From Sphingomonas sp. Root710 (GTDB lineage Bacteria; Pseudomonadota; Alphaproteobacteria; Sphingomonadales; Sphingomonadaceae): a DNA stretch of 64,000 nucleotides. The stretch covers positions 310,001 through 374,000 of the forward strand of contig NZ_LMIB01000012.1 in NCBI RefSeq assembly GCF_001429065.1, written 5' to 3'. The position numbers and the translations under genes are program-made. The notes below the pieces were generated by a model that saw only the letters and a list, made by a program, of their open reading frames with translations, did no database searches and was not told the origin of the DNA. The first letter of the stretch is position 1. Each line of letters begins with the position of its first letter. This document shows, one piece after another, positions 1-64,000 of the stretch.

Positions 1-1034
1 GCCATGAACCCCATCAGCTCGTCGACGCTGATGTCCAGCTTGTTGGCGACGAACTCCTTGTCCTGCGCGATCGTCTCGCGATCATAGGAGGGCTTTTCAA
101 GCTCGGCCAGCGCGTCCTCCCGGCGCATCTGCCCGGTCACGATCAGGCTGGAGAACTGGACACGCCGCACGTCATATCCGAAGCGCTCGGGCAGCCAGTA
201 GCTTTCGTAGAAGCGGGTGAAGCGCGATTCGAAATGCTTCTGCGGATAGGGCTGCCAGCCGAACCGCTCCGCCAGGAACGCCTTGGCCTCCTCCTTGACA
301 TAAGGGACATGGTTGAGGGGGCGCAGCACCTTGATGCGACGGACATAGGGCAGCCACAGCTTGTGCCAGAGGATCGAGGTGACCGGATAGCTGCGCAGCG
401 GGCGCCGGCCGAAGCGGCGATGGATGTCGCGGAGCTGCCAGGAATCCGACTGATAATACATCCACTCGACCGGATTGCGCACGCACTCGGTCGACAGGTT
501 CGCGCCGGTCAGGATCGTGTTCACCCCATGCTCGGTCGCGAATTTGTACATCGTCGCGAAAAAGGCATGGTCCTGCGGAACGTCGATATGCGGCACGCCC
601 GAGCGGAAGAAGGCGAGCTGGAGGTCCTTCATGTCTTCCCAGTTGATGACCTCGGTGAACAGGTCGAGCTTCAGCCCGTCGACCAGCCGCTCGATATTGT
701 TGACCGCGATCTGGGAGTTCCAGCCGGCGTCGACATGGAACACCAGCGGCCGCAACCCCAGCATCTCCTTGGCGACATAGAGCAGATAGGAACTGTCGAT
801 CCCCCCGCTCATGCCGATGATGCAGTCGAAGTCCTTCCCCCGCCCCGCCTTGCGCACCCGCTCCAGCGACCGTTCGAGCTCGGCCCGCCCGCGCTCGTCG
901 GGGTGCCAGTTGGGCAGCGTGTGCTCACGGAAGGTGCGGCAATGATCGCAGACCCCCTCGGCGTCGAAGCTGATCGCGCTGTCGCTGGTGTCCATGACGC
1001 AGGAAGTGCAGATCTGGTAGGCGCGCCCGGTCAT
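1..1034 (-). CDS. N-acetyl sugar amidotransferase, C-terminal end outside window
   Basis: This is an ATP-pyrophosphatase-type enzyme of the WbpG/PseA/LegG family, which converts an acetamido group of a nucleotide-activated sugar into an acetamidino group for surface glycans. The ATG lies at 1034 and 344 codons are visible before the window edge; family members are usually somewhat longer. An N-terminal pair of CxxC motifs (C9/C12 and C29/C32) looks like a zinc knuckle. The PP-loop SGGIDSS is at residues 76-82. It is the last visible gene of the minus-strand polysaccharide operon, 74 nt after the GDP-fucose synthase gene. The family call is strong, but the exact sugar substrate cannot be read from sequence. 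Confidence 0.88.
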   Translation of the reverse strand, partial: MTGRAYQICTSCVMDTSDSAISFDAEGVCDHCRTFREHTLPNWHPDERGRAELERSLERVRKAGRGKDFDCIIGMSGGIDSSYLLYVAKEMLGLRPLVFHVDAGWNSQIAVNNIERLVDGLKLDLFTEVINWEDMKDLQLAFFRSGVPHIDVPQDHAFFATMYKFATEHGVNTILTGANLSTECVRNPVEWMYYQSDSWQLRDIHRRFGRRPLRSYPVTSILWHKLWLPYVRRIKVLRPLNHVPYVKEEAKAFLAERFGWQPYPQKHFESRFTRFYESYWLPERFGYDVRRVQFSSLIVTGQMRREDALAELEKPSYDRETIAQDKEFVANKLDISVDELMGFM

Positions 1035-1108
1035 TGTGCTTCAGGAATTCCCGACAGGAGGAAGGACGTTTGCGATGACGTTACCCGATCGATCGCCATC
1101 ATGGCAGA

Positions 1109-2065
1109 TTATAGATGGCGCGCCTGATTTTGGTGATCGACGAACCAGCGATAGGCATCTTCCAGGCCGTCGCGGATGGCAATAGTGGGCTTCCAGCCGA
1201 GCGACGACAATTTGGAGATGTCGAGCAGCTTGCGCATCGTTCCGTCCGGCCGGCTCTCGTCGAAGCTTATTCGTCCTTGGAAGCCCGTGATGCCGGCAAT
1301 CATCACCGCCAGGTCCCGGATCGAAATGTCTTCGCCCAGGCCGACGTTCAGATGCGAACACATCGGACGGGTGACGGAGCGATATTCCTCCTCTGACAAA
1401 CCGAGCACGAAAAGGCAGGCCTCGGCCATGTCCTGCACGTGAAGAAACTCCCGCCGGGGCGTCCCCGTCCCCCAGACGACGACTTCGTCCGCCTGCCGCG
1501 CCGCTGCCTCGGTGAACCGTCGAATGAGGGCCGGCACCACATGCGAATTCTCGGGATGGAAATTGTCCCCGGGCCCATACAAATTGGTCGGCATCACGCT
1601 GCGGAAATCGGTGCCATATTGGCGGTTATAGCTTTCGCATAATTTTATGCCCGCGATCTTCGCGATAGCATAAGGCTCGTTGGTAGGTTCGAGGGCTCCC
1701 GTCAGAAGCGCCTCCTCTGCCAGCGGTTGAGCCGCCGCGCGTGGATAGATGCAGGAGGACCCCAGAAACAGCAATCTGGACACGCCCGCGGCGAAAGCCT
1801 GATGGATGACATTGCATTCCATCATCAGATTCTGATGGATGAACTCGGCCGGATAGCTGTTGTTCGCGTGAATCCCGCCAACCTTCGCGGCCGCGAGGAT
1901 CACCATGTCAGGTCTCTCCGCCTGCATGAACCCGGCTACCGCGTGACCGTCGGTCAGGTCGAGCTCGGCGTGGGTCCGGGTCAGCACCTCCTGCCCCCGA
2001 TGCTCGAACGCACGTGAGATGGCCGATCCCACCATTCCACCATGACCGGCCACATAAACGCGCAT
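1109..2065 (-). CDS. fcl: GDP-L-fucose synthase
   Basis: This extended short-chain dehydrogenase/reductase performs the epimerase-reductase step that turns GDP-4-keto-6-deoxy-D-mannose into GDP-L-fucose in the cytosol. The 318-aa length is normal for the family. The N-terminal NADP-binding glycine motif is GHGGMVGSA (residues 7-15). The catalytic serine lies in LGSSCIYPR (about 103) and the YxxxK pair is Y132/K136 in PYAIAKIAG. It follows gmd by 2 nt on the same strand, so the two consecutive steps of one pathway are made together. The product probably feeds the adjacent glycosyltransferases. Confidence 0.95.
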
Positions 2066-2067
2066 CG

Positions 2068-3189
2068 TCAGTTCTCGAACGTCATGGATGAACGAAATCC
2101 ATGCGCGCGCAGCAGCGCGTGGCGGCGGGCCTTTTCAAGATCCTCCGCCACCATCTCGGAACACATCTCCCGAGCGGTTGTCTTCGGCTGCCAGCCTAAT
2201 TTCACCCGCGCCTTGCTGGGATCCCCGAGAAGCGTTTCGACTTCCGCAGGCCGAAAATAGCGCGGATCGATCCGGACGATCACATCGCCCGGTCTTACGC
2301 CCGACGCGATCTCACCGTCCACCGCCTCGACGATTCCGACCTCTTCCACCCCTTCTCCCTCGAAGCGCAGTTCGATCCCCAGTTCCTGCGCCGTCCACAG
2401 GGTGAACTGCTTGACCGAATGCTGCTCGCCGGTCGAAATGACATAGTCTTCCGGGCTGTCCTGCTGCAGCATGAGCCACTGCATTTCGACATAGTCCCTT
2501 GCATGGCCCCAGTCGCGCAAGGCGTTCAGGTTTCCGAGGTAAAGGCAGCTTTCGAGGCCCTGGCTGATATTGGCGAGCGCGCGCGTGATCTTGCGGGTGA
2601 CGAAAGTCTCGCCACGGCGGGGGCTCTCATGATTGAACAGGATGCCGTTGCACGCATACATCCCATAGGCTTCGCGATAATTCACCGTCATCCAATAAGC
2701 GAAAAGCTTCGAGACGGCGTAAGGCGATCGGGGATAGAAGGGCGTCGCCTCGGTCTGCGGAACCTGCTGGACGAGCCCGTAGAGTTCGGACGATGATGCC
2801 TGATAAAAGCGGGTACTGCTCTGGAAGCCGAGAAACCGGATCGCCTCCAGCAGCCGCAAAGCCCCCATCGCATCGACGTCCGCCGTATATTCGGGCGCCT
2901 CGAAGCTCACCGCCACATGGCTCTGCGCGGCCAGGTTATAGACTTCGTCCGGTTCGACCTCGCTGAGGATGCGGGTCAGGTTGGATGCGTCGGTCAGATC
3001 GCCATAATGCAGCCGGAGATGCCCGCCCTTCTCGTGCGGATCCTGGTAGAGATGGTCGATACGCTGCGTGTTGAACAACGAGGATCTGCGCTTGATGCCA
3101 TGGACCTCATATCCTTTGGCCAGGAGCAGTTCCGCCAGGTAGGAACCATCCTGCCCGGTTATCCCGGTGATCAAAGCCTTCTTCATCAT
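2068..3189 (-). CDS. gmd: GDP-mannose 4,6-dehydratase
   Basis: This enzyme converts GDP-D-mannose to GDP-4-keto-6-deoxy-D-mannose, the first committed step to GDP-L-fucose and related deoxyhexoses. The 373-aa protein has the NAD(P)-binding motif [12 protein letters not shown] at residues 9-20, the active-site serine stretch ASSSELYG near 131-138, and YxxxK at Y157/K161 in [11 protein letters not shown]. Two methionines open the frame, and either could be the start. It lies directly upstream of fcl. GDP-perosamine or GDP-rhamnose routes also begin with this enzyme, but the adjacent fcl makes fucose the likely product. Confidence 0.95.
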
Positions 3190-3222
3190 CGAAAATCGGT
3201 ACCTTCGGTAACTGCTCAGCGT

Positions 3223-4368
3223 CTACGAGCGCGCTCGGACTTTGCCAAGAACGGACTCTATGTACGAGAATGTCAGGTCTGAGCACCGGTCCCATGTGTA
3301 AGCGGTGCTGTTCTTTCTGGCCATGGCGGCGATCTGTTTGGCAACCACATCGCTCGATACGACCTTCTCGATGGAAGACGCGATATCGGCTGAATCGGTG
3401 GGATCGAAATATATCCCGCCGTCGCCCAAGGTTTCCCGGAGACTTTCGAGACGAGAGCAGACAATCGGGATGCCACAGGCCATCGCCTCGAGCAGGGTTA
3501 TGCCGAACGTCTCGCACGATGAGGCGAATATCGCGATATCGGACGCGCGGTAGAGATCGATCATCTCGTCGCGGCCAAGATGGCCGAGCATTCGCACCGA
3601 TCCCTCGCGGGCGGGATCGCGCGCGATCATCGAGCGGATTTCCGCGACATGCGCCGGCTTGCCGCCGCCGACGAGGGTGAGTTCGACGCGATATCCCCGC
3701 GCCTGCAACAGGCCGATCGCCTCTATCACCTTGTCCTGGTTCTTATAGGGCGCGATCGGCGACACATAGAGGCACCGGATGACCCCGCCCTCACGCGGAA
3801 TAGCGGGCCTGGCCACCGCCCCCGCCTGCCGATACCGCTCGTCAAAGCCGTGCGCTATGACCGTGGTGTCGGCTAGGGCGCCCGTATATCGGCCGATCGT
3901 CTGCCGTGCGTGCTCGGTTAGAAATATCACACCGTCCGATCGCCTCATGCGCGCTACCTGGACGCGCCCGATCGCCCATAGCCGCAACTTCTCATAACCG
4001 AAGGAGAAGCGCTGCGGGATGCCCGCCTCGAACGAGAGCATGTCCTGGCTCAGGGCAACCGACGGTCTGAAATCGCATAAGCTTGCGGCATCGAGCGTGA
4101 ACATTATGTCACAGCCGTAACGTCGCGCTTCTACCCCCAGCACGAACCTCTGCCAGAACAGTTGAAACAGAAGGGGAGCGTTCAGGAGCCTGGACCTGTG
4201 CCGGATAATATGGGCCGAGGGCTCGATCTGATCGAGCAGTTCGTCATAGGACCAGATGTGCAATTCGATATCCGGCCGGTCGGCCTTGGCGAAACTGCGC
4301 AGAATCCCGAGCAGATGACCGATGCCGCCGCCCGACCTGATCCGGGAAGCGTCGATGCCGATCTTCAT
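3223..4368 (-). CDS. Glycosyltransferase, GT4-like (GT-B fold)
   Basis: This 381-aa cytoplasmic or membrane-associated glycosyltransferase probably adds one sugar to the lipid-linked repeat unit. The N-terminus IGIDASRI carries the small-residue loop typical of GT-B enzymes. The C-terminal half holds the family 1/4 signature: YRASDIAIFASSCETFGI followed by LLEAMACGIPIVCSR, which contains the E-x7-E pair contacting the donor nucleotide. The first four bases of this gene overlap the end of the upstream glycosyltransferase (ATGA at 4365-4368), so translation is probably coupled. Donor and acceptor sugars cannot be inferred. Confidence 0.85.
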   Translation of the reverse strand: MKIGIDASRIRSGGGIGHLLGILRSFAKADRPDIELHIWSYDELLDQIEPSAHIIRHRSRLLNAPLLFQLFWQRFVLGVEARRYGCDIMFTLDAASLCDFRPSVALSQDMLSFEAGIPQRFSFGYEKLRLWAIGRVQVARMRRSDGVIFLTEHARQTIGRYTGALADTTVIAHGFDERYRQAGAVARPAIPREGGVIRCLYVSPIAPYKNQDKVIEAIGLLQARGYRVELTLVGGGKPAHVAEIRSMIARDPAREGSVRMLGHLGRDEMIDLYRASDIAIFASSCETFGITLLEAMACGIPIVCSRLESLRETLGDGGIYFDPTDSADIASSIEKVVSSDVVAKQIAAMARKNSTAYTWDRCSDLTFSYIESVLGKVRARS

Positions 4369-5441
4369 GGATTCGCCTGCCGGAAAACTGTGCCCGGCTT
4401 GCGCCTTGCCAGAGACAGGAAGCTCTGCGCGGACATTTCGGGATTGATCGCCATCGCGAGTTCGGTGCTCCGCTTCCCCATGGCCTGTCGCTCCCCCTCG
4501 GAACTAAGCTCCATCCGGCGCATCGCAACCGCGAGATCCGCCGGATCCGCATTGCGTACCCGAAAACCGTTATAGCCGGGAATAAGCAATTGCGGCGCCG
4601 CACCAACGCCTTCCGACAGAATCAGCGGCAGACCCGCAGCCGCGAATTCGTGCACCACCACACCCCATTGGTCCAGCCGGCTGGGGAGGATGAATGCTCC
4701 AGCGCGCTCGGCCAAACCGGCAAGCGCATCCTGATCGCTGAAGCCAACATGGTGTATATCCGGGCACCGTGCAACGCGCTCAGCAAGCTCGCCGCTGCCG
4801 ACGCAGGTGAGCGTCCACGCTCCCCCCAGCTCCTTGCGATAGATGTCATAGGCGTCCAGCAGGACGTCGACCCCCTTCACCCGTCGCAACGCCCCGACAT
4901 ACAGGAATCCCGTCGTCGCACGCGCGAGACGCCGTTCCGGCACCGCGCCGAAGAGCCGGGTGTCAGCACTCAACAGGTGAAAGATGATCTCATCGTCCCG
5001 GAAACCGAGCCGCTGCGCAAAGGCATATTGTCGCGGCCCGGCGACCCACGCGTGAGAAAAGAACAGCGGCCTGAGGACGAAGCGGGACAGAAGCGCCCCT
5101 GCGCGCTGCCGCAACCTGCCAAGCCACTGATCGTCGAAACCGACGACGACCGGCGTTCCGCTTCGGCGCAGCGCCATTGCCGCAGGGAGATATCCCAGAT
5201 CCTGCCACCCGGCGATGTAGACGATGTCGGGACGCAGGGCCCGCGCCATATCCGTGATCGCCCGTGTTGAAAAACTCTCCCGGTCGTAAGTGGTTACCGG
5301 GAGCGACGACGGAAGTTGGTAGGGTGTGATATTTCTTCTGGTCCACCGCATCACATGCAGCTCGCAACCTGCTGCCAGGAAACTCCGGAATACCGGAACG
5401 TGATAGGGCATGATTTCGCTATGGAGGTACAGGATCCTCAA
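4365..5441 (-). CDS. Glycosyltransferase, GT4-like (TTG start preferred)
   Basis: This GT-B fold glycosyltransferase has 358 aa from the preferred start. The C-terminal donor-binding stretch FILPSRLDQWGVVVHEFAAA and GLPLILSE are typical of family 4. The frame is open up to an ATG at 5519, but that would overlap the polymerase gene by 82 nt. A TTG at 5441 overlaps the polymerase stop as TTGA, has AGGCGG about 8 nt upstream, and starts the protein with RILYLHSEIMPYHVPVF, the usual first beta strand and glycine-free loop of such enzymes. I therefore prefer 5441. The donor sugar is unknown. Confidence 0.8.
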   Translation of the reverse strand: MRILYLHSEIMPYHVPVFRSFLAAGCELHVMRWTRRNITPYQLPSSLPVTTYDRESFSTRAITDMARALRPDIVYIAGWQDLGYLPAAMALRRSGTPVVVGFDDQWLGRLRQRAGALLSRFVLRPLFFSHAWVAGPRQYAFAQRLGFRDDEIIFHLLSADTRLFGAVPERRLARATTGFLYVGALRRVKGVDVLLDAYDIYRKELGGAWTLTCVGSGELAERVARCPDIHHVGFSDQDALAGLAERAGAFILPSRLDQWGVVVHEFAAAGLPLILSEGVGAAPQLLIPGYNGFRVRNADPADLAVAMRRMELSSEGERQAMGKRSTELAMAINPEMSAQSFLSLARRKPGTVFRQANP

Positions 5442-6643
5442 TTTTGCATCCGCCTGCGGGCAGACAATGTTTCTGCAAACAGAACCGGCATCAATGCCAC
5501 CGACAACATGAAGGACCAATATAATGAGTATATATAGGGCCTTTGCAAGATAAGGATCAGCAGAGTTAACGGAATTGCCCAGCCAATTTTCCTATTCTTG
5601 AAGCATAAAAATAAAAGCATACAACATATCAGGAAATATGGAATCCATACAAATATACCTGATGCAAAAAGGATACTGAAAGGATTAGAACTCATATCCA
5701 AATCAAAACGACCATAGGACGTCAGGTATCCCTTTTTAATTATATTCCAGTCCAGGTAATAAAAGAAATTTTCGAGCTGGTTCGATCTGTTATCTCCGGC
5801 GAACTTTCCGTCCTCCATGCGGAATCGTGAAAGAACAGTCTCGGAAAATATATCTCGGGCGGTAGGAATAGCCAACAATGCTATCGTAGCCAGAAAAGCC
5901 ACGGCAAAAGCGACAAATCGCTTACCCCTTACGAAAAAGGCGGAAGTCCAAAAAATAACTAAAGCTATGAAAGCCATGACAGAGAGAGTCACAAGATTAG
6001 CCAACAATATAAGCTGGGTCTTAGAACTATTTTTCCCATATATATCATTAATTATAGCGACGATTATCGAAAACATCGCCAGAGCACCCGGCTCATCGAA
6101 TATTCCCGAAGGTCTTATAAGCCCATCCTGCACGCTATTTGTAAAGGACGTGAGATAGAATGGCATCTCCTTGTCCGTTTCCAGGTTCATCGCGGCAAAA
6201 ATCGCCCCGCCACCCAAGAGAGCATATATAAGTGCTATCCAGGCACCTGCGAGAATGCAGAATGTAATGATGTTCAGAGCTCTGACGGCTTGCTCGGAAT
6301 AAATATACCGCCGGCTATAATATACCGCTATCACCGAAGCACTGCCGACGATACCGATCATGATCTGATGATAGGCCCCAGAAATGATCGTTCCCAGAAT
6401 GCCGAACGCGAAATAAAGGAGCGCGATCGCGAGTGGCCGGTAGCTATGGGTCTGCTCACGTTCACCGATGAAGCATATTGCGAGCAATCCGACGAACGAC
6501 GCGACATAGACATATTTGATGTCCCAGTTCAGCAGGCCATGCAGCGGATGCGACGTTGGGGCCAATATGCAGAGAACGGCCAGCACCGACAGGACCATCC
6601 GATTGATCCCCCTGGTGCGGGACTGAAGGGAAGTCTGGCTCAT
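5438..6643 (-). CDS. Wzy-like O-antigen/exopolysaccharide polymerase
   Basis: This 401-aa inner membrane protein consists almost wholly of hydrophobic segments, about ten to eleven of them. A large polar loop lies near residues 275-310 (the stretch around ETVLSRFRMEDGKFAGDNRSNQLENF, given here only by position). Size, topology and setting among glycosyltransferases fit a Wzy polymerase or O-antigen ligase-like protein. Sequence conservation in this family is too low for a firm name. The gene is clearly AT-richer than its neighbours, with many A/T third positions, as is common for horizontally exchanged polymerase genes. Its start overlaps the upstream acyltransferase stop as ATGA. Confidence 0.75.
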   Translation of the reverse strand: MSQTSLQSRTRGINRMVLSVLAVLCILAPTSHPLHGLLNWDIKYVYVASFVGLLAICFIGEREQTHSYRPLAIALLYFAFGILGTIISGAYHQIMIGIVGSASVIAVYYSRRYIYSEQAVRALNIITFCILAGAWIALIYALLGGGAIFAAMNLETDKEMPFYLTSFTNSVQDGLIRPSGIFDEPGALAMFSIIVAIINDIYGKNSSKTQLILLANLVTLSVMAFIALVIFWTSAFFVRGKRFVAFAVAFLATIALLAIPTARDIFSETVLSRFRMEDGKFAGDNRSNQLENFFYYLDWNIIKKGYLTSYGRFDLDMSSNPFSILFASGIFVWIPYFLICCMLLFLCFKNRKIGWAIPLTLLILILQRPYIYSLYWSFMLSVALMPVLFAETLSARRRMQN

Positions 6644-7266
6644 TTGAATTGTTTCACAACCTTGGCAGGACAGCCGGCTAAAAGAGAGTTGGGCGGGTAA
6701 CGGCCACGCTTTACCAGACTCCCTGCAGCCACCAAGCTCCCGCTACCGATGACCGCCCCGGCAATGATCGTGGCGCCGGTGCCGATCCATGTGCCCGATC
6801 CGATCCGGATCACCCCCTCGCTCGGCGCGCCGGCACGGCGGGAGTCATCGCCCATGAGGTGGCTTCCTGCGTGGATGGTGACGCGCGGCGCAATGTCGCA
6901 ACGACAGCCAATGGCAATGTCACCACCCGTTATCAAAACCTCATCCCCCACGAACGTGTCGCGCCCAATCTTGATCTTCCCGTGGTTGAGGAATGCCGAG
7001 TGCATGATGTTGGCAGACATGTGCACCCGATGCCCCATCGCGTTGTGGAAGCGATTACGCAATGTCCTGAAAGGCGCGCCACTGAAAAGGGTCAAGACCA
7101 GACGGGACTGGCTTCGCAGATAGGATTTCAAACGCGGAAAGAATGTCATTCGAAGTCCATTGCCGCCCGGGGCCTGGCCGATGTTCGCCAACAGATGATG
7201 CCCCAGCCCCGTCGGTCCCTTTTTGCCCTGCGATAACGGCCTAGCATTCAGGGCCATTCGTACCAA
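6640..7266 (-). CDS. Hexapeptide-repeat acyltransferase (WcaF-like)
   Basis: This is a left-handed beta-helix O-acyltransferase of the LbH family, probably acetylating a sugar of the surface polysaccharide. Imperfect hexapeptide repeats run from about residue 95 to the end, including IKIGRDTFVGDEVLI, IGSGTWIGTGATI and IAGAVIGSGSLVAAG, closing with LAGCPAKVVKQF, the usual C-terminal signature. The frame opens at 7266 with 208 aa. A second ATG at 7149 would give 169 aa and removes an N-terminal stretch without recognisable features, so the true start is uncertain. It is the first gene of the minus-strand glycan operon. Confidence 0.82.
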   Translation of the reverse strand: MVRMALNARPLSQGKKGPTGLGHHLLANIGQAPGGNGLRMTFFPRLKSYLRSQSRLVLTLFSGAPFRTLRNRFHNAMGHRVHMSANIMHSAFLNHGKIKIGRDTFVGDEVLITGGDIAIGCRCDIAPRVTIHAGSHLMGDDSRRAGAPSEGVIRIGSGTWIGTGATIIAGAVIGSGSLVAAGSLVKRGRYPPNSLLAGCPAKVVKQFK

Positions 7267-7613
7267 TGCCTATCTTGATGAAACGCGCGCTTGGCTGGGT
7301 ATGGAGGTCAACGGGGGCGGTCAACCAGGGCGGATCGACATTCGGTTCTGACCGAGCCGGAAATGCCAGTCTTCGGTGACCCCGCGCGCAGCGTACTCCG
7401 CCCGGCCGAGGGGTTGCTCTGGGAAGTGCGCTGGCAAGAAGGACTGCGCAGCGCGGGCTGTGGTTGTCCGTGCCAGCAGGCCGTCGCTGCCGGCGTGCTT
7501 CCCACAGCAATCACGGCCATCAATCTATGTGACGACCGGCCCAAATGTACGTGAGCAACGGAAGCACCGGAAACCGCATTTGCAGGCCGGCATGAGCTGA
7601 ACGTCGACCCGCC
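7267..7613. other. Intergenic region with inverted short repeats
   Basis: No convincing gene lies in these 347 bases. Near each end is a copy of a short degenerate repeat in opposite orientation: AGGGCGGATCGACATTCGG at 7327-7345, and the reverse complement of TAGGGCGGGTCGACGTTCAG close to 7600-7618. The promoter of the acyltransferase operon should also lie here, but no clear hexamers stand out. Confidence 0.5.
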
Positions 7614-7618
7614 CTAAT
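7327..7618. repeat. Short degenerate repeat, two inverted copies; third copy near 12007
   Basis: The sequence AGGGCGG(A/G)TCGAC(A/G)TTC(A/G)G occurs at about 7327-7345 on the plus strand and at about 7600-7618 on the minus strand. A related copy, AGGGCGGATCGGCACTCGG, starts near 12007, and its following bases (CGAGCCGAAA) also resemble those after 7345. The arrangement could be a small non-autonomous element with imperfect inverted ends, or two insertions of the same intergenic repeat. The extent was judged by eye. Confidence 0.4.
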
Positions 7619-8138
7619 ATGGTCTTTCACCCAAAATATTTCCGCCCTCGCTGTAGCGGCAGACGAAGAATTCGTCTTTCCGTCCCCGCCGTAAGGCACA
7701 GCCGACCGCCTTGCTCGAAGCCCATACCATCTGCGTGTAGTGACCGACATCCTCCAGGTCGCCGGTCCGGCTATTGTCGGGGAAAACGCCATATTTGAAG
7801 TTGCGCTTTTCCTTCAGCCACAGCTTCGACATATCATCCGCGGAAAAGGCTCCGGCGGTGCCCGCCCACAAATTTTCGCCCTGCGGTGAGATGTCCGCTG
7901 GATCATCGGGGGAATGGACCAGATATCCGAGCCGGGCCAGATGCCTGGCCCAGCGATCCGCATCCGCTGCAAGCCGCCTGTCCCATTTGAGGGGCCCGAT
8001 CCCGAGACGTGCCCGCTCGAAATTATGAATGGCAAGCGTGCGCTGTTCGAGTGCCTGGACCCTGCCGATGCTTCCCATGGTCAGCACGGCAATGGCCGGC
8101 AACGCGAGGGCCCGCACTAAGCGACATGCATCCGGCAT
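7614..8138 (-). CDS. Secreted CAP-domain (SCP/PR1-like) protein
   Basis: This 174-aa protein begins with a signal peptide (basic start, then LALPAIAVLTMGSIGRVQA). It is otherwise one CAP domain of the cysteine-rich secretory protein/PR-1 type. Visible signatures are HNFERARLGIGPLKWD, the HSP(D) motif, GENLW, and the C-terminal GHYTQMVW followed by VGC and FVCRYSEGGN. The conserved His and Glu residues that form the CAP cavity are present. It is probably exported to the periplasm or outside. Bacterial CAP proteins have no settled general function; roles in binding small ligands or in proteolysis have been proposed. It appears to be monocistronic. Confidence 0.88.
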   Translation of the reverse strand: MPDACRLVRALALPAIAVLTMGSIGRVQALEQRTLAIHNFERARLGIGPLKWDRRLAADADRWARHLARLGYLVHSPDDPADISPQGENLWAGTAGAFSADDMSKLWLKEKRNFKYGVFPDNSRTGDLEDVGHYTQMVWASSKAVGCALRRGRKDEFFVCRYSEGGNILGERPY

Positions 8139-8337
8139 AACCTGCTCTTCTCGGCCCCCCCGATCAGAGTTTGGCGGTTATCGCTGTCGCGCACTTAATA
8201 CGGCACCGTAACGCTCATCTTAAGCGCGGATTTCTACCTAGCTGGCCACAAGGCGCTTCATCCTGTGGAGCCCGCGATCGACGATTGGAGGAACAGCTGG
8301 ATCCGCCTGTCCTCCGGAAAGGGAGGATCCACCCCAC

Positions 8338-8396
8338 CAAATCCTCCTTACGCGAAGCATGGGGAGGGGAACATGCAAAGCATGGTGGAGGGGTAT
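8338..8396. repeat. REP-like palindromic repeat, copy 1
   Basis: The segment has an inverted CCTCC/GGAGG arrangement with the core AGCATGGGGAGG followed by GCATGGTGGAGGGGTAT. Copy 2 at 11822-11883 matches it over nearly the full length. A shorter inverted fragment, CCTCCCCATGCGAAGG, lies near 14747. Such elements are common in intergenic DNA of this group. Confidence 0.6.
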
Positions 8397-8866
8397 CAAC
8401 GGCTTTCGCTTTGGCTCCCGCGCTGCCTTTGACTGGCTCGCGCATCCGCCGACTGAGTATCGTGTTCCCCAGGATTCGGGAAATGTCGCCACCAGCCATC
8501 GCGAGCCGTTCTTGTCGCCTGGCTCTGGCGGACCGCCATCCGGCGCATCGTCAATCGGGCATCGGGATAGCCCGGGCGTCGGATGCGGCCTTCGAACAGA
8601 TCCGGAGTGATGGCGTGCGCGACGCAATCGGCGTGATAGACATCCGCGCCGATGCCGAAGATGCTCGTCGTCGTGTCATCCCGGCTGTGCCGCGCGATAT
8701 CGAGTCTGGCGCGCAATTCGATGCCCGCCATGCTCCATTGGCCCATATAGGCGAAGCTGCTGTCGCCGCCGCCGAGCAGCCCCTCGCCGATATGAACCAC
8801 GCCGCCCCGCGTTTCGCCATCCGGGCAACCGAACGTGCCGAACCGCAATGACCACAAGCCCGTCAT
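8396..8866 (-). CDS. GrlR-like small regulatory-type protein
   Basis: The core MTGLWSLRFGTFG, then GGVVHIGEGLLGGGDSSFAYMGQW and a C-terminal LTMRRM, matches the GrlR family. That family is named after a negative regulator of type III secretion but is widespread in bacteria without such systems, where its function is unknown. Starting at 8866 gives 156 aa. The same frame is open up to 9022 (208 aa), with an ATG at 8992 preceded by GTGGAACAG, so the start is uncertain. The last 35 or so residues lie beyond the family domain and run up to repeat copy 1. That tail is low in character and may have been acquired through loss of the original stop. Confidence 0.6.
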   Translation of the reverse strand: MTGLWSLRFGTFGCPDGETRGGVVHIGEGLLGGGDSSFAYMGQWSMAGIELRARLDIARHSRDDTTTSIFGIGADVYHADCVAHAITPDLFEGRIRRPGYPDARLTMRRMAVRQSQATRTARDGWWRHFPNPGEHDTQSADARASQRQRGSQSESR

Positions 8867-9044
8867 CTCCCCCGCCGTTATATCGACCGGCGCACCACCG
8901 ACGACAGGCGGGCGGCCCATCGGGCGGCCGAAGGCGTCCAGCGGAAACCGGCTCGCGCCATCCAGTGCCTCGACATGTCCAAACGCGGTCATCTGTTCCA
9001 CTTTCATCTCCATTGAAGGCATAAGAGGCAGACTGGGACTCCGT

Positions 9045-10004
9045 TTAGTCGACTGCCCGCTGCACCGGGCGCGCCTCGGCGAGGCTGGGCTCGCCGTCAG
9101 CCACTATGAGGTTCGCGGGCGCCGGTTGATCGCGCACGACCATGTCGACCATCGCCACGATCGCGGGTGTGAAGCGCAGCCCGTAGTTGAAGCATAGATG
9201 AGGATCGTATCGAGGCCGGACCTGATCGCAGACCGCGCCCAGATGCACGCCGATCGCGGCGTGCATCCGCTCGTCATAATACATGCCGCCGGACGATCCC
9301 GGGCTCGAGTCGGCTGATGTCGAAAAGAGCCGCCGTGCGTTGGTGATGCGCGTGGCCGCCCTGTCGTCGCGCTGCTGACTGGCGGGGAAATCGCGCAATC
9401 GGCCCCTGGTGATCCAGGCGCGCTGCATCTCGCCGACGCCCAGATGAAAGGCGACAAGATCCACCACCGCCTTCTCCTGGCCCTTGAAAGCCATCGCCAC
9501 CGGAATGCTATCGATCTTAATCGGCCGATCGAGCTTGAGGATGGCGACGTCGTAGGAGCTGTCGTTACGGATGGTGATGTCGGCCCAGGGCGACACCGCA
9601 TATCGGATGCGCGCTTCCTGTCGGATCTGCTGGTTCCGATCATAAAGAATGAAGGCGCACTTGGCCGGGTTTAGCGCCCGTGCCGCCCTCATCGTCGATG
9701 CGCCACGGAAAAAGACATGGGCGGCCGTCACCACGGTGTCGGTGCTGCCGAGCACCCAGCCGGTGGCGACATACGCCACGCCGGATGTTCGGGGGTCGCG
9801 GCATTCAACCCGGCCGACGCCCGCGAACCGCCCCCTGTCGTCGGCCGACATCATGGCGGAGCCATCGGTCGGGCGGCTTCCACTCAGGATGATGGCATCG
9901 GCGGTCGTCCCGCTCGATAACAGCATCGCGGCCACCGGGACGAGCAGGCGGCGCCGGGCCAGGGCGTGCAGCGCCCCGCCCTTCGATAGGTATCGAAAAG
10001 CCAT
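9045..10004 (-). CDS. Secreted trypsin-like serine protease
   Basis: This 319-aa protein has an N-terminal signal peptide (basic start, then LLVPVAAMLLSSGTTADA) and a chymotrypsin-fold domain. The catalytic triad is visible: histidine in VVTAAHVFF, aspartate in YDVAILKLD, and serine in PGSSGGMYY. It is therefore probably active in the periplasm or outside the cell. The C-terminal end carries no extra domain. Its substrate is unknown. It is transcribed alone on the minus strand, 272 nt from the start of the GlxA-type regulator region. Confidence 0.88.
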   Translation of the reverse strand: MAFRYLSKGGALHALARRRLLVPVAAMLLSSGTTADAIILSGSRPTDGSAMMSADDRGRFAGVGRVECRDPRTSGVAYVATGWVLGSTDTVVTAAHVFFRGASTMRAARALNPAKCAFILYDRNQQIRQEARIRYAVSPWADITIRNDSSYDVAILKLDRPIKIDSIPVAMAFKGQEKAVVDLVAFHLGVGEMQRAWITRGRLRDFPASQQRDDRAATRITNARRLFSTSADSSPGSSGGMYYDERMHAAIGVHLGAVCDQVRPRYDPHLCFNYGLRFTPAIVAMVDMVVRDQPAPANLIVADGEPSLAEARPVQRAVD

Positions 10005-10276
10005 GATGATGTCCGATGCAGGCTGTCACGTCGCCGTGGGTCAGATCCGCGTGGCGACGTCACTCATTGAAATGACGGCGGCGCTGGGGCGCGTACACCT
10101 CAACCTGTACTGCTGCGCCTTCGGCGATGTCCGCGCCGCTGTGCTATGTCATGGCGCGCGCTGCACGTTCGAAGCGGTGAGCAGCACGGCCCGGCTGGAA
10201 AGAGTCGCATGATATGGCCTCCGGGGGCCATGATGCGCCGGCGCCCCCGCCCTCTCAACTTCGGTCTGGCGACATT

Positions 10277-11299
10277 TCAGGACAAAGCGGCGTCGCTTTC
10301 GTCATCGCGCGTGCCTTCTCCGGTAGCCTGAAAGCGAAGGCGATAGTGCATCGGCGTGACGCCGATCCTCCGCATGAAGGCGCGGCGGAGCGTCGCCGTC
10401 GATCCGAAGCCCGCGACATGGGCGATCCGCTTGATGGGGGACGCGCTGTCTTCCAGCAGGCCGCGGGCGATTTCGATGCGGGTCAGTTCGACATAATCGG
10501 CCAGGCTTATGCCCAGTTCGGCGTGGAATAGCCGCGACAGGTGACGCGGGCTGACCCCGGCCGCTCTGGCGACGGCGGACAGGCTAAGGTCGGCACGCGG
10601 ATTTTCGAGGATGTGCAGGCGGACTTTGTCGATCGGGCTGGTCGTCGCGATCTGCGCTGTCAGCGTCGCACTGAACTGCGATTGCCCGCCAGGCCGCTTC
10701 AGGAAAACGACGAGCCGGCGCGCCACCCACAGCGCCAGCGCGCTCCCATGATCTTCCTCGATCAGCGAAAAGGCCAGGTCGATCGCCGCGCTTACCCCGG
10801 CTGAACTGAACACCGGTCCGTCGCGCACGAAGATCTGGTCTGGCTCGACGCGGATGTCCGGATATTCGGCGGCAAGGCGTTCGGCATATTGCCAGTGGGT
10901 GGTGGCGCGTCGCCCCGACAACAGCCCCGCCTGCGCCAGCAGGAAGGCGCCCGTGCAGGCGGAGCCGTAGCGGCGCGACTGCCCGGCCTGTTCGCGCAGC
11001 CAGCGCGTGACATCTTCGCTCGAACGCGCCGGCACCCCATTGGGCCCGACGACGATCAGGGTATCCGATCGCTCGGTCGCGTCGCGCACGCACGCATCGG
11101 GCATGAACTTGACGCCGGACGCGCTCTCGGTGATCGTTCCGTGCTCGGTGACCAATTGCATGCGATACGGTTTCCCGGTCCGCATCTTGCAGTTCGCTTC
11201 GAAGAACGCATCGCGCAGGCCGGCGATTTCCAGCAAATGCACATTGGCGGGAGCAAAGATCGTGATCAGCACAACGCGCGTCGCCCAGCGGTGGCGCAA
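10277..11299 (-). CDS. GlxA-type transcriptional regulator (DJ-1/PfpI plus AraC HTH)
   Basis: This 340-aa regulator has an N-terminal DJ-1/PfpI-like domain (about 8-190) and a C-terminal AraC double helix-turn-helix (about 225-325). The nucleophile-elbow region GSACTGAFLLAQAGLL includes the conserved cysteine. The second HTH shows [24 protein letters not shown], the conserved AraC-family stretch given here by its key residues. Relatives respond to amines, choline or related metabolites, but the ligand here is unknown. The neighbouring fumarylacetoacetate hydrolase fragment on the opposite strand may be a remnant of its former target operon; this is inference. Confidence 0.9.
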   Translation of the reverse strand: MRHRWATRVVLITIFAPANVHLLEIAGLRDAFFEANCKMRTGKPYRMQLVTEHGTITESASGVKFMPDACVRDATERSDTLIVVGPNGVPARSSEDVTRWLREQAGQSRRYGSACTGAFLLAQAGLLSGRRATTHWQYAERLAAEYPDIRVEPDQIFVRDGPVFSSAGVSAAIDLAFSLIEEDHGSALALWVARRLVVFLKRPGGQSQFSATLTAQIATTSPIDKVRLHILENPRADLSLSAVARAAGVSPRHLSRLFHAELGISLADYVELTRIEIARGLLEDSASPIKRIAHVAGFGSTATLRRAFMRRIGVTPMHYRLRFQATGEGTRDDESDAALS

Positions 11300-11398
11300 T
11301 GCCCCCGATAGGTCTGGTAATACGCCTCTTTGGCCGGATTACCTAGAGCGGCAGGAAAAGCCGCCTGGCGCTATCCGCGCAGCCTCGACGGGATCACG

Positions 11399-11757
11399 CG
11401 ACCGCCGATTGGCCCGGCGGGCGGCAAGGACATCGCCAACCGCATCGGCCCCTGCATCGTCACCCCGGACGAGTTCGCCGATCCCTACACGCTGACGATG
11501 ACCGCCCGGATCAACGGAGAAATCTGGTCGCACGGCACCACCGCCAGCATGCACTGGCGCTTCAAAGACGCGATCGAACAATTCAGCCGCAACGCCCCGC
11601 TGGTCCCCGGCGAGATCATCGGATCGGGGACGGTCCTCAACGGCTGCGGCTTCGAACTCGACCGCTATCTGCAGTCAGGCGACCGGGTGGAACTGGAGAT
11701 CGAGGGGATCGGGTGCTGCGGAATAGGGTTGGGTATGTGGGGGAGCTTGAAAGCTAA
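11399..11757 (+). pseudogene. Fumarylacetoacetate hydrolase family remnant, 5'-truncated and frameshifted
   Basis: The frame encodes the C-terminal third of an FAH-family hydrolase: IGPCIVTPDEFADPYTL, then GEIIGSGTVLNGCGFELDRY and GDRVELEIEGIG. Everything upstream of about 11399, including the metal-binding catalytic core, is missing. At about 11711 one G appears to be lost. Restoring it gives GVLRNRVGYVGELES and a TAA at 11755-11757, as expected for the family end, whereas the present frame runs on into an unrelated repeat. Both lesions show that this is a decaying relic. Confidence 0.75.
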
Positions 11758-11821
11758 GGCGCGATCCTATGGCGGCAATTGCGCATCGGCGTGCCGCCGG
11801 GCAAATGGAGGCCTGACCTCT

Positions 11822-11883
11822 CAAATCCTCCCTATCGCAAAGCGATGGGGAGGGGGACCATGCGCAGCATGGTGGAGGGGTAT
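11822..11883. repeat. REP-like palindromic repeat, copy 2
   Basis: This copy reads CAAATCCTCCCTATCGCAAA and continues through GCGATGGGGAGGG to GCATGGTGGAGGGGTAT. It aligns with copy 1 at 8338-8396 over the whole segment, in the same orientation and with few changes. Confidence 0.6.
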
Positions 11884-11921
11884 GCGACGCTGATGACCGC
11901 AAAAACGCTGGAATTACTATA

Positions 11922-11994
11922 CAGGTTTACCAAATCCGATCGTCGGATAACGATCAACCCATTTTGGCGTAAACTTCCGGATTTAGTAAACTGT
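11922..11994. repeat. Large imperfect inverted repeat with inner palindrome
   Basis: The arms GTTTACCAAATCCG (11925-11938) and CGGATTTAGTAAAC (11978-11991) pair at 13 of 14 positions, and the pairing extends outwards to ACA/TGT with one bulged base. Inside lies GATCGT-CGGATA-ACGATC. The stretch is AT-richer than its surroundings and has no gene. It could form a cruciform or bind a dimeric protein; its role is unknown. Confidence 0.45.
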
Positions 11995-12179
11995 CACCGT
12001 AATCCTAGGGCGGATCGGCACTCGGTGCAGATCGAGCCGAAACATCGGCAATGGGGGAGCACGGCATCCTCTTCCTGCCGTGCTGGACTTCGGTTTGGCG
12101 GGGGCATGAGCCGGTAGACCGGAATCGTGGCCATGTGATCGAACTGCCTCGACCAGGCCGACTGACCGCCAAGATAATT

Positions 12180-12194
12180 GTTCTCTTTTTGTTC
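12180..12194. promoter_or_regulatory. LexA (SOS) box match GTTC-N7-GTTC
   Basis: The sequence GTTCTCTTTTTGTTC matches exactly the direct-repeat LexA box of Alphaproteobacteria (GTTC-N7-GTTC). It ends 4 bases before the left target-site duplicate of the IS1595-family transposon. Before that insertion it lay about 180 bp upstream of the gene now at 14836, which may once have been SOS-controlled. Confidence 0.5.
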
Positions 12195-12246
12195 TTGCTT
12201 TTTCCGGGCGATTATATACTTGACAAATCGCACAAGGAAAGAACAA

Positions 12247-12423
12247 ATGGAGAATGACAGGCCGGCGCTACCGTTTGAACTTCCGCCAGAGGCGTTGGAC
12301 GCTGGCGTGGATGCGTTTTGCGAGTTCGAGCCCGACGACGGGAGTACCGCTAGCGAGATCGTTAGCGCCGTCTTCCTTGCTATCTGGGCCAAACTTCCAC
12401 ACCCCAATGTCGTCACGAATTGA
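12247..12423 (+). CDS. Hypothetical 58-aa acidic protein in transposon
   Basis: The frame encodes a small acidic protein starting MENDRPALPFELPPEALDAG and ending in a hydrophobic helix-like stretch (VSAVFLAIWAKL). The ATG is preceded by AAGGA at an 8-nt spacing, the best ribosome-binding site among the passenger genes. It reads inward from the left inverted repeat. It overlaps the 3' end of the HEPN-type gene on the other strand by 156 bp, which is unusual. Both frames have a similar GC content at third positions (roughly two thirds), so codon use does not decide between them. No family was recognised. Confidence 0.45.
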   Translation: MENDRPALPFELPPEALDAGVDAFCEFEPDDGSTASEIVSAVFLAIWAKLPHPNVVTN

Positions 12424-12864
12424 CCAGCATTCGTTGGCAAGCGCGTGGATTTCAGCGCCGATCTTTCCAATCTGCAGCGGGGTGAATGACTGCTCCTTTT
12501 TTTCACCCTTCAGGCGCGACATTCTCAGGGTAGTGGCCCCGTTTTCCATAGGCCGATGAGCGCCATGCACAAGCGTATTGCGGTCTGCCGCCAACCCGTC
12601 TCGCAAAGCCTTCCGAACGGCGGTGAGGCGCTTGGTAAACCGGAGAGGTATCTTATTGTGCAGTCCCAGGCCGAGGGCCATATTAATGCGCGGTATGATA
12701 TCGAGACCGCCGAATATGATTTCCCCTTTTTCGACCGTCATGTCCTCAATTGTGATAAGGACACCGATAACAGCCAATTCGAGGCGAGCCCATTGAAGGC
12801 AGAGATGGCCGATACCGGCCATCACTTTGATTTCCTCTGAGGCGCAAGGTTGAGATTGATCCAT
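12268..12864 (-). CDS. HEPN-like protein with RNxxxH ribonuclease motif
   Basis: This 198-aa, mainly helical protein has the sequence DRNTLVHG at about residues 94-101. This is the RNxxxH form of the Rx4-6H motif that forms the active site of HEPN-domain ribonucleases. An upstream helix, HLCLQWARLELAVIGVL, carries the conserved acidic-hydrophobic pattern usual before the motif. HEPN proteins act as RNases in toxin-antitoxin and abortive infection systems, but inactive scaffolding members also exist. The frame stays open to 12996; the ATG at 12864 is preferred because the upstream part is featureless and covers the opposite 39-aa gene. The two ATGs share one CATG. Placement in the family rests on the motif and is inference. 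Confidence 0.6.
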   Translation of the reverse strand: MDQSQPCASEEIKVMAGIGHLCLQWARLELAVIGVLITIEDMTVEKGEIIFGGLDIIPRINMALGLGLHNKIPLRFTKRLTAVRKALRDGLAADRNTLVHGAHRPMENGATTLRMSRLKGEKKEQSFTPLQIGKIGAEIHALANECWSIRDDIGVWKFGPDSKEDGANDLASGTPVVGLELAKRIHASVQRLWRKFKR

Positions 12865-12982
12865 GTCCGATACCGACCCAACAGATGATGTGCTGCGCCG
12901 TATGCTCAGCACCCCACCTAAACCGCATGATGCGAAGAAAGAGTCGAGTCCGAAACGGAAGAGCGCTCCTAAAGCCGATTGA
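12863..12982 (+). CDS. Hypothetical 39-aa basic protein (MLxTPPKPH motif)
   Basis: This tiny protein reads MSDTDPTDDVLRRMLSTPPK and then PHDAKKE with a lysine-rich tail. Small proteins with the core RMLxTPPKPH and a basic end are common as hypothetical genes in Alphaproteobacteria, often next to possible toxin genes. Here it is divergent from the HEPN-type gene, and the two ATG codons overlap in a single CATG. An antitoxin-like or regulatory role is possible but not shown. A 14-bp-arm palindrome follows its stop by 7 nt. Confidence 0.6.
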   Translation: MSDTDPTDDVLRRMLSTPPKPHDAKKESSPKRKSAPKAD

Positions 12983-12989
12983 TCAGCGG

Positions 12990-13023
12990 CCAGCATAGTG
13001 GTACTATGATACCACTATGCTGG
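12990..13023. terminator. Perfect 14-bp-arm palindrome between convergent genes
   Basis: The arms CCAGCATAGTGGTA (12990-13003) and TACCACTATGCTGG (13010-13023) pair perfectly around a 6-base loop. The hairpin lies between the convergent ends of the 39-aa gene and the Cas2-like gene, and a TTTT follows at 13031 on the plus strand. It could be a bidirectional terminator or, given its symmetry, an operator. Confidence 0.5.
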
Positions 13024-13068
13024 AGCCACCTTTTAAATACGGCGTGCCGTATCGGAATGGTCAGCCGT

Positions 13069-13338
13069 TTACATCACGGACTGGAGCCACTCCGTCCCCT
13101 TGTCGTCATATCCCCACCACGCGGAATCTTCCGTCCAAGCCTGAACAATAAGGTCGTCATTGCTGTCCAGAAACTGGCAAGCGGCGGTGGCGACATCGAG
13201 CGCGGACGAGGCTGGCCCAACAATCCAAGCCGATTTTTGAATGTGCCAGTGGTTTGGATAGCCTTCGAGATGCTTGATTAAGTCCGGATAGTTTTGGCCC
13301 GGCTTATTGCAATCATAGGCGACGAGATAGTGAGGCAT
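13069..13338 (-). CDS. Cas2/SinR-like small protein (ferredoxin-like fold)
   Basis: This 89-aa protein starts MPHYLVAYDCNKPGQNYPDL and continues with WHIQKSAWIV and later DDLIVQAW and AWWG. The pattern, with a first beta strand ending in YD (Asp9), matches the stand-alone SinR family related to Cas2 and VapD. Cas2-fold proteins include endoribonucleases and the structural partner of Cas1. No cas1 and no CRISPR array are nearby, so a CRISPR role is unlikely. The ATG at 13338 has AAAGGG about 8 nt upstream; the longer frame to 13494 lacks support. It is a passenger of the IS1595-family transposon. Confidence 0.75.
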   Translation of the reverse strand: MPHYLVAYDCNKPGQNYPDLIKHLEGYPNHWHIQKSAWIVGPASSALDVATAACQFLDSNDDLIVQAWTEDSAWWGYDDKGTEWLQSVM

Positions 13339-13660
13339 GTACGTGACCCTTTCTTGGTCTGGATCGTACAATCGCCTTGACCTTGGACATCGAAGGGCCC
13401 AAATTCCCCCTGCAAAAGCTGCCAGTCCGCTGGCGATTGTACTCATCGTTAGCGGATTGATCGAAGCCGGGGCTGTAGGAGGCCTCGGCTTCAATCGTGT
13501 CGGGGACCGTAATAACTCATTAACCGAAAATTGTCGAATTTTTCGAGTCGCTTAGCGGCCAAAAACACGCTATGCGCCTTCCCCGCGCATAGCGTACTAG
13601 CTCCCTCGTCAATGTTTAGATCGCCAGCGCTGATTTTTCGGCGGCTTTGTCGGTTTAGCT
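13339..13660. other. Gene-free transposon segment with two hairpins
   Basis: No gene is seen in these 322 bases. They hold the transposase terminator (13561-13594) and a second hairpin with arms GATCGAAGCCG (13459-13469) and CGGCTTCAATC (13486-13496), upstream of the Cas2-like gene. The second hairpin might be part of that gene's leader or of its promoter region. Confidence 0.45.
13561..13594 (-). terminator. Rho-independent terminator after transposase gene
   Basis: Read on the minus strand, a perfect 10-bp stem (CGCTATGCGC paired with GCGCATAGCG, 13568-13577 and 13585-13594) with a 7-base loop is followed two bases later by TTTTT. It lies 67 nt beyond the transposase stop and should insulate the passenger genes from transposase transcription. 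Confidence 0.7.
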
Positions 13661-14614
13661 TTAGGCGTATTGCTCGTCAGACCGCCGATAGGTGAGGCGC
13701 TTGCCGCCGATGCCCTTCAAGGCGCGCTCGGCGCGAACATCATCGCTGATGCCGAGCTTGGCACGGTTCGAATAGCGGAAATCGAACTCGGCAAGGTAGC
13801 GGTGCAAATGCTGCTCGCCGCAATGCTGATAGATGCCCTTCATGCCACGCTTGAAGATGGAGAAAGAGCCTTCGACGGTGTTGGTGAACACGTCGCCGCG
13901 CACATACTCGTTGACCGAGTGATTGACCGTCTCGTGGCTGGCGAACTCTTTGCCGAGCGGCTTATAGAGGCGAGCCTGATCGGTGATCAGACGGGCTTCC
14001 TTCGCGATGTTCGCCTTTACGATCGGCTCCACATAGGTCGAGATCATCTGATCGAAAGCGTATGAGCGAATGCGGCCCGTGTCGCGATCGACAAGGCTAA
14101 TGACCTTCATCTTGTGCCCGCCCGACTGACGGACGGGCTGACCCTTAAGGCGACCGATGTAAGTTTCGTCCACCTCGACGCCGCCACCGCCCGAACCGAA
14201 CGGCACAGCAAGCTCGCCTTCACGCATGGACTCGCGAATGCGGTGGAACATGAACCAAGCCGTCTTGTAGGTGATGCCCAGCATACGGTGAAGCTGATGG
14301 GCGCTCATGCCCTTCTTGCTGGCACACAGCAGATGCGTAGCCATCAGCCACTTGTTCAGCGGAACCTTGCTGCTCTCAAACACAGTACCGACCGTGACGC
14401 TGAACTGCTTACGGCAATCGCGGCACTGGTAGACGCCATCACGAACCGCGCCTTCCGGGTGCGCCTTGGTCGGACGACCGCGCTGCGCCGGAAGCCGCTG
14501 CGCGTTGACCGACTGGCAGTGCGGGCAAACGGCACCGTTCGGCCAGCGCAGAGCTTCAAGATGCTCGCGTGCTTTGTCGGCGTCGGTGAAGTGCGGGGCG
14601 GTAAGGTTCGTCAT
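13661..14614 (-). CDS. IS1595-family transposase
   Basis: This 317-aa transposase appears intact. The N-terminus has a zinc-ribbon-like pair of motifs, CPHCQS and YQCRDCRKQF. It is followed by an HTH-like stretch (GMSAHQLHRMLGITYKTAW) and the ISXO2-like/IS1595 DDE domain. Candidate catalytic acids are in VEVDETYIGR and LITDQARLY, with the third region TNTVEGSFSIFKRG including the conserved lysine. The start at 14614 lies 29 nt inside the right inverted repeat. It should mobilise the whole 2457-bp unit in cis, and any related non-autonomous elements in trans. Confidence 0.95.
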   Translation of the reverse strand: MTNLTAPHFTDADKAREHLEALRWPNGAVCPHCQSVNAQRLPAQRGRPTKAHPEGAVRDGVYQCRDCRKQFSVTVGTVFESSKVPLNKWLMATHLLCASKKGMSAHQLHRMLGITYKTAWFMFHRIRESMREGELAVPFGSGGGGVEVDETYIGRLKGQPVRQSGGHKMKVISLVDRDTGRIRSYAFDQMISTYVEPIVKANIAKEARLITDQARLYKPLGKEFASHETVNHSVNEYVRGDVFTNTVEGSFSIFKRGMKGIYQHCGEQHLHRYLAEFDFRYSNRAKLGISDDVRAERALKGIGGKRLTYRRSDEQYA

Positions 14615-14835
14615 GCACCCCTTTTAGGGGTCGGGGGTCTGCTTTGTCAAGTATATAATCGCCTTTTTCCGCTAAAATCGAATAGGCATTTCGGCCCCAA
14701 AACCGAAGCCGAGCGCCTTTGACCCGGTCCGACGCCGCCTTACCTCCTCCCCATGCGAAGGCCGATCTTCGCCGGGCGGGCGGGTGAAGAAGCCGCCATG
14801 CCGGGCCGGATGCGCCCGGCCTGAAAGGCAGGCCG

Positions 14836-15210
14836 ATGACCGACATGACCACCTCCAAAGCACACCGAAAAGACAGAGACCCCGGTAAACCGCACGAAAT
14901 CCGCGCGCTGATGCGCGAGATCCTCGTCGACCATGCCGTGTCGCTCGATGGCATCTTCACCGATTTCACCGATCACGCCGTGGATGTCTTTCAGGACTCC
15001 CCCTTCGCTTCGCAGACCTATCTCCGTCTGGCGATGCGCGCGCAGACCGGGTGCCGCGCGGCGTTGCAGGCGGTCGTTCGGGCCGATCAGGCGGTGGAGG
15101 CAGCGGCGGCGAAGGAAGCGCGGAAGGCGGCGGCATCCGGCCTTGATGCGGCCATCGCCCCGCCCGCCGGAAAACCGGCCCGGCGCAATCGCTCCGCCGC
15201 CACCCATTAA
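14836..15210 (+). CDS. Conserved hypothetical protein (paired with HGG/KHG protein)
   Basis: This 124-aa protein has the stretch ILVDHAVSLDGIFTDF and then QTYLRLAMRAQTGCRAALQA. It resembles a family of small alphaproteobacterial proteins with NQARTLDxxF and YLRLALKAQxQCRATL motifs. Those genes usually sit beside a gene with HGG and KHG motifs, as here at 15230. No function is established. The ATG at 14836 is preceded by a GGCAGGCCG stretch. The IS1595-family transposon inserted 165 bp upstream and separates the gene from a LexA box, so native regulation may be lost. Confidence 0.65.
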   Translation: MTDMTTSKAHRKDRDPGKPHEIRALMREILVDHAVSLDGIFTDFTDHAVDVFQDSPFASQTYLRLAMRAQTGCRAALQAVVRADQAVEAAAAKEARKAAASGLDAAIAPPAGKPARRNRSAATH

Positions 15211-15229
15211 AAAACGAGCGGTCGAGCCC

Positions 15230-15478
15230 ATGCAACCGGACATCCTGGCCAATGCGCCCCGCTGCGGCGCGCGCACGCGCGGCGGTTCGCCGTGCCGCTC
15301 GCCTGCGGTCGGCGGCAAGGCGCGGTGCCGGATGCACGGCGGCGGCAAGGGCAGCGGCGGACAGCGCGGCAATCGCAATGCCTGGAAACATGGCGCGCGC
15401 TCGGCGCGGACGCGCGGGATCACCCGCTATCTGCGCCTCTCGCGCCACCTCATCCGTCTCGCCGGCGACAGCGCGTTA
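15230..15478 (+). CDS. HGG/KHG-motif small protein, natural stop not found
   Basis: From ATG 15230 the frame reads MQPDILANAPRCGARTRGGS followed by CRSPAVGGKARCRMHGGGKG and GNRNAWKHGARSA. The CG-x-RT-x-G-x-xC, RCRMHGG and GNxNAxKHG elements define a widespread family of small proteins with a possible CCCH zinc site. It follows the 124-aa gene by 19 nt, the usual partner pairing. The frame does not stop near the expected length; it stays open far into the antisense of the GGDEF-EAL gene (to 18394). The end given is only where the recognisable protein stops. A lost stop or a frameshift near 15475 (a TAG exists in another frame at 15477-15479) is likely. Confidence 0.5.
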
Positions 15479-18151
15479 GCCGGTGGCGGCGCTCGGGCCG
15501 CCGACGGCGCTCTTCACCATGCGTTGCGGGCTCAGCTGCGCCTCCTCGATCGGCTCGTCGAAGGCGATGCCGAAGCGGTCCTCGTCGTTCCAGCGGATCA
15601 CGCCCTTCACCGGCATCCCGTCGCCGAAATCGAGGGTCACCGCCTCGCCGGGGCGGAACGGGATCCCGCATTCGATCATCGCGCCCGATCGCGACAGGTT
15701 GCGCACACGCCCCGTCTCGGTGCCGCGCGGGCTCTTGATCGTGGCGGCGCGCAGCACCGCCACACGCGGATCGCGGGTGACGACCAGGCTTGGCATCACC
15801 AGCTTGCCCGATCCCGCCACACGGGCGCGCGCCTCGTCCGACAGCATCGGCTTGCCGAAGATATAGCCCTGGATGTGGCTGCAGCCGAGCGAGCGGATCA
15901 GCTGCAATTCCTCGGGGGTCTCGGCCCCCTCGGCGGTGGTCTCCATCTCCAGGCTCTCGGCCAGCGCCACGATCGCACGGATGATCGCGGCATTGCGGTT
16001 CCCCGGGACAGCCGCCCCGCGCACGAAGCTCTGGTCGATCTTGATCTTGTTGAACGGCGCCTTCTTCAGATAGCCGAGCGACGAATAGCCGGTGCCGAAA
16101 TCGTCGAGCGCGAAGCGCACCCCGATCGCCTTCAGCCGCGCGAACATCGCGTCGGTCGCGGCGTCGTCGTTCAGGAACACCCCCTCGGTGATCTCCAGTT
16201 CGAGCCGGTGGGGCGGCAGCTGCGAGGCGGCCAGCGCGCTCATCACGATGCCGGGCAGCGACGGATTGGCGAACTGGATCGGCGAGATGTTGACCGCGAC
16301 GCGCACCGAATCGGGCCAGTTCGCGGCCTCCAGGCAGGCGGTGCGCAGCACCCATTCGCCGATCTGCGGGATCAGGCCGATCTCCTCGGCGATCGGGATG
16401 AACTCGCCGGGGGAGACGGGCCCGCGCGTCGGGTGGTTCCAGCGCGCCAGCGCCTCGAAACCGACGATCGCCTCGCTGTCGGCGTTGACCACCGGCTGAT
16501 AGACGAGGTGCAGCCCGCTCTCGTTCATCACGTTGCGCAGGTCCATCTCGAGCAGGCGGCGCTCCTTGGCGCTGGCGTGCATCTCGGGCTCGTAGAAGCG
16601 GTGGACGCCCTTGCCGTCGGCCTTGGCGGCGTAAAGCGCGAGGTCGGCATTGCGGACCAGCGCATCGGCGGTGGCGCCGTCGTCGGGGGCGATGGCGATG
16701 CCCACCGACGCGCCGATCGAGACATGCGCGCCGTCGATCAGATAGGGCTTCGACACTTCGGCGATGATCGCGGTGGCGAGGGTGGCGAGCCGGTGCTTGT
16801 CGACGATGCCGGGCAGCACGACGTTGAACTCGTCGCCGCCCAGCCGGCCGACCTGCCCATCATTATGCACCACGCGCTGCAACCGCTCAGCCACCTGCCG
16901 CAACAGGCTGTCGCCCACCGGATGACCCAGCGTGTCGTTGACCGACTTGAAGCGGTCGAGATCGAGCATGAACAAGGCGGCGCGCTTCGGCCGCCCGGCG
17001 ATGTCGTGCAGCGACTCGTCGAGGGTCCGGCGCATCAGGATGCGGTTGGGCAGGCCGGTCAACGAGTCATAGCTCGCCAGCCGCTTCACCTCGGCCTCGG
17101 ACCGGCGCATCTCGGTCAGGTCGGTGCCGCTGCCGCGGAAACCCAGGAAGGTGCCATATTCGTCGAAGGCCGGGCGGCCGGAGAGCGACCACCAGCGGAT
17201 CTCGGTCCCCGCCGCCGCGCGCACCGCGATCTCGGAGAAAGCGAGCCGGGTCGACAGGTGGAAGCCCAGCGTGCGTTCGCCGTCGCCGGTGCCGCCGTCG
17301 CCGCGCTCGTGGAGGACCAGGCCGGTCATCGGGCTGCCGATCAGTTCCTCGACCGGCAGGTCGATCGCCGACGCGATCTGGGGCGAGATATAGGTGAGCA
17401 GGCCGCGGGCGTCGGTTTCCCAGAACCATCCGCGCCGGTTCTCCTCGAACTCGCGCAGCAGCACGGCGGCCTTCAGCGCTTCGGCGGCGTTGGCCAGCCA
17501 GCGGCGCGAGGCGAGATAGCTGCGTTCGGAAATCCCGCCCAGCGCGACCGTGGCGATGGCGAGAAGCGGGATCAGCACCGCCAGCGCCATCCACTGCCCG
17601 GCGGCGATCCCGGCGGTGATCGACAGGGTAAGCCACAGCGCCAGCGCCGCGGTCGGCACCGGGGCGAAGGCCAGGGTGGTGATCACCAGCAGCGCCGAAT
17701 AGGCGATCGCCGCGACCGGCCAGCGGTCCGACGTCATGTCACCCACGGCGCCGATCATCCAGGCCGACCAGACGAGGCCCTGGGTCAGCCCGAAGATCGA
17801 GACGAGCGCGTGCATCCGCTCGGGCGAGAAGGCCGCGGGGCGCTTGTGCCGCGCCACGAAGCGCAGCAGCGCGCCCGACCCGAGGATCAGCGCCAGCGGC
17901 GCGGCGAGCAGCCAGAAGGCGGGGCCGAACGGGTCGGGCCTGCGGATCAGCCCCAGGCCCGCCACCACCGCGACATTGGCGAGCAGCAGCATCGGCAGCG
18001 CGTCGACCGCCATGCGGACGCGGTTGCCGATCGATTGCTGGTCATGGGTGGTGGCGCGCGGAAACAGGCCGCGCAGGAAGCGAAGCCGCTCCTTGCGTTC
18101 TTCCTCGACGCTGTCGACCGCGAGGGCCGACCTTCCACGCACGCGCCGCAT
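15476..18151 (-). CDS. Membrane GGDEF-EAL protein with PAS and PilZ domains
   Basis: This 891-aa cyclic-di-GMP enzyme starts with about six membrane helices (residues about 50-215). A PAS-like domain (about 230-345), a GGDEF domain with intact RLGGDEF, an EAL domain with intact FEALARW and DDFGTGYSS, and a C-terminal PilZ-like domain (about 780-880; RGTETGRVRNLSRSGAMIE) follow. Both catalytic motifs appear complete, so either synthesis or hydrolysis is possible. PilZ probably gives product feedback, and the PAS or membrane part senses an input. The gene is alone on the minus strand and converges on the HGG/KHG gene. Confidence 0.92.
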   Translation of the reverse strand: MRRVRGRSALAVDSVEEERKERLRFLRGLFPRATTHDQQSIGNRVRMAVDALPMLLLANVAVVAGLGLIRRPDPFGPAFWLLAAPLALILGSGALLRFVARHKRPAAFSPERMHALVSIFGLTQGLVWSAWMIGAVGDMTSDRWPVAAIAYSALLVITTLAFAPVPTAALALWLTLSITAGIAAGQWMALAVLIPLLAIATVALGGISERSYLASRRWLANAAEALKAAVLLREFEENRRGWFWETDARGLLTYISPQIASAIDLPVEELIGSPMTGLVLHERGDGGTGDGERTLGFHLSTRLAFSEIAVRAAAGTEIRWWSLSGRPAFDEYGTFLGFRGSGTDLTEMRRSEAEVKRLASYDSLTGLPNRILMRRTLDESLHDIAGRPKRAALFMLDLDRFKSVNDTLGHPVGDSLLRQVAERLQRVVHNDGQVGRLGGDEFNVVLPGIVDKHRLATLATAIIAEVSKPYLIDGAHVSIGASVGIAIAPDDGATADALVRNADLALYAAKADGKGVHRFYEPEMHASAKERRLLEMDLRNVMNESGLHLVYQPVVNADSEAIVGFEALARWNHPTRGPVSPGEFIPIAEEIGLIPQIGEWVLRTACLEAANWPDSVRVAVNISPIQFANPSLPGIVMSALAASQLPPHRLELEITEGVFLNDDAATDAMFARLKAIGVRFALDDFGTGYSSLGYLKKAPFNKIKIDQSFVRGAAVPGNRNAAIIRAIVALAESLEMETTAEGAETPEELQLIRSLGCSHIQGYIFGKPMLSDEARARVAGSGKLVMPSLVVTRDPRVAVLRAATIKSPRGTETGRVRNLSRSGAMIECGIPFRPGEAVTLDFGDGMPVKGVIRWNDEDRFGIAFDEPIEEAQLSPQRMVKSAVGGPSAATG

Positions 18152-18209
18152 CGGGCGACTCCCCCTGCAAACCGGAACCGGCTCGCTGGCGGCCGATCCG
18201 ATTCGGGGC

Positions 18210-19001
18210 TTAACCCAAACTGCTTAATTTCGTTTGAACTTCGCCGTCGATCACGCTCGCGCGCAGCAGCCAGCGCCGCTCGCCTTCCAGGCCCAGCGCG
18301 GTCAGAACGCCGCTGCGATAGGCCCCGGTGTCGATGCCGATCCGGTTGTTCTGGACATCCGGTTCGGTGGAGATCGAATGGCCATGGACTATGAACGCGC
18401 CCAGTTCGCCGCGATGATCGAGGAATTCGTTGCGGATCCAGCGCATGTCGGCCGGGGTCTGGTCGTCCATCGCCACCCCGGGACGGACGCCGGCATGGAC
18501 GAACACATAGTCGCCGAAGCGGATCGCATCGGGCAGATTGTCGAGAAACTGGCGGTGCCGCTCGGGAATATGCTGCCGCAGCGTCTCGATCGGCGGGATT
18601 TCGTCGCCCAGCGCGGCGACCGGCAGGCCATAGCTCGCCAGCGTCTCGTAGCCGCCGAATTTCAGCCAGAGATTCTGGCTGCGGTCCTCGAGCGGGTCGA
18701 GCGCGCGCAGCATCGCCTCCTCATGGTTGCCCATCAGGATATGGAAGGTCGCGAAGCCCGGCAGGCCGCTGATCGCATATTCGAGCGTCTCCGCCGAATA
18801 GGGCCCCCGGTCGACCAGGTCGCCGAGCAGCACGACATGATTGTCGGCGGCCGCGCGCGCGGCGATGTCGTCGCGGATATGGGCGAGCAGCGGGATCAGC
18901 AGGTCGAGCCGGCCATGGACGTCGCCGATCGCATAGACGCGCTGCCCGGCAGGAACCTGCGGGCGCGCGGCATCGCCGCGCCGCGCCGTCAGCGTGTTCA
19001 T
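18210..19001 (-). CDS. Serine/threonine-type metallophosphoesterase (PPP/ApaH-like)
   Basis: This calcineurin-like phosphoesterase has 263 aa from ATG 19001. The metal-binding motifs are in order: GDVHGR, GDLVDRG and GNHE, with a later HAG and VHGH. This is the bacterial PPP arrangement, seen in protein phosphatases and in the diadenosine tetraphosphatase ApaH. Small size and motif spacing favour a general serine/threonine phosphatase. The frame extends to 19127, but the extra 42 residues lack conservation, so 19001 is preferred. The substrate cannot be predicted. Confidence 0.88.
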   Translation of the reverse strand: MNTLTARRGDAARPQVPAGQRVYAIGDVHGRLDLLIPLLAHIRDDIAARAAADNHVVLLGDLVDRGPYSAETLEYAISGLPGFATFHILMGNHEEAMLRALDPLEDRSQNLWLKFGGYETLASYGLPVAALGDEIPPIETLRQHIPERHRQFLDNLPDAIRFGDYVFVHAGVRPGVAMDDQTPADMRWIRNEFLDHRGELGAFIVHGHSISTEPDVQNNRIGIDTGAYRSGVLTALGLEGERRWLLRASVIDGEVQTKLSSLG

Positions 19002-19269
19002 CCGCTGCAGCCAGCCCCTGTCGCCGCCCTGTCCTATGCCAGCCTGGTTCAATTCCTGCCTCCGAACCGGAGAATATGGCGCTCGACCGTCGAATTGGCA
19101 ATGCGAGGCGCTCCGCGCTCCGTCCATAGTCCATGTGCTTCGGGATTATTCGTCTCCACCGGTCCGATTTTCTGCTAGCGACCCCGGGCATGTACCGAAT
19201 CCCATTGTCCGACACCCTCCTACGCGGGAGATACGACCGCGTCCGGCAGCGCGGGGCTAGTGTGAAGCC

Positions 19270-20127
19270 ATGACTCGCCCGGTCGATTTCACCCTCTTCG
19301 CCAACCGCCGCACGATCCTTCGGTATGTTCCGAAGCTGCAGGCATGGCTGCGCCGCGTCTACCTCCAGCGAACGGTCAGCGCGATCCCGGTCGATAACGA
19401 CACTATCCTCTGCCGGATCCTTGGCCGGACCAAATTCTTCGTCGACGCCCGCGATCGCAGCATCTCGCCGCATCTGATGATGGATGGCTGCTGGGAACCG
19501 CGCATTACCGGCCTGCTGATCGACAAGCTTCGCTTCGGCATGACCGTGATCGATGTCGGCGCGAACCTCGGTTATTTCACCGTGCTGATGGCGCTGCTCT
19601 GCGGGCCTAGGGGTCGGGTCATCGCTTTCGAGCCCAATCCGCGCATTGCCGCGATGCTGCGCGACTCGGTGCAGATAAACGGGCTCCAGAGCCGGGTGGA
19701 TTTCCATCAGCAGGTGGTCGGCGCCACGGACGGCGCCGAGGTGAATCTGCTCCTGTCGGACGACCATCCGGGCGGCACGCAGATCACCGCCCTCGCTCCC
19801 GACGGCCCCAATTTCATGAAGGCCACGACGCGCCGGCTCGATGGTTTTCCCGGGGCGATGGAAGCTACGCTGGTCAAGATCGACGCCGAGGGCGCCGAGG
19901 AAATGATCTGGCAGGGCATGAGCGCGATGATTGCGGGCGAATGCCTGCGCTACATCATCATCGAATTCTCGCCAGCGAGCTACCATGACGCGCCGGGCAT
20001 GCTCAATCAGGCCGAGGCGGCAGGCTTCTCGATCGCCTGGATCGACGAAGAATATGGTCTCCGTCCGGTCAGCCGGGCCGAAATCTTCGACGGCAGCCCG
20101 CTGCGCATGCTGTTCCTCAGCCGGTGA
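19270..20127 (+). CDS. FkbM-family SAM-dependent methyltransferase
   Basis: This 285-aa cytoplasmic methyltransferase has the SAM-binding motif I VIDVGANLGYFT near residue 93 and the acidic loop VIAFEPNP of motif II. The later KIDAEGAE stretch is the FkbM-family signature. Members O-methylate sugars in polysaccharides, antibiotics and lipids. It opens a plus-strand group with kdsD and kdsB that appears to be devoted to surface glycan synthesis, so a sugar hydroxyl is the likely target. The acceptor is unknown. Confidence 0.88.
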   Translation: MTRPVDFTLFANRRTILRYVPKLQAWLRRVYLQRTVSAIPVDNDTILCRILGRTKFFVDARDRSISPHLMMDGCWEPRITGLLIDKLRFGMTVIDVGANLGYFTVLMALLCGPRGRVIAFEPNPRIAAMLRDSVQINGLQSRVDFHQQVVGATDGAEVNLLLSDDHPGGTQITALAPDGPNFMKATTRRLDGFPGAMEATLVKIDAEGAEEMIWQGMSAMIAGECLRYIIIEFSPASYHDAPGMLNQAEAAGFSIAWIDEEYGLRPVSRAEIFDGSPLRMLFLSR

Positions 20128-20241
20128 CCGCCATTTCCCGCCTGCCATCCGGACCGGCCGCCCGGAGCGGTCTACCCAGTCTCGCGCAGGTGATCTGCGC
20201 GGTTGAAACATTCCTCCTGCGGCCATAGAGCGGCGTCTCCT

Positions 20242-21660
20242 ATGACGATCGATGCCCCCATGCCGCCCCAGGCCTCGACCCGAACCCGTCCTTCGCTGAT
20301 CCGCCGCTTGGTTTCCTATTGGCATTACGCGTGGAGCGACCTGCGTTCGCTGCCGCATCGCAACCGCCAGCGCGTCGCCCTGCAGCCCTTTTCCTTCTGG
20401 CCGGGGCACGCAAGCGCGCTCGTCGAAAACGCCGGACAGGAACCGCCGCTCGTGCCGGGCTACGCCTTTCACACAAATTATGTGCAAAGCTCCGGCGGCC
20501 GCATCCGCTTCCTGATCCGCTTCCCCGGGCTGGAAGCACGAACGGGTTCGCTGCTGCTGTCGATCAACCGCCTCGACGGCCTGGGCGTCCTGCGCGACTC
20601 TCGTACCAGGCAGCTTCCGCTTGCCGAGATCGCGCGAGCCGGCGGGGAGACCGAGATATCGATGCGCGGCCGCCTCGACTGCAGCTATGCGGTGATGGGC
20701 GCGGTTACCGCGGACAGCGACGCGCGCGCCGATCAGGTCGAAATCGACATGATCGGCGGCGAGCCCCGTGAAGCCCTGAACGACCGGTTCGACATCGCGC
20801 GCCGAACATTCCTGGCGGCGCCCGGCACCGGCCCGCTGGCTTCCCATATCGTCCAGCGGCCCGCCACCCTCGCCGAGCCCCTGTCGCAGATGTGCACCGC
20901 TGCGCAGATGGACGAGCCGGCATATGAGGAGTGGTGCCGGCGCATGGGCATGGCCCGCTCGCCGCATCGCAAGCAGTGGGAATATGTCTTCATCGCCCGC
21001 GCTCTCGAATATTATGGCGCCTTGCGCGAAGGCGCCCGGGGCGTCGGCTTCGGCATCGGGCAGGAGCCGCTGCCGTCGGTCTTCGCCGCCGCCGGCTGCC
21101 AAATCGTCGCAACTGATCTCGCGGCGGCCGATGATCGCGCGCAGGCGTGGAACGACACCGCCCAGCTCGGCACCAGCCTGCGCGACATCTATCAGCCGCA
21201 TCTGTGCGACGAGGCAACCTTCTTCGAACGGGTCAGCTATCGCGCCGTGGATATGACCGCGATCCCGGCCGACCTCACCGGCTTCGACTTCACCTGGTCG
21301 TCCTGCGCCTATGAGCATCTCGGCTCGATCGACGCCGGCCTCGACTTCTTCGAAAATTCGCTCGCCTGCCTGAAGCCGGGCGGCCTCGCGGTCCACACCA
21401 CCGAACTCAACCTGAGCTCGAACGACCAGACGTTGGACAGCGGCGCGACGGTGATATTCCGGCGGCGCGATTTCGAGCGGCTGGCGGCGCGCCTGATCCG
21501 CCAGGGCCATCAGGTCATCCCAATCACCTTCGACAGCGGCGATGCCGAACTCGACCGGGTCATCGATCTGCCGCCCTATGTGAATGATCCGCATCTTCGC
21601 CTCGCCCTGCTGCGGTGGGTCGCGACATCCTTCGGGATGATCGTCCGAAAAAAAGCGTGA
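20242..21660 (+). CDS. Methyltransferase-like protein with N-terminal extra domain
   Basis: This 472-aa protein has an N-terminal all-beta-like part (about 1-180) and a C-terminal Rossmann-like methyltransferase part (about 230-470). In the latter are GARGVGFGIGQEPLPSVFAA (motif I-like), IVATDL (motif II) and FDFTWSSCAYEHLGS (motif IV-like). The substrate is unknown. The frame also has a TTG at 20203; ATG 20242 is preferred. The gene at 24685 is a shorter relative with the same order of parts, which suggests duplication within this locus. The context of Kdo genes and an FkbM methyltransferase suggests surface glycan modification. Confidence 0.7.
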   Translation: MTIDAPMPPQASTRTRPSLIRRLVSYWHYAWSDLRSLPHRNRQRVALQPFSFWPGHASALVENAGQEPPLVPGYAFHTNYVQSSGGRIRFLIRFPGLEARTGSLLLSINRLDGLGVLRDSRTRQLPLAEIARAGGETEISMRGRLDCSYAVMGAVTADSDARADQVEIDMIGGEPREALNDRFDIARRTFLAAPGTGPLASHIVQRPATLAEPLSQMCTAAQMDEPAYEEWCRRMGMARSPHRKQWEYVFIARALEYYGALREGARGVGFGIGQEPLPSVFAAAGCQIVATDLAAADDRAQAWNDTAQLGTSLRDIYQPHLCDEATFFERVSYRAVDMTAIPADLTGFDFTWSSCAYEHLGSIDAGLDFFENSLACLKPGGLAVHTTELNLSSNDQTLDSGATVIFRRRDFERLAARLIRQGHQVIPITFDSGDAELDRVIDLPPYVNDPHLRLALLRWVATSFGMIVRKKA

Positions 21661-21797
21661 CGGCCAAGGCGGTTGACCGGTGGCTCCGTCCATAATAGCG
21701 GGACCGGACCATTTTGGTGCGTTGCCGCAATTATTATGTTGCAACAAATGCAAGCCCGGCTATTTTCGCGACGAGCAGTGGGGCCAGGGAGACGAGC

Positions 21798-22790
21798 GTG
21801 ATAACACACGACATCCGGTCCGACGCGGCCAACGACATCATTCTCGAACGCGGGCGCGAAGTGCTGCGCGCCGAGATCAACGCGCTGGTCCAGCTCGAAG
21901 CGCTGCTCGATGACAATTTCACCGCCGCCGTCCGCCTGCTCGACGCGACCGAGGGCCGCATCGTCGTCACCGGCATGGGCAAGTCCGGCCATATGGCGCG
22001 CAAGATCGCCGCGACGCTGTCGGCGACCGGATCGCCCGCGATCTTCATCCATCCCGCCGAGGCCGCGCATGGCGATCTCGGCATGGTCAAGCATGGCGAT
22101 ACGCTGATCGTCCTGTCCAATTCGGGCGCGACGACCGAGCTGACCCCGGTCATGCAGCATTGCCGCAACCTGCGCATTCGCATCATCGGCATCGCCTCGC
22201 GCGCCGAGTCGCCGGTGATGCAGGCCGCCGATGTCCGCCTACTGCTGCCGCAGGTGCGTGAAGCCTGCCCCAGCAACATCGCGCCGACCAGCTCGACCGT
22301 GATGATGCTCGCGCTCGGCGACGCGCTGGCGATGGCCCTGATGGACGTGCGCGGCGTCGCGCGCGACAACATCAAGAAGCTCCATCCGGGCGGCGCGATC
22401 GGCCTGCGCCTGATGGCGGTGAGCGAGATGATGCATGTCGGCGCCAGCCTGCCGCTGGTCGAGCTCGACACCCCGATGCGCGAAGTCATCATGACGATGA
22501 CCTCGATCGGCTTCGGCGTCGCCGGCGTCATCGACGGCGACGGCCGGCTGGTCGGGGTGATCACCGACGGCGATCTTCGCCGCCATATAGCCGATCTGCT
22601 CGACGGGACCGCTGCGATCGTGATGACGCCGAATCCCAAGACCGTGCCCCAGGACACGCTCGCGGAAGACGCGCTGATGATCATGAACGACTGCAAGATC
22701 ACCACCGTCTTCGTGATGGACGAGCAGCGCCCCGGCTATCCGGCCGGCATCGTCCACATCCACGACTTCGTCCGCTACGGCCTGAGCTGA
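21798..22790 (+). CDS. kdsD: Arabinose-5-phosphate isomerase (KpsF/GutQ family)
   Basis: This enzyme interconverts D-ribulose 5-phosphate and D-arabinose 5-phosphate, the first step of Kdo synthesis for lipopolysaccharide or capsule. From the GTG at 21798 (AGGGAG 8 nt upstream) it has 330 aa, the usual length. The SIS domain (about 40-180) shows GMGKSGHMARKI, SNSGATTE and PTSST. Two CBS domains follow (about 200-325), with VITDGDLRR in the first. A longer frame from 21714 begins with TTG and is not supported. It lies 13 nt before kdsB, so the two Kdo steps are probably in one operon. Confidence 0.93.
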   Translation: MITHDIRSDAANDIILERGREVLRAEINALVQLEALLDDNFTAAVRLLDATEGRIVVTGMGKSGHMARKIAATLSATGSPAIFIHPAEAAHGDLGMVKHGDTLIVLSNSGATTELTPVMQHCRNLRIRIIGIASRAESPVMQAADVRLLLPQVREACPSNIAPTSSTVMMLALGDALAMALMDVRGVARDNIKKLHPGGAIGLRLMAVSEMMHVGASLPLVELDTPMREVIMTMTSIGFGVAGVIDGDGRLVGVITDGDLRRHIADLLDGTAAIVMTPNPKTVPQDTLAEDALMIMNDCKITTVFVMDEQRPGYPAGIVHIHDFVRYGLS

Positions 22791-22803
22791 GGACCCCGCC
22801 GCT

Positions 22804-23607
22804 GTGACCGGCGTCGCGGTCATCATCCCCGCGCGTTACAAGTCGTCGCGCTACCCCGCCAAGCCGCTCGCCCCGCTGGTCGGCGCGACAAGCATTGCGA
22901 AGCCGCTGATCCAGCGCAGCTGGGAATGCGCGACGACGATCGCCGATCCTGCGTCGATCTGGGTCGCGACCGACGACGAGCGCATCGCCGACGCCGTGCG
23001 GGCCTTTGGCGGACAAGTGGTGATGACCGCCGAAAGCTGCGCCAACGGCACCGAACGCTGCGCCGACGCCATCGCACGGCTCGGGATCGAACCGGAGATC
23101 GTCGTCAACCTCCAGGGCGACGCCCCGCTCACCCCCGCCCATGTCGTCACCGCGCTGGTCGACGCGCTGCGCGCCACGCCCGATGTCGCGATGACCACGC
23201 CGGCGATCCGCTGTGCGCAGAGCACCTACGCCCATCTGGTCGCGGATCAGGTGCAAGGCCGGGTGGGCGGCACCACGGTCGTGTTCGGCGGCGACCGGCG
23301 CGCGCTCTACTTCTCCAAGCGTGTGATCCCGCATCTGCCGCCTGACGCCGCGGCGCTGCCCTTCCCGCCGGTCCATCTCCATCTCGGCGTCTACGCCTAT
23401 CGCCCCGACGCGCTGCGCCGCTATGTTGCGCTCGGGGTCTCGGAGATCGAACAGCTCGAGGGGTTGGAGCAGCTTCGCTTCCTCGCTGGCGGCGTAGCCG
23501 TGGGTGTGGTGCCGTTCGAACCGATCGACTGGGATGCGATCGAACTCAACAATCCCACCGACGTCGGTCCGATCGAAGCCATCCTCAAATCGCGCGGCAT
23601 CGCCTGA
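22804..23607 (+). CDS. kdsB: 3-deoxy-manno-octulosonate cytidylyltransferase
   Basis: This enzyme activates Kdo with CTP to give CMP-Kdo, the donor for inner-core lipopolysaccharide or capsule linkers. It is 267 aa, within the family range. It has the nucleotidyltransferase N-terminus VAVIIPARYKSSRYPAKPLA with its basic loop, ATDDERI near residue 58, and NLQGDAPL near 99-106, where E. coli-type enzymes have NVQGDEP; the Glu-to-Ala change there is notable. The C-terminal half has LGVYAYRPDALRR. Start codon GTG at 22804. The closest alternatives are other CMP-sugar synthetases, but pairing with kdsD supports the call. Confidence 0.88.
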   Translation: MTGVAVIIPARYKSSRYPAKPLAPLVGATSIAKPLIQRSWECATTIADPASIWVATDDERIADAVRAFGGQVVMTAESCANGTERCADAIARLGIEPEIVVNLQGDAPLTPAHVVTALVDALRATPDVAMTTPAIRCAQSTYAHLVADQVQGRVGGTTVVFGGDRRALYFSKRVIPHLPPDAAALPFPPVHLHLGVYAYRPDALRRYVALGVSEIEQLEGLEQLRFLAGGVAVGVVPFEPIDWDAIELNNPTDVGPIEAILKSRGIA

Positions 23608-23615
23608 ACAGCCTC

Positions 23616-24638
23616 ATGACCCCGATTCTGCGCACGCTTCTCGCGCCCTGGTGGGCCGCACAACTGCTCACCGGGGCCAAATCTTTCCTCGACAACCCTA
23701 TGATCGGGTCGGATCGCCTCAACCGGCGCGGGCTGCACGCAGGCCGCGTCCGGCTGGCGAGCGCGATGGCGGAGCGGCGGCGGCGCGGGCTGGCGAAGGC
23801 GGTCGATCCCGCCGATGTCGCCGCGTTCCAGCGCGACGGCTTCGTCGTGAAGCACGACTTTCTGCCAGCCGGGGATTTCGCAGCCCTGCGCGATCAGCTG
23901 CGCGACTGGGCCGGACCGGCGCGCGAGATGGTTCAGGGCGACACCGTGACGCGCCGCTACGCGGTCGATCCGGCGATGATCCGCCAGGTGCCCGCGGTCC
24001 GCAGCTTCCTCCGCGATCCGCGCTGGCGATCGCTGGCGCGCTATGTCGCCAGCTTCGACATCGAGCCGCTGCTCTATGTCCAGTCGATCCTCAGCCACCG
24101 CCACGACAACCTCCCCGATCCGCAGACCAACATCCATGCCGACACCTTCCATCCGACGATGAAGGCGTGGCTTTTCCTGGAAGACGTCGCTCCTGAAGAC
24201 GGCCCGCTCACCTATGTTCCCGGATCGCACCGGCTGACGCCCGAACGGATCGCCTGGGAGCAGCGCCGCAGCCTCGCGGTCCGCGGCAGCGGCGATTTCC
24301 TGTCGGCACGCGGGTCCTTCCGGATCGAACCCAACGAACTAGCCGAACTCGGCCTGCCGCCGCCCGCCGCCTTCGCGGTACCCGCGAACACGCTGGTGGT
24401 AGCTGACACCTTCGGCTTCCATGCCCGGGCGGAAACGAACCGGCCGACCACGCGTGTCGAGCTGTTCGCCTATAGCCGGCGCAACCCGTTCCTGCCGGTC
24501 AGCGGCCTCGATGTCTGGAGCCTGCCCGGTATCGCCCCGCGCCGCGTGCCGCTGCTCTGGCTGACGCACGACATATACCGGCGCTGGATCGGTCAGCCCT
24601 GGGCCAAGGCGGGCCGCAAGCGGCCTGTCGATGATTGA
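23616..24638 (+). CDS. Phytanoyl-CoA dioxygenase (PhyH) family protein
   Basis: This 340-aa Fe(II)/2-oxoglutarate oxygenase has the iron ligands H-x-D in NIHADTFHP (about residue 172) and a distal histidine in FGFHARAE. A 2-oxoglutarate-binding arginine is probably in TTRVELFAYSRRNPF. PhyH proteins hydroxylate a wide range of small molecules. The gene starts 8 nt after kdsB and precedes a methyltransferase-like gene, so hydroxylation of a surface glycan, for example of Kdo to Ko as known for other 2-oxoglutarate oxygenases, is conceivable. That role is inference; the Kdo 3-hydroxylase family was not recognised by motif. Confidence 0.8.
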   Translation: MTPILRTLLAPWWAAQLLTGAKSFLDNPMIGSDRLNRRGLHAGRVRLASAMAERRRRGLAKAVDPADVAAFQRDGFVVKHDFLPAGDFAALRDQLRDWAGPAREMVQGDTVTRRYAVDPAMIRQVPAVRSFLRDPRWRSLARYVASFDIEPLLYVQSILSHRHDNLPDPQTNIHADTFHPTMKAWLFLEDVAPEDGPLTYVPGSHRLTPERIAWEQRRSLAVRGSGDFLSARGSFRIEPNELAELGLPPPAAFAVPANTLVVADTFGFHARAETNRPTTRVELFAYSRRNPFLPVSGLDVWSLPGIAPRRVPLLWLTHDIYRRWIGQPWAKAGRKRPVDD

Positions 24639-24684
24639 CGCGCAAGCCCTTCCGCGATCGGCGATGCGGTTCTAGGGAGAGGCC

Positions 24685-25893
24685 ATGTCGGATATCGAAA
24701 ATCAGGACCTGGTGCGCGAACTCGATCCCTTCGGGTTCATGATCGGTCACAGCAGCGCGATCAAACCGCTGGGCGGCGGCGAACGCGGCCCCGATCCGCG
24801 CTATGTCTTCCACACGCCCTATATCGCCTTCCGCCCGGGCCGCGTGACCTTCACGATACATATCGACAAGCTGCAGGCGAGCTTCGGCGAGCTGCGCGTC
24901 CACATCAACGCCTTCGTCCACGGCAGCGGCCGCGACGCCATCTTCGTCACCTCTTCCCGCCTCGATCTGACCGATCGCGCGGCGGCCGAGCGCGGCATGA
25001 CCATCTCGGTCCTGGCAGTCGCCGGGGCGACCTATGCCGCCTATGGCTTCTGCCTGGAGGGAACCGACGCCCGCGCCGCCGGGATCAGGATCACCGCCGA
25101 GGAGAGCGGCGGGTCCGACGGAACGATCGCCGACGAGTTGCTGCTGCCGACGCAGTGGGGCACCAAGGCGCTGGAAACGCCCTTCCGGCTGGTCGGCGAC
25201 GAGCCGGTGCGGCTGAGCGATCCGGTGTCGCAGCCGATGACCGAGGAACAGCTGGCCGAACCCGATTTCACCCGCTGGTCGAAATTGATGCCCGCCGCCG
25301 CCGACGATGAGCGTCTCGCCTGGCAGCTCGCTTTCGCGGCCCAGGCCCTCGATCGCTACGGGATGTTGCAGCCCGGCGCGCGCGGACTGGCACTGGGACA
25401 GCGCGCCACCGCACTCGCTCCGGTCATGGCCGCACATCAATGCCACGCCATGGTCGCGACCGTCAGGGCGCAGCCTGGGGGCGCAGGCATCCATTGGGAT
25501 GCCTTGCCCTGTTTGCCGATCGATGCGGTCCCCGGCCCCGATGGCCGCCTGCACGGCATCCCGCTCTCGATCGCCGACCAGCCCGCCGACGAACGTGGCT
25601 TCGATTTCATCTGGTCACTCGGCGCGGCCAGCCGGCTGCACGTGACCGGCGACACGGCCAGTTTCCTGACCGGCGCGATGATGCTGCTGCGGCCGGGCGG
25701 CTATGCGGTACACATGTTCGATCTGGCGACAGGCGGCGACGCACCGCCCACCGCCATTCCGCGTGCCGAGGTCGAGCGAATCGCGATCATGCTCATCTCG
25801 CGCAATTTCTCGGTTGCGCAGCTCAACTTTGCGGCGGGTACCGGACTGGAAAAGCCCTTCACGCCCTTTGGCCTCATCGTCCGCAAGGGCTGA
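24685..25893 (+). CDS. Methyltransferase-like protein, degenerate relative of 20242 gene
   Basis: This 402-aa protein resembles the product of the gene at 20242 in overall order. Both have YVFHT(P/N)Y near the start of the beta-rich part, then a segment LSDPVSQPMTEEQLAEPDF comparable to LAEPLSQMCTAAQMDEPAY, and a helix ending LDRYGML/LEYYGAL. The glycine-rich SAM motif and the acidic residue that follows are eroded here (GARGLALGQRATALAPVMAA), so it may not bind SAM. The end FGLIVRKG matches FGMIVRKK. The ATG is well supported by GGGAGAGG 4-6 nt upstream. Confidence 0.65.
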   Translation: MSDIENQDLVRELDPFGFMIGHSSAIKPLGGGERGPDPRYVFHTPYIAFRPGRVTFTIHIDKLQASFGELRVHINAFVHGSGRDAIFVTSSRLDLTDRAAAERGMTISVLAVAGATYAAYGFCLEGTDARAAGIRITAEESGGSDGTIADELLLPTQWGTKALETPFRLVGDEPVRLSDPVSQPMTEEQLAEPDFTRWSKLMPAAADDERLAWQLAFAAQALDRYGMLQPGARGLALGQRATALAPVMAAHQCHAMVATVRAQPGGAGIHWDALPCLPIDAVPGPDGRLHGIPLSIADQPADERGFDFIWSLGAASRLHVTGDTASFLTGAMMLLRPGGYAVHMFDLATGGDAPPTAIPRAEVERIAIMLISRNFSVAQLNFAAGTGLEKPFTPFGLIVRKG

Positions 25894-25964
25894 TGTGGAT
25901 CAGGTCGTTTCGGGCGCAGCCAATTAGACGCTGAGGCGTTCTTCAGCTCCTGACGGGAGCCTTG

Positions 25965-27740
25965 ATGACGCAGCCACAAATCTTCGCCTTCCTCATCCTC
26001 GCGGGGATGATGCTTCTCTTCATATGGGGCCGGTTGCGCTACGACGTGGTGGCGATGATCGCCCTGCTCGCATCGATCGCGGCAGGAACAGTCTCCCCCA
26101 AAGATGCTTTCAAAGGCTTCAGCGATGACATCGTGATCATCGTCGGCAGCGCGCTGGTCGTGAGCGCGGCGGTCGGCCGCGCCGGGGTGATCGAAGGCGT
26201 TCTCGGCTGGCTCGGCAAACGCGTCACCAGCATACGTTGGCAACTGACCCTGCTTGTCGGATCGGTCACCATATTGTCGGCGCTCGTCAAGAATATCGGC
26301 GCGCTGGCGATGCTGATCCCCGCCGCGCTGAAGATGGCAAAGCGATCGAACGCCTCGCCCTCAGTATTCCTGATGCCCATGTCGTTCGGATCGCTGCTCG
26401 GCGGGCTCATCACGTTGATCGGGACCTCCCCGAACATCATCGTGTCGCGCGTGCGCGAGGAAATGACCGGCCAGCCTTTCGGGATGTTCGATTATGCTCC
26501 GGTGGGCCTCGGCCTCGCGCTGGCCGGACTTGTCTTCCTCCGCTTCGGTTACCGGCTTATACCGCGCGACCGGCGCTCGGCTTCGACGATCGACGAGGCG
26601 CTGGACATTGCCGACTACAATACCGAGGCCGAGGTGCCGCCCGGCGCGCGCGCAGCGGGTGGAACCGTGGGCGACTTCATCGCGGCCAGCGGCGGCGCGG
26701 TGGTCGTCACCGGCATGATGCGCGGAACGCGACGGCGTGCGGTCACCCTGCCCGACATGGTGATCGAGGAGGGCGACACCCTGTTCCTGCGCGGCGAACC
26801 CAATGCACTCGAAGGGGCCATAGCGAAGGGAGGACTCGAACTCGCGGGCCAGGATCGCAGTGCCGTCACCGAAACGATGGAGGAAAAGCGCGGCGTCATC
26901 GAAGCGATCGTCACGTCGAACGCTTCGCTGGTGGGCAAGGCCGCGGGACTGATCGCTCTCCACGACGTCCACGGCATCAACCTGATCGCGATCTCGCGCG
27001 CAGGGCATCGCATGACCGAGCGGCTCGGCGATACCCCGCTTGCCGCCGGCGACGTGGTCGTCGTCCAGGGGCCGCTGGATATATTGCCCGAGCGGATGCG
27101 CGAACTCGGCCTCCTGCCGCTCGCCGAACGGCCGATCCGGCTGGGCAGCATGCGCCGCGGGCTGCTGCCGGTGGCGATCCTCGCCGCGGCGATGGGGGCC
27201 ACGGCGGCGGGCCTTATCCCAGTCGCTGTGGCGTTTTTCGGCGCAGCGGCGCTGATGATACTGACCGGCTCGATCAGCCCCGCAGAGGCTTATGACAGCG
27301 TCGAATGGCCGATCCTCGTCATGCTCGGCGCGCTGATCCCGGTCAGCGAAGCGCTGCAAACCACCGGTGGCACCGACCTGATCGCCGGCTGGCTCTCGGC
27401 AACCGCGCGAACCCTGCCGATATGGGGGGCGGTGGGCCTGATCCTCGTCGCCGCCATGGCCGTCACGCCCTTCCTCAACAATGCCGCGACGGTGCTGGTG
27501 ATGGCGCCGATCGCGGCTATGTTCGCCACCGACCTCGGCTATCGGCCCGAAGCCTTCCTGATGGCGGTCGCAGTCGGCGCGGGCTGCGATTTCCTCACGC
27601 CGATCGGCCATCAGTGCAACACGCTGGTCATGGGCCCCGGCGGTTACCGCTTTTCCGACTATGCCCGGCTGGGCGCGCCGCTGTCGCTGATCGTCGTGCT
27701 GTTGGGCGTACCGTTGATCCTGGCGGTCTGGCCGGTGTGA
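25965..27740 (+). CDS. SLC13/DASS-type anion transporter with RCK_C domains
   Basis: This 591-aa inner membrane protein belongs to the divalent anion:sodium symporter group. About five membrane helices (1-200), including SALVKNIGALAMLIPAA and the LIGTSPNIIVSR motif, are followed by a cytoplasmic pair of TrkA-C/RCK_C-like domains (about 225-400). The second membrane half carries the mirrored motif PFLNNAATVLVMAPI and CDFLTPIGHQCN. Members carry sulfate, dicarboxylates or other anions, and the substrate here is not clear. ATG 25965 is preferred over the adjacent TTG, with GGGAG upstream. Confidence 0.87.
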   Translation: MTQPQIFAFLILAGMMLLFIWGRLRYDVVAMIALLASIAAGTVSPKDAFKGFSDDIVIIVGSALVVSAAVGRAGVIEGVLGWLGKRVTSIRWQLTLLVGSVTILSALVKNIGALAMLIPAALKMAKRSNASPSVFLMPMSFGSLLGGLITLIGTSPNIIVSRVREEMTGQPFGMFDYAPVGLGLALAGLVFLRFGYRLIPRDRRSASTIDEALDIADYNTEAEVPPGARAAGGTVGDFIAASGGAVVVTGMMRGTRRRAVTLPDMVIEEGDTLFLRGEPNALEGAIAKGGLELAGQDRSAVTETMEEKRGVIEAIVTSNASLVGKAAGLIALHDVHGINLIAISRAGHRMTERLGDTPLAAGDVVVVQGPLDILPERMRELGLLPLAERPIRLGSMRRGLLPVAILAAAMGATAAGLIPVAVAFFGAAALMILTGSISPAEAYDSVEWPILVMLGALIPVSEALQTTGGTDLIAGWLSATARTLPIWGAVGLILVAAMAVTPFLNNAATVLVMAPIAAMFATDLGYRPEAFLMAVAVGAGCDFLTPIGHQCNTLVMGPGGYRFSDYARLGAPLSLIVVLLGVPLILAVWPV

Positions 27741-27763
27741 GCAATCCGATCTAAGCGGGACCC

Positions 27764-28231
27764 ATGAGCCTCGAATCAGTCCGCGCCTGGCTGGCGCAGC
27801 ACGCCCCCGACATCGCGATCATCATTCAGGAAGCGAGCACCGCCACCGTCGCGGAAGCCGCCGAGACGCTGGGCGTCCTGCCCGGTCAGATCGCCAAGAC
27901 ACTGTCGGTGCGGGTTAACGAGGCGGTCATGCTGGTGGTGGCGCGCGGCGACGCGCGTCTCGACAACCGCAAGACTAAGGATGCGCTCGGCGGGCGTCCG
28001 CGCATGCTGGGCGCCGAGGAGGTCGAGACGCTGACCGGGCATCCGGTCGGCGGCGTCTGCCCGTTCGGCCTCGCGACGCCGCTGCCCGTTTATTGCGACA
28101 TGTCGCTGAAGGATTTCGGGCTGGTCTATCCGGCGGCGGGATCGCGCACGGCATCGGTTTGCCTGAGCCCCGAGCGGCTGGCCGCGATCACTGGCGCGAC
28201 CTGGGTCGATATCTGCCAGCCGCCGGCATGA
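27764..28231 (+). CDS. YbaK/EbsC-type aminoacyl-tRNA deacylase
   Basis: This 155-aa protein is a single editing domain of the YbaK/ProRS-INS family, which hydrolyses mischarged aminoacyl-tRNAs such as Cys-tRNA(Pro) or Ala-tRNA(Pro). Visible signatures are the conserved lysine in GQIAKTLSVRV, and GHPVGGVCPFG near residue 92. The end is typical of the family. The exact tRNA substrate is not evident. It follows the transporter by 23 nt, and a bidirectional terminator follows immediately. Confidence 0.88.
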   Translation: MSLESVRAWLAQHAPDIAIIIQEASTATVAEAAETLGVLPGQIAKTLSVRVNEAVMLVVARGDARLDNRKTKDALGGRPRMLGAEEVETLTGHPVGGVCPFGLATPLPVYCDMSLKDFGLVYPAAGSRTASVCLSPERLAAITGATWVDICQPPA

Positions 28232-28272
28232 AAAAGGCCGGCAGAGCCATGCTCTACCGGCCCGATGGTTTT
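28231..28272. terminator. Bidirectional Rho-independent terminator
   Basis: GGCCGGCAGAGC (28236-28247) pairs with GCTCTACCGGCC (28251-28262) at 11 of 12 positions. An A5 run precedes it, giving U5 for the minus-strand lipoprotein mRNA, and a T4 run lies downstream on the plus strand. It sits between two convergent genes. Confidence 0.75.
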
Positions 28273-28286
28273 CGAAGAGCGAAGGC

Positions 28287-28667
28287 TCAGGCCTTGCAGC
28301 TCTGCGCCGGCTTGCCGGGAGCGGCGATTTCGACCTGCGGGCCATCGCCGCTGATCGAATAGCCTTCGGCGGTGAAGGGCTTGCCCGCTTCCGGAGCGGT
28401 CAGCGTGGTCGCCTTGCCTTCCTTCTCGGTCTTGTAAGCTGCGGTGTTGTTGCTGAAGAAGTCGACGTAGACGAGGCTCGCGTCCTTGCAGCGATAGGTG
28501 CGGCTGCGCATGACCATTGGGGGCAGCTCGACCGGCGCTGCGGCGTTGATCGACGCAGCATCGGGATCATTGTCCCCCTGGGTGATGGTTTCGGGCTTAC
28601 CGCACGCGGTGAGCAGAAGAGCGGAGCCGAGAACGGCGGCGGCGATAAAGCGGGAAGGGTTGTGCAT
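28287..28667 (-). CDS. MliC-like lipoprotein
   Basis: This 126-aa lipoprotein has a type II signal sequence with the lipobox LLTAC, so Cys22 is the lipidated residue. The mature part has TYRCKDASLVYVDFFSNN, then a strand AAYKT and a closing AQSCKA. This agrees with the C-type lysozyme inhibitor (MliC) fold, with a conserved cysteine pair. Family members protect the periplasm from host or environmental lysozyme. The match is by pattern only and is moderately certain. A bidirectional terminator follows the stop. Confidence 0.7.
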   Translation of the reverse strand: MHNPSRFIAAAVLGSALLLTACGKPETITQGDNDPDAASINAAAPVELPPMVMRSRTYRCKDASLVYVDFFSNNTAAYKTEKEGKATTLTAPEAGKPFTAEGYSISGDGPQVEIAAPGKPAQSCKA

Positions 28668-28770
28668 AGCGGCGCTGTCTTTGGGGTCCTTGTGTGCACT
28701 GCGTCAAGTACAGGAACGCGATGAAGCTTGGATGAATAAAAAAATCTGCTTCGCCGGCAAATTCGCCCGC

Positions 28771-29271
28771 TTAATTCCCAAGAAATTGCCGAATTTTTAT
28801 CCAGCTGCGCAATTTTTCGGCATAGCCGAGCGTATATGCCGGGCTACTGGACGGCAGATCGACCAGCGCAAGTCCGGACCGATCGCCGAGCATCTTCCGT
28901 CCGATTCGCGCTGCGGTTGCACCATTGAAGCCGATAGCCCGCAAATTGGGAAGCGAAGCCACTAGCGTGACGAGGTCGTTCGGCCGGTGATCGCGGATGG
29001 CGCCATCGAGGCTGCCCGGTCGCACCGCGTCCGCCACGACGTCCCAAAGACCGACGCCGGCCGCGGCAAGCGCAGCAAGCCGGTCGGGATATTCCAGCGC
29101 GTTCAGATCGTCGCCCCCGATAGCCGCGCCAAGCAATCGCCAGAACTGGTTCTGCGGATGCGCATAGTAGCGCGCCGCGCGCAGCGACGCCTCCCCGGGC
29201 AGGCTGCCGAGCATCAGCAGTCGGGTTTCGGGCGTCACGATCGGCGGAAAACTGGCTTTGCGCAGGGTCAT
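28771..29271 (-). CDS. DNA-deoxyinosine glycosylase (Mug-like fold)
   Basis: This 166-aa uracil-DNA-glycosylase-superfamily enzyme has the N-terminal motif LLMLGSLPGEASLRAARYYAHPQN, given here by its key parts LGSLPGE and YYAHPQNQFW. The C-terminal LPSSSPAY loop is typical. This combination marks the hypoxanthine-DNA glycosylase family, which removes deaminated adenine in base-excision repair. The frame opens at a TTG (29280), but ATG 29271 is preferred. It diverges from cysK with 77 nt between the start codons. Confidence 0.85.
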   Translation of the reverse strand: MTLRKASFPPIVTPETRLLMLGSLPGEASLRAARYYAHPQNQFWRLLGAAIGGDDLNALEYPDRLAALAAAGVGLWDVVADAVRPGSLDGAIRDHRPNDLVTLVASLPNLRAIGFNGATAARIGRKMLGDRSGLALVDLPSSSPAYTLGYAEKLRSWIKIRQFLGN

Positions 29272-29348
29272 CCGCCACAAGCAGCACAGACCGCCGCGAA
29301 AGAGAAGCTATGTTGGCAAGGCGGATGGGGCTCGGCTAGGTAGCGCCC

Positions 29349-30347
29349 ATGGCAAATGAGAAGATTGCGCCCGACGCGCTTGCACTGATCGGCAACACGC
29401 CGCTGGTCCGCCTCAAGGGACCGAGCGAGGCGACCGGATGCGAGATCCTTGCCAAGTGCGAGTTCATGAATCCCGGCGGCTCGGTGAAGGACCGCGCCGC
29501 GCTGGCGATCATCACCGACGCCGAGGAACGCGGGCTGATCCAGCCCGGCGGCATCATCGTCGAGGGCACGGCCGGCAATACCGGCATCGGCCTGGCGCTG
29601 GTCGGCAATGCGCGCGGCTACCGGACGATCATCGTGATGACCGACACCCAGAGCCAGGAGAAGCAACAGACGTTGCGCGCCCTGGGCGCCGAACTGGTGC
29701 TGGTCGCGCCGACCGCCTATTCGAACCCGGCGCATTATGTGCACACCTCGCGCCGCATCGCCGAGGAGACGCCCGGCGCGCTCTGGGCCAACCAGTTTGA
29801 CAACACCGCCAACCGGCTTGCCCATATCCGCACCACCGCGCCCGAGATTTGGGCGCAGACGGGCGGCAAGATCGACGGCTTCACCTGCGCCGTGGGCACC
29901 GGCGGCACATTGGCCGGGGTCGGCCTCGGCCTGAAGGAGTTCAGCGAGGACGTCGTGATCGGCCTCACCGATCCGCACGGCGCGGCGCTCTATAATTATT
30001 TCGCGCATGGCGAACTGAAGGCCGAAGGCAGCAGCGTCGCCGAAGGCATCGGCCAGAGCCGGATCACCGCCAATCTCGACGGAGCGCCCGTGGACACCCA
30101 GTTCCGCGTCTCGGACGAGGCGGGGCTCGAACAGGTCTACGGCCTGCTTGAACAGGAAGGGCTGTGCGTCGGCCTGTCGTCGGGGATCAACGTCGCCGGT
30201 GCTATCGCGCTCGCCAAGGAGATGGGTCCGGGCAAGACGATCATCACGATCCTGTGCGATTCCGGCATGCGCTACCTGTCGTCGCTGTTCAACCCGGCGT
30301 GGCTCGAGGCGAAGGGGTTGCCGGTCCCCGCGCTTCTGCGGCGCTAA
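29349..30347 (+). CDS. cysK: Cysteine synthase A
   Basis: This PLP-dependent O-acetylserine sulfhydrylase makes L-cysteine from O-acetylserine and sulfide. The 332-aa protein has the PLP lysine K47 in NPGGSVKDRAA, the substrate loop GTAGNTGIGLA (about 75) and the phosphate-binding GTGGTLAG near residue 184. CysM or cystathionine beta-synthase-like enzymes are alternatives, but the motif set and length favour CysK. It stands alone and is followed by a hairpin at 30360-30377. Confidence 0.93.
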   Translation: MANEKIAPDALALIGNTPLVRLKGPSEATGCEILAKCEFMNPGGSVKDRAALAIITDAEERGLIQPGGIIVEGTAGNTGIGLALVGNARGYRTIIVMTDTQSQEKQQTLRALGAELVLVAPTAYSNPAHYVHTSRRIAEETPGALWANQFDNTANRLAHIRTTAPEIWAQTGGKIDGFTCAVGTGGTLAGVGLGLKEFSEDVVIGLTDPHGAALYNYFAHGELKAEGSSVAEGIGQSRITANLDGAPVDTQFRVSDEAGLEQVYGLLEQEGLCVGLSSGINVAGAIALAKEMGPGKTIITILCDSGMRYLSSLFNPAWLEAKGLPVPALLRR

Positions 30348-30359
30348 AGTTCGGCGGCG

Positions 30360-30377
30360 TTCCCGCACCGGCGGGAA
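30360..30377 (+). terminator. Hairpin after cysK
   Basis: The arms TTCCCGC and GCGGGAA (30360-30366 and 30371-30377) pair perfectly around ACCG, 12 nt after the cysK stop. No long T run follows, so termination would be partial or Rho-assisted. Confidence 0.4.
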
Positions 30378-30438
30378 ATTGGCGATTGACCTCGGCACGA
30401 GGCTGACGGACATTGTCCCCCATGGGGATCACCGCCTG

Positions 30439-30672
30439 ATGCAGCGCGTGCGTGTCGGCATAACCGGCCTTGCGGTCGTGTTTCTGATCGTCTTGCTGGC
30501 GGCGGCCATCGTCGGATTCCATTCCAAGGAACGGACGGGCAATGCGGCCTCGGCCAATGACGCGGCCAATGGCAGCGAGGCGCCGCCCGCCGACCCCCTT
30601 GCCGAGCTCGGCGTCGCACCGGGCGGAACCGCCGGCGACAAGGACGACTCGAAGGCCGAGTCGCCGCGCTGA
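30439..30672 (+). CDS. Small single-pass membrane protein
   Basis: This 77-aa protein has one membrane segment (VGITGLAVVFLIVLLAAAIVG, residues about 6-26, given by position). A short basic stretch and an Ala/Asn/Glu/Asp-rich tail ending in PLAELGVAPGG and KDDSKAESPR follow. The ATG has GGGGAT about 8 nt upstream. No known function was recognised. It lies between cysK and the dcw cluster and is probably anchored in the inner membrane; the positive-inside rule suggests the N-terminus is in the cytosol or the segment is an uncleaved anchor. Confidence 0.6.
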   Translation: MQRVRVGITGLAVVFLIVLLAAAIVGFHSKERTGNAASANDAANGSEAPPADPLAELGVAPGGTAGDKDDSKAESPR

Positions 30673-30768
30673 TCGCGCGCACCGGACGCTCATAACGCCT
30701 GACTGACCGGCCCGCGGCCGACCTAAGCCGCGGAAGGCGCCGCGCCGCGCCCGTCGTTTTCGACAAAC

Positions 30769-30777
30769 TTATCCACA
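30769..30777 (+). promoter_or_regulatory. DnaA box, exact consensus
   Basis: TTATCCACA is the strongest consensus DnaA site. It is about 240 bp upstream of mraZ. A second match with one mismatch is at 48153-48161 upstream of ftsZ. Whether DnaA acts here as a regulator is not known. Confidence 0.45.
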
Positions 30778-30906
30778 GGACCCTTCAGACCGGGAGCCCC
30801 GGATTCCAGCCGCGCATGGCGCGCCGCGGCATGGCGGCCCATCCCATGCGATTCCATGAATCCACAGGCTGAACCGTATGAATCCATGAAATGGTATAAA
30901 AATGCT

Positions 30907-30935
30907 TTGAAAAACCAGTCCGATCCCAGTACATC
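30907..30935 (+). promoter_or_regulatory. mraZp: Possible dcw promoter with nearby MraZ boxes
   Basis: TTGAAA (30907-30912) is spaced 17 nt from TACATC (30930-30935). Transcription would begin near 30942. Just downstream, TGGGG and TGGGA (30949-30958) resemble the TGGGN repeats that MraZ binds, though they are adjacent rather than 5 nt apart. This suggests autoregulation but is weak evidence. Confidence 0.3.
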
Positions 30936-31017
30936 CAGCATGGTGAAATGGGGTGGGAAGTATCGCTTGGCGTAAAGCACGCCTCGAACCGTCCGGGAGG
31001 ACGGTGCGGCCCCTGCG

Positions 31018-31575
31018 ATGCTTCCCTCGCTCGAACGGGGTGCGGCTGTGGCGGCGGGTGGTGCGGTCTTCAATGACGTTCATTTGAACGGCGTCGACCA
31101 GAAGGGTCGCGTTTCGCTGCCTGCTGCCTTCCGTCAGACCATCGAAATCCGCTGCGGCGGCGGCAAGGTCGCCCCGGGCCTCGAGCGGGTCCTGCGCATG
31201 GCGAAACACCCCACCCTGCCCTGCATCGAAGTGTCAGACGGCCGCCAGATCGCCGAGCATGAGGAGCAGATGGACGCGCACGCCGCGCGCATCGCCGCCG
31301 AAACCGGACGCATGCATGGCGACGTCCTCGAAGAGGAAGAGGCCAAGGCCTATCCACTGATGAAGGACGTCAATTTCGACGCAGCCGGCCGGATGATCCT
31401 GCCCGAGCGGCTGCGCATCAAGGCGAAGATCGACGGCGACGCCTTCTTCGTCGGCCGGGGCCGGCGCTTCCGCATCTGGAATCCCGAGATCCTCCGCGCC
31501 ACCGAAGGCGGCGAGACCGCCGACGTGATCGAGGAGATGGAAGACCTGCTCGCCCGGCGGAAGGAGCGCGCATGA
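31018..31575 (+). CDS. mraZ: Transcriptional regulator MraZ
   Basis: This AbrB-like regulator forms a ring and binds repeats in the dcw leader. The 185-aa protein contains two copies of the family motif: [13 protein letters not shown] (about 27-39) and [13 protein letters not shown] (about 122-134). It is longer than the roughly 150 aa typical of E. coli, mainly through a helical insert between them. The first 17 residues precede the conserved start; a GTG at 31048 is a possible alternative. It is the first gene of the division cluster, and its stop region overlaps rsmH. Confidence 0.92.
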
Positions 31576-32540
31576 CCGCCCCCGCGCCCCATATTCCCGT
31601 CCTCCTCGACGAGGTGATTGCCGGCCTGGATCCCAAGGCGGGCGAGACCCATGTCGACGGCACCTTCGGCGCGGGCGGCTATACGCGCGCGATCCTGCGC
31701 ACCGGCGCACGCGTGATCGCGTTCGACCGCGACCCCGATGCGATCGAGGCTGGCCGCGCCCTCGAAGCGGGGAATGACGGCGCACTCACCCTTGTCCAGG
31801 ACCGCTTTTCCCGTCTGGCCGAGGCACTGAACGAGCGTGGCGTCGATCAGGTCGACGGCGTGACGCTCGACATCGGCGTGTCGTCGATGCAGCTCGACCA
31901 GGCCGATCGCGGTTTCTCCTTTCAGGCCGACGGCCCGCTCGACATGCGGATGGAGCAGGCCGGCATGAGCGCCGCCGACTTCGTCAACGAGGCCGACGAA
32001 GCCGAGATCGCCGACGTGCTGCACGAACTGGGCGAGGAGCCCCGCGCCCGCCGCGTCGCCCGCGCGATCGTCGCCGCCCGCCCGATCAGCCGGACCGGCG
32101 AACTGGCCGATGTCGTGCGCCGCGCGCTCGGCCATCGTCCGCACGAGAAAAAGGATCCGGCAACCCGCACCTTCCAGGCGATCCGCATCCATCTCAACGC
32201 CGAACTGGACGAGCTCGAACAGGGTCTGGCCGCCGCCGAGCGGGTGCTGCGCCCCGGCGGCCGGCTCGCGGTCGTCTCCTTCCATTCGATCGAGGATCGG
32301 ATCGTAAAGCGTTTCCTGCGCGAGCGCAGCGGGGCAACCCCCGCCGGATCGCGTCACCTTCCCGATGTGCGCGGCGGGGGGCCGCGCCCCAGCTTCGACG
32401 CCGTCGCCAAACCCGTGCGCGCCAGCGAAGCCGAACTCGCCCGCAACCCCCGGTCCCGCTCCGCGACATTGCGCGTCGCCCGCAGGACCGAGGCCTCCGC
32501 CTGGGGCCTCACCGCACAAAAAGAAGGACGTCAGGGATGA
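31572..32540 (+). CDS. rsmH: 16S rRNA (cytosine(1402)-N(4))-methyltransferase
   Basis: RsmH (MraW) methylates the exocyclic N4 of C1402 in the 16S rRNA P site. It has 322 aa and shows [13 protein letters not shown] at the start, the SAM motif [14 protein letters not shown] (about 29-42), [17 protein letters not shown] and the later [17 protein letters not shown]. The ATG overlaps the mraZ stop as ATGA, so the two are probably translationally coupled. This is the standard second gene of the cluster. Confidence 0.97.
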
Positions 32541-33166
32541 TCACGACCCGCTTTCGAGAGGTGGTGTGGACGGGCGGCATCTGCGCCGCCGCGCTGGCCT
32601 TCTACATGGTCTCGCAGACGGTGGCGGCGAAGCGCGCCGAACTGTCCGGGGTGGAGCGGAAGATCGTCGCGACCAACCAGGAAATACGCCAGCTGCGCAC
32701 CGAGATCGATACGCGCGGCGGGCTCGCGCAGATCGAGAAGTGGAACGCCACCGTCTATGGCCTGCAGGCACCCGGCGCGGAGCAGTTCGTCTCGAGCTCG
32801 ATCAAGCTGGTCGCGCTGGCGCAGCCGCAGCCCGGGACCTCGGCGCTGCCGCTCGATCCCGCGATCGTCGCCAGCCATGGCGCGGTCAACCAGGTCAGCC
32901 TGAACGTGATCGAGGATGGCGGTCTGGACCGCACGGCGAAGCCCACTGCCGTGGCCGCGCCACCGGCCCCCGTCGTCGCGCAGCCCGCGCTGCGCCAGGC
33001 CAACTATGTCCAGGCGAAACCATCGGCGCTGGCCCCCGCCACGCCGTCGCCGGTGCGCGAGGTTGCCCTGCGGAAGCCCGCCAGGGCGGCCGCGCTGGGC
33101 GACGACTTCCTCGCCGATCTCGGCGACGAAGGCTCGGCGAACCGCTCGCGCAAAGTGAAGCCATGA
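32537..33166 (+). CDS. ftsL: Cell division protein FtsL
   Basis: This bitopic division protein forms the FtsQLB subcomplex in the septal membrane. It starts with a short cytosolic part, one membrane segment (about 12-30) and a coiled-coil-like stretch ([20 protein letters not shown]). The Pro/Ala-rich tail makes it 209 aa long, considerably more than the roughly 120 aa of E. coli FtsL; extended tails are common in this group. Identity rests mainly on topology and position between rsmH and ftsI. It overlaps both neighbours by four bases. Confidence 0.8.
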
Positions 33167-34920
33167 ACGCGATCGCCGTCGGGCTTGCCCCGCCGCGCGA
33201 CCGCGCCCTCGCCAAGACCAACCACCATAGCCAGACGGCCCATTACCGGCTGATGATCCTGATGATGGCGTTCGCGCTGATGATCGGGGTCATCGGCCTG
33301 CGCCTGCTCTATCTCGCCATCTTCGACGCCCCCGACCGGTCGCAGGCGATCGCCAGCCGCGTTCAGCGCGCCGACATCACCGACCGCAACGGCGTGGTGC
33401 TGGCCGGCAACATCAAGGGCATCAGCCTGGCGATCCGCCCGCCGCGCATCATCGGCGACAAGGAGAAACTGGCGGTCGAGCTGGCCCGCCTGTTCCCGAC
33501 GCGTCCCGTCGACTATTATCGCCGCATTCTCAGCGGCCCGAAGAAGTTCGTCTATCTGGAGCGCGGCGCGACCCCCGCCAAGATCCACGCGGTGCGCCTG
33601 CTCGGCGAGCCCGCGATCGAGGAAGTGCCCGAGCCCAAGCGTTTCTATCCGCAGGGCACGATGGCCAGCCAGGCGATCGGCTATATGGACCTGGGCGGCG
33701 TGCCGGTCAGTGGCATGGAAGCCTTTCTGGACAAGCGGCTGACCAGCCCGGCCAATGGCGGCCGCCCGGTGGCGCTGTCGATCGATAGCCGTGTCCAGGC
33801 CGCGATGGAAAATGCGCTGCGCAACCAGGTGATCAAGCATAGCGCGGTCGGCGGCGCGGGCATCGTCCTCGACGTCCATACCGGCGAGATCCTGGCGATG
33901 GCGTCGCTGCCCGTGTTCAACTCGAACGCGCCGGGGCTCGTCCCCGTCGGCACCGATCCGCTGCGCCCCGACGCGCGCTACAACCGCGCGATCAGCTCGG
34001 TCTACGAGCTCGGTTCGACCTTCAAGATGATCACTTTCGCCAACGCGATCGAGAATGGCGTGATCACCGACTTCGGCAAGCGCTATGACGCGACCGCGCC
34101 GCTCCAGGTCGGCAAGTTCAAGATCAAGGACGACCATCCCGAGAATCGCTGGATGTCGATTCCCGACATCATGATCCATTCGAGCAATATCGGCACCGCG
34201 CGGATCGCCGACGAGCTGGGCGAGGCGCGTACCGCCGCCTTCTTCCGCAAGCTGGGCTTCGATCGTCCGGTCGAGCTGGAGCTCGGCGCGCGCGGCAAGC
34301 CGCTGTGGCCGGGCTTCTGGGCGCGCACCACCGTCATGACCACCGCCTATGGCCATGGCATCGCGGTCAGCCAGCTCCATCTCGCCAACGCCTATGCCGC
34401 GCTCGTCAATGGCGGAATCATGCGCCCCGCGACGATGCTGAAGCGCGCGCCCGGCGACGTGCCGCAGGGCCATCGGGTCATTTCGGAAGAGACGAGCCGT
34501 CGCGTGCGCCAGCTCATGCGTCTGGTCGTCACGCACGGCACCGGCAAGACCGGCAATGTCCCCGGCCTGCGGATCGGCGGCAAGACCGGCACTGCCGAAA
34601 AGAACCTGAACGGCCGTTACATCCACAACAGCCTGGTGACGACCTTCGCCGGGGCCTTTCCGATGGACGCGCCCCGCTATGTCGTGATCGTGACGATGGA
34701 CGAGCCGCAGGGCATCAAGGAGACCTACGGCTTCCGTACCGCTGCGTGGACCGCGCTGCCCGCCGTCAAGAATATCATCGCGCGGATCGGCCCGATGCTT
34801 GGCATCATTCCCGACACCAGCAAGGACATCGATCTGTCCGACATCCTGCCCTATGTCTATGAGGAGCAGCAGAAGGCGAAGGGGGAGAAGCAGGAAGAGA
34901 CGGTACATGCGATTGATTGA
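33163..34920 (+). CDS. ftsI: Septal peptidoglycan transpeptidase FtsI (PBP3)
   Basis: This class B penicillin-binding protein cross-links septal peptidoglycan. From ATG 33163 (ATGA overlap with ftsL) it has 585 aa. A single membrane anchor is at about 29-52 and the dimerisation domain follows. The transpeptidase motifs are STFK (S285, K288), SSN in HSSNIGT (about 344) and KTGT in GGKTGTAEK (about 476). The active serine is therefore S285. FtsW, its glycosyltransferase partner, is encoded downstream in the same cluster. Confidence 0.97.
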   Translation: MNAIAVGLAPPRDRALAKTNHHSQTAHYRLMILMMAFALMIGVIGLRLLYLAIFDAPDRSQAIASRVQRADITDRNGVVLAGNIKGISLAIRPPRIIGDKEKLAVELARLFPTRPVDYYRRILSGPKKFVYLERGATPAKIHAVRLLGEPAIEEVPEPKRFYPQGTMASQAIGYMDLGGVPVSGMEAFLDKRLTSPANGGRPVALSIDSRVQAAMENALRNQVIKHSAVGGAGIVLDVHTGEILAMASLPVFNSNAPGLVPVGTDPLRPDARYNRAISSVYELGSTFKMITFANAIENGVITDFGKRYDATAPLQVGKFKIKDDHPENRWMSIPDIMIHSSNIGTARIADELGEARTAAFFRKLGFDRPVELELGARGKPLWPGFWARTTVMTTAYGHGIAVSQLHLANAYAALVNGGIMRPATMLKRAPGDVPQGHRVISEETSRRVRQLMRLVVTHGTGKTGNVPGLRIGGKTGTAEKNLNGRYIHNSLVTTFAGAFPMDAPRYVVIVTMDEPQGIKETYGFRTAAWTALPAVKNIIARIGPMLGIIPDTSKDIDLSDILPYVYEEQQKAKGEKQEETVHAID

Positions 34921-36334
34921 CCTTCTTCCCGGCATTTCCCCGGACGGGGGGCAAGCGCGCGTCACCGGATTCGCCATCGATCACCGCAAGGTCGCACCCG
35001 GCACGGTCTTCGGCGCCTTCAAGGGGGCGCGCTTCAACGGCGAGGATTTCATCAGCCAGGCGGTCGCCCACGGCGCGATTGCCATCGTGTCCGCGCCGGG
35101 CGTGACGGTCGAGGGCGCGATCCATGTCGCCGATGCCGAGCCGCGCCGCGCTTTTGCGAGCCTCGCCGCCAACTTCTTTGCGCCATTTCCCGAGACGACG
35201 GTCGCGGTCACCGGCACCAACGGCAAGACATCGACCGTCGAACTTACCCGCCAGCTGTGGCGGATGGCGGGCTATCACGCCGCGTCGATCGGCACGCTGG
35301 GCGTCACCACCGCCGACGATCAGGTCTCGACAGGGCTGACGACGCCCGACATCGTCACCTTTCTGTCGAACATGGCCGGGCTGAACCGCGAGGGCGTGAC
35401 CCACGCCGCGTTCGAGGCGTCGAGCCATGGCCTGTCGCAATATCGCACCGAGGGCCTGCCGGTCCGCGCCGCCGCCTTCACCAATCTGAGCCGCGACCAC
35501 CTCGATTATCATGGCACGATGGAGGACTATTTCGCCGCCAAGATGCGCCTGTTCACCGAGGTCGTCGATCAGGACGGCGCGGTGGTGGTGTGGGCGGACG
35601 ATGCCAAATCGGCCGAGGTGATGGCGGCGGTTCGGACCCGGGGCGTCAGGCTGCTCAGCGTCGGTTCCCACGGCGAGACGATCCGCCTGCTCGATCGCAC
35701 CCCGACCGCGCTCGGCCAGACATTGAAGATCGAGATCGACGGCAAGACCCGTGACCTCAAGCTGCCGCTGATCGGCGCCTATCAGGCCGCCAATTCGCTG
35801 GTCGCGGCGGGCCTCGTCATCGCGACGGGCGGCGATGTCGATACGACGCTCGCCAATCTCCAGCGCGTTGCCCCGGTGCGCGGGCGGCTCGAGCGCGCGG
35901 CGATCACCAAGACCGGCGCGCCGATATATGTCGATTATGCCCACACTCCGGACGGGCTGGAAGCGGCGATCACCGCGCTGCGCCCGCACACCGCGGGCAA
36001 GCTGACCACCGTGTTCGGCGCGGGCGGCGACCGCGACACCGGAAAGCGGCCGCTGATGGGCGAGGTCGCGACCCGCCTGTCCGACCGCGCGATCGTGACC
36101 GACGACAATCCGCGCAGCGAGGACCCCGCCGCGATCCGCCGCGACGTGATGGCGGGAGCGCCCGGCGCGACCGAGATCGGCGGTCGGCGCGAGGCGATCG
36201 CCGCGGCCATCGCCGAAGCGCAGGACGGCGACATCGTCCTGATCGCCGGCAAGGGCCACGAACAGGGCCAGATCATCGGCGACCGTGTCCTGCCGTTCGA
36301 CGACGTCACCGTCGCGCGCGAGTGCGCGGCATGA
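34907..36334 (+). CDS. murE: UDP-MurNAc-tripeptide synthetase (meso-DAP adding)
   Basis: MurE adds meso-diaminopimelate to UDP-MurNAc-L-Ala-D-Glu in the cytosol. The 475-aa ligase has the ATP-binding P-loop VTGTNGKTST (about 99-108), the mid-domain HxSSHGLSQ-type stretch EASSHGLSQYR, and the C-terminal DNPRSEDP. The DNPR motif is specific for diaminopimelate rather than lysine. The ATG at 34907 overlaps the end of ftsI by 14 nt. Confidence 0.97.
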   Translation: MRLIDLLPGISPDGGQARVTGFAIDHRKVAPGTVFGAFKGARFNGEDFISQAVAHGAIAIVSAPGVTVEGAIHVADAEPRRAFASLAANFFAPFPETTVAVTGTNGKTSTVELTRQLWRMAGYHAASIGTLGVTTADDQVSTGLTTPDIVTFLSNMAGLNREGVTHAAFEASSHGLSQYRTEGLPVRAAAFTNLSRDHLDYHGTMEDYFAAKMRLFTEVVDQDGAVVVWADDAKSAEVMAAVRTRGVRLLSVGSHGETIRLLDRTPTALGQTLKIEIDGKTRDLKLPLIGAYQAANSLVAAGLVIATGGDVDTTLANLQRVAPVRGRLERAAITKTGAPIYVDYAHTPDGLEAAITALRPHTAGKLTTVFGAGGDRDTGKRPLMGEVATRLSDRAIVTDDNPRSEDPAAIRRDVMAGAPGATEIGGRREAIAAAIAEAQDGDIVLIAGKGHEQGQIIGDRVLPFDDVTVARECAA

Positions 36335-37731
36335 CGCCGCTCTGGACCGCCTTCGACATAGCCGCCGCTGCCGATGGCGAGATTCATGGGGATTTCGCGG
36401 CCAATGGCGTCGCGTTCGATTCGCGCGAGATCGGCGCGGGCGACCTGTTCATCGCGCTGAAGGGCGAGACGACCGACGGCCACCGCTTTCTCGACAAGAT
36501 ATTCGACGCCGGGGCCGCGGGTGCGATCACCTCCGACGCCTGCAACGGCCCGCATGTTCGCGTCGCCGACACGATGGCGGCCCTCAACGCGCTGGGCGCG
36601 GCGTCCCGCGCGCGGATGACGGGCAAGGTCATCGGCGTGACCGGCTCGGTCGGCAAGACCGGAACCAAGGAGGCGCTGTTCGCCTGTCTGGACCGCGCCA
36701 TGCCCGGCCAGGTCCATCGCTCGGTCAAGAGCTACAACAACCACACCGGCGTGCCGCTGAGCCTCGCCCGCATGCCGGCCGACACCAAAGTCGGCGTCTT
36801 CGAGATGGGGATGAACCATCAGGGCGAGCTGGCGTCGCTGACCCGCCTCGTCCGTCCGCATGTCGCGATCGTCACCGCGATCGCCCCCGCGCACAGCGCC
36901 TATTTCGCGAACGAGGAAGCGATCGCCGACGCCAAGGGCGAGATTTTTCAGGGCCTCGAGCCCGGCGGCACCGCGATCATCCCCTTCGACAGCCCCCACC
37001 GCGACCGGCTGATCGCGGCGGCAAAACCCCATGCGGCGCGCATCCTGACCTTCGGCATGACCCAAGGCGCGGATATCCGCGCGCAGGATGTCATCCCGCT
37101 CGACAAGGGCACGCTCGTCTCGCTGATCCTGCCAGATGCCGAGCTGACCTTCACCATCGCGCCGCCCGGCGACCATTGGGTGTCGAACGCGATGGCGGTG
37201 ATCGCTGCGGTCTGGGCAGTCGGCGGTGATCTCGCCGCGGCGGGGCTGGCCTTTGCCGAGATGCCCGGCCTGGCGGGGCGCGGTCAGCGCAGCCAGGTGC
37301 CGGTCGGCGACGGCGAGGCGCTGGTGATCGACGAGAGCTACAACGCCAATCCCGCGTCGATGGCGGCGACGATCAAGGTGCTGGGAGAGCAGCGCGCCGA
37401 GCGCCGCATCGCGATCCTCGGCGAGATGCGCGAGCTCGGCCATAGTTCGCCGGCCTATCATGCCGACCTGGAAGCCCCGCTGCGCGCCGCCAAGGTCGAC
37501 TTCGCTCTGCTCGTCGGATCGGAGATGACGCCACTCGCAAACGCGCTTGAGGGCCGGATCGATTTCGCGCATGTGCCCGACGCCGGCGCGGCGCTCGATT
37601 CGATCGGGACCCTGATCGCGCCCGGCGACGCCATATTGATCAAGGGATCGAACGCGATCGGCTTGTCGCGGCTCGTCGAGCATCTGCGCTCGGGGGCCCT
37701 GGCCGGCGAAAGGACGACATGCTCTACCTGA
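36331..37731 (+). CDS. murF: UDP-MurNAc-tripeptide:D-Ala-D-Ala ligase
   Basis: MurF adds the D-Ala-D-Ala dipeptide, completing the UDP-MurNAc pentapeptide. It is 466 aa with [14 protein letters not shown] (P-loop, about 107-120), the [11 protein letters not shown] stretch and the C-terminal [10 protein letters not shown] and KGSNAIGL elements. The ATG overlaps the murE stop as ATGA. A GTG 9 nt upstream is possible but less likely. Confidence 0.97.
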
Positions 37732-38789
37732 TTGCCGAACAGCTTGGGTTTCCGGGCGTCCTGAATCTCATCCGCTACCTGACCTTCCGGGCGGGCGGCG
37801 CAGCGCTGACCGCGCTGTTCATCGGCCTGATCATCGGCCCGCGCTTCATCGGCTGGCTTCGCGTCCGCCAGGGCAAGGGACAGCCGATCCGCGCCGACGG
37901 CCCGCAGACCCATCTGAGCAAGATCGGCACCCCGACGATGGGCGGCCTGATGATCCTGATCGCGGTGATCGTTTCGCTGCTGCTGTGGATGGACCTCAAC
38001 AACCGCTATGTCTGGGCGTGTATCCTGGTGACGCTCGGCTTCGGTCTGATCGGATTCCTCGACGATTATGACAAGGTTACGAAGCGCAGCCACAAGGGCG
38101 TTTCGGGCAAGGTGCGCCTGCTCGGCGAATTCGCCATAGCCGGTGTCGCGAGCTGGCTGATCGTGTCGGGCAACGGCACCCAGCTCTACGTGCCTTTCTA
38201 TAATGGTCCGGTGATCGACCTCGGCCCCTTCTACGTCGTCTTCGCGGCGTTCGTGATCGTCGCCTTCGGCAACGCGGTGAACCTGACCGACGGGCTCGAC
38301 GGGCTCGCGACGATGCCGGTGGTGATCGCCAGCCTCGCCTTCTTCGTCATCGCCTATCTGGTCGGCAACAAGGTCTTCGCGCATTATCTGGGCATTCCGC
38401 ATGTGCCCGGCGCGGGCGACCTGACGATCCTGACCGCCGCGATCATCGGCGCTGGCCTCGCCTTCCTGTGGTTCAATGCGCCCCCAGCGGCGGTGTTCAT
38501 GGGCGACACCGGCAGCCTCGCGCTCGGCGGCGCGCTCGGCGTCATCTCGGTCGTCACCCATCACGAGATCGTGCTGGCGATCGTCGGCGGCCTGTTCGTG
38601 ATGGAGACTGTCTCGGTCGTCCTTCAGGTGTTCTTCTACAAGCGCACGGGCAAGCGCATCTTCCGGATGGCGCCGATCCACCATCATTTCGAACAACTCG
38701 GCTGGAGCGAACCGACCGTGGTGATCCGCTTCTGGATCATCTCCTTCGTCCTCGCCCTCGCCGGCCTCGCGACGCTCAAGCTGCGGTGA
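37719..38789 (+). CDS. mraY: Phospho-MurNAc-pentapeptide transferase
   Basis: This polytopic inner membrane enzyme makes lipid I by moving phospho-MurNAc-pentapeptide to undecaprenyl phosphate. The 356-aa protein shows [10 protein letters not shown] near the start, the catalytic aspartate motif FLDDYDK (about 115), [10 protein letters not shown] (about 193), the conserved [12 protein letters not shown] and the C-terminal [13 protein letters not shown]. About ten membrane segments are evident. It begins 13 nt before the murF stop. Confidence 0.98.
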
Positions 38790-40060
38790 TCACAAGCCGC
38801 GCCTTTGCGGGGAAGACCTATGCCGTGCTCGGCCTGGCGCGCTCGGGCGTGGCGACGGTCGAGGCGCTGCTCGCCTCGGGCGCGACAGTGGTGGCGTGGG
38901 ACAGCAAGGAAGAGGCGCGCGCGAAGGTCAGCGGCGTCAGCTTCGCTGATCCGGTCGAGGCCGACCTGACCGGCTTTGCGGGCGTGATCGTCTCTCCCGG
39001 CGTGCCGCTCAACAAACATCCGATCGCCGCGCACGCCGCGAGATTCGGCGTCCCCGTGATCGGCGACATCGAGCTGTTCGCCCAGGCGCGCGCCGACCTG
39101 CCCGCGCACAAGGTGGTCGGCATCACCGGAACCAACGGCAAATCGACCACCACCGCGCTGATCAAGCATATCGTCGAGACGGCGGGCATTCCGACGCTGA
39201 TGGGCGGCAATATCGGCCTGCCGATCATGGGCCGCGATCCGCTGCCCGGCGGCGGCGTCTATGTGCTCGAACTGTCGAGCTACCAGATCGATCTGACCTT
39301 CAGCCTCGATTGCGACATCGCGGTGCTGACCAACATCACCCCCGACCATCTCGACCGCTATGATGGCTTCCAGGGCTACGCCGACAGCAAGGAACGGCTG
39401 TTCGCGATGCAGACGCCTACCCATGTTGCGATCGTCGCGACCGAGGACGATCCCAGCCGGGCGATCGCCGCGCGGCGCAAGGCGATCGGCGTCCGGTCGA
39501 CCGATGTGGCGGGGCAGGAGAACTGGCCCGCGCTGCAAGGCCCGCACAATGCCCAGAATGCGGTAATCGCGATCTTCGTCGCCCGCGCGCTGGGGATTTC
39601 GGACGAGGTCATCGAGCGTGGCCTCGCCACCTATCCGGGCCTGCCGCACCGCATGGAGCGGATCGCGGAAAGGGGCGGCGTGCTGTTCGTCAACGACAGC
39701 AAGGCGACCAACGCGACCGCGACCGCGCCCGCACTAGGCGCCTACCCCAAGATCCACTGGATCCTCGGCGGTCTGCCCAAGACCGACGATCTCGACGATT
39801 GCGCGCCCTATTTCGATCATGTCGCCGCCGCTTACACGATCGGCCAGGCGGGCCCGATGTTCGCCCGCATCCTGCGCGAGGCGGGCAAGCCGGTCACCGA
39901 GAGCGGCACGCTCGACCAGGCCGTGAAGGACGCCGCCGCCGCCGCCCGGCCGGGCGAGGTGGTGATGTTGTCGCCGGCCTGCGCGTCCTTCGATCAGTTC
40001 AGCGATTATGAGGCACGCGGCGACGCCTTCCGTCGCGCGGTGGAGGGGCTTTCGCTATGA
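38786..40060 (+). CDS. murD: UDP-MurNAc-L-alanine:D-glutamate ligase
   Basis: MurD adds D-glutamate to UDP-MurNAc-L-alanine. From GTG 38786 (GTGA overlap with the mraY stop) it has 424 aa. It shows [17 protein letters not shown] at the N-terminus, the ATP-binding [15 protein letters not shown] (about 112-126), [10 protein letters not shown] and the later [14 protein letters not shown] much longer upstream frame within mraY is not real. Confidence 0.97.
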
Positions 40061-41274
40061 ACGTCACCATGTCCTTCGACTCCTCCGTGCCGACCCACGC
40101 CTCCCCCTTCAAACGATCACGCTTCGGACGCGGCAAGCGCACCCCGTTCGCGCGCTGGTTCTGGGAAATCGACCGGGTGCTGCTGCTGCTCGTGACGATG
40201 CTGATCGGCATCGGGCTGATCGCAGTCGCCGCGGCGTCGCCCGCCGCGGGCGTGCGCTATTCGGGCAATGGCGTCACCGTCGCCGCCCGCCATTATTTCT
40301 GGATGCAGCTGGCCTGGACGGTGATCGCCGTCCCGGTGATGATCGGGGTGTCGGCACTGCCGGTGAAGATGGCGCGGCGCATGGCGTTGATCGGCGGGCT
40401 GATCTTCCTGGTGTTGCTCGCATTGGTACCAGTGATCGGCAGCAGCGCCAACGGCGCGCAGCGCTGGATCGGCGTCGGTTCGGCCAAGCTCCAGCCTTCG
40501 GAATTCCTGAAGCCGCTGTTCGCGGTCGGCATGGCGTGGCTGTTCTCGCTGCGCGTCCGCAATCCGGGGATTCCCTTCGCGCTGATCTCGGTGGTGCCGA
40601 TGGCGCTGGTCGCCGGCCTGCTGATGAAGCAGCCCGATTTCGGCCAGACGGTGATCTTCGTCTCGGTGTGGGTGGTGCTGCTGATGCTTTCGGGCGCATC
40701 GCTCAAGCTGCTCGGCATGCTCGGCGCGGGCGGCCTCGCCGCGATCGTCTCGGCCTATCTCTTCTATTCGGTGGCCACCGAGCGCATCAACAAATTCCTG
40801 TTCAAGCAGGGCGACACCTATCAGGTCGACCGCGCCCATGCGACATTGACCAATGGCGGGCTGCTGGGCACCGGCCCCGGCGCAGGCACCGAGAAGTTCA
40901 GCCTGCCCGAACCGCACACGGATTATATCTTCTCGGTGATCGGCGAGGAATTCGGGCTGATCGCCTGCATCGCCATCGCGTGCCTCTATCTGGCGATCGT
41001 CGCGCGCGTCTCGCTGCGGCTGCTGCGCGAGGAGAATGACTTCATCCTGCTCGCCTCCGCGGGCCTCGTCTCGCAATTCGGCCTGCAGGCACTGATCAAC
41101 ATGATGGTCAATGTCGGCCTCGCGCCGTCCAAGGGCATGACCCTGCCCTTCATCAGCTATGGCGGTTCGTCGATGATCGCGCTGTCGATCGGCGTCGGCC
41201 TGCTCCTCGCCTTCACCCGCGAAAATCCGCATCTGAAGGAAAACAGCTATACGGTGCGGTGGGGCGGCAGATGA
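40057..41274 (+). CDS. ftsW: Septal peptidoglycan glycosyltransferase FtsW
   Basis: FtsW is the SEDS-family polymerase that works with FtsI at the septum. It has 405 aa and about ten membrane helices. The SEDS signatures are GSSANGAQRWIGVG, LQPSEFLK, MKQPDFGQT and the C-terminal MTLPFISYGGSSMIA. The N-terminal 45 residues are cytosolic and basic. The ATG overlaps the murD stop as ATGA. Confidence 0.96.
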   Translation: MNVTMSFDSSVPTHASPFKRSRFGRGKRTPFARWFWEIDRVLLLLVTMLIGIGLIAVAAASPAAGVRYSGNGVTVAARHYFWMQLAWTVIAVPVMIGVSALPVKMARRMALIGGLIFLVLLALVPVIGSSANGAQRWIGVGSAKLQPSEFLKPLFAVGMAWLFSLRVRNPGIPFALISVVPMALVAGLLMKQPDFGQTVIFVSVWVVLLMLSGASLKLLGMLGAGGLAAIVSAYLFYSVATERINKFLFKQGDTYQVDRAHATLTNGGLLGTGPGAGTEKFSLPEPHTDYIFSVIGEEFGLIACIAIACLYLAIVARVSLRLLREENDFILLASAGLVSQFGLQALINMMVNVGLAPSKGMTLPFISYGGSSMIALSIGVGLLLAFTRENPHLKENSYTVRWGGR

Positions 41275-42431
41275 GCATCGTTCGCCATTATGCCCTCGCG
41301 GCAGGCGGTACCGGGGGCCATATGGTCCCCGCGCATGCATTGGCGGCGGAGCTGATGCGGCGCGGCCATCGCGTCGCGCTGGTGACCGACGAGCGCGGTG
41401 CGCGCATCCCCGGCTTGTTCGACGGGGTGCAGACCCATGTCATCCCCGCCGGACGGATGGGCGGCGGCCCGCGCGAATGGCTGAAGGCATGGCGAGACAT
41501 CCGCGCCGGGACCGCGATGGCGCGGCAGCTCTACGCGACCTTCGAGCCCTCGGCGGTGATAGGCTTCGGCGGCTATCCCGCCCTGCCCGCGCTGCGCGCC
41601 GCCTTCAAGGCGAAGATCCCCACCGTGATCCACGAGCAGAACGCCGTGCTGGGGCGGGTCAACCGGTTCGTCGCGGGCCGGGTCGACGCGATCGCCACCG
41701 CCTATCCCGAGGTCTATCGGCTTCGCGAGAAATATGACGGAAAGACCTTCCTCGTCGGCAATCCGGTGCGCGACATTGTCAAGGATATCCGTAACCAGCC
41801 CTTCCCCGATCTCGGCCCCGACAGCATCTTCCGCGTGCTGGTGACGGGCGGAAGCCAGGGCGCGTCGATCCTGTCCGATGTCGTGCCCGACGGCCTCGCG
41901 CTGCTGCCGCAGGGTTTCCGCCGCCGGCTGCAAGTCACCCAGCAATGCCGGCCCGAGGATATCGAAGCGGTCCGCACCAAATATAAGGTGCTGGGCATTC
42001 CCGCCGATCTCGCCACCTATTTCACCGACCTGCCCGAGCGGCTGGCCTGGGCGCATCTGGTGATCGCCCGCGCGGGCGCATCGACGATCGCCGACATCAG
42101 CGTCGCCGGGCGGCCCGCCATCCTGATCCCGCTGCCGTCCGCCGCCGACGATCACCAGACCGCCAACGCCCGCGAGCTCGCGGCGGTCGGCGGGGCGCGG
42201 TCGATCCGGCAGGCGAACTTCACGCCACAGGAACTGGCCAAGCAGATGCAGAAGCTGGCGCTCGATCCCAAGGCGCTGGTCAACGCGGCCCGGCGCGCGC
42301 ATGGCGTCGGCCGGCCCAACGCAGCCGAAGACCTCGCCGACCTGGTCGAACGGATCGGGCTCAACCCGGTCATGGAACCGATCCCGGTCGAAAATCTCGA
42401 ACTCCGTCCTCTGAAAGGCGCATTCGCATGA
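41271..42431 (+). CDS. murG: Lipid II synthase (UDP-GlcNAc transferase)
   Basis: MurG adds GlcNAc to lipid I on the cytosolic membrane face to make lipid II. The 386-aa GT-B enzyme has [16 protein letters not shown] (about 10-25), [25 protein letters not shown] and [11 protein letters not shown], followed by the C-terminal [13 protein letters not shown]. The ATG at 41271 overlaps the ftsW stop as ATGA; the slightly longer frame from 41259 is less likely. Confidence 0.97.
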
Positions 42432-43849
42432 AGGGTGTCGCAATCGACATCGGCACCATCCATTTCATCGGCATCGGCGGCATCGGCATGTCCGGCATCG
42501 CCGAGGTGATGCACAATCTGGGTTACAAGGTGCAGGGCTCCGACGTCGCCGAAGGCTATGTCGTCGAGGGCCTGCGCAAGCGCGGCATTCCAGTGATGAT
42601 CGGTCATAAGGCCGAGAATCTGGGCGATGCCGCAGTCGTCGTCACCTCGACCGCGATCAAGCGCGGCAACCCAGAGGTCGAGCTGGCGCTGGAGAAGCGC
42701 ATCCCCGTGGTCCGCCGCGCCGAGATGCTGGCCGAGCTGATGCGCCTGAAATCGACCGTCGCGATCGCGGGTACCCATGGCAAGACGACGACCACCTCGA
42801 TGGTCGCGGCGCTGCTCGACGCGGGCGGGGTCGATCCGACCGTGATCAACGGCGGCATCATCAACAGCTATGGCTCGAACGCCCGCCTCGGCGCGTCCGA
42901 CTGGATGGTGGTCGAGGCCGACGAGAGCGACGGCAGCTTCTTGCGCCTCGACGGGACGATCGCGGTCGTCACCAACATCGACCCCGAGCATCTCGACCAT
43001 TATGGCTCGTTCGACAAGGTGAAGGACAGCTTCGTCGAATTCGTCGAGAACGTCCCCTTCTACGGCGCGGCGCTGCTGTGCATCGACCATCCCGAGGTGC
43101 AGGCGATCATCCCCCGCGTGCGCGACCGCAAGGTCGTGACCTACGGCTTCTCTGCGCAGGCGGACGTGCGCGGCGACAATGTCACTCCGATTCCGGGCGG
43201 CAACCGTTTCGACGTGGTCATCCGCAACCGCGATGGCGAGACGCGGCGGATCGAGGGCGTCATCCTGCCGATGCCGGGCCGCCACAATGTCCAGAACGCC
43301 CTCGCCGCGATCGGCGTTGCGCTGGAGATGAACATTGCGGACGCGGTGATCGCCAATGGCTTCGCCAAGTTTGGCGGGGTCAAGCGGCGCTTCACCAAGG
43401 TCGGCGAAGTGCCGGTGGGCGACGGCGTGGCGACGATCATCGATGATTATGGCCATCATCCGGTCGAAATCCGCGCCGTTCTGGCGGCGGCGCGCGAGGG
43501 CGCGCGGGCGAAGGTGATCGCGGTCGTCCAGCCGCACCGCTACACCCGGTTGCGCGACCTGATGGTGGAGTTCCAGACCGCGTTCAACGACGCCGACACC
43601 GTCTATGTCGCTCCGGTCTATCCCGCGGGTGAGGCACCGATCGAGGGCGTCGACGCGGCGGCCCTGGTCGCGGGGCTCAAGCAGCGCGGCCACCGCGCGG
43701 CTCAGGTGATTTCCGGACCCGAAGAACTGGCCTCGACCCTTGCGCAGACTGTTGGACAGGACGACATGGTCATCTGCCTCGGTGCGGGCGACATTACCAA
43801 ATGGGCGGCGGGGCTTTCAGCGGCGATAGCCAAGGAGAAGGCAGCATGA
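42428..43849 (+). CDS. murC: UDP-MurNAc:L-alanine ligase
   Basis: MurC adds L-alanine to UDP-MurNAc, the first amino acid step of the peptide stem. It is 473 aa and shows [17 protein letters not shown] (about 11-27), [16 protein letters not shown] (about 113-128) and [10 protein letters not shown], then [14 protein letters not shown] and VVQPHRYTR. The ATG overlaps the murG stop as ATGA. A small gene, not murB, follows directly. Confidence 0.97.
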
Positions 43850-44046
43850 CCGATTATTTCGCATCCTGGAAACTCCTCCAGGACCAGGTGCTCCACATGC
43901 AGAAGACCGCGGTCGACGCCGCGTTCAAGGCGATGGGCAGCGGCGAGCAGTTCGACAATGCGGCGAAGGCCGCCAAGCAGCTGGCCGATGCCCAGGTCCA
44001 GGCCTGGGAGCAGTGGATGGCCATGTGGGGCATCGAGAAGAAATGA
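43846..44046 (+). CDS. Small helical protein between murC and murB
   Basis: This 66-aa protein starts [20 protein letters not shown] and continues as one or two amphipathic helices with alanine- and glutamine-rich spacing ([19 protein letters not shown]). It has no signal peptide, no membrane segment and no cysteines. Its ATG overlaps the murC stop (ATGA), and its own stop overlaps the murB start (ATGA). This exact coupling in the middle of an essential operon argues strongly that it is real. The composition loosely resembles phasin-type or coiled-coil adaptor proteins. Function unknown. Confidence 0.8.
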
Positions 44047-44960
44047 ACGCAGCCGCCAGCAGCGTGTCTTCGCCGTCCCTGCCGCCCGTGCGCGGCCGGC
44101 TGACGGCGGACGCGCCGCTGGCGCCGCTTGTCTGGTTCAAGAGCGGCGGCGCGGCCGAATGGCTGTTCGAGCCCGCCGACGTGGACGACCTGAGCGAATT
44201 CCTGGGCGCGCTCGATCCAGCGGTGCCGGTGATGGGCCTCGGCCTCGGTTCCAACCTCATCGTGCGCGACGGCGGCGTCCCCGGCGTCGTGGTCCGCCTC
44301 GGCAAGCCTTTCGCGAAAGTCGAACGGCTCGACGCGGTGACCCTGCGCTGCGGCGGCGGGACGAGCGGTATCCTCGCCTCCTCCACCGCACGCGACGCGG
44401 GGATCGGCGGGATCGAATTCCTGCGCTCGATCCCCGGCACGGTCGGCGGCTTCGTGCGGATGAACGGCGGCGCCTATGGCCGCGAGGTCAAGGATGTGCT
44501 GGTCGAAGCGGACGTCGTCCTGCGCTCGGGCCAGCGCAAGATTCTCGGCCTGGCCGACCTGGGTTACACCTACCGCCACAGCGAGCTGCCCGAAGGCGCC
44601 ATCGTGGTGAGCGCGACCTTTCGAGGCCATATCGACGAACCAGCCGCGATCGGTGCCGAGATGGACCGCATTGCTGCCGAGCGCGAAGCGAGCCAGCCGT
44701 TGCGCAGCAAGACCGGCGGATCGACCTTCAAGAATCCGGACGGCCATAAGGCCTGGCAGCTCGTCGACGCCGCCGGCTGCCGCGGGCTGACGCGCGGCGA
44801 CGCGCAGGTCAGCGAAAAGCATTGCAATTTCCTGCTCAACCTCGGCGCGGCCAGCTCGTCGGATATCGAGGCTTTGGGCGAAGAGGTAAGGGACAAGGTG
44901 AAGGCACAGTCAGGCGTGACGTTGGAGTGGGAAATTCAGCGGGTGGGGGTGGCGAAGTGA
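44043..44960 (+). CDS. murB: UDP-N-acetylenolpyruvoylglucosamine reductase
   Basis: MurB is the FAD enzyme that reduces the enolpyruvyl group to give UDP-MurNAc. The 305-aa protein has VWFKSGGAAEWLFEP, the FAD-binding LGLGSNLIVRDGG (about 71-83), GIEFLRSIPGTVGG and the C-terminal SKTGGSTFKNP. The latter contains the serine proposed as proton donor. Lack of the extra type I C-terminal domain marks it as type II. The ATG at 44043 overlaps the preceding small gene. Confidence 0.96.
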   Translation: MNAAASSVSSPSLPPVRGRLTADAPLAPLVWFKSGGAAEWLFEPADVDDLSEFLGALDPAVPVMGLGLGSNLIVRDGGVPGVVVRLGKPFAKVERLDAVTLRCGGGTSGILASSTARDAGIGGIEFLRSIPGTVGGFVRMNGGAYGREVKDVLVEADVVLRSGQRKILGLADLGYTYRHSELPEGAIVVSATFRGHIDEPAAIGAEMDRIAAEREASQPLRSKTGGSTFKNPDGHKAWQLVDAAGCRGLTRGDAQVSEKHCNFLLNLGAASSSDIEALGEEVRDKVKAQSGVTLEWEIQRVGVAK

Positions 44961-45898
44961 GCCATAGCCCCCTTCACATCGCCGTTCTCATGGGCGGCTG
45001 GTCCTCGGAGCGCGAGGTGTCGCTGACCTCGGGCAACGGCGTCGCCGACGCGCTCGAGAGCCTCGGCCATAAGGTCACGCGGATCGACATGGATCGCGAC
45101 GTCGCGCTCAAGCTCGCGCAAGCGAAGCCCGATGTCGTGTTCAACGCGTTGCACGGCACCCCCGGCGAGGACGGCACGGTTCAGGGGATGATGGACCTGA
45201 TGGGGCTGACCTATACCCATTCGGGGCTGACCACCTCTGTGATCGCGATCGACAAGGAACTGACCAAGCAGCAGCTCATGCCGCACGGCATCCGCATGCC
45301 CCAGGGCACGATCGTCGCCAGCGAGAGCCTCTACGAGAGCGACCCGATCGCGCGGCCCTATGTGCTCAAACCGGTCAACGAAGGCTCTTCGGTCGGGGTC
45401 GCGATCATAAAAGAGCGTGACAATCACGGCACGCCGATTCATCGTGATTCGCATGGCCCGTGGCAGACCTTCGATACGTTGCTTGCCGAGCCCTTCATCC
45501 GGGGGCGCGAACTGACCGTCGCGGTGCTCGGTGATCGCGCCCTGTGCGTGACCGAGCTGGTCCCCAGCAGCGGCTTCTATGACTATGAAGCCAAATATAC
45601 CGACGGTCTGACCACCCATATCTGCCCCGCCGACGTGCCCCAGGACATCGCCGACGCAGCGATGAAGATGGCGCTCGACGCGCACCGGCTGCTCGGCTGC
45701 AAAGGCACGTCACGCTCCGACTTCCGCTGGGACGACGAGCAGGGCGAGGCCGGGCTCTATCTGCTGGAGGTCAACACCCAGCCGGGGATGACCCCGCTCA
45801 GCCTGGTGCCCGAGCAGGCGAAGCATATCGGCATGAGCTATGCCGATCTCGTCCAGGCAATCGTCGACGAGGCACTGGCGGAGAAAGCCATCGCATGA
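44957..45898 (+). CDS. ddl: D-alanine:D-alanine ligase
   Basis: This ATP-grasp enzyme makes the D-Ala-D-Ala dipeptide used by MurF. From GTG 44957 (GTGA overlap with the murB stop) it has 313 aa. Key parts are VLMGGWSSEREVSLTSG, NALHGTPGEDGTVQG (about 61-75), KPVNEGSSVGV and the C-terminal LEVNTQPGMTPLS. A Tyr in the active-site loop near SGLTTSVIAIDK is replaced as in other DdlB forms. It is in the usual place before ftsQ. Confidence 0.96.
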   Translation: MSHSPLHIAVLMGGWSSEREVSLTSGNGVADALESLGHKVTRIDMDRDVALKLAQAKPDVVFNALHGTPGEDGTVQGMMDLMGLTYTHSGLTTSVIAIDKELTKQQLMPHGIRMPQGTIVASESLYESDPIARPYVLKPVNEGSSVGVAIIKERDNHGTPIHRDSHGPWQTFDTLLAEPFIRGRELTVAVLGDRALCVTELVPSSGFYDYEAKYTDGLTTHICPADVPQDIADAAMKMALDAHRLLGCKGTSRSDFRWDDEQGEAGLYLLEVNTQPGMTPLSLVPEQAKHIGMSYADLVQAIVDEALAEKAIA

Positions 45899-46812
45899 CC
45901 GCCGCCCGCGCCCGATCCGCCGACCGCAGGCCCCGCCCCAAGGCGGCCCCCGCGCGCCGGGCGCCCGCCAAGCGCCGCGCGTCGACGCTGGACAGCGCGA
46001 TCGAGCAGTTGCCGATCTCCCGCGAGACGCTGCGCCGGACGGGCAACTGGGTGCTCGGCGGCGGCATCACCGTGGCGATCGTCGCCGGCCTGATCGCGAT
46101 GGGCATCCCGCAGATGATCGGCCTGCTGATCGCCGAGGGGATCGGCGACGCCGGGTTCAAGGTCCGCAACGTCGAGATATTGAACCGCCAGCAGGTCGAC
46201 AGCGCCTTCGTCTACGACGTCGCGATGCGGCAGCAGGCCCGGCCGATGCCGCTGGTCGATCTGGAGGGCACCCGCGCCGAACTGATGAAGCTGGGCTGGA
46301 TCGCCGACGCCCGCGTGTCCCGCCGCCTGCCCGACACGCTGGTCGTCGACATCGTCGAACGCGTGCCCACAGCGATCTGGCAATATCAGCACCGGCTGGC
46401 GCTGATCGATAAGGACGGCGTGGTGATCGGCCCGGTCGACGACCGCGCGATGCCCGATCTTCCGGTAGTGGTCGGCCCCGGCGCGAACCGGCGCGCGACG
46501 CAGCTTTCGGCGCTGATGTCGGCCGCGCCGTCGCTCAAGCCGCTGGTCACCGCCGCCAGCTGGCAGAGCGGCCGCCGCTGGGACATCATCTTCCAGTCGG
46601 GCGAGAAGCTGATGCTGCCCGAAGGCGACGACGAAGCCGCGAAGGCGCTTGCCTTCTTCGCGGTGGAGGACCGGCGCGCAGGCCTGCTGGGCAAGGGGCT
46701 GGTGTCGATCGACATGCGCGACCCCACCCGCGTGGTCGCGCGCATGTCGCGCGAGCCGGGCAGCAAGATCGAAGCGCCGGCACCGGCGCTCAGTGCGAAA
46801 TCGGTGACATGA
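45895..46812 (+). CDS. ftsQ: Cell division protein FtsQ
   Basis: FtsQ anchors the FtsQLB complex at the division site. The 305-aa protein has a basic, Arg/Pro/Ala-rich cytosolic start (about 1-48), one membrane segment (about 55-78) and a periplasmic POTRA domain beginning VRNVEILNRQQVDSAF. The later WIADARVSRRLPDTLVVDIVERVPTA, given here by its key parts WIADARV and RLPDTL, is typical of FtsQ. The ATG overlaps the ddl stop as ATGA. Confidence 0.93.
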   Translation: MTAARARSADRRPRPKAAPARRAPAKRRASTLDSAIEQLPISRETLRRTGNWVLGGGITVAIVAGLIAMGIPQMIGLLIAEGIGDAGFKVRNVEILNRQQVDSAFVYDVAMRQQARPMPLVDLEGTRAELMKLGWIADARVSRRLPDTLVVDIVERVPTAIWQYQHRLALIDKDGVVIGPVDDRAMPDLPVVVGPGANRRATQLSALMSAAPSLKPLVTAASWQSGRRWDIIFQSGEKLMLPEGDDEAAKALAFFAVEDRRAGLLGKGLVSIDMRDPTRVVARMSREPGSKIEAPAPALSAKSVT

Positions 46813-46822
46813 GGGTGGACCG

Positions 46823-48112
46823 GTGAGCTTGTGGGGAAAAGCCGTGGCATTACCGCAATCGCGTAACGATGGGCTGATCACGGCCATCGATATCGGATCG
46901 TCGAAGATATCGGCGCTGATCGCGCGGGCCGACGAGGCCGGCGAGCTCGAAGTGCTCGGCTCCGGCCAGCGCGAGAGCCGCGGCGTGCGGCGCGGCTATA
47001 TCGCCGACATGGAGGCAACCGAAGCGGCGATCCGCGAGGCCGTCGAACAGGCCGAGACGATCGCGCGCACCAATATCGACCATGTCTGGGTCAGCTTCTC
47101 GGCGGGGGGACTCGTCAGCGACGTGGCACAAGTCGAGGTCGACCTGGGCGGCGTGCAGATCGAACAGCAGGATATCGACGAACTGCTTCATCAGGGCCGC
47201 CGCTCGCTCAATCCCGAGGGGCGGATGGTGCTTCACGCCCAGCCGACGCTCTACACGCTCGACGGGCTCAACGGGGTGAAGAACCCGCTCGGCCTCCATG
47301 CCGACAAGCTGGGGGTCGAAATCCATGTCATCGCGGCCGAGCCTTCGCCGGTCCGCAACCTCGCGCTCTGCGTCCGCTCGGCGCATCTCGGGGTGCGTTC
47401 GATCGTAGCTTCGCCGATCGCGACCGGGGTTTCGTGCCTGACCGAGGAAGACCGCGAGATGGGGATAGCGCTGGTCGAGATGGGTGCGGGCGTGACCAAC
47501 GTCTCGCTGTTCGCGGGCGGTCTGCTGGTTGGCCTGACCTCGCTGCCGATGGGCTGCGCCGACATCACCGACGACATCGCTTCCGCCTTCAACATCCGCC
47601 GCGCCCAGGCCGAGCGGCTGAAATGCGTCCATGGCTCGGCGCAGAACTCTCCGCGCGACAATCATGAGATGCTGGAGATCGGTTCGCCCGAGGAGGTCGC
47701 CGACGGCTCCGAGCCGCCGCGCATCAGCCGCGCCCAGCTGATCCAGGTGATCCGCCTGCGGCTCGATCACTGGATGGATGCGGTCGCGAAGGCGCTGACC
47801 GAACTGGGCTATGTCGGCCCGGTCGGGCGTCAGGTGGTGCTGACGGGCGGCGGTGCGGAACTGCGCGGCATCGCCGATTATGCCCAGGGCGTGCTCGGCC
47901 GCAGCGTGCGGATCGGCCGCCCCCGGCACATGAGCGGCCTGCCCGACGCACATAGCGGCCCGGGCTTCGCGACGCTGGTCGGCCTCGCCCAGGTAGCGGC
48001 GACTAACCCCGCCGATCTGCGCCCCTTCGCCGCCGAGCCGCAGACCGTTCACCGCACGCAAGCGACCGGGCTGATGGCGCGGCTGATGACCGCGCTGAAG
48101 AGCGGCTACTGA
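46823..48112 (+). CDS. ftsA: Cell division protein FtsA
   Basis: FtsA is the actin-like membrane tether of the Z-ring. The 429-aa protein has the ATP-binding motifs LITAIDIGSSKISALI (about 18-33) and VEMGAGVTNVSLF, the 1C-domain region between them, and the later VVLTGGGAELRGI. The C-terminal tail ATGLMARLMTALKSGY fits the amphipathic membrane-targeting helix. The GTG start at 46823 follows the ftsQ stop by 10 nt. Confidence 0.96.
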   Translation: MSLWGKAVALPQSRNDGLITAIDIGSSKISALIARADEAGELEVLGSGQRESRGVRRGYIADMEATEAAIREAVEQAETIARTNIDHVWVSFSAGGLVSDVAQVEVDLGGVQIEQQDIDELLHQGRRSLNPEGRMVLHAQPTLYTLDGLNGVKNPLGLHADKLGVEIHVIAAEPSPVRNLALCVRSAHLGVRSIVASPIATGVSCLTEEDREMGIALVEMGAGVTNVSLFAGGLLVGLTSLPMGCADITDDIASAFNIRRAQAERLKCVHGSAQNSPRDNHEMLEIGSPEEVADGSEPPRISRAQLIQVIRLRLDHWMDAVAKALTELGYVGPVGRQVVLTGGGAELRGIADYAQGVLGRSVRIGRPRHMSGLPDAHSGPGFATLVGLAQVAATNPADLRPFAAEPQTVHRTQATGLMARLMTALKSGY

Positions 48113-48152
48113 CCATGGATTGCCACGCTTCACCCCGGTTAACCTCGAAATC

Positions 48153-48161
48153 TGTGGATAG
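48153..48161 (-). promoter_or_regulatory. DnaA box match upstream of ftsZ
   Basis: On the minus strand the sequence CTATCCACA differs from the consensus TTATCCACA at one position. It lies in the 139-bp gap between ftsA and ftsZ, about 90 bp before the ftsZ start. DnaA regulates ftsZ in Caulobacter, so a similar link is possible but untested here. Confidence 0.35.
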
Positions 48162-48251
48162 AGAGATTTTTCGCGTGCTTCGCCGAATCGCGTCTGGCAA
48201 GATTCACCGGACGACGTGCTTCAGCGGGCAGGGCCGCCAAGGAGAAAATCT

Positions 48252-49736
48252 ATGACGATCGAGTTCATGCGGCCGCAGGTCGACGAGCTGAAACCCCGGA
48301 TTGCCGTGATCGGTGTCGGTGGTGCGGGCGGAAACGCGGTCGCGAACATGATCGCTGCCGAGGTGCAGGGCGTCGACTTCATCGTCGCCAACACCGACGC
48401 GCAGGCGCTCAACGCCTCTCCTGCGGAGCGCCGGATTCAGCTCGGCCTGAAAATCACCCAGGGCCTTGGCGCCGGAAGCCGTCCCGAAATAGGACGGGCG
48501 GCCGCCGAAGAGACTATGGAGATGGTCGAGAAGGCACTCGACGGATCGCACATGTGCTTCATCGCCGCCGGCATGGGCGGCGGCACCGGCACCGGCGCCG
48601 CGCCGGTCATCGCCAAGGCGGCGCGCGACCGCGGCATCCTGACCGTCGGCGTCGTCACCAAGCCGTTCAGCTTCGAGGGCAACCGCCGCATGCGTTCGGC
48701 CGATGCCGGCATCGAGGAACTGCAGAAGCATGTCGATACCCTGATCGTCATCCCGAACCAGAACCTCTTCCTGATCGCCAACCCGAACACGACCTTCAAG
48801 GAAGCGTTCCAGATGGCCGACCAGGTGCTGCAGCAGGGCGTGCGCGGCATCACCGACCTGATGGTGATGCCCGGCCTGATCAACCTCGACTTCGCCGACG
48901 TCCGTTCGGTGATGAGCGAGATGGGCAAGGCGATGATGGGCACCGGCGAAGCGACCGGCGACAATCGCGCCATTGAGGCCGCCGAAAAGGCGATCGCCAA
49001 CCCGCTGCTCGACGGCGTCAGCCTGAACGGCGCGAAGGGCGTCATCGTCTCGATCACCGGCGGCGAGGATATGCGCCTGCTCGAAGTCGACGAGGCGGCG
49101 AACCATATCCGCCAGCTGGTCGACCAGGACGCGAACATCATCTGGGGTTCGGCCTTCAACAACGAGCTGGAAGGCAAGATCCGCGTGTCGGTGGTCGCCA
49201 CCGGCATCGAGGTCGACGCCGCGACGATGCCCGAGCCGGCCAAGAGCTTCAGCTTCCCGCCGCGCACTCCGGTACGCGACGACAAGCCATCGGTCGCGGT
49301 GCCGCAGGCCGCCGCCCCGCAACCGGCAGAGCCCGTCGCCGAGGCTGCGCCCGCGCCGCTGACCGCGCCCGCGATCGAGCCGGCCGTCGAGGTTCCCGCC
49401 GAGGAGCGCATCGTCCTCGAAGCACCCGAGGCTCCCGCCGAGCCGCTCGAACTGACGAACCTTTTCAACGACGAACTGCTGCTTCAGCCCGAGGCGGCGA
49501 TGCCGACCCCGGCGCCCGAGACGCCCGAACCCAATGGCCAGGACGACGCGCAGGGCAGCCGCCGCTGGGTGGCCGACGCCGAGCCGCCGCGCCGTCCCTC
49601 CTCGGCCGGCGCCACCCTGTTCGAGCGCATGTCGAACATCGCGCGCGGCGCCGCCAAGGCACAGGTCGAGCCCGAGGAGAACAGTGCGGAAAGCACCGAG
49701 ATCCCGCGCTTCCTGAATCGTCAAAGCAACCAGTAA
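48252..49736 (+). CDS. ftsZ: Cell division protein FtsZ
   Basis: FtsZ is the tubulin-like GTPase that forms the division ring. It has 494 aa from ATG 48252, which has GGAG 7 nt upstream. The GTPase core shows [14 protein letters not shown] (about 18-31), [14 protein letters not shown] (tubulin signature, about 107-120) and the T7 loop [12 protein letters not shown] long acidic, proline-rich linker (about 335-480) ends in the conserved peptide IPRFLNRQ, which binds FtsA and other partners. Unlike the genes before it, ftsZ has a 139-bp upstream gap that may hold its own promoter. Confidence 0.98.
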
Positions 49737-49745
49737 TCGGCCAGC

Positions 49746-49775
49746 CCCGGCCGGTCGCCAAATGGCGCGGCCGGG
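49746..49775 (+). terminator. Strong hairpin after ftsZ, likely dcw terminator
   Basis: CCCGGCCG (49746-49753) pairs perfectly with CGGCCGGG (49768-49775), and inside CGCCA-AA-TGGCG continues the stem after a two-base bulge. The hairpin starts 10 nt after the ftsZ stop. The following sequence TCTCGTCC is only moderately T-rich. Confidence 0.55.
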
Positions 49776-49846
49776 TCTCGTCCTGTCGTTCGGCCCCTAT
49801 TCATCTCTTGCGGACCACACAGCGAATGTCTGTAAGCGATGCGCCT

Positions 49847-51271
49847 ATGAAAATATTCCTCCACATTAGCGCCCTTGCGCTGCTTGCCGGCCTTCCGGCG
49901 CTTCCCGCCGCCGCCCAGATGGATGGACAGCTGGGCGAGGAACCGCTGATCGTCGATCCGATGAGTTCGGCGCGCGATGCGATGGCACGTGGCGACCCGG
50001 CCGAGGCGCTCGCCCGCTATCTGCGCGTGCTGGCGCGCGATCCCGGCGATCTCGACGCTCTGTCGGGCGCAGGTTCCGCCGCGCTCGCCGTTGGCGATGC
50101 CGATGCGGCGATCAACTTCTACGTCCGCGCCGAGAAGATCTCGCCACGTGACGGCCGGGTGAAGGCCGGCCTGGGATCGGCGCTCGTCCAGAAAGAGCAG
50201 CCGCGTGCCGCGCTGCGCCTGTTCGACACGGCGACCGATCTGGGCGTCGCGCCCTATGAGGTCGCGCTCGACCGCGGACTCGCCTATGATCTGCGCGGCG
50301 ACAACCGCAAGGCGCAGGCCGAATATGCCCTGTTGCTGCGCGTTCGCCCGAACGAGGCCGAAGCGAGCCGCCGTCTGGCGCTGTCGCTGGCGATGAGCGG
50401 CGACCGTGCGGGCGCGCTGGCGATCCTCGATCCGCTGCTGCGCAAGCGTGACATCCCGGCGTGGCGCGCGCGCGCCTTCGTGCTGGCGATGACCGGCGAC
50501 AGCGCCGGGGCGCAGGCCGCCGCCTATGCGGTGCTGCCGCGCTATCAGGCCGATGCGCTAAAGCCTTTCCTCGAGCGCCTGCCCTCGCTGAAAAGCGCGG
50601 AGAAGGCCGCTGCGGTCCATTTCGGCCACTTCCCCGAGGACAAGGTGCCGCTCGAAATGGCGGCGTCGAGCCCGGTCGCCTCCGTCAAGGCGTCTCCGGC
50701 CCCCAACACCCCGCCGCCGCCGCCGAAGTCCGCCAAGCCGGCGTTCGACAGCACCGGCCGGCTGGTGATGAAGGTCGATACGCTGGCCGCCAAGGCCGGA
50801 TCGGCCCCGATGGCCGGCATCGCCGGCGATGCGAGCGGCGATGGCGCGCCGACGGCGGCCGAGCAGCGCGCCAGCGACGCCCGCAGCCTCGCCGAGGACC
50901 GCCGAGCCGCGCAGAAGAAGGCCGCTGCCGAAAAAGCGGCCGCCGAGAAAAAGGCCAAGGCAAAAGAAGAGGCACAGGAGGCGGCCAAGGCCAAGAAGGC
51001 CAACCCGTCGCGCTACTGGGTGCAGATCGCCAGTGGCTCCTACAAGCCCGATCTCGACAAGGAATGGGACAAGCAGAAGTCGCGCCACGGCAAATTGCTG
51101 TCGGGCAAGTCGCCCTGGACGACGCCCTTCAAGGCAACAAACCGGCTGCTCATCGGCCCGTTCGCGAGCAGCGACGCGGCACAGGATTATGTCAACGAGG
51201 CGCGCGCCGCCGGACTGAGCTGCTTCCCGGTGACGACGTCCGCCGGGCAGAAGGTCGAACGGCTCAACTGA
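49847..51271 (+). CDS. Periplasmic TPR protein with C-terminal SPOR domain
   Basis: This 474-aa exported protein has the signal sequence MKIFLHISALALLAGLPALP and cleavage near AAAQ. About five TPR-like repeats follow (about 40-250). A Pro/Lys/Ala-rich linker with long AEKKAAAEKKAKAKEEAQ-type charged helices leads to a SPOR domain (about 395-474: YWVQIASGSYKPDLDKEW, then LLIGPFASSDAAQ). SPOR domains bind denuded septal glycan, so it probably works at the division site, which suits its position after ftsZ. ATG 49847 is preferred; in-frame starts at 49826 (ATG) and 49808 (TTG) exist. Confidence 0.85.
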   Translation: MKIFLHISALALLAGLPALPAAAQMDGQLGEEPLIVDPMSSARDAMARGDPAEALARYLRVLARDPGDLDALSGAGSAALAVGDADAAINFYVRAEKISPRDGRVKAGLGSALVQKEQPRAALRLFDTATDLGVAPYEVALDRGLAYDLRGDNRKAQAEYALLLRVRPNEAEASRRLALSLAMSGDRAGALAILDPLLRKRDIPAWRARAFVLAMTGDSAGAQAAAYAVLPRYQADALKPFLERLPSLKSAEKAAAVHFGHFPEDKVPLEMAASSPVASVKASPAPNTPPPPPKSAKPAFDSTGRLVMKVDTLAAKAGSAPMAGIAGDASGDGAPTAAEQRASDARSLAEDRRAAQKKAAAEKAAAEKKAKAKEEAQEAAKAKKANPSRYWVQIASGSYKPDLDKEWDKQKSRHGKLLSGKSPWTTPFKATNRLLIGPFASSDAAQDYVNEARAAGLSCFPVTTSAGQKVERLN

Positions 51272-51320
51272 CGCTTTATTAATCCGGACATGTCATGTTA
51301 GCCTCTTCGCGGGGGTTGGC

Positions 51321-51551
51321 ATGCGAAAAGCTGTATATTTTGCGTTGATGGCGCTGAGTGCGGCGCCGATTGGAGCTTCGACAGGACGGATGGAGACGGC
51401 GATAGCCGACGCCAAGCCGGTCGACTGGCTCTATCCCGAAATACCGGTGGACGACGAGGGCTGGCGCGGCCTGCTGCCCGTGATCCTGCTCGACACCGAG
51501 GCTGTGGTGGATAAGCCCGCGCCAAAGGATGTCCGCAGCGAACGGAAGTAG
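51321..51551 (+). CDS. Small exported protein
   Basis: This 76-aa protein has a clear signal peptide ([20 protein letters not shown]). The mature part of about 56 residues contains [20 protein letters not shown] and [14 protein letters not shown] is present upstream of the ATG at a suitable spacing. It lies between the SPOR protein and the dGTPase-like gene. No family was recognised, and it has no cysteine or lipobox. Confidence 0.6.
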
Positions 51552-51631
51552 GATCATCCTTCCCATCGCTTCGCGACAAGGAGGATTTTTGCTCCTCGAC
51601 TTCGCAATCGCCCTCGGCCATCACGGCGCCG

Positions 51632-52795
51632 ATGCCGACGCTCGCCCCCTATGCCACCGATCCCGCCCGCAGCCGGGGCAGGTTCCACGATCTCGGCGGC
51701 GGCGAGACACGAGGCCCGCGTGACGCCTTCCAGCGCGACCGCGACCGCATCATCCATTCGATCAGCTTCCGGCGGCTGCGCCACAAGACCCAGGTGTTCG
51801 TCGCCCCTGATGGCGATCATTATCGCGTCCGGCTGACTCACAGCCTCGAAGTGGCCCAGATCGGCCGCACCATCGCCCGCGCGCTCGGCCTGAACGAGGA
51901 CCTTACCGAGGCGTTGTGCCTAGCGCACGACATCGGCCACCCGCCCTTCGGCCATGCCGGCGAGGACGCGCTGCAGGCGGCGATGGCCGACGCCGGGGGC
52001 TTCGATCACAACGCCCATACGCTGCGGATGCTGACGCTGCTCGATTCCCCCTATCCCGCGCACGAGGGGCTGAACCTGAGCTGGGAGACGCTGGAAGGGC
52101 TCGCCAAGCATAATGGTCCGGTAAAGCGCCGCACCTGGGCGATGGCGGAAATCGACGCGCAATGGCCGCTCGACCTCGACAGCTGGGCGGGACCCGAGGC
52201 GCAGGTCGCGGCGCTGGCCGACGACATCGCCTATGACAATCACGACATCGACGATGGCGTCCGCGCCGGGCTGCTCAGCCTCGATCAGGTACTCACCGAT
52301 CCGCTCGTCAAATCGAACTGGGACAAGGTTCGCGCCCGCTATCCCGACGTGCCGACCGCACGGCTGCTGGGTGAATTGGTCCGCGAGCAGATCGGCTGCA
52401 TGGTCAACGACCTGCTCGCCGAAAGCAGCCGCAGGCTCGCCGAGGCCGCACCCCGCTCGGTAGAGGATATCCGCGCCGCGGGCCGCGCGCTGATCGGTTT
52501 TTCGGACGAGATGGCGGCGCGGGAAAAGGCACTGACCCGCTTCATGTATGCCAATCTCTATCATCATCCCGAGCAGCTGGAGATGGCGGCGCGGATGGCG
52601 GAGATCGTCGCCGGACTTGCCGCGCTCTATAAAGGCGACCCGGATCGCATGCCCGAAAACTGGCGCGCGCGCCTGCCTGCCGCAGAACCCGGTATTACCC
52701 GCCATGTCGGTGATTTCATCGCCGGAATGACCGATCGTTATGCCTTGTCCCGTTACCGCGAACTGATTGGTCCCATATCGATCGAGGGCTTCTGA
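51632..52795 (+). CDS. dGTPase-like HD-domain triphosphohydrolase
   Basis: This 387-aa enzyme belongs to the deoxyguanosinetriphosphate triphosphohydrolase-like family, which cleaves dNTPs to nucleosides and triphosphate. The HD metal ligands are visible: H70 in [13 protein letters not shown], and H99-D100 in [15 protein letters not shown], plus the Asp in [13 protein letters not shown]. The start is consistent with the RFHDLGGG and [12 protein letters not shown] signatures. It is the short form common in Alphaproteobacteria. The stop overlaps the next start (TGATG). Confidence 0.92.
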
Positions 52796-54639
52796 TGCAT
52801 CGGACCTACGCGCTCGCCGCCGCGCTCGCTGCCGCCCTGATCTGGGCGATATTGGCGATCATGCCGCCCGCGGCGCTGGGCTCCGACGCACCCGCCACCG
52901 CCTTCTCGGCGAACCGCGCCTTCACCGACATCGAGGCGCTGAGCCGCGCGCCGCGCCCGGTCGGATCGCCGGGCAATGCGGCAGGCGTCACATATCTGAC
53001 CGAACGTCTCCGCGCGCTCGGCGCGGGAGTGACCGAGCAGCGGACGCCGCTCGACGCGAAGACGCTGAAGGCGCTAAGCAAATGGAGTGGCCGCCCGGAA
53101 AGGAACGTCACGGTCCGCAACCTGATCGGCGTGATCCCTGGCCGCGACCGCACGAAGCCCGCGCTGCTGCTGATGGCGCATCATGACAGCGTCTGGGGAT
53201 CGCCGGGTGCCGCCGATGATGCGATGGGCGTCGCCGCCGCCATGGAGGTGGCGCGCGCGATCAAGGCGCAGGGCCAGCCCGTGCGCGACATGATCCTGCT
53301 GTTCACCGATAGCGAGGAGTTGGGCCTGAACGGTGCGGAGGCCTTTTTCGGCAAGCGTCCGCATCCGCTGGCCGCGCGCGTCGGTGCGATCATCAATTTC
53401 GAGGCGCGCGGCGCGGGCGGGCGGGCGAACATGTTCGAAACCGGCCCAGGCAACGGTGCGATGATGCGGCTTTACGCCAACAAGGTCGCACGCCCCGCGA
53501 CCAATTCGCTGTCGGTGCTGATCTATGATCTGATGCCGAACTATACCGATTATACCGTGGCCAAGAAGAAAGGTGTGCCGGGCTTCAACCTGGCGACCCT
53601 CGACCGCGCTTTTGCCTATCATTCGCCGATGGCGACCCCGGCGGTCGTCGATCCGGACTCGGTGCAGGACATGGGCGATCAGGCGCTGGCACTCGCATCC
53701 GCGCTGGCATTTGCGGCCGACCTGCCGGCGCGCGCAGACAACGCCGCCTTCTCCGATCTGATGGGCCGGGTGACGATCGTCTATCCGGGCTGGGCTGGCT
53801 GGCTGTTGCTGCTCGCCTCCGCCACGCTGATCGGCGCGGCGCTGTGGCGCACCCGCTCCGCCACGCGCGCGATCGGCGGCGGGACGATCCTCGTCGCGGC
53901 GCTGCTGCTCCACGGCGCGCTGTTGCTGACCACGCTCAATGCGCTGTCCGGCAGCGGCGGCGCGAATTATTATGACCGGCTCGCCGCCCTGCCCCGGCTC
54001 GAAACCATTGCCGCGCTGGGCGTCGTCACGCTGATGACCCTGCTCGGCCTGTTCCGCCGCCAGGAGGCGCGCCTTCTCGCCATCGCTCCTGCCATGGCGC
54101 TGATGTGGGCGGGGCTCCTCGCAGGCGGACCGCTGGCCGTTCTGGTGGTGATCGCGCTGCTGGCAATGATCGCCGCCTGGTTCCTGCCGGTGGCGCACGA
54201 AGATCAAGGCATCGGCGCGGCCTTGCTGCTGCTCGCCGCCGCGCTGCTCGTCCAGGCCTGGCAGCCGACCGCCGGGCCGCTGCTGCAATGGCCGCTGTTG
54301 CTGGCGAGCATCGCGATCCGGGCGCGGGCGTCCCTGCCGGAAACTGCCGGGCTGGCCGTCAGCGCGCTCTGCGCCGCGATCGGGGTCGGCCATCTGCTCG
54401 CCCAAGCGCATTTCATCTTCCTGGGCATCGGCGCGGAAATGCCAGCGGTGACGATCCTGCTCCTGTTCGCGGCGCTGCCCCTATTGCTGCCGCTCTGGCC
54501 CGCACGGATTCCCCGCTGGGTTCCGGGCACCGCATTGGCGGCGGCGCTGGCCCTGACATTATGGGTGCGGCTCGATCCGATCGCCCCGTCGGTTCCGGTC
54601 TACAGCAAGGCCGAAGGCGGGACGAAAACTAGGGACTGA
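52795..54639 (+). CDS. M28-family metallopeptidase with C-terminal membrane domain
   Basis: This 614-aa membrane protein begins with a signal anchor and an M28 zinc aminopeptidase domain (about 35-310). The metal ligands are in LLLMAHHDSVWGSPGAADDA (His and Asp), LFTDSEELGLNGAEAF (Glu-Glu) and INFEARG, and a later YHSPMATP provides the last histidine. From about 325 on there are about eight membrane helices, as in the Fxna/ERMP1-like or vacuolar type architecture. The substrate is unknown. The peptidase domain probably faces the periplasm. Confidence 0.87.
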   Translation: MHRTYALAAALAAALIWAILAIMPPAALGSDAPATAFSANRAFTDIEALSRAPRPVGSPGNAAGVTYLTERLRALGAGVTEQRTPLDAKTLKALSKWSGRPERNVTVRNLIGVIPGRDRTKPALLLMAHHDSVWGSPGAADDAMGVAAAMEVARAIKAQGQPVRDMILLFTDSEELGLNGAEAFFGKRPHPLAARVGAIINFEARGAGGRANMFETGPGNGAMMRLYANKVARPATNSLSVLIYDLMPNYTDYTVAKKKGVPGFNLATLDRAFAYHSPMATPAVVDPDSVQDMGDQALALASALAFAADLPARADNAAFSDLMGRVTIVYPGWAGWLLLLASATLIGAALWRTRSATRAIGGGTILVAALLLHGALLLTTLNALSGSGGANYYDRLAALPRLETIAALGVVTLMTLLGLFRRQEARLLAIAPAMALMWAGLLAGGPLAVLVVIALLAMIAAWFLPVAHEDQGIGAALLLLAAALLVQAWQPTAGPLLQWPLLLASIAIRARASLPETAGLAVSALCAAIGVGHLLAQAHFIFLGIGAEMPAVTILLLFAALPLLLPLWPARIPRWVPGTALAAALALTLWVRLDPIAPSVPVYSKAEGGTKTRD

Positions 54640-54699
54640 CGTTTCCGGGATGATCCGCTAAGCGCTTCCACAGTTTGTGAACGCTGAACGGAAATCTCC

Positions 54700-56430
54700 T
54701 TGCCTACCCTCTATGCCAGCTTCGCCGCACGGATCGGCGCCATTCTCGACGAACTCGCCGCCACGGGAGCCATCCCGGCCGGGCTCGATCGACGCAATGT
54801 CGCGGTCGAGCCGCCGCGCGACGCCGCCCATGGCGACCTGGCGACCAACGCGGCGATGGTTCTCGCCAAACCCGCCGGGATGAACCCGCGCGCGCTGGCC
54901 GAACTGATCGTGCCGAAGCTCGCCGAGCTGCCGGAGATCGCCAGTGCCGAGGTCGCCGGCCCCGGTTTCATCAATGTCCGGCTGACCGAACAGAGCTGGC
55001 GCGACGAACTCGCCGGCATCCTGTCCGCCGCCGGAGATTATGGCCGGTCGCAGCTGGGCACGGGTAAGCGCGTCAACGTCGAATATGTCTCGGCGAACCC
55101 CACCGGGCCGATGCATATGGGCCATTGCCGCGGCGCGGTCGTCGGCGATGCGCTCGCCGCCTTGCTCGAATATGCCGGCTATCAGGTCACCCGCGAATAT
55201 TATGTCAACGATGCGGGCGCGCAGGTGCAGACGCTCGCCCGCTCGGCGCATCTGCGTTACCGCGAGGCGCTGGGCGAGACGATCGAGATTCCTGAAGGCT
55301 TCTATCCCGGCGACTATCTGATCCCGATCGGCCAGAAGCTCGCCGCCGACTATGGCAGCCGCTATGTCGGCGCGCCCGAGAGCGAGTGGCTCGACCTGTT
55401 CCGCGAGCAGACCGTGGCGCAGATGATGGACCTGATCCGCGCCGACCTCGCGCTGCTCGGCATCCATCACGACCTGTTCGCGTCCGAGGCCGCCGTTCAG
55501 AAGGCGGGCCGGGTCGATGCCGCGCTCGAGCGGCTGACCGCCAAGGGACTAGTTTACAAAGGCACGCTCGAGCCGCCCAAGGGCGAGCTTCCCGACGACT
55601 GGGAACCGACCGAGATGACGCTGTTCAAGGCGACCGAGTTCGGCGACGACAGCGACCGTCCGGTGCGCAAGTCCGATGGCGGGCTGACCTATTTCGGCAC
55701 CGACCTCGCCTATCACGCCCAGAAGGCCGAGAGCGCCGACATGCTCATCGACATCTGGGGCGCCGACCATGCAGGCACGGTCAAGCGGATCAAGGCGGCG
55801 GTGCAGGCACTGACCGGCGGCAAGGTGCCGCTCGACGTCAAGCTGGTGCAGATGGTGCGGCTGCTTCGCGGCGGCGAGCCGGTGAAGATGTCGAAGCGCT
55901 CGGGCAGCTTCGTGACGCTCGCCGATGTCGTCCGCGAGGTGGGCAAGGATGTCGTTCGCTTCACCATGCTGACCCGCAAGGCCGATGCGCAGATGGACTT
56001 CGACTTCGCCAAGGTGGTCGAGGCATCGAAGGACAACCCGGTCTTCTACGTCCAATATGCCCATGCGCGCGGGCGCTCGCTGCATCGCCGGGCGGGCGAG
56101 GCGGGGATCGACCTGGCGCCCCCCGCCGACCTGTCGTTGCTCGACGGCGAGGAACTGGCGCTGGTCAAGCTCGCCGCGCAATTCCCTCGCATCGTCGAGA
56201 GCGCGGCGGTGGCGCATGAGCCGCACCGCATCGCCTTCTACCTCTATGATCTGGCGGCGATGTTCCATGCGCTGTGGAATCGCGGCAATGACGATCCCGC
56301 TCGTCGCTTTTTGCTGGCCGACAAGCCCGAAATCACCCGCGCGCGTCTGGCGCTCAGCGATGCGATCGGGCAGATTATCCGCAATGGACTTGGCGTGATG
56401 GGCGTCGCCGCCGCGGAGGAGTTGCAGTAA
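54700..56430 (+). CDS. argS: Arginyl-tRNA synthetase
   Basis: This class I synthetase charges tRNA(Arg). It is 576 aa, the normal length. The N-terminal tRNA-recognition domain is about 1-115. The HIGH motif appears as HMGH in [15 protein letters not shown] (about 137), and the KMSKS motif appears as KMSKRSG (about 396). The C-terminal anticodon-binding DALR domain is recognisable. TTG at 54700 is the best start because the protein then begins with the usual [17 protein letters not shown] is located 9 nt upstream. Confidence 0.95.
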
Positions 56431-57197
56431 TGACGGATTACTCGCGCGACCGGCTCGGCCCCGACGACGAGGATCGCCTGCCGTGGCTCGAGCCCGTCGA
56501 AGAGGAATATGAGGATAGCGGCAGCGGTTCGGGCCGCCTGCTGCTGTGGATCGCCATCGCGGTGCTGGTGGTCGCCGTGGTCGTCGGCGGCTTCTTCTGG
56601 CTGCGCGGCAAGGACCAGGCGTCGTCCGGCGACGGCGCGCTGATCGCGGCGCCCGACAGCTATTATAAGGAACGCCCCGCCGCCGAAGCCCCCGCCGCCG
56701 GCGACGACGAGATCGTCTACAGCGCGAGCAAGGGCAACGAGGTCGAAAGCGTGATCGACACCAGCGGCGCCGCCGAGACGCCGGTAAACATCGATCGTCC
56801 ACCGGTCGCGACGCCCGCCGTGACCCCGCCCGCCGCCAAACCCGCTGCAGCGGCGGCAAAGCCGGCAGCGCCGACGGCAACGGCGGCTGTTACGCCGCCC
56901 AAGCCTGCGCTGAAACCGGCCGTCAAAGCCACCGCGCCCGAACCGGTGGCCGAGAAAATCCCGGCTTCGGGAGGATCGATGATCCAGATCGGCGCTTTCT
57001 CCAGCGAAGCCAAGGCGAAGGCGGCGTGGAAGACGCTGTCGGGCCGCTTCTCTTTCCTGGCGGGGCTCACCGAGTCGGTGGTGCCGGTCCAGTCGGGTGA
57101 CAAGACGCTCTATCGGCTGCGGGCGTCGGGCGGCAATGCGCGCGACCTGTGCGGCCGCTTGAGGACCGCAGGCGAAACCTGCTCGGTGGTAGGATAA
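56430..57197 (+). CDS. Membrane-anchored SPOR-domain protein
   Basis: This 255-aa bitopic protein has an acidic cytosolic start (about 1-36), one membrane segment (LLLWIAIAVLVVAVVVGGFF), an Ala/Pro/Lys-rich periplasmic linker (about 80-180) and a C-terminal SPOR domain (MIQIGAFSSEAKAKAAW, then LYRLRASGG). The architecture is that of FtsN-like division proteins, but no FtsN-specific essential region can be identified. Its ATG overlaps the argS stop by one base, and nagZ follows after 10 nt. Confidence 0.85.
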   Translation: MTDYSRDRLGPDDEDRLPWLEPVEEEYEDSGSGSGRLLLWIAIAVLVVAVVVGGFFWLRGKDQASSGDGALIAAPDSYYKERPAAEAPAAGDDEIVYSASKGNEVESVIDTSGAAETPVNIDRPPVATPAVTPPAAKPAAAAAKPAAPTATAAVTPPKPALKPAVKATAPEPVAEKIPASGGSMIQIGAFSSEAKAKAAWKTLSGRFSFLAGLTESVVPVQSGDKTLYRLRASGGNARDLCGRLRTAGETCSVVG

Positions 57198-57207
57198 GCG
57201 GCGGCCC

Positions 57208-58269
57208 ATGACGCCACTATTCCTGGGCCTCGCCGGCCCCGCGCTCACCGATGCCGAACGCAGCTTCTTCGCCGGGCTCGATCCGGCGGGCTATATCCTG
57301 TTCAAGCGTAACGTCGTCGACGCCGCGCAGCTGCGGGCGCTGACGGACAGCCTGCGCGATCTGTCGGGCCGCGACGACTTGCCGATCCTGATCGATCAGG
57401 AAGGCGGTCGCGTCGCCCGGATGCAACCGCCGGTCTGGCCCGCCTTTCCCAAGGCCGAGCTGTTCGACCGGCTCTATGACATCGCGCCGGTGACGGCGAT
57501 CGAAGCGGCGCGCCACAATGCGCAGGCGATCGCGGTGATGCTCGCTGAAGCCGGCATCAACGTCGACTGCCTGCCGCTGCTCGACGTCCGCCAGCCCGGC
57601 GCGCACGACATTATCGGCGACCGCGCGCTAGGCGCCGAGCCGTTGCGTGTCGCCGCGATGGGCCGCGCAGTGATCGAAGGGTTGCGCGCGGGCGGCACGG
57701 TGGGCGTGGTGAAGCATGTTCCCGGCCATGGCCGCGCCATGGCCGACAGCCATGTCGAGCTCCCCGTGGTCGACGCCGATGCCGCGGCGCTGGAAACCGA
57801 TCTGGCCCCCTTCATCGCGCTGAACGGCGCGCCGATGGCGATGACGGCGCATGTCGTCTACCCCGCCTGGGACGCCGATCGGTGCGCGACCATGTCTGCC
57901 AAAGTGATCGGCGGGATCATTCGCGGGCGGATCGGTTTCGACGGGCTGCTGATGTGCGACGATATCGGCATGCACGCCCTGTCCGGCGGCTTCGGCGACC
58001 GGGCGGCGGGCGCATTGGCGGCGGGGTGCGACATCGTCCTCCATTGCTCAGGCAGGATGGACGAGATGGAGGCGGCCGCCGGCGCAGTCGGCGCGATCAG
58101 CGAGACCGCGAAGAACCGGCTCGATCGCGCCATGGCGACAATCGCGGGCCGCAGCAGCGATATGCCTCTCGACGAGCTCATCGCCAAGCGCGACGCGCTG
58201 CTCGGCATCCTGCCGGACGCGGGGCAACAATGGGCCGAGGGCCGCGATCCGACCAACTTCGTCCGCTGA
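57208..58269 (+). CDS. nagZ: Beta-N-acetylhexosaminidase NagZ
   Basis: This GH3 enzyme releases GlcNAc from muropeptides in peptidoglycan recycling and acts in the cytosol. The 353-aa protein shows ILIDQEGGRVARMQPP (about 69-84), INVDCLPLLDV and KHVPGHGRAMADSH (about 170-183), which carries the His-Asp acid/base dyad of NagZ. The nucleophile aspartate is in LLMCDDIGMHAL. It is in a common alphaproteobacterial order with scpA, scpB and tat genes. Confidence 0.94.
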   Translation: MTPLFLGLAGPALTDAERSFFAGLDPAGYILFKRNVVDAAQLRALTDSLRDLSGRDDLPILIDQEGGRVARMQPPVWPAFPKAELFDRLYDIAPVTAIEAARHNAQAIAVMLAEAGINVDCLPLLDVRQPGAHDIIGDRALGAEPLRVAAMGRAVIEGLRAGGTVGVVKHVPGHGRAMADSHVELPVVDADAAALETDLAPFIALNGAPMAMTAHVVYPAWDADRCATMSAKVIGGIIRGRIGFDGLLMCDDIGMHALSGGFGDRAAGALAAGCDIVLHCSGRMDEMEAAAGAVGAISETAKNRLDRAMATIAGRSSDMPLDELIAKRDALLGILPDAGQQWAEGRDPTNFVR

Positions 58270-58313
58270 GATGATGGTTCCCACGGGCTGCGAATCCTGA
58301 TTTACTCCCGCCA

Positions 58314-59093
58314 ATGCTGGGGGATGACGAAGACGAGAATTTCGATCTGCCGTTGGCGAGCGCCAGCGACGACGTCCTCACGCTCGAACTCGACGGCTGG
58401 GAAGGGCCGCTCGATCTGCTGCTCAATCTGGCCCGCGTTCAGAAGGTCGATCTGCGCGAGATATCGATCCTCGCGCTGACCGAGCAATATCTGGCGTTCA
58501 TCGAGAATGCCAAGGCGCTGAAGCTGGAGCTCGCCGCAGACTATCTCGTGATGGCTGCCTGGCTCGCCTACCTCAAATCCTGCCTGCTGCTGCCCAAGGA
58601 TCCCGCGATCGATCCGAGCCCCGAGGAACTGGCGCTTCGGCTTCAGCTTCGCCTGCAGCGGTTGCACGCGATGCGCGAGGCCGGCGCGCGGCTGATGGGA
58701 CGCGACCGGATCGACCGCGACGTCTTCCTGCGCGGCAATCCGGAGGGACTGAAGCTCGTCCGCAAGGCGGCGTGGGACGCGAGCATCTACGACCTGATCT
58801 CCGCCTATGGCGTCGTCCGCGCGCGCGCCGACGTGCCGATGCACGTCGTCCAGCGCCGCCCGGTGATGACCCTCGAACAGGCGATCGAGCGGGTGTCGAT
58901 GATGGTCGGCACGGTGATCGAGTGGACCAGCCTGGAGGCGTTCCTGCCCAGCGATGCGACCGGCGACTATCGAAAATCGGCGCTCGCCTCCAGCTTCGTC
59001 GCCGCGCTCGAGCTGGCACGGCAAGGCCGTGTCGCGCTCATGCAGGAGACGGCCTTCGCGCCTTTGATGTTGCGCCCGCCGGAGGCAGCATGA
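58314..59093 (+). CDS. scpA: Segregation and condensation protein A
   Basis: ScpA is the kleisin subunit that bridges SMC heads for chromosome condensation. The 259-aa protein has the N-terminal LDGWEGPLDLLLNLARVQKV, with the PLDLLL signature at about 28-33. The IAEYL-like stretch AADYLVMAAWLAYLKSCLLL and the C-terminal winged helix (about 195-255) follow. It overlaps scpB by four bases (ATGA), so the two partners are made together. Confidence 0.93.
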   Translation: MLGDDEDENFDLPLASASDDVLTLELDGWEGPLDLLLNLARVQKVDLREISILALTEQYLAFIENAKALKLELAADYLVMAAWLAYLKSCLLLPKDPAIDPSPEELALRLQLRLQRLHAMREAGARLMGRDRIDRDVFLRGNPEGLKLVRKAAWDASIYDLISAYGVVRARADVPMHVVQRRPVMTLEQAIERVSMMVGTVIEWTSLEAFLPSDATGDYRKSALASSFVAALELARQGRVALMQETAFAPLMLRPPEAA

Positions 59094-59668
59094 GCGAGGA
59101 GCCCGACAACCTGCTCCGCGCGATCGAGGCGGCGCTGTTCGCGGCCGAAGCGCCGATGGGCCCCGCCGAGCTGATGAACGTCATCGGCGTCGATGCGCTG
59201 GGCGACGCGCTGCCGCGTCTCGCCGAACTTTATGCGGGACGCGGCATCGAGCTGGTCGAGCGCGGCGGGCGCTGGCATTTCCAGACCGCCGCCGACCTGG
59301 CCCATATCCTGCGCCGGACGCGCGAGGAGCCGCGCAAACTGAGCCGCGCGGGAATCGAGACGCTGGCGATCATCGCCTATCATGAACCGGTGAGCCGCGC
59401 CGAGATCGAAGCGATTCGCGGCGTGCAGATATCGAAGGGAACGCTCGACGTATTGCTGGAAGCCGGCTGGATCCGCCCCGCCGGCCGGCGCGAAACGCCC
59501 GGCCGGCCGCTGCTTTTCGCCACAACACCGGCTTTCCTGGCCCATTTCGGGCTGGGAAGCCGCAAGGACCTGCCCGGCATCGCCGATCTGCGTGCGGCAG
59601 GGCTGCTCGATCCCGTCGATCTGGCTTTCGAACAACTACAGATGGAAAAAGCGGACGAGGACGACTAA
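59090..59668 (+). CDS. scpB: Segregation and condensation protein B
   Basis: ScpB binds ScpA and completes the bacterial condensin. It is 192 aa from ATG 59090 and shows [16 protein letters not shown] at the start, then two winged-helix parts. [23 protein letters not shown] and [18 protein letters not shown] (given by their key residues) are typical. The acidic end KADEDD is a common feature. A longer frame in scpA is not real. Confidence 0.94.
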
Positions 59669-59694
59669 ATGCACCTCATCCAAGGAGATTTGAC

Positions 59695-59952
59695 ATGGGT
59701 GGTTTGAGCATCTGGCACTGGCTCATCGTCGGCGTGGTCGTGATGCTGCTGTTCGGCAAGGGCCGTTTTTCGGACCTGATGGGTGATGTCGCCAAGGGCA
59801 TCAAGAGCTTCAAGAAGGGCATGGCCGAGGAAGACGAGCCCGTTCAGCCCGCGCCGCCGCGCCCGGCGGCCCGCCTTCAGCAGCAACCGCCGATGGAGCC
59901 CAACGCCGATCCCAAGCTGCAGCCGATGCAGGATGATCGGCCGCATAGCTGA
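59695..59952 (+). CDS. tatA: Sec-independent translocase protein TatA
   Basis: TatA oligomers form the size-variable passage for folded proteins. The 85-aa protein has one membrane helix ([17 protein letters not shown]), the FGKGR hinge and an amphipathic helix (about 27-45), then a Pro/Gln-rich tail. AAGGAGA lies 5-10 nt before the ATG. It is the first gene of the tatABC group. Confidence 0.94.
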
Positions 59953-59984
59953 TCCGTCGCAGGACCGTCCGCTGAAGCCGCGCG

Positions 59985-60422
59985 ATGCTTGACGTCGCTC
60001 CGACAGAATTGCTGCTGGTCGCGGTGGTCGCCTTGCTGGTGATCGGCCCGAAAGACCTGCCGCGCGCCATGCGGTTCGTCGGTCAGTGGGTTGCGCGCGC
60101 GCGCGGTGTCGCCCGGCATTTCCGCAGCGGCATCGACGAGATGATCCGCCAGGCCGAGCTGGAGGAGATGGAGAAGAAATGGGCAGCGGAGAATGAGCGC
60201 ATCATGCGCGAGCATCCGCCGCAGCCTGCGATGATCGAAGGCGAGATGGTGCCGCTGGGCGGTCCGCCGGAAACCGGGGCAGCAGCCGCGATCGACGCTC
60301 CCGCCGCCGATCCCGATCCGGCCCCCGCGCCACCCAAGTCCCTCACGCCGGCCCCTGCCGCTACTCCCGATCTGTTCGATCCGGCCCCGGCCGAATCCCC
60401 GTCCAAACCGCCGCTACCATGA
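59985..60422 (+). CDS. tatB: Sec-independent translocase protein TatB
   Basis: TatB forms the twin-arginine signal receptor with TatC. The 145-aa protein has one membrane helix (ELLLVAVVALLVIG), the GPKDLPRAMR hinge and a long charged amphipathic helix with AELEEMEKKWAAENERIM. A Pro/Ala-rich end of low complexity follows. It lies between tatA and tatC, overlapping tatC by four bases. Confidence 0.93.
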   Translation: MLDVAPTELLLVAVVALLVIGPKDLPRAMRFVGQWVARARGVARHFRSGIDEMIRQAELEEMEKKWAAENERIMREHPPQPAMIEGEMVPLGGPPETGAAAAIDAPAADPDPAPAPPKSLTPAPAATPDLFDPAPAESPSKPPLP

Positions 60423-61177
60423 ACGATATCGACGAGAGCCGCGCGCCGCTGCTCGATCATTTGCTGGAACTGCGCCGCCGTCTGCTGATGTCGGTCGCCG
60501 CGCTGGTCGTCTGTTTCGGTATCTGCCTCTATTTCGCCCGGCCGATCTTCGCGTTCCTCGTCCAGCCGCTGTTGCGCGCCGGGCAGGGCAAGCTGATCTA
60601 CACGCAGATTTTCGAGGCCTTTTTCGTCGAGATCAAGGTCGCCTTCTTCGCGGCGACGATGCTCGCCTTCCCGATCATCGCCAACCAGATCTGGCAATTC
60701 GTCGCACCCGGCCTCTATCGCAACGAGAAGCGCGCGCTGCTGCCCTTCATCCTGGCCACGCCGATATTGTTCCTGACCGGCGCGGCGCTCGCTTATTATG
60801 TCGCGATCCCGGTGGCGCTGCACTTCCTGCTGAGCTTCCAGGGCAATCTCGGCGGCATCCAGCAGGAGGCCCTGCCCGCCGTCGGCAATTACCTGTCCTT
60901 CATCATGCAATTCCTGTTCGGCTTCGGGCTGTCCTTCCTGCTGCCGGTGCTGCTGATGCTGCTCGAACGCGCCGGAATCGTTACCCGCAAACAGCTGGTC
61001 GGCGCACGGCGCTACGCTATCGTCGGCGCCTTCGCGATCGCGGCGGTGCTGACCCCGCCCGATGTCGGATCGCAGCTGCTGCTCGCGGTGCCGCTGGTGT
61101 TTCTCTACGAACTGGCGCTGATCGGGATCTGGTTCACCGAACGCCGCCGCAAAAACGAAGCGCCCGAAACGGCCTGA
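60419..61177 (+). CDS. tatC: Sec-independent translocase protein TatC
   Basis: TatC is the core receptor for twin-arginine signal peptides. The 252-aa protein has six membrane helices and begins with the conserved PLLDHLLELRRRLL. Other signatures are the KLIYTQIFEAFFVEIKVAFF stretch, in which the glutamate contacts the signal peptide, and the PGLYRNEKRALLPF motif. The end is short and basic. Confidence 0.95.
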   Translation: MNDIDESRAPLLDHLLELRRRLLMSVAALVVCFGICLYFARPIFAFLVQPLLRAGQGKLIYTQIFEAFFVEIKVAFFAATMLAFPIIANQIWQFVAPGLYRNEKRALLPFILATPILFLTGAALAYYVAIPVALHFLLSFQGNLGGIQQEALPAVGNYLSFIMQFLFGFGLSFLLPVLLMLLERAGIVTRKQLVGARRYAIVGAFAIAAVLTPPDVGSQLLLAVPLVFLYELALIGIWFTERRRKNEAPETA

Positions 61178-61190
61178 CCGTCCGGGCGCT
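61151..61190 (-). terminator. Terminator for entericidin genes, overlapping tatC end
   Basis: On the minus strand AGCGCCCG (61183-61190) pairs with CGGGCGCT (61159-61166), followed after TCG by TTTTT. The hairpin begins about 33 nt after the second entericidin stop and covers the last codons of tatC. It could also act on tatC mRNA, but the U run serves the minus strand. Confidence 0.6.
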
Positions 61191-61222
61191 CAATCGTCCT
61201 GGACTGGACGGTTAGCTTCGTC

Positions 61223-61354
61223 TCACTTCGCTGCGTCGGATACTGTCCGGCCGACCGAGGAGACATCCTTGCCAACGCCCTCGAATGTGTTGCACGCCGT
61301 AACGGCCATAAAGGCGCCGCCCGCGAGCATGAGAGCGATAACGCGTTTGATCAT
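61223..61354 (-). CDS. Entericidin-like small lipoprotein
   Basis: This 43-aa lipoprotein reads MIKRVIALMLAGGAFMAVTA followed by CNTFEGVGKDVSSVGRTVSD and AAK. The lipobox is VTAC, with Cys21 as the lipid site. The short mature part is typical of entericidin A/B, small lipoproteins of the cell envelope linked in E. coli to a toxin-antidote pair and stationary-phase bacteriolysis. AAAGGGGC lies about 9 nt before the ATG. The neighbouring gene at 61599 is a close paralogue. Confidence 0.8.
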   Translation of the reverse strand: MIKRVIALMLAGGAFMAVTACNTFEGVGKDVSSVGRTVSDAAK

Positions 61355-61458
61355 GAAAAAGCCCCTTTCGCTTGCGGGACCGCCGTCCTCTCGAATGGCG
61401 ATCCCCGGTGGTCGTTGCCGTAACAGACCACATCAAGCGGCACGGGGCCAGCGCTGTT

Positions 61459-61599
61459 TTACTTGGCGTCGTCCGCCGCGTTGGCAACGGCCTTGCCGGC
61501 CGAGGAAACGTCCTTGCCGGCGCCTTCGACGGTATTGCACGCCGCAACGGCGAGCAGGCTGACGCTGACGAAGGCGATAGCGATAGTGCGCTTGAACAT
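61459..61599 (-). CDS. Entericidin-like small lipoprotein, paralogue
   Basis: This 46-aa lipoprotein begins MFKRTIAIAFVSVSLLAVAA and continues CNTVEGAGKDVSSAGKAVAN. The lipobox is VAAC. The mature region shares CNTxEGxGKDVSSxG with the gene at 61354, so the pair arose by duplication. GAGAGGG precedes the ATG by 6 nt. A longer frame to 61695 is not supported. About 50 nt upstream is an imperfect sigma-EcfG promoter (GGAAC-N16-CATT); the E. coli entericidin B gene is also under stress sigma control. Confidence 0.85.
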   Translation of the reverse strand: MFKRTIAIAFVSVSLLAVAACNTVEGAGKDVSSAGKAVANAADDAK

Positions 61600-61648
61600 G
61601 GTGAACCCTCTCGATTGAACTGGGCTTCCACTGGGAAGCTCGACGGTC

Positions 61649-61673
61649 AATGCGCCCGGGACGGCTTTGTTCC
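61649..61673 (-). promoter_or_regulatory. Imperfect sigma-EcfG promoter before entericidin gene
   Basis: On the minus strand GGAAC (61673-61669) is followed after 16 nt by CATT (61652-61649). The consensus second element is CGTT, so one position differs. It lies 50 nt before the entericidin ATG at 61599. Confidence 0.4.
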
Positions 61674-61721
61674 CCATCTGTAATGGAATCGCCATATTTT
61701 CTATTTCAGAACAGTGGCTTG

Positions 61722-61827
61722 CCCCAAAAGAAAATGGGCCCGGCTGCGTCTACGGGGGGGATGACGCGACCGGGCCCTTGTTAAGCGGATAGCGGGAGCG
61801 GGGGGGGCAAAGCATCGCTATCCGAAT
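61722..61827 (-). ncRNA. Candidate stress-induced small RNA with C-rich loops
   Basis: Read on the minus strand, the transcript would start close to 61826, just in front of a hairpin with arms CGGATAGCG/CGCTATCCG (61824-61816 and 61794-61786) and a 21-base loop containing eight consecutive C. A second hairpin follows with arms GGGCCCGG/CCGGGCCC (61777-61770 and 61743-61736), an inner GCGTC/GACGC stem and a loop with seven C. It ends in ATTTTCTTTT, so this second hairpin also serves as the terminator. There is no protein frame. C-rich loops are typical of sRNAs that pair with G-rich ribosome-binding sites. A perfect sigma-EcfG promoter precedes it. Confidence 0.65.
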
Positions 61828-61832
61828 AACAG

Positions 61833-61857
61833 AACGGCTTGCCGTGCATCGGGTTCC
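61833..61857 (-). promoter_or_regulatory. Perfect sigma-EcfG promoter GGAAC-N16-CGTT
   Basis: On the minus strand GGAAC (61857-61853), a 16-nt spacer and CGTT (61836-61833) match the consensus of the alphaproteobacterial general stress sigma factor exactly. The predicted start lies directly before the hairpins at 61824-61736. The nepR and phyP-like genes of the same regulatory system are adjacent. Confidence 0.7.
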
Positions 61858-61933
61858 GCCCGCCGAGATTTTTTTATCGTGAACTCGGAACGGCGACAGC
61901 GCGGGACAGGATCGGCGAGAAAGCCGCGACCGG

Positions 61934-63496
61934 TCAGGCCAGGATACTGATCTGGATTTCGAACCGGCCGGCGTCGAGGTCCTGCGTCAGCGGCGACCGG
62001 AACTGACGCGCAATGCCGGTGACCACGCGATCGAAGCGGCCGATACCGGGATAGTCGCCCAGCGTGTCGCCGACGAGGCCCACCGTTTCGATTCGCAGCG
62101 TCGCGCGTTCGGGCTCCCCGGTCGCTTCCAGCGAGATCAGTACCGACCCTTGCGGGTTGCAGTGCATCAGCAACTCGACAACCTCGGTGATCAGGAACGC
62201 CACCGGGACCGCGACGTCCTGCGTCACGTTGACGTCGATCATGTTGAGCGCGATCGGCATGCCTGCGGCGGAGGCGGGTGCCGAGGCACGCAGCGAGGCC
62301 GCCAATTCCCCGGCCAGCGCGCGCATCGACACGCCGCGATTCTCCTCGAGCTCGGCATAGTGGTTGCGGTGGACCACCGCGAGCGCATCCACCCGCCGCT
62401 GGATTGCGCCATAGGCGTCGGCCACCGCCCCTTCCGCGCCGCGCGCATGGAGGTTGATCAGGCTGGAAACGACTTGAAGGTTGTTCTTGACCCGGTGATG
62501 GACCTCGCGCGTCAGCTTGGTCTGGCGGGCAAGCCCTTCCTCCAGTTCGCGTTCATGCTGATAGATGCGCGTCGACACCGCCGCGAAACTGTCCGTCAGA
62601 TCGCGTATCTCGTGGCTGGGCGTCGTCATCCGGGGCAGCAGCAACGGCCCGCCGGCCCCCTGCCAGGCATCGATCGACTGCTTCAGCTGCGCCAGCGGAA
62701 AGAGCAGCAGCCGGTTGACGATGAACCAGCCGGTGAACGCCGCCGCCGCCCACATCAGGATCGGCAGCATCACCAGCAGCATGGTGCGCGCCCGCGCCGG
62801 AGCCAGCCGATATTCGGCGATGATCGCCAGCCGGCCATCGCCGACCGGCTGCGACAGCCGCAGCAGTTCGTCGCGGTCGTTGTTCGGCAAGCGGCGGTCG
62901 ATCAGGATGACTTCGGACTGCCCTTGGCGCAGCGAGAGACGCGTTAGCGGCAGCCCTTCCTTGCGCTGGCCGCCGAGCGCAATGGCGCGAACCGGAATAT
63001 CGGCCTCGGCGCGAAGGCTCGCATCGCCGCGCGCGGACGTGAAGCGGAAGCGCCGGCCCTCGGGATCGAGCCAGACATGGTCGACGCTGGGATCGGAGGC
63101 CGCGATCGACGGGATCGACGGACCCCAGGACTGGCAGAGCTTGCGTCCTTCGCGATCGAACAGTGCGGTCGGCGGCCGCCCGCTGGGATTGAGCCGGGCC
63201 TGCCGCGCCAGCGCGGTGCACAGATCGTCGGCCGGCTGGGTACTAACGACCGGTGAGCGGACGGCGTCGAGGCCCACATTGACGACGGCGTCGGCCTGCG
63301 CCGCATACATGGCGGTGGTTATCTGCGCCGCCGTCTCGCGCTCGGCGGAGGCTGACCGCGCCATGTCCAGCGAGGTCAATAGCGCGATGAATCCGAGCGG
63401 CAGCATCGCGGCCGACAGAATCAGAAGCATCTTGGTACCGGTCGAGAGCCGGGCGAAAAGGATCTTTGCCGGCCAATTCTTCACGACAGGATTCAT
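61934..63496 (-). CDS. phyP: PhyP-like sensor histidine kinase with degenerate ATPase domain
   Basis: This 520-aa membrane protein has a first membrane helix (about 23-45), a periplasmic sensor part (about 46-245), a second helix (about 247-268), a HAMP-like linker and a HisKA_2 dimerisation domain. The phospho-acceptor motif is EVHHRVKNNLQVVSSLINLH (about 343-362). The ATP-binding domain lacks the usual N-box asparagine: TEVVELLMHCNP replaces the ELVTNAxKHA-type sequence, and the G-boxes are not clear. In Sphingomonas a related protein, PhyP, encoded at the PhyR locus, negatively controls PhyR, probably as a phosphatase. The location beside nepR supports this identity. Confidence 0.75.
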   Translation of the reverse strand: MNPVVKNWPAKILFARLSTGTKMLLILSAAMLPLGFIALLTSLDMARSASAERETAAQITTAMYAAQADAVVNVGLDAVRSPVVSTQPADDLCTALARQARLNPSGRPPTALFDREGRKLCQSWGPSIPSIAASDPSVDHVWLDPEGRRFRFTSARGDASLRAEADIPVRAIALGGQRKEGLPLTRLSLRQGQSEVILIDRRLPNNDRDELLRLSQPVGDGRLAIIAEYRLAPARARTMLLVMLPILMWAAAAFTGWFIVNRLLLFPLAQLKQSIDAWQGAGGPLLLPRMTTPSHEIRDLTDSFAAVSTRIYQHERELEEGLARQTKLTREVHHRVKNNLQVVSSLINLHARGAEGAVADAYGAIQRRVDALAVVHRNHYAELEENRGVSMRALAGELAASLRASAPASAAGMPIALNMIDVNVTQDVAVPVAFLITEVVELLMHCNPQGSVLISLEATGEPERATLRIETVGLVGDTLGDYPGIGRFDRVVTGIARQFRSPLTQDLDAGRFEIQISILA

Positions 63497-63562
63497 CCGC
63501 CGGCAGCGTCGTGCCTGAGCCGCCAGGCCATCCAGGGGGTAGGCATCACCACCCGCATGGCC

Positions 63563-63772
63563 TCAGTCCAGCTTGCTCAGCAAATCCAAAAATTCGTCGG
63601 GAACGGCTTCGTCGACGGTCTGCGAATAGACCGAACGCAGCGCAGCGCCCACGCTCGCGTCACGCGCCGCCTCGCCGCGCTTACGCTTGGCAGGCTTGCT
63701 GCCCCCGCCGTCGTTCGCCGGTGCCTGCATCTGATCTTTTTGTGCCAACCGGCCCGCGCCCCTGAAATTCAT
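63563..63772 (-). CDS. nepR: Anti-sigma factor NepR
   Basis: NepR binds sigma-EcfG and keeps the general stress response off until phosphorylated PhyR removes it. The 69-aa protein has a disordered basic start and the conserved C-terminal core VGAALRSVYSQTVDEAVPDE followed by FLDLLSKLD, which are the two helices that clamp the sigma factor. ATG 63772 is chosen; a TTG at 63784 would add four residues. The sigma factor gene itself does not follow; the PhyP-like gene lies 66 nt downstream. phyR and ecfG are probably just outside the window. Confidence 0.9.
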   Translation of the reverse strand: MNFRGAGRLAQKDQMQAPANDGGGSKPAKRKRGEAARDASVGAALRSVYSQTVDEAVPDEFLDLLSKLD

Positions 63773-63885
63773 GTCGTTGCCCAACGCTCCTCAGCAAAAC
63801 GGCCCTGGCAGGCGCCGCTCTCCCTGGATCGATCCGGATACGTACCATTTTTCGACTTTCGATAAAATGCACGCATCGGGGATGA

Positions 63886-63910
63886 AACAAAAAACTCCCC
63901 CGATGGTTCC
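63886..63910 (-). promoter_or_regulatory. Probable sigma-EcfG promoter of nepR
   Basis: On the minus strand GGAAC (63910-63906) is followed after 16 nt by TGTT (63889-63886). This agrees with GGAAC-N16-CGTT except at the first base of the second element. It is about 110 nt upstream of nepR and would give the autoregulation known for this system. Confidence 0.5.
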
Positions 63911-64000
63911 ATCATCGTGAATGTCTCTTTTCACACATATCATTACCGGAAGCTTCGGGTGGCTTCCGCGACACGGGCGGGGCTGCTATCTGCGCTCTCT

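Follow-up and report, generated by a model that had tools for sequence, protein, structure and literature searches.

A candidate stress-response small RNA with two C-rich loops and its conservation in Sphingomonadales

The RNA locus and its promoter

The window (the whole 64,000-nucleotide stretch of DNA that was analyzed) carries on its minus strand a putative small RNA gene with two C-rich hairpin loops, hereafter the two-loop RNA, which is flanked by genes of the general stress response and by genes for entericidin-like lipoproteins (Table 1). Alphaproteobacteria rely on the PhyR-NepR-EcfG response as a main survival system, and one of the organisms that serve as a model for it is Sphingomonas melonis Fr1. 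Pfam searches detected NepR, PhyR, sigma factor regions 2 and 4, a HisKA_2/HWE kinase, and two entericidins at the locus, which bears out the neighbors, nepR and a phyP-like gene, that an earlier sequence-only reading of this DNA had named. The sigma factor suits EcfG by its place and by a PhyR_sigma2 match. In the stress locus as a whole (L022), which lies partly beyond the window, ecfG and phyR are on the plus strand, and nepR, the kinase gene, the RNA, and the two entericidin genes are on the minus strand, followed by the converging tatC. Beside ecfG, beyond the window, a second NepR-like frame (L022:7725-7976, minus strand), which has no Pfam match, ends by eye in ...DEFTKLLRKLDR.

Table 1. 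Coordinates of the features at the locus of the two-loop RNA in the window
Feature	Position	Strand	Evidence
tatC, converging on the RNA	60419..61177	+	motif in relatives; protein served as TatC query
Second entericidin-like lipoprotein gene	61223..61354	-	PF08085
Entericidin-like lipoprotein gene, downstream neighbor	61459..61602	-	PF08085
U-rich tail	61726..61735	-	window letters; relatives
Small RNA, about 100 nt (putative)	61726..61828	-	covariance models R1 and R2 match 61724-61825; covariation
Hairpin 2, 14-pair stem (one mismatch) that is probably the terminator, loop C7 at 61754-61760	61736..61777	-	fold, alignments, covariation
Hairpin 1, nine-pair (9-bp) outer stem, loop C8 at 61800-61807	61786..61824	-	fold, alignments, covariation
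-10 box CGTT	61833..61836	-	window letters; kept in relatives
-35 box GGAAC, sigma-EcfG-type promoter	61853..61857	-	window letters; kept in relatives
A7 tract 5' of the -35 box, possible UP element	61869..61875	-	window letters; putative function
PhyP/PhyT-like HWE/HisKA_2 kinase, upstream neighbor	61934..63496	-	PF07568, PF07536
NepR anti-sigma factor	63563..63784	-	PF18557

The GGAAC-N16-CGTT promoter that had been claimed just ahead of the hairpins is present at 61857-61833 of the minus strand, with a 16-nt spacer between its boxes and with stem 1 beginning eight bases past CGTT. A match to the exact pattern is expected 0.34 times per window, and at least one occurs in 31 of 100 shuffles. 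In the whole genome the pattern is found 28 times versus 47 times for a reversed control pattern, which is a weak control both here and in the seed-plus-ATG scans described below. Because a lone match is above chance neither in the window nor in the genome, it carries little weight. Within the 12-kb stress locus, the exact pattern occurs twice, 5' of the RNA and 5' of ecfG, and none of 200 shuffles reach two. The case for the promoter, as a motif, rests on its conservation, the match in the window alone not being significant.

To follow this conservation, we used a pattern scan of named genomes, which returned at least 80 loci, 79 of them genuine; the match on an Arenibacter contig (L116) was due to chance. 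The scan pattern contains stem 1 and loop 1, so both are found by construction, and hairpin 2, the promoter, and the neighbors are independent of it; the pattern leaves out the window's own genus, whose loop differs by one base. In 78 of the 79 genuine named loci listed, GGAAC followed by 15-18 nt and NGTT lies within 52 bases before stem 1, and the sole exception to NGTT (L120) reads GGAAC-N16-CATT. Among the 78 named loci listed that have 60 upstream bases, the distance from the start of GGAAC to stem 1 is 34 bases in 68, 35 bases in 9, and 33 bases in L121; GTT stands at the fixed place in 75 of the 78, and CGTT in 67. As a control, random positions within these named loci were put to the same test, which 34 of 156000 pass. 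In the named loci listed, the spacer columns of the N16 class are 32-70% identical, except for the C directly 3' of GGAAC (92%), and at columns -53 to -48, the site of the A-tract in the window, 55-74% of the loci have A.

Another set of 67 loci contains the exact promoter pattern in 39 and GGAAC-N15-18-[CGT]GTT in 61, a count that includes one locus (L071) not believed to be a member. The rest of this set has CATT (L035), AGTT (L039), a degenerate promoter (L064), or no promoter (L068, L072, and L073). The putative RNA is preceded by a conserved GGAAC-N16/17-NGTT whose distance to the predicted start is fixed, as would mark a sigma-EcfG unit. In the available parts of the two sphingomonad regulon papers, the consensus reported for S. 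granuli is the one seen here (PMC7083833), and that of S. melonis Fr1, GGAAC-N17-20-GTT, agrees with it (PMC6599016).

Comparison also shows that the place of the RNA is kept. Among the eligible named loci listed, a kinase motif is found upstream, on the strand of the RNA, in 65 of 68, a PhyR motif is nearby in 36 of 38, an EcfG motif is nearby in 28 of 30, and a tatC motif converges on the RNA in 32 of 36.

Hairpins, loops, and coding potential

The sequence-only reading had described two stable hairpins, one with a C8 loop and one with a C7 loop, ahead of a U-rich tail, and all of them are found where it had put them. The predicted fold of the window RNA has a minimum free energy (MFE) of -51.6 kcal/mol (z = -5.27), and none of 200 dinucleotide shuffles are equally stable. 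The window has fewer runs of C7 than chance would give (14.2 expected, 4 found), and three of the four lie inside the two-loop RNA. The transcript would begin near 61825-61828 and end within the U-tract. Hairpin 2 was missed by a simple terminator scan, whose loop limit is 8, the loop of hairpin 2 having 12 unpaired bases; at least five T among the first 10 bases 3' of stem 2 were counted in 54 of 73 relatives.

In an alignment of 73 sequences, 98.3% of the cells hold standard pairs and 16 of the 20 pairs show compensatory change, values that none of 500 shuffles match on any of five measures; when the partners are slid by 1-3 columns, pairing drops to 31-42%. This alignment was fitted to the covariance model and therefore favors its pairing. 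A sequence-only alignment of 18 sequences gives identical stems and 7 double-changed pairs. (An earlier alignment, A4, in which 18 of the 92 rows were second or antisense matches, was dropped and replaced by A5, without L068.) Because the stems covary, we regard the locus as an RNA gene whose structure is revealed by comparison.

The same comparison brings out the loops. Loop 1 has at least six C in 70 of the 73 sequences and contains CCCGCTC in 67, while loop 2 has at least six C in 70 and at least five in all 73. The anti-Shine-Dalgarno word of the ribosome, CCTCC, occurs in loop 2 of 42 of the 73 sequences and is absent from the window RNA. In all 73 predicted MFE folds, both C-runs are at least 80% unpaired. 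The conserved element of the loops, as judged from these alignments and folds, is an exposed C-run.

Could the unit be something other than a gene for a regulatory RNA? Hairpin 2 and the U-tail are shaped like a terminator and lie 3' of the kinase gene, so the hairpins might be merely one or two transcription terminators of that gene with no function as RNA. We consider this highly improbable: a terminator does not need the promoter just upstream, the letters of the loops are better kept than those of the stems (the conserved word of loop 1 above), and the unit is present without the kinase in diverged genera.

The claim that there is no coding frame holds in substance, except that the window RNA contains, by eye, a 21-codon ATG frame, which would fit an mRNA for a tiny protein. 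That reading is extremely unlikely, given that ATG is missing from the first 45 nt in 32 of the 73 sequences of the alignment, that a closed ATG/GTG frame of at least 15 codons is found in just 16 of the 73, and that the length of the C-run differs by one base among relatives.

The RNA might instead be the leader of the downstream entericidin gene, controlling it in cis by, for example, attenuation. The two are on the same strand, and an entericidin motif lies downstream in 52 of the 71 eligible named loci listed; the motif is absent, however, from the other 19 and from most diverged loci, and the entericidin gene of the window has, by eye, its own GGAAC-N16-CATT at 61673-61649 (minus strand), so that we hold a leader to be very unlikely. 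In the available text on S. granuli, ecnAB is named as a direct stress target (PMC7083833).

We favor reading the locus as an independent gene whose product, a small RNA of about 100 nt, acts in trans and is likely part of the sphingomonad general stress response.

Distribution in the order and a one-loop RNA

BLASTN against 60 relatives found matches in 20 genomes, including 14 of the 14 of the window's genus (its own genome counted); 18 of the matched loci carry the two-loop RNA, and three matches (L017, L020, and L021) are chance and not members. A covariance model built from the 18 loci (R1) was run on 297 genomes of the order and matched 86 of them at E <= 0.01, and a second one built from 73 sequences (R2) matched 94 of the 297 at E <= 1e-4. 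The promoter region was read in 62 of these 94 genomes: four matches (G139, G228, G267, and G294) have no promoter and were counted out, the promoter of G116 is degenerate, and that of G258 is cut by the end of its contig. After removal of the four promoterless matches, the two-loop RNA is present, by model match, in 90 of the 297 genomes. Among 387 genomes of the class, R2 matched two: that of the window and another from the same family. The genera among the named loci listed by the pattern scan are Sphingomonas, Sphingosinicella, Sphingomicrobium, Stakelama, and Hephaestia, in addition to metagenome bins. The conservation check proposed by the sequence-only reading thus came out positive, with hairpins and promoter kept across Sphingomonadales relatives.

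Eight further model matches were judged to be non-members: L068, L071, L072, and L073, of which all but L071 are without the promoter, and L212, L213, L216, and L217. L072 and the latter four have C-loop hairpins, double or single, with no GGAAC promoter ahead of them and are possibly further C-loop RNAs under other control. One genome (G018) carries two two-loop RNAs (L067 and L081), each with a GGAAC promoter, in different places.

In diverged genera, the promoter and the C-loops are kept and the stress genes are not always adjacent. The neighbor retained by most of the diverged versions is tatC, which lies 0.9-1.4 kb off in L067, L069, L070, L202-L211, and L215. In L065, L066, L079, and L081, promoter and loops are present and the tatC motif is not within reach, and in L062 and L063 the motif was not found in their shorter flanks. 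Of 28 loci examined for the tatC site in genomes lacking the two-loop RNA, 23 showed no such RNA there (two of these regions being shorter than 450 bases), and in the other five the motif was not located.

Of 20 genomes lacking the two-loop RNA, 16 have PhyR, and 17 PhyR loci were taken from them. A scan of these loci for GGAAC-N15-18-NNTT followed by a C-loop hairpin gave 6 candidates; the same scan of 800 kb of four two-loop genomes returned the two-loop RNA only (8 hits, 4 RNAs). We found a common RNA in 12 of the 17 PhyR loci, with a GGAAC promoter, a stem with the loop CCCCCCTCCCGTCCAA, and a U-run terminator; the RNA is divergent from phyR, and a model match added L227 as the thirteenth locus. 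Examples of this one-loop RNA are L223:4980-5071 and L229:4206-4301 (both minus strand), and it is found in 11 more stress loci. In L219, L234, and L235, PhyR loci that were read, no C-loop RNA was seen. In all 17 one-loop sequences read, which come from 15 genomes, GGAAC-N16 leads into CATT, CGTT, or CGTA, and RNAalifold predicts two hairpins, with double changes in 6 of 23 pairs.

The one-loop RNA resembles the two-loop RNA in its GGAAC-N16 promoter, exposed C-rich loop, terminator, and place at the stress locus, and differs from it in having one C-loop (CCCCCCTCCCGTCCAA), a separate terminator, and an orientation divergent from phyR. No fitting Rfam family and no published name were found for it; ctRNA was rejected as its identity, the match covering its terminator only (30.3 bits versus a cut-off of 50).

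A covariance model of the one-loop RNA (R3) matched 104 of the same 297 genomes. R2 and R3 overlap in four genomes, exactly those with the promoterless R2 matches, so that the order divides into 90 genomes with the two-loop RNA, 104 with the one-loop RNA, none with both, and 103 with neither (E up to 1e-4). The 18 genera with the two-loop RNA and the 26 with the one-loop RNA have none in common. Comparison of genomes therefore shows two alternative forms, and, because the split follows genera, it may mirror two branches of the family rather than many separate events. One or the other C-loop RNA is present in 194 of the 297 genomes, which points to such an RNA as a standing output of sigma-EcfG, an idea that is directly testable.

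In the stress locus of one genome with neither RNA (L233, near 5726, minus strand), a C8-loop hairpin and a terminator follow GGAAC...CGTT; this hairpin is perhaps a third form.

Kinship, mechanism, and targets

Rfam searches at gathering score gave no match in the window and none overlapping the RNA in four relatives. The name EcsR1, which we take to be that of an Erythrobacter RNA, was not found in the literature searched. The two-loop RNA was likewise not described in that literature, which included the available parts of PMC5898713, PMC4741004, PMC6563040, and PMC8103513 and had supplements and most subscription journals outside its scope; to that extent the sequence-only reading was right to call it undescribed. 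Both sphingomonad regulon papers deal, in their available text, with coding genes: the main text on S. melonis Fr1 has no mention of non-coding or small RNA or of intergenic regions (PMC6599016), and that on S. granuli has no mention of small RNA, SuhB appearing only in a reference (PMC7083833). On these comparisons, the two-loop RNA forms a genuine family that is conserved, lies behind a sigma-EcfG-type promoter, and is undescribed to the extent of our searches.

The nearest known system is GsrN of Caulobacter, for which we draw on the available part of PMC5869019. GsrN is under a general-stress ECF sigma factor, has a C-rich loop near its 5' end, and usually lies near ecfG-nepR-phyR in Caulobacteraceae (PMC5869019). 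It pairs with katG mRNA, its main target, and activates it, co-purifies with many mRNAs that have G-rich sites, and is affected in its processing by Hfq (PMC5869019). This processing yields a stable 5' isoform, which Hfq stabilizes. Erythrobacter litoralis, the sole genome of Sphingomonadales considered there, has no apparent gsrN-like gene (PMC5869019). The two-loop RNA shares with GsrN the general-stress ECF sigma-type promoter, the C-rich loop near the 5' end, which is predicted to be exposed, and the place near ecfG, nepR, and phyR, though the last does not extend across all diverged genera; unlike GsrN, it has two C-loops, the second within its terminator stem. The target katG was rejected as common to both in this genus: of the 14 genomes of the genus, 5 gave a katG (TIGR00198) match and 9, the window's own among them, gave none. 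We suggest that the two-loop RNA would work most like GsrN, while identity with GsrN is not established.

It is possible, and we put it forward tentatively, that the two-loop RNA is a true, strongly changed descendant of GsrN, from which both sphingomonad forms, with one loop and with two, would have branched. The sigma factor class, the C-rich 5' loop, and, often, the locus are the same (PMC5869019, available text), and the one-loop form is nearer to GsrN in plan. In addition, R3 weakly matches one diverged two-loop RNA (L065) in the same place (24.1 bits, E = 0.0013), because of which a common origin of the two sphingomonad RNAs is conceivable. Against descent, R2 finds nothing outside the family in the 387 genomes of the class, a comparison in which GsrN's own sequence was not included, and it has no match in the 17 PhyR loci of genomes without the two-loop RNA, 13 of which hold the one-loop RNA. 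Descent from GsrN is held to be likelier because the one-loop form was found.

Other known RNAs are more distant. SuhB of Sphingopyxis granuli is a trans-acting small RNA of 61 nt that is high at fast growth and represses thnR; it is likewise a sphingomonad small RNA, but it has no link to a stress sigma factor in the available text of PMC6563040, and its Rfam family has no match in the window at gathering score. The best sub-threshold Rfam match, at 61727-61825 (minus strand), is Scr3202 of Streptomyces (RF02833), which likewise has two hairpins with C-rich loops. With 29.1 bits versus a cut-off of 52, an E value of 0.38, and another phylum, Scr3202 was rejected as a look-alike, and the shared plan of two C-loops is perhaps a convergent design.

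From these features, we infer the following course of events. PhyR would free sigma-EcfG from NepR, and RNA polymerase would then start at GGAAC-N16-CGTT, a few bases before stem 1, and stop at hairpin 2 and the U-tail. The two stiff stems would hold out both C-runs, which may serve as seeds for G-rich stretches of mRNAs, probably with the help of Hfq, and the pairing would change the translation or stability of these mRNAs. In other genera of the order, the same role may be filled by the one-loop RNA at the stress locus. An hfq gene is present in the genome, as one 184-codon frame with two Hfq domains (G000:C1:760275-760694).

Tests for targets gave no excess of pairing. For genes of the stress locus, no conserved pairing with the start regions was found (84 loci, of which 6 were unscorable; NepR in one locus only). 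In 200-kb stretches of four genomes, spanning about 4% of the genome, pairing in 81 of 86 genes with orthologues showed no excess over shuffles (mean z of +0.08 and +0.14 for loops 1 and 2, respectively, against +0.10 for reversed loop 1). Seed-plus-ATG patterns occurred at 15 and 114 places in 14 genomes, and the 15 and 30 places that were read contained no recurring gene with a convincing start; two of the places are antisense of the two-loop RNA itself.

Such null results, together with two equal C-runs per molecule, would also fit a sponge, whose C-runs bind a protein or another RNA rather than mRNAs. We find a sponge unlikely: no partner is known for it, pairing with an mRNA (katG) is seen in GsrN, the nearest analogue (PMC5869019, available text), and the letters flanking the C-run of loop 1 are also kept, which suits pairing. 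Under stress, the two-loop RNA probably modulates other mRNAs through base pairing with G-rich stretches in them.

A bolder proposal, which we regard as speculative and rather doubtful, is that the sigma-EcfG response of Sphingomonadaceae regularly includes a C-loop small RNA, in two mutually exclusive forms (297 genomes), that each molecule of the two-loop form, with equal seeds in the first loop and the terminator loop, can block large numbers of G-rich ribosome-binding sites and thereby curb translation in general under stress, and that this form arose independently of GsrN.

The sequence-only reading had suggested that the RNA may be the RNA arm of the general stress response. Position and promoter support this well; the notion of a C-rich-loop RNA in this response is not new, GsrN being its precedent. 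The further suggestion that the RNA silences many mRNAs found no support in the target tests above, and GsrN, the best-studied analogue, activates its main target (PMC5869019). A comparable arrangement is found in Escherichia coli, where, in the available text of PMC8103513, MicA, RybB, and MicL are driven by RpoE and many of their targets are outer membrane proteins. There too, an arm of small RNAs extends an ECF sigma factor to genes that it does not transcribe, although the sigma factor (RpoE) and the RNAs are different ones.
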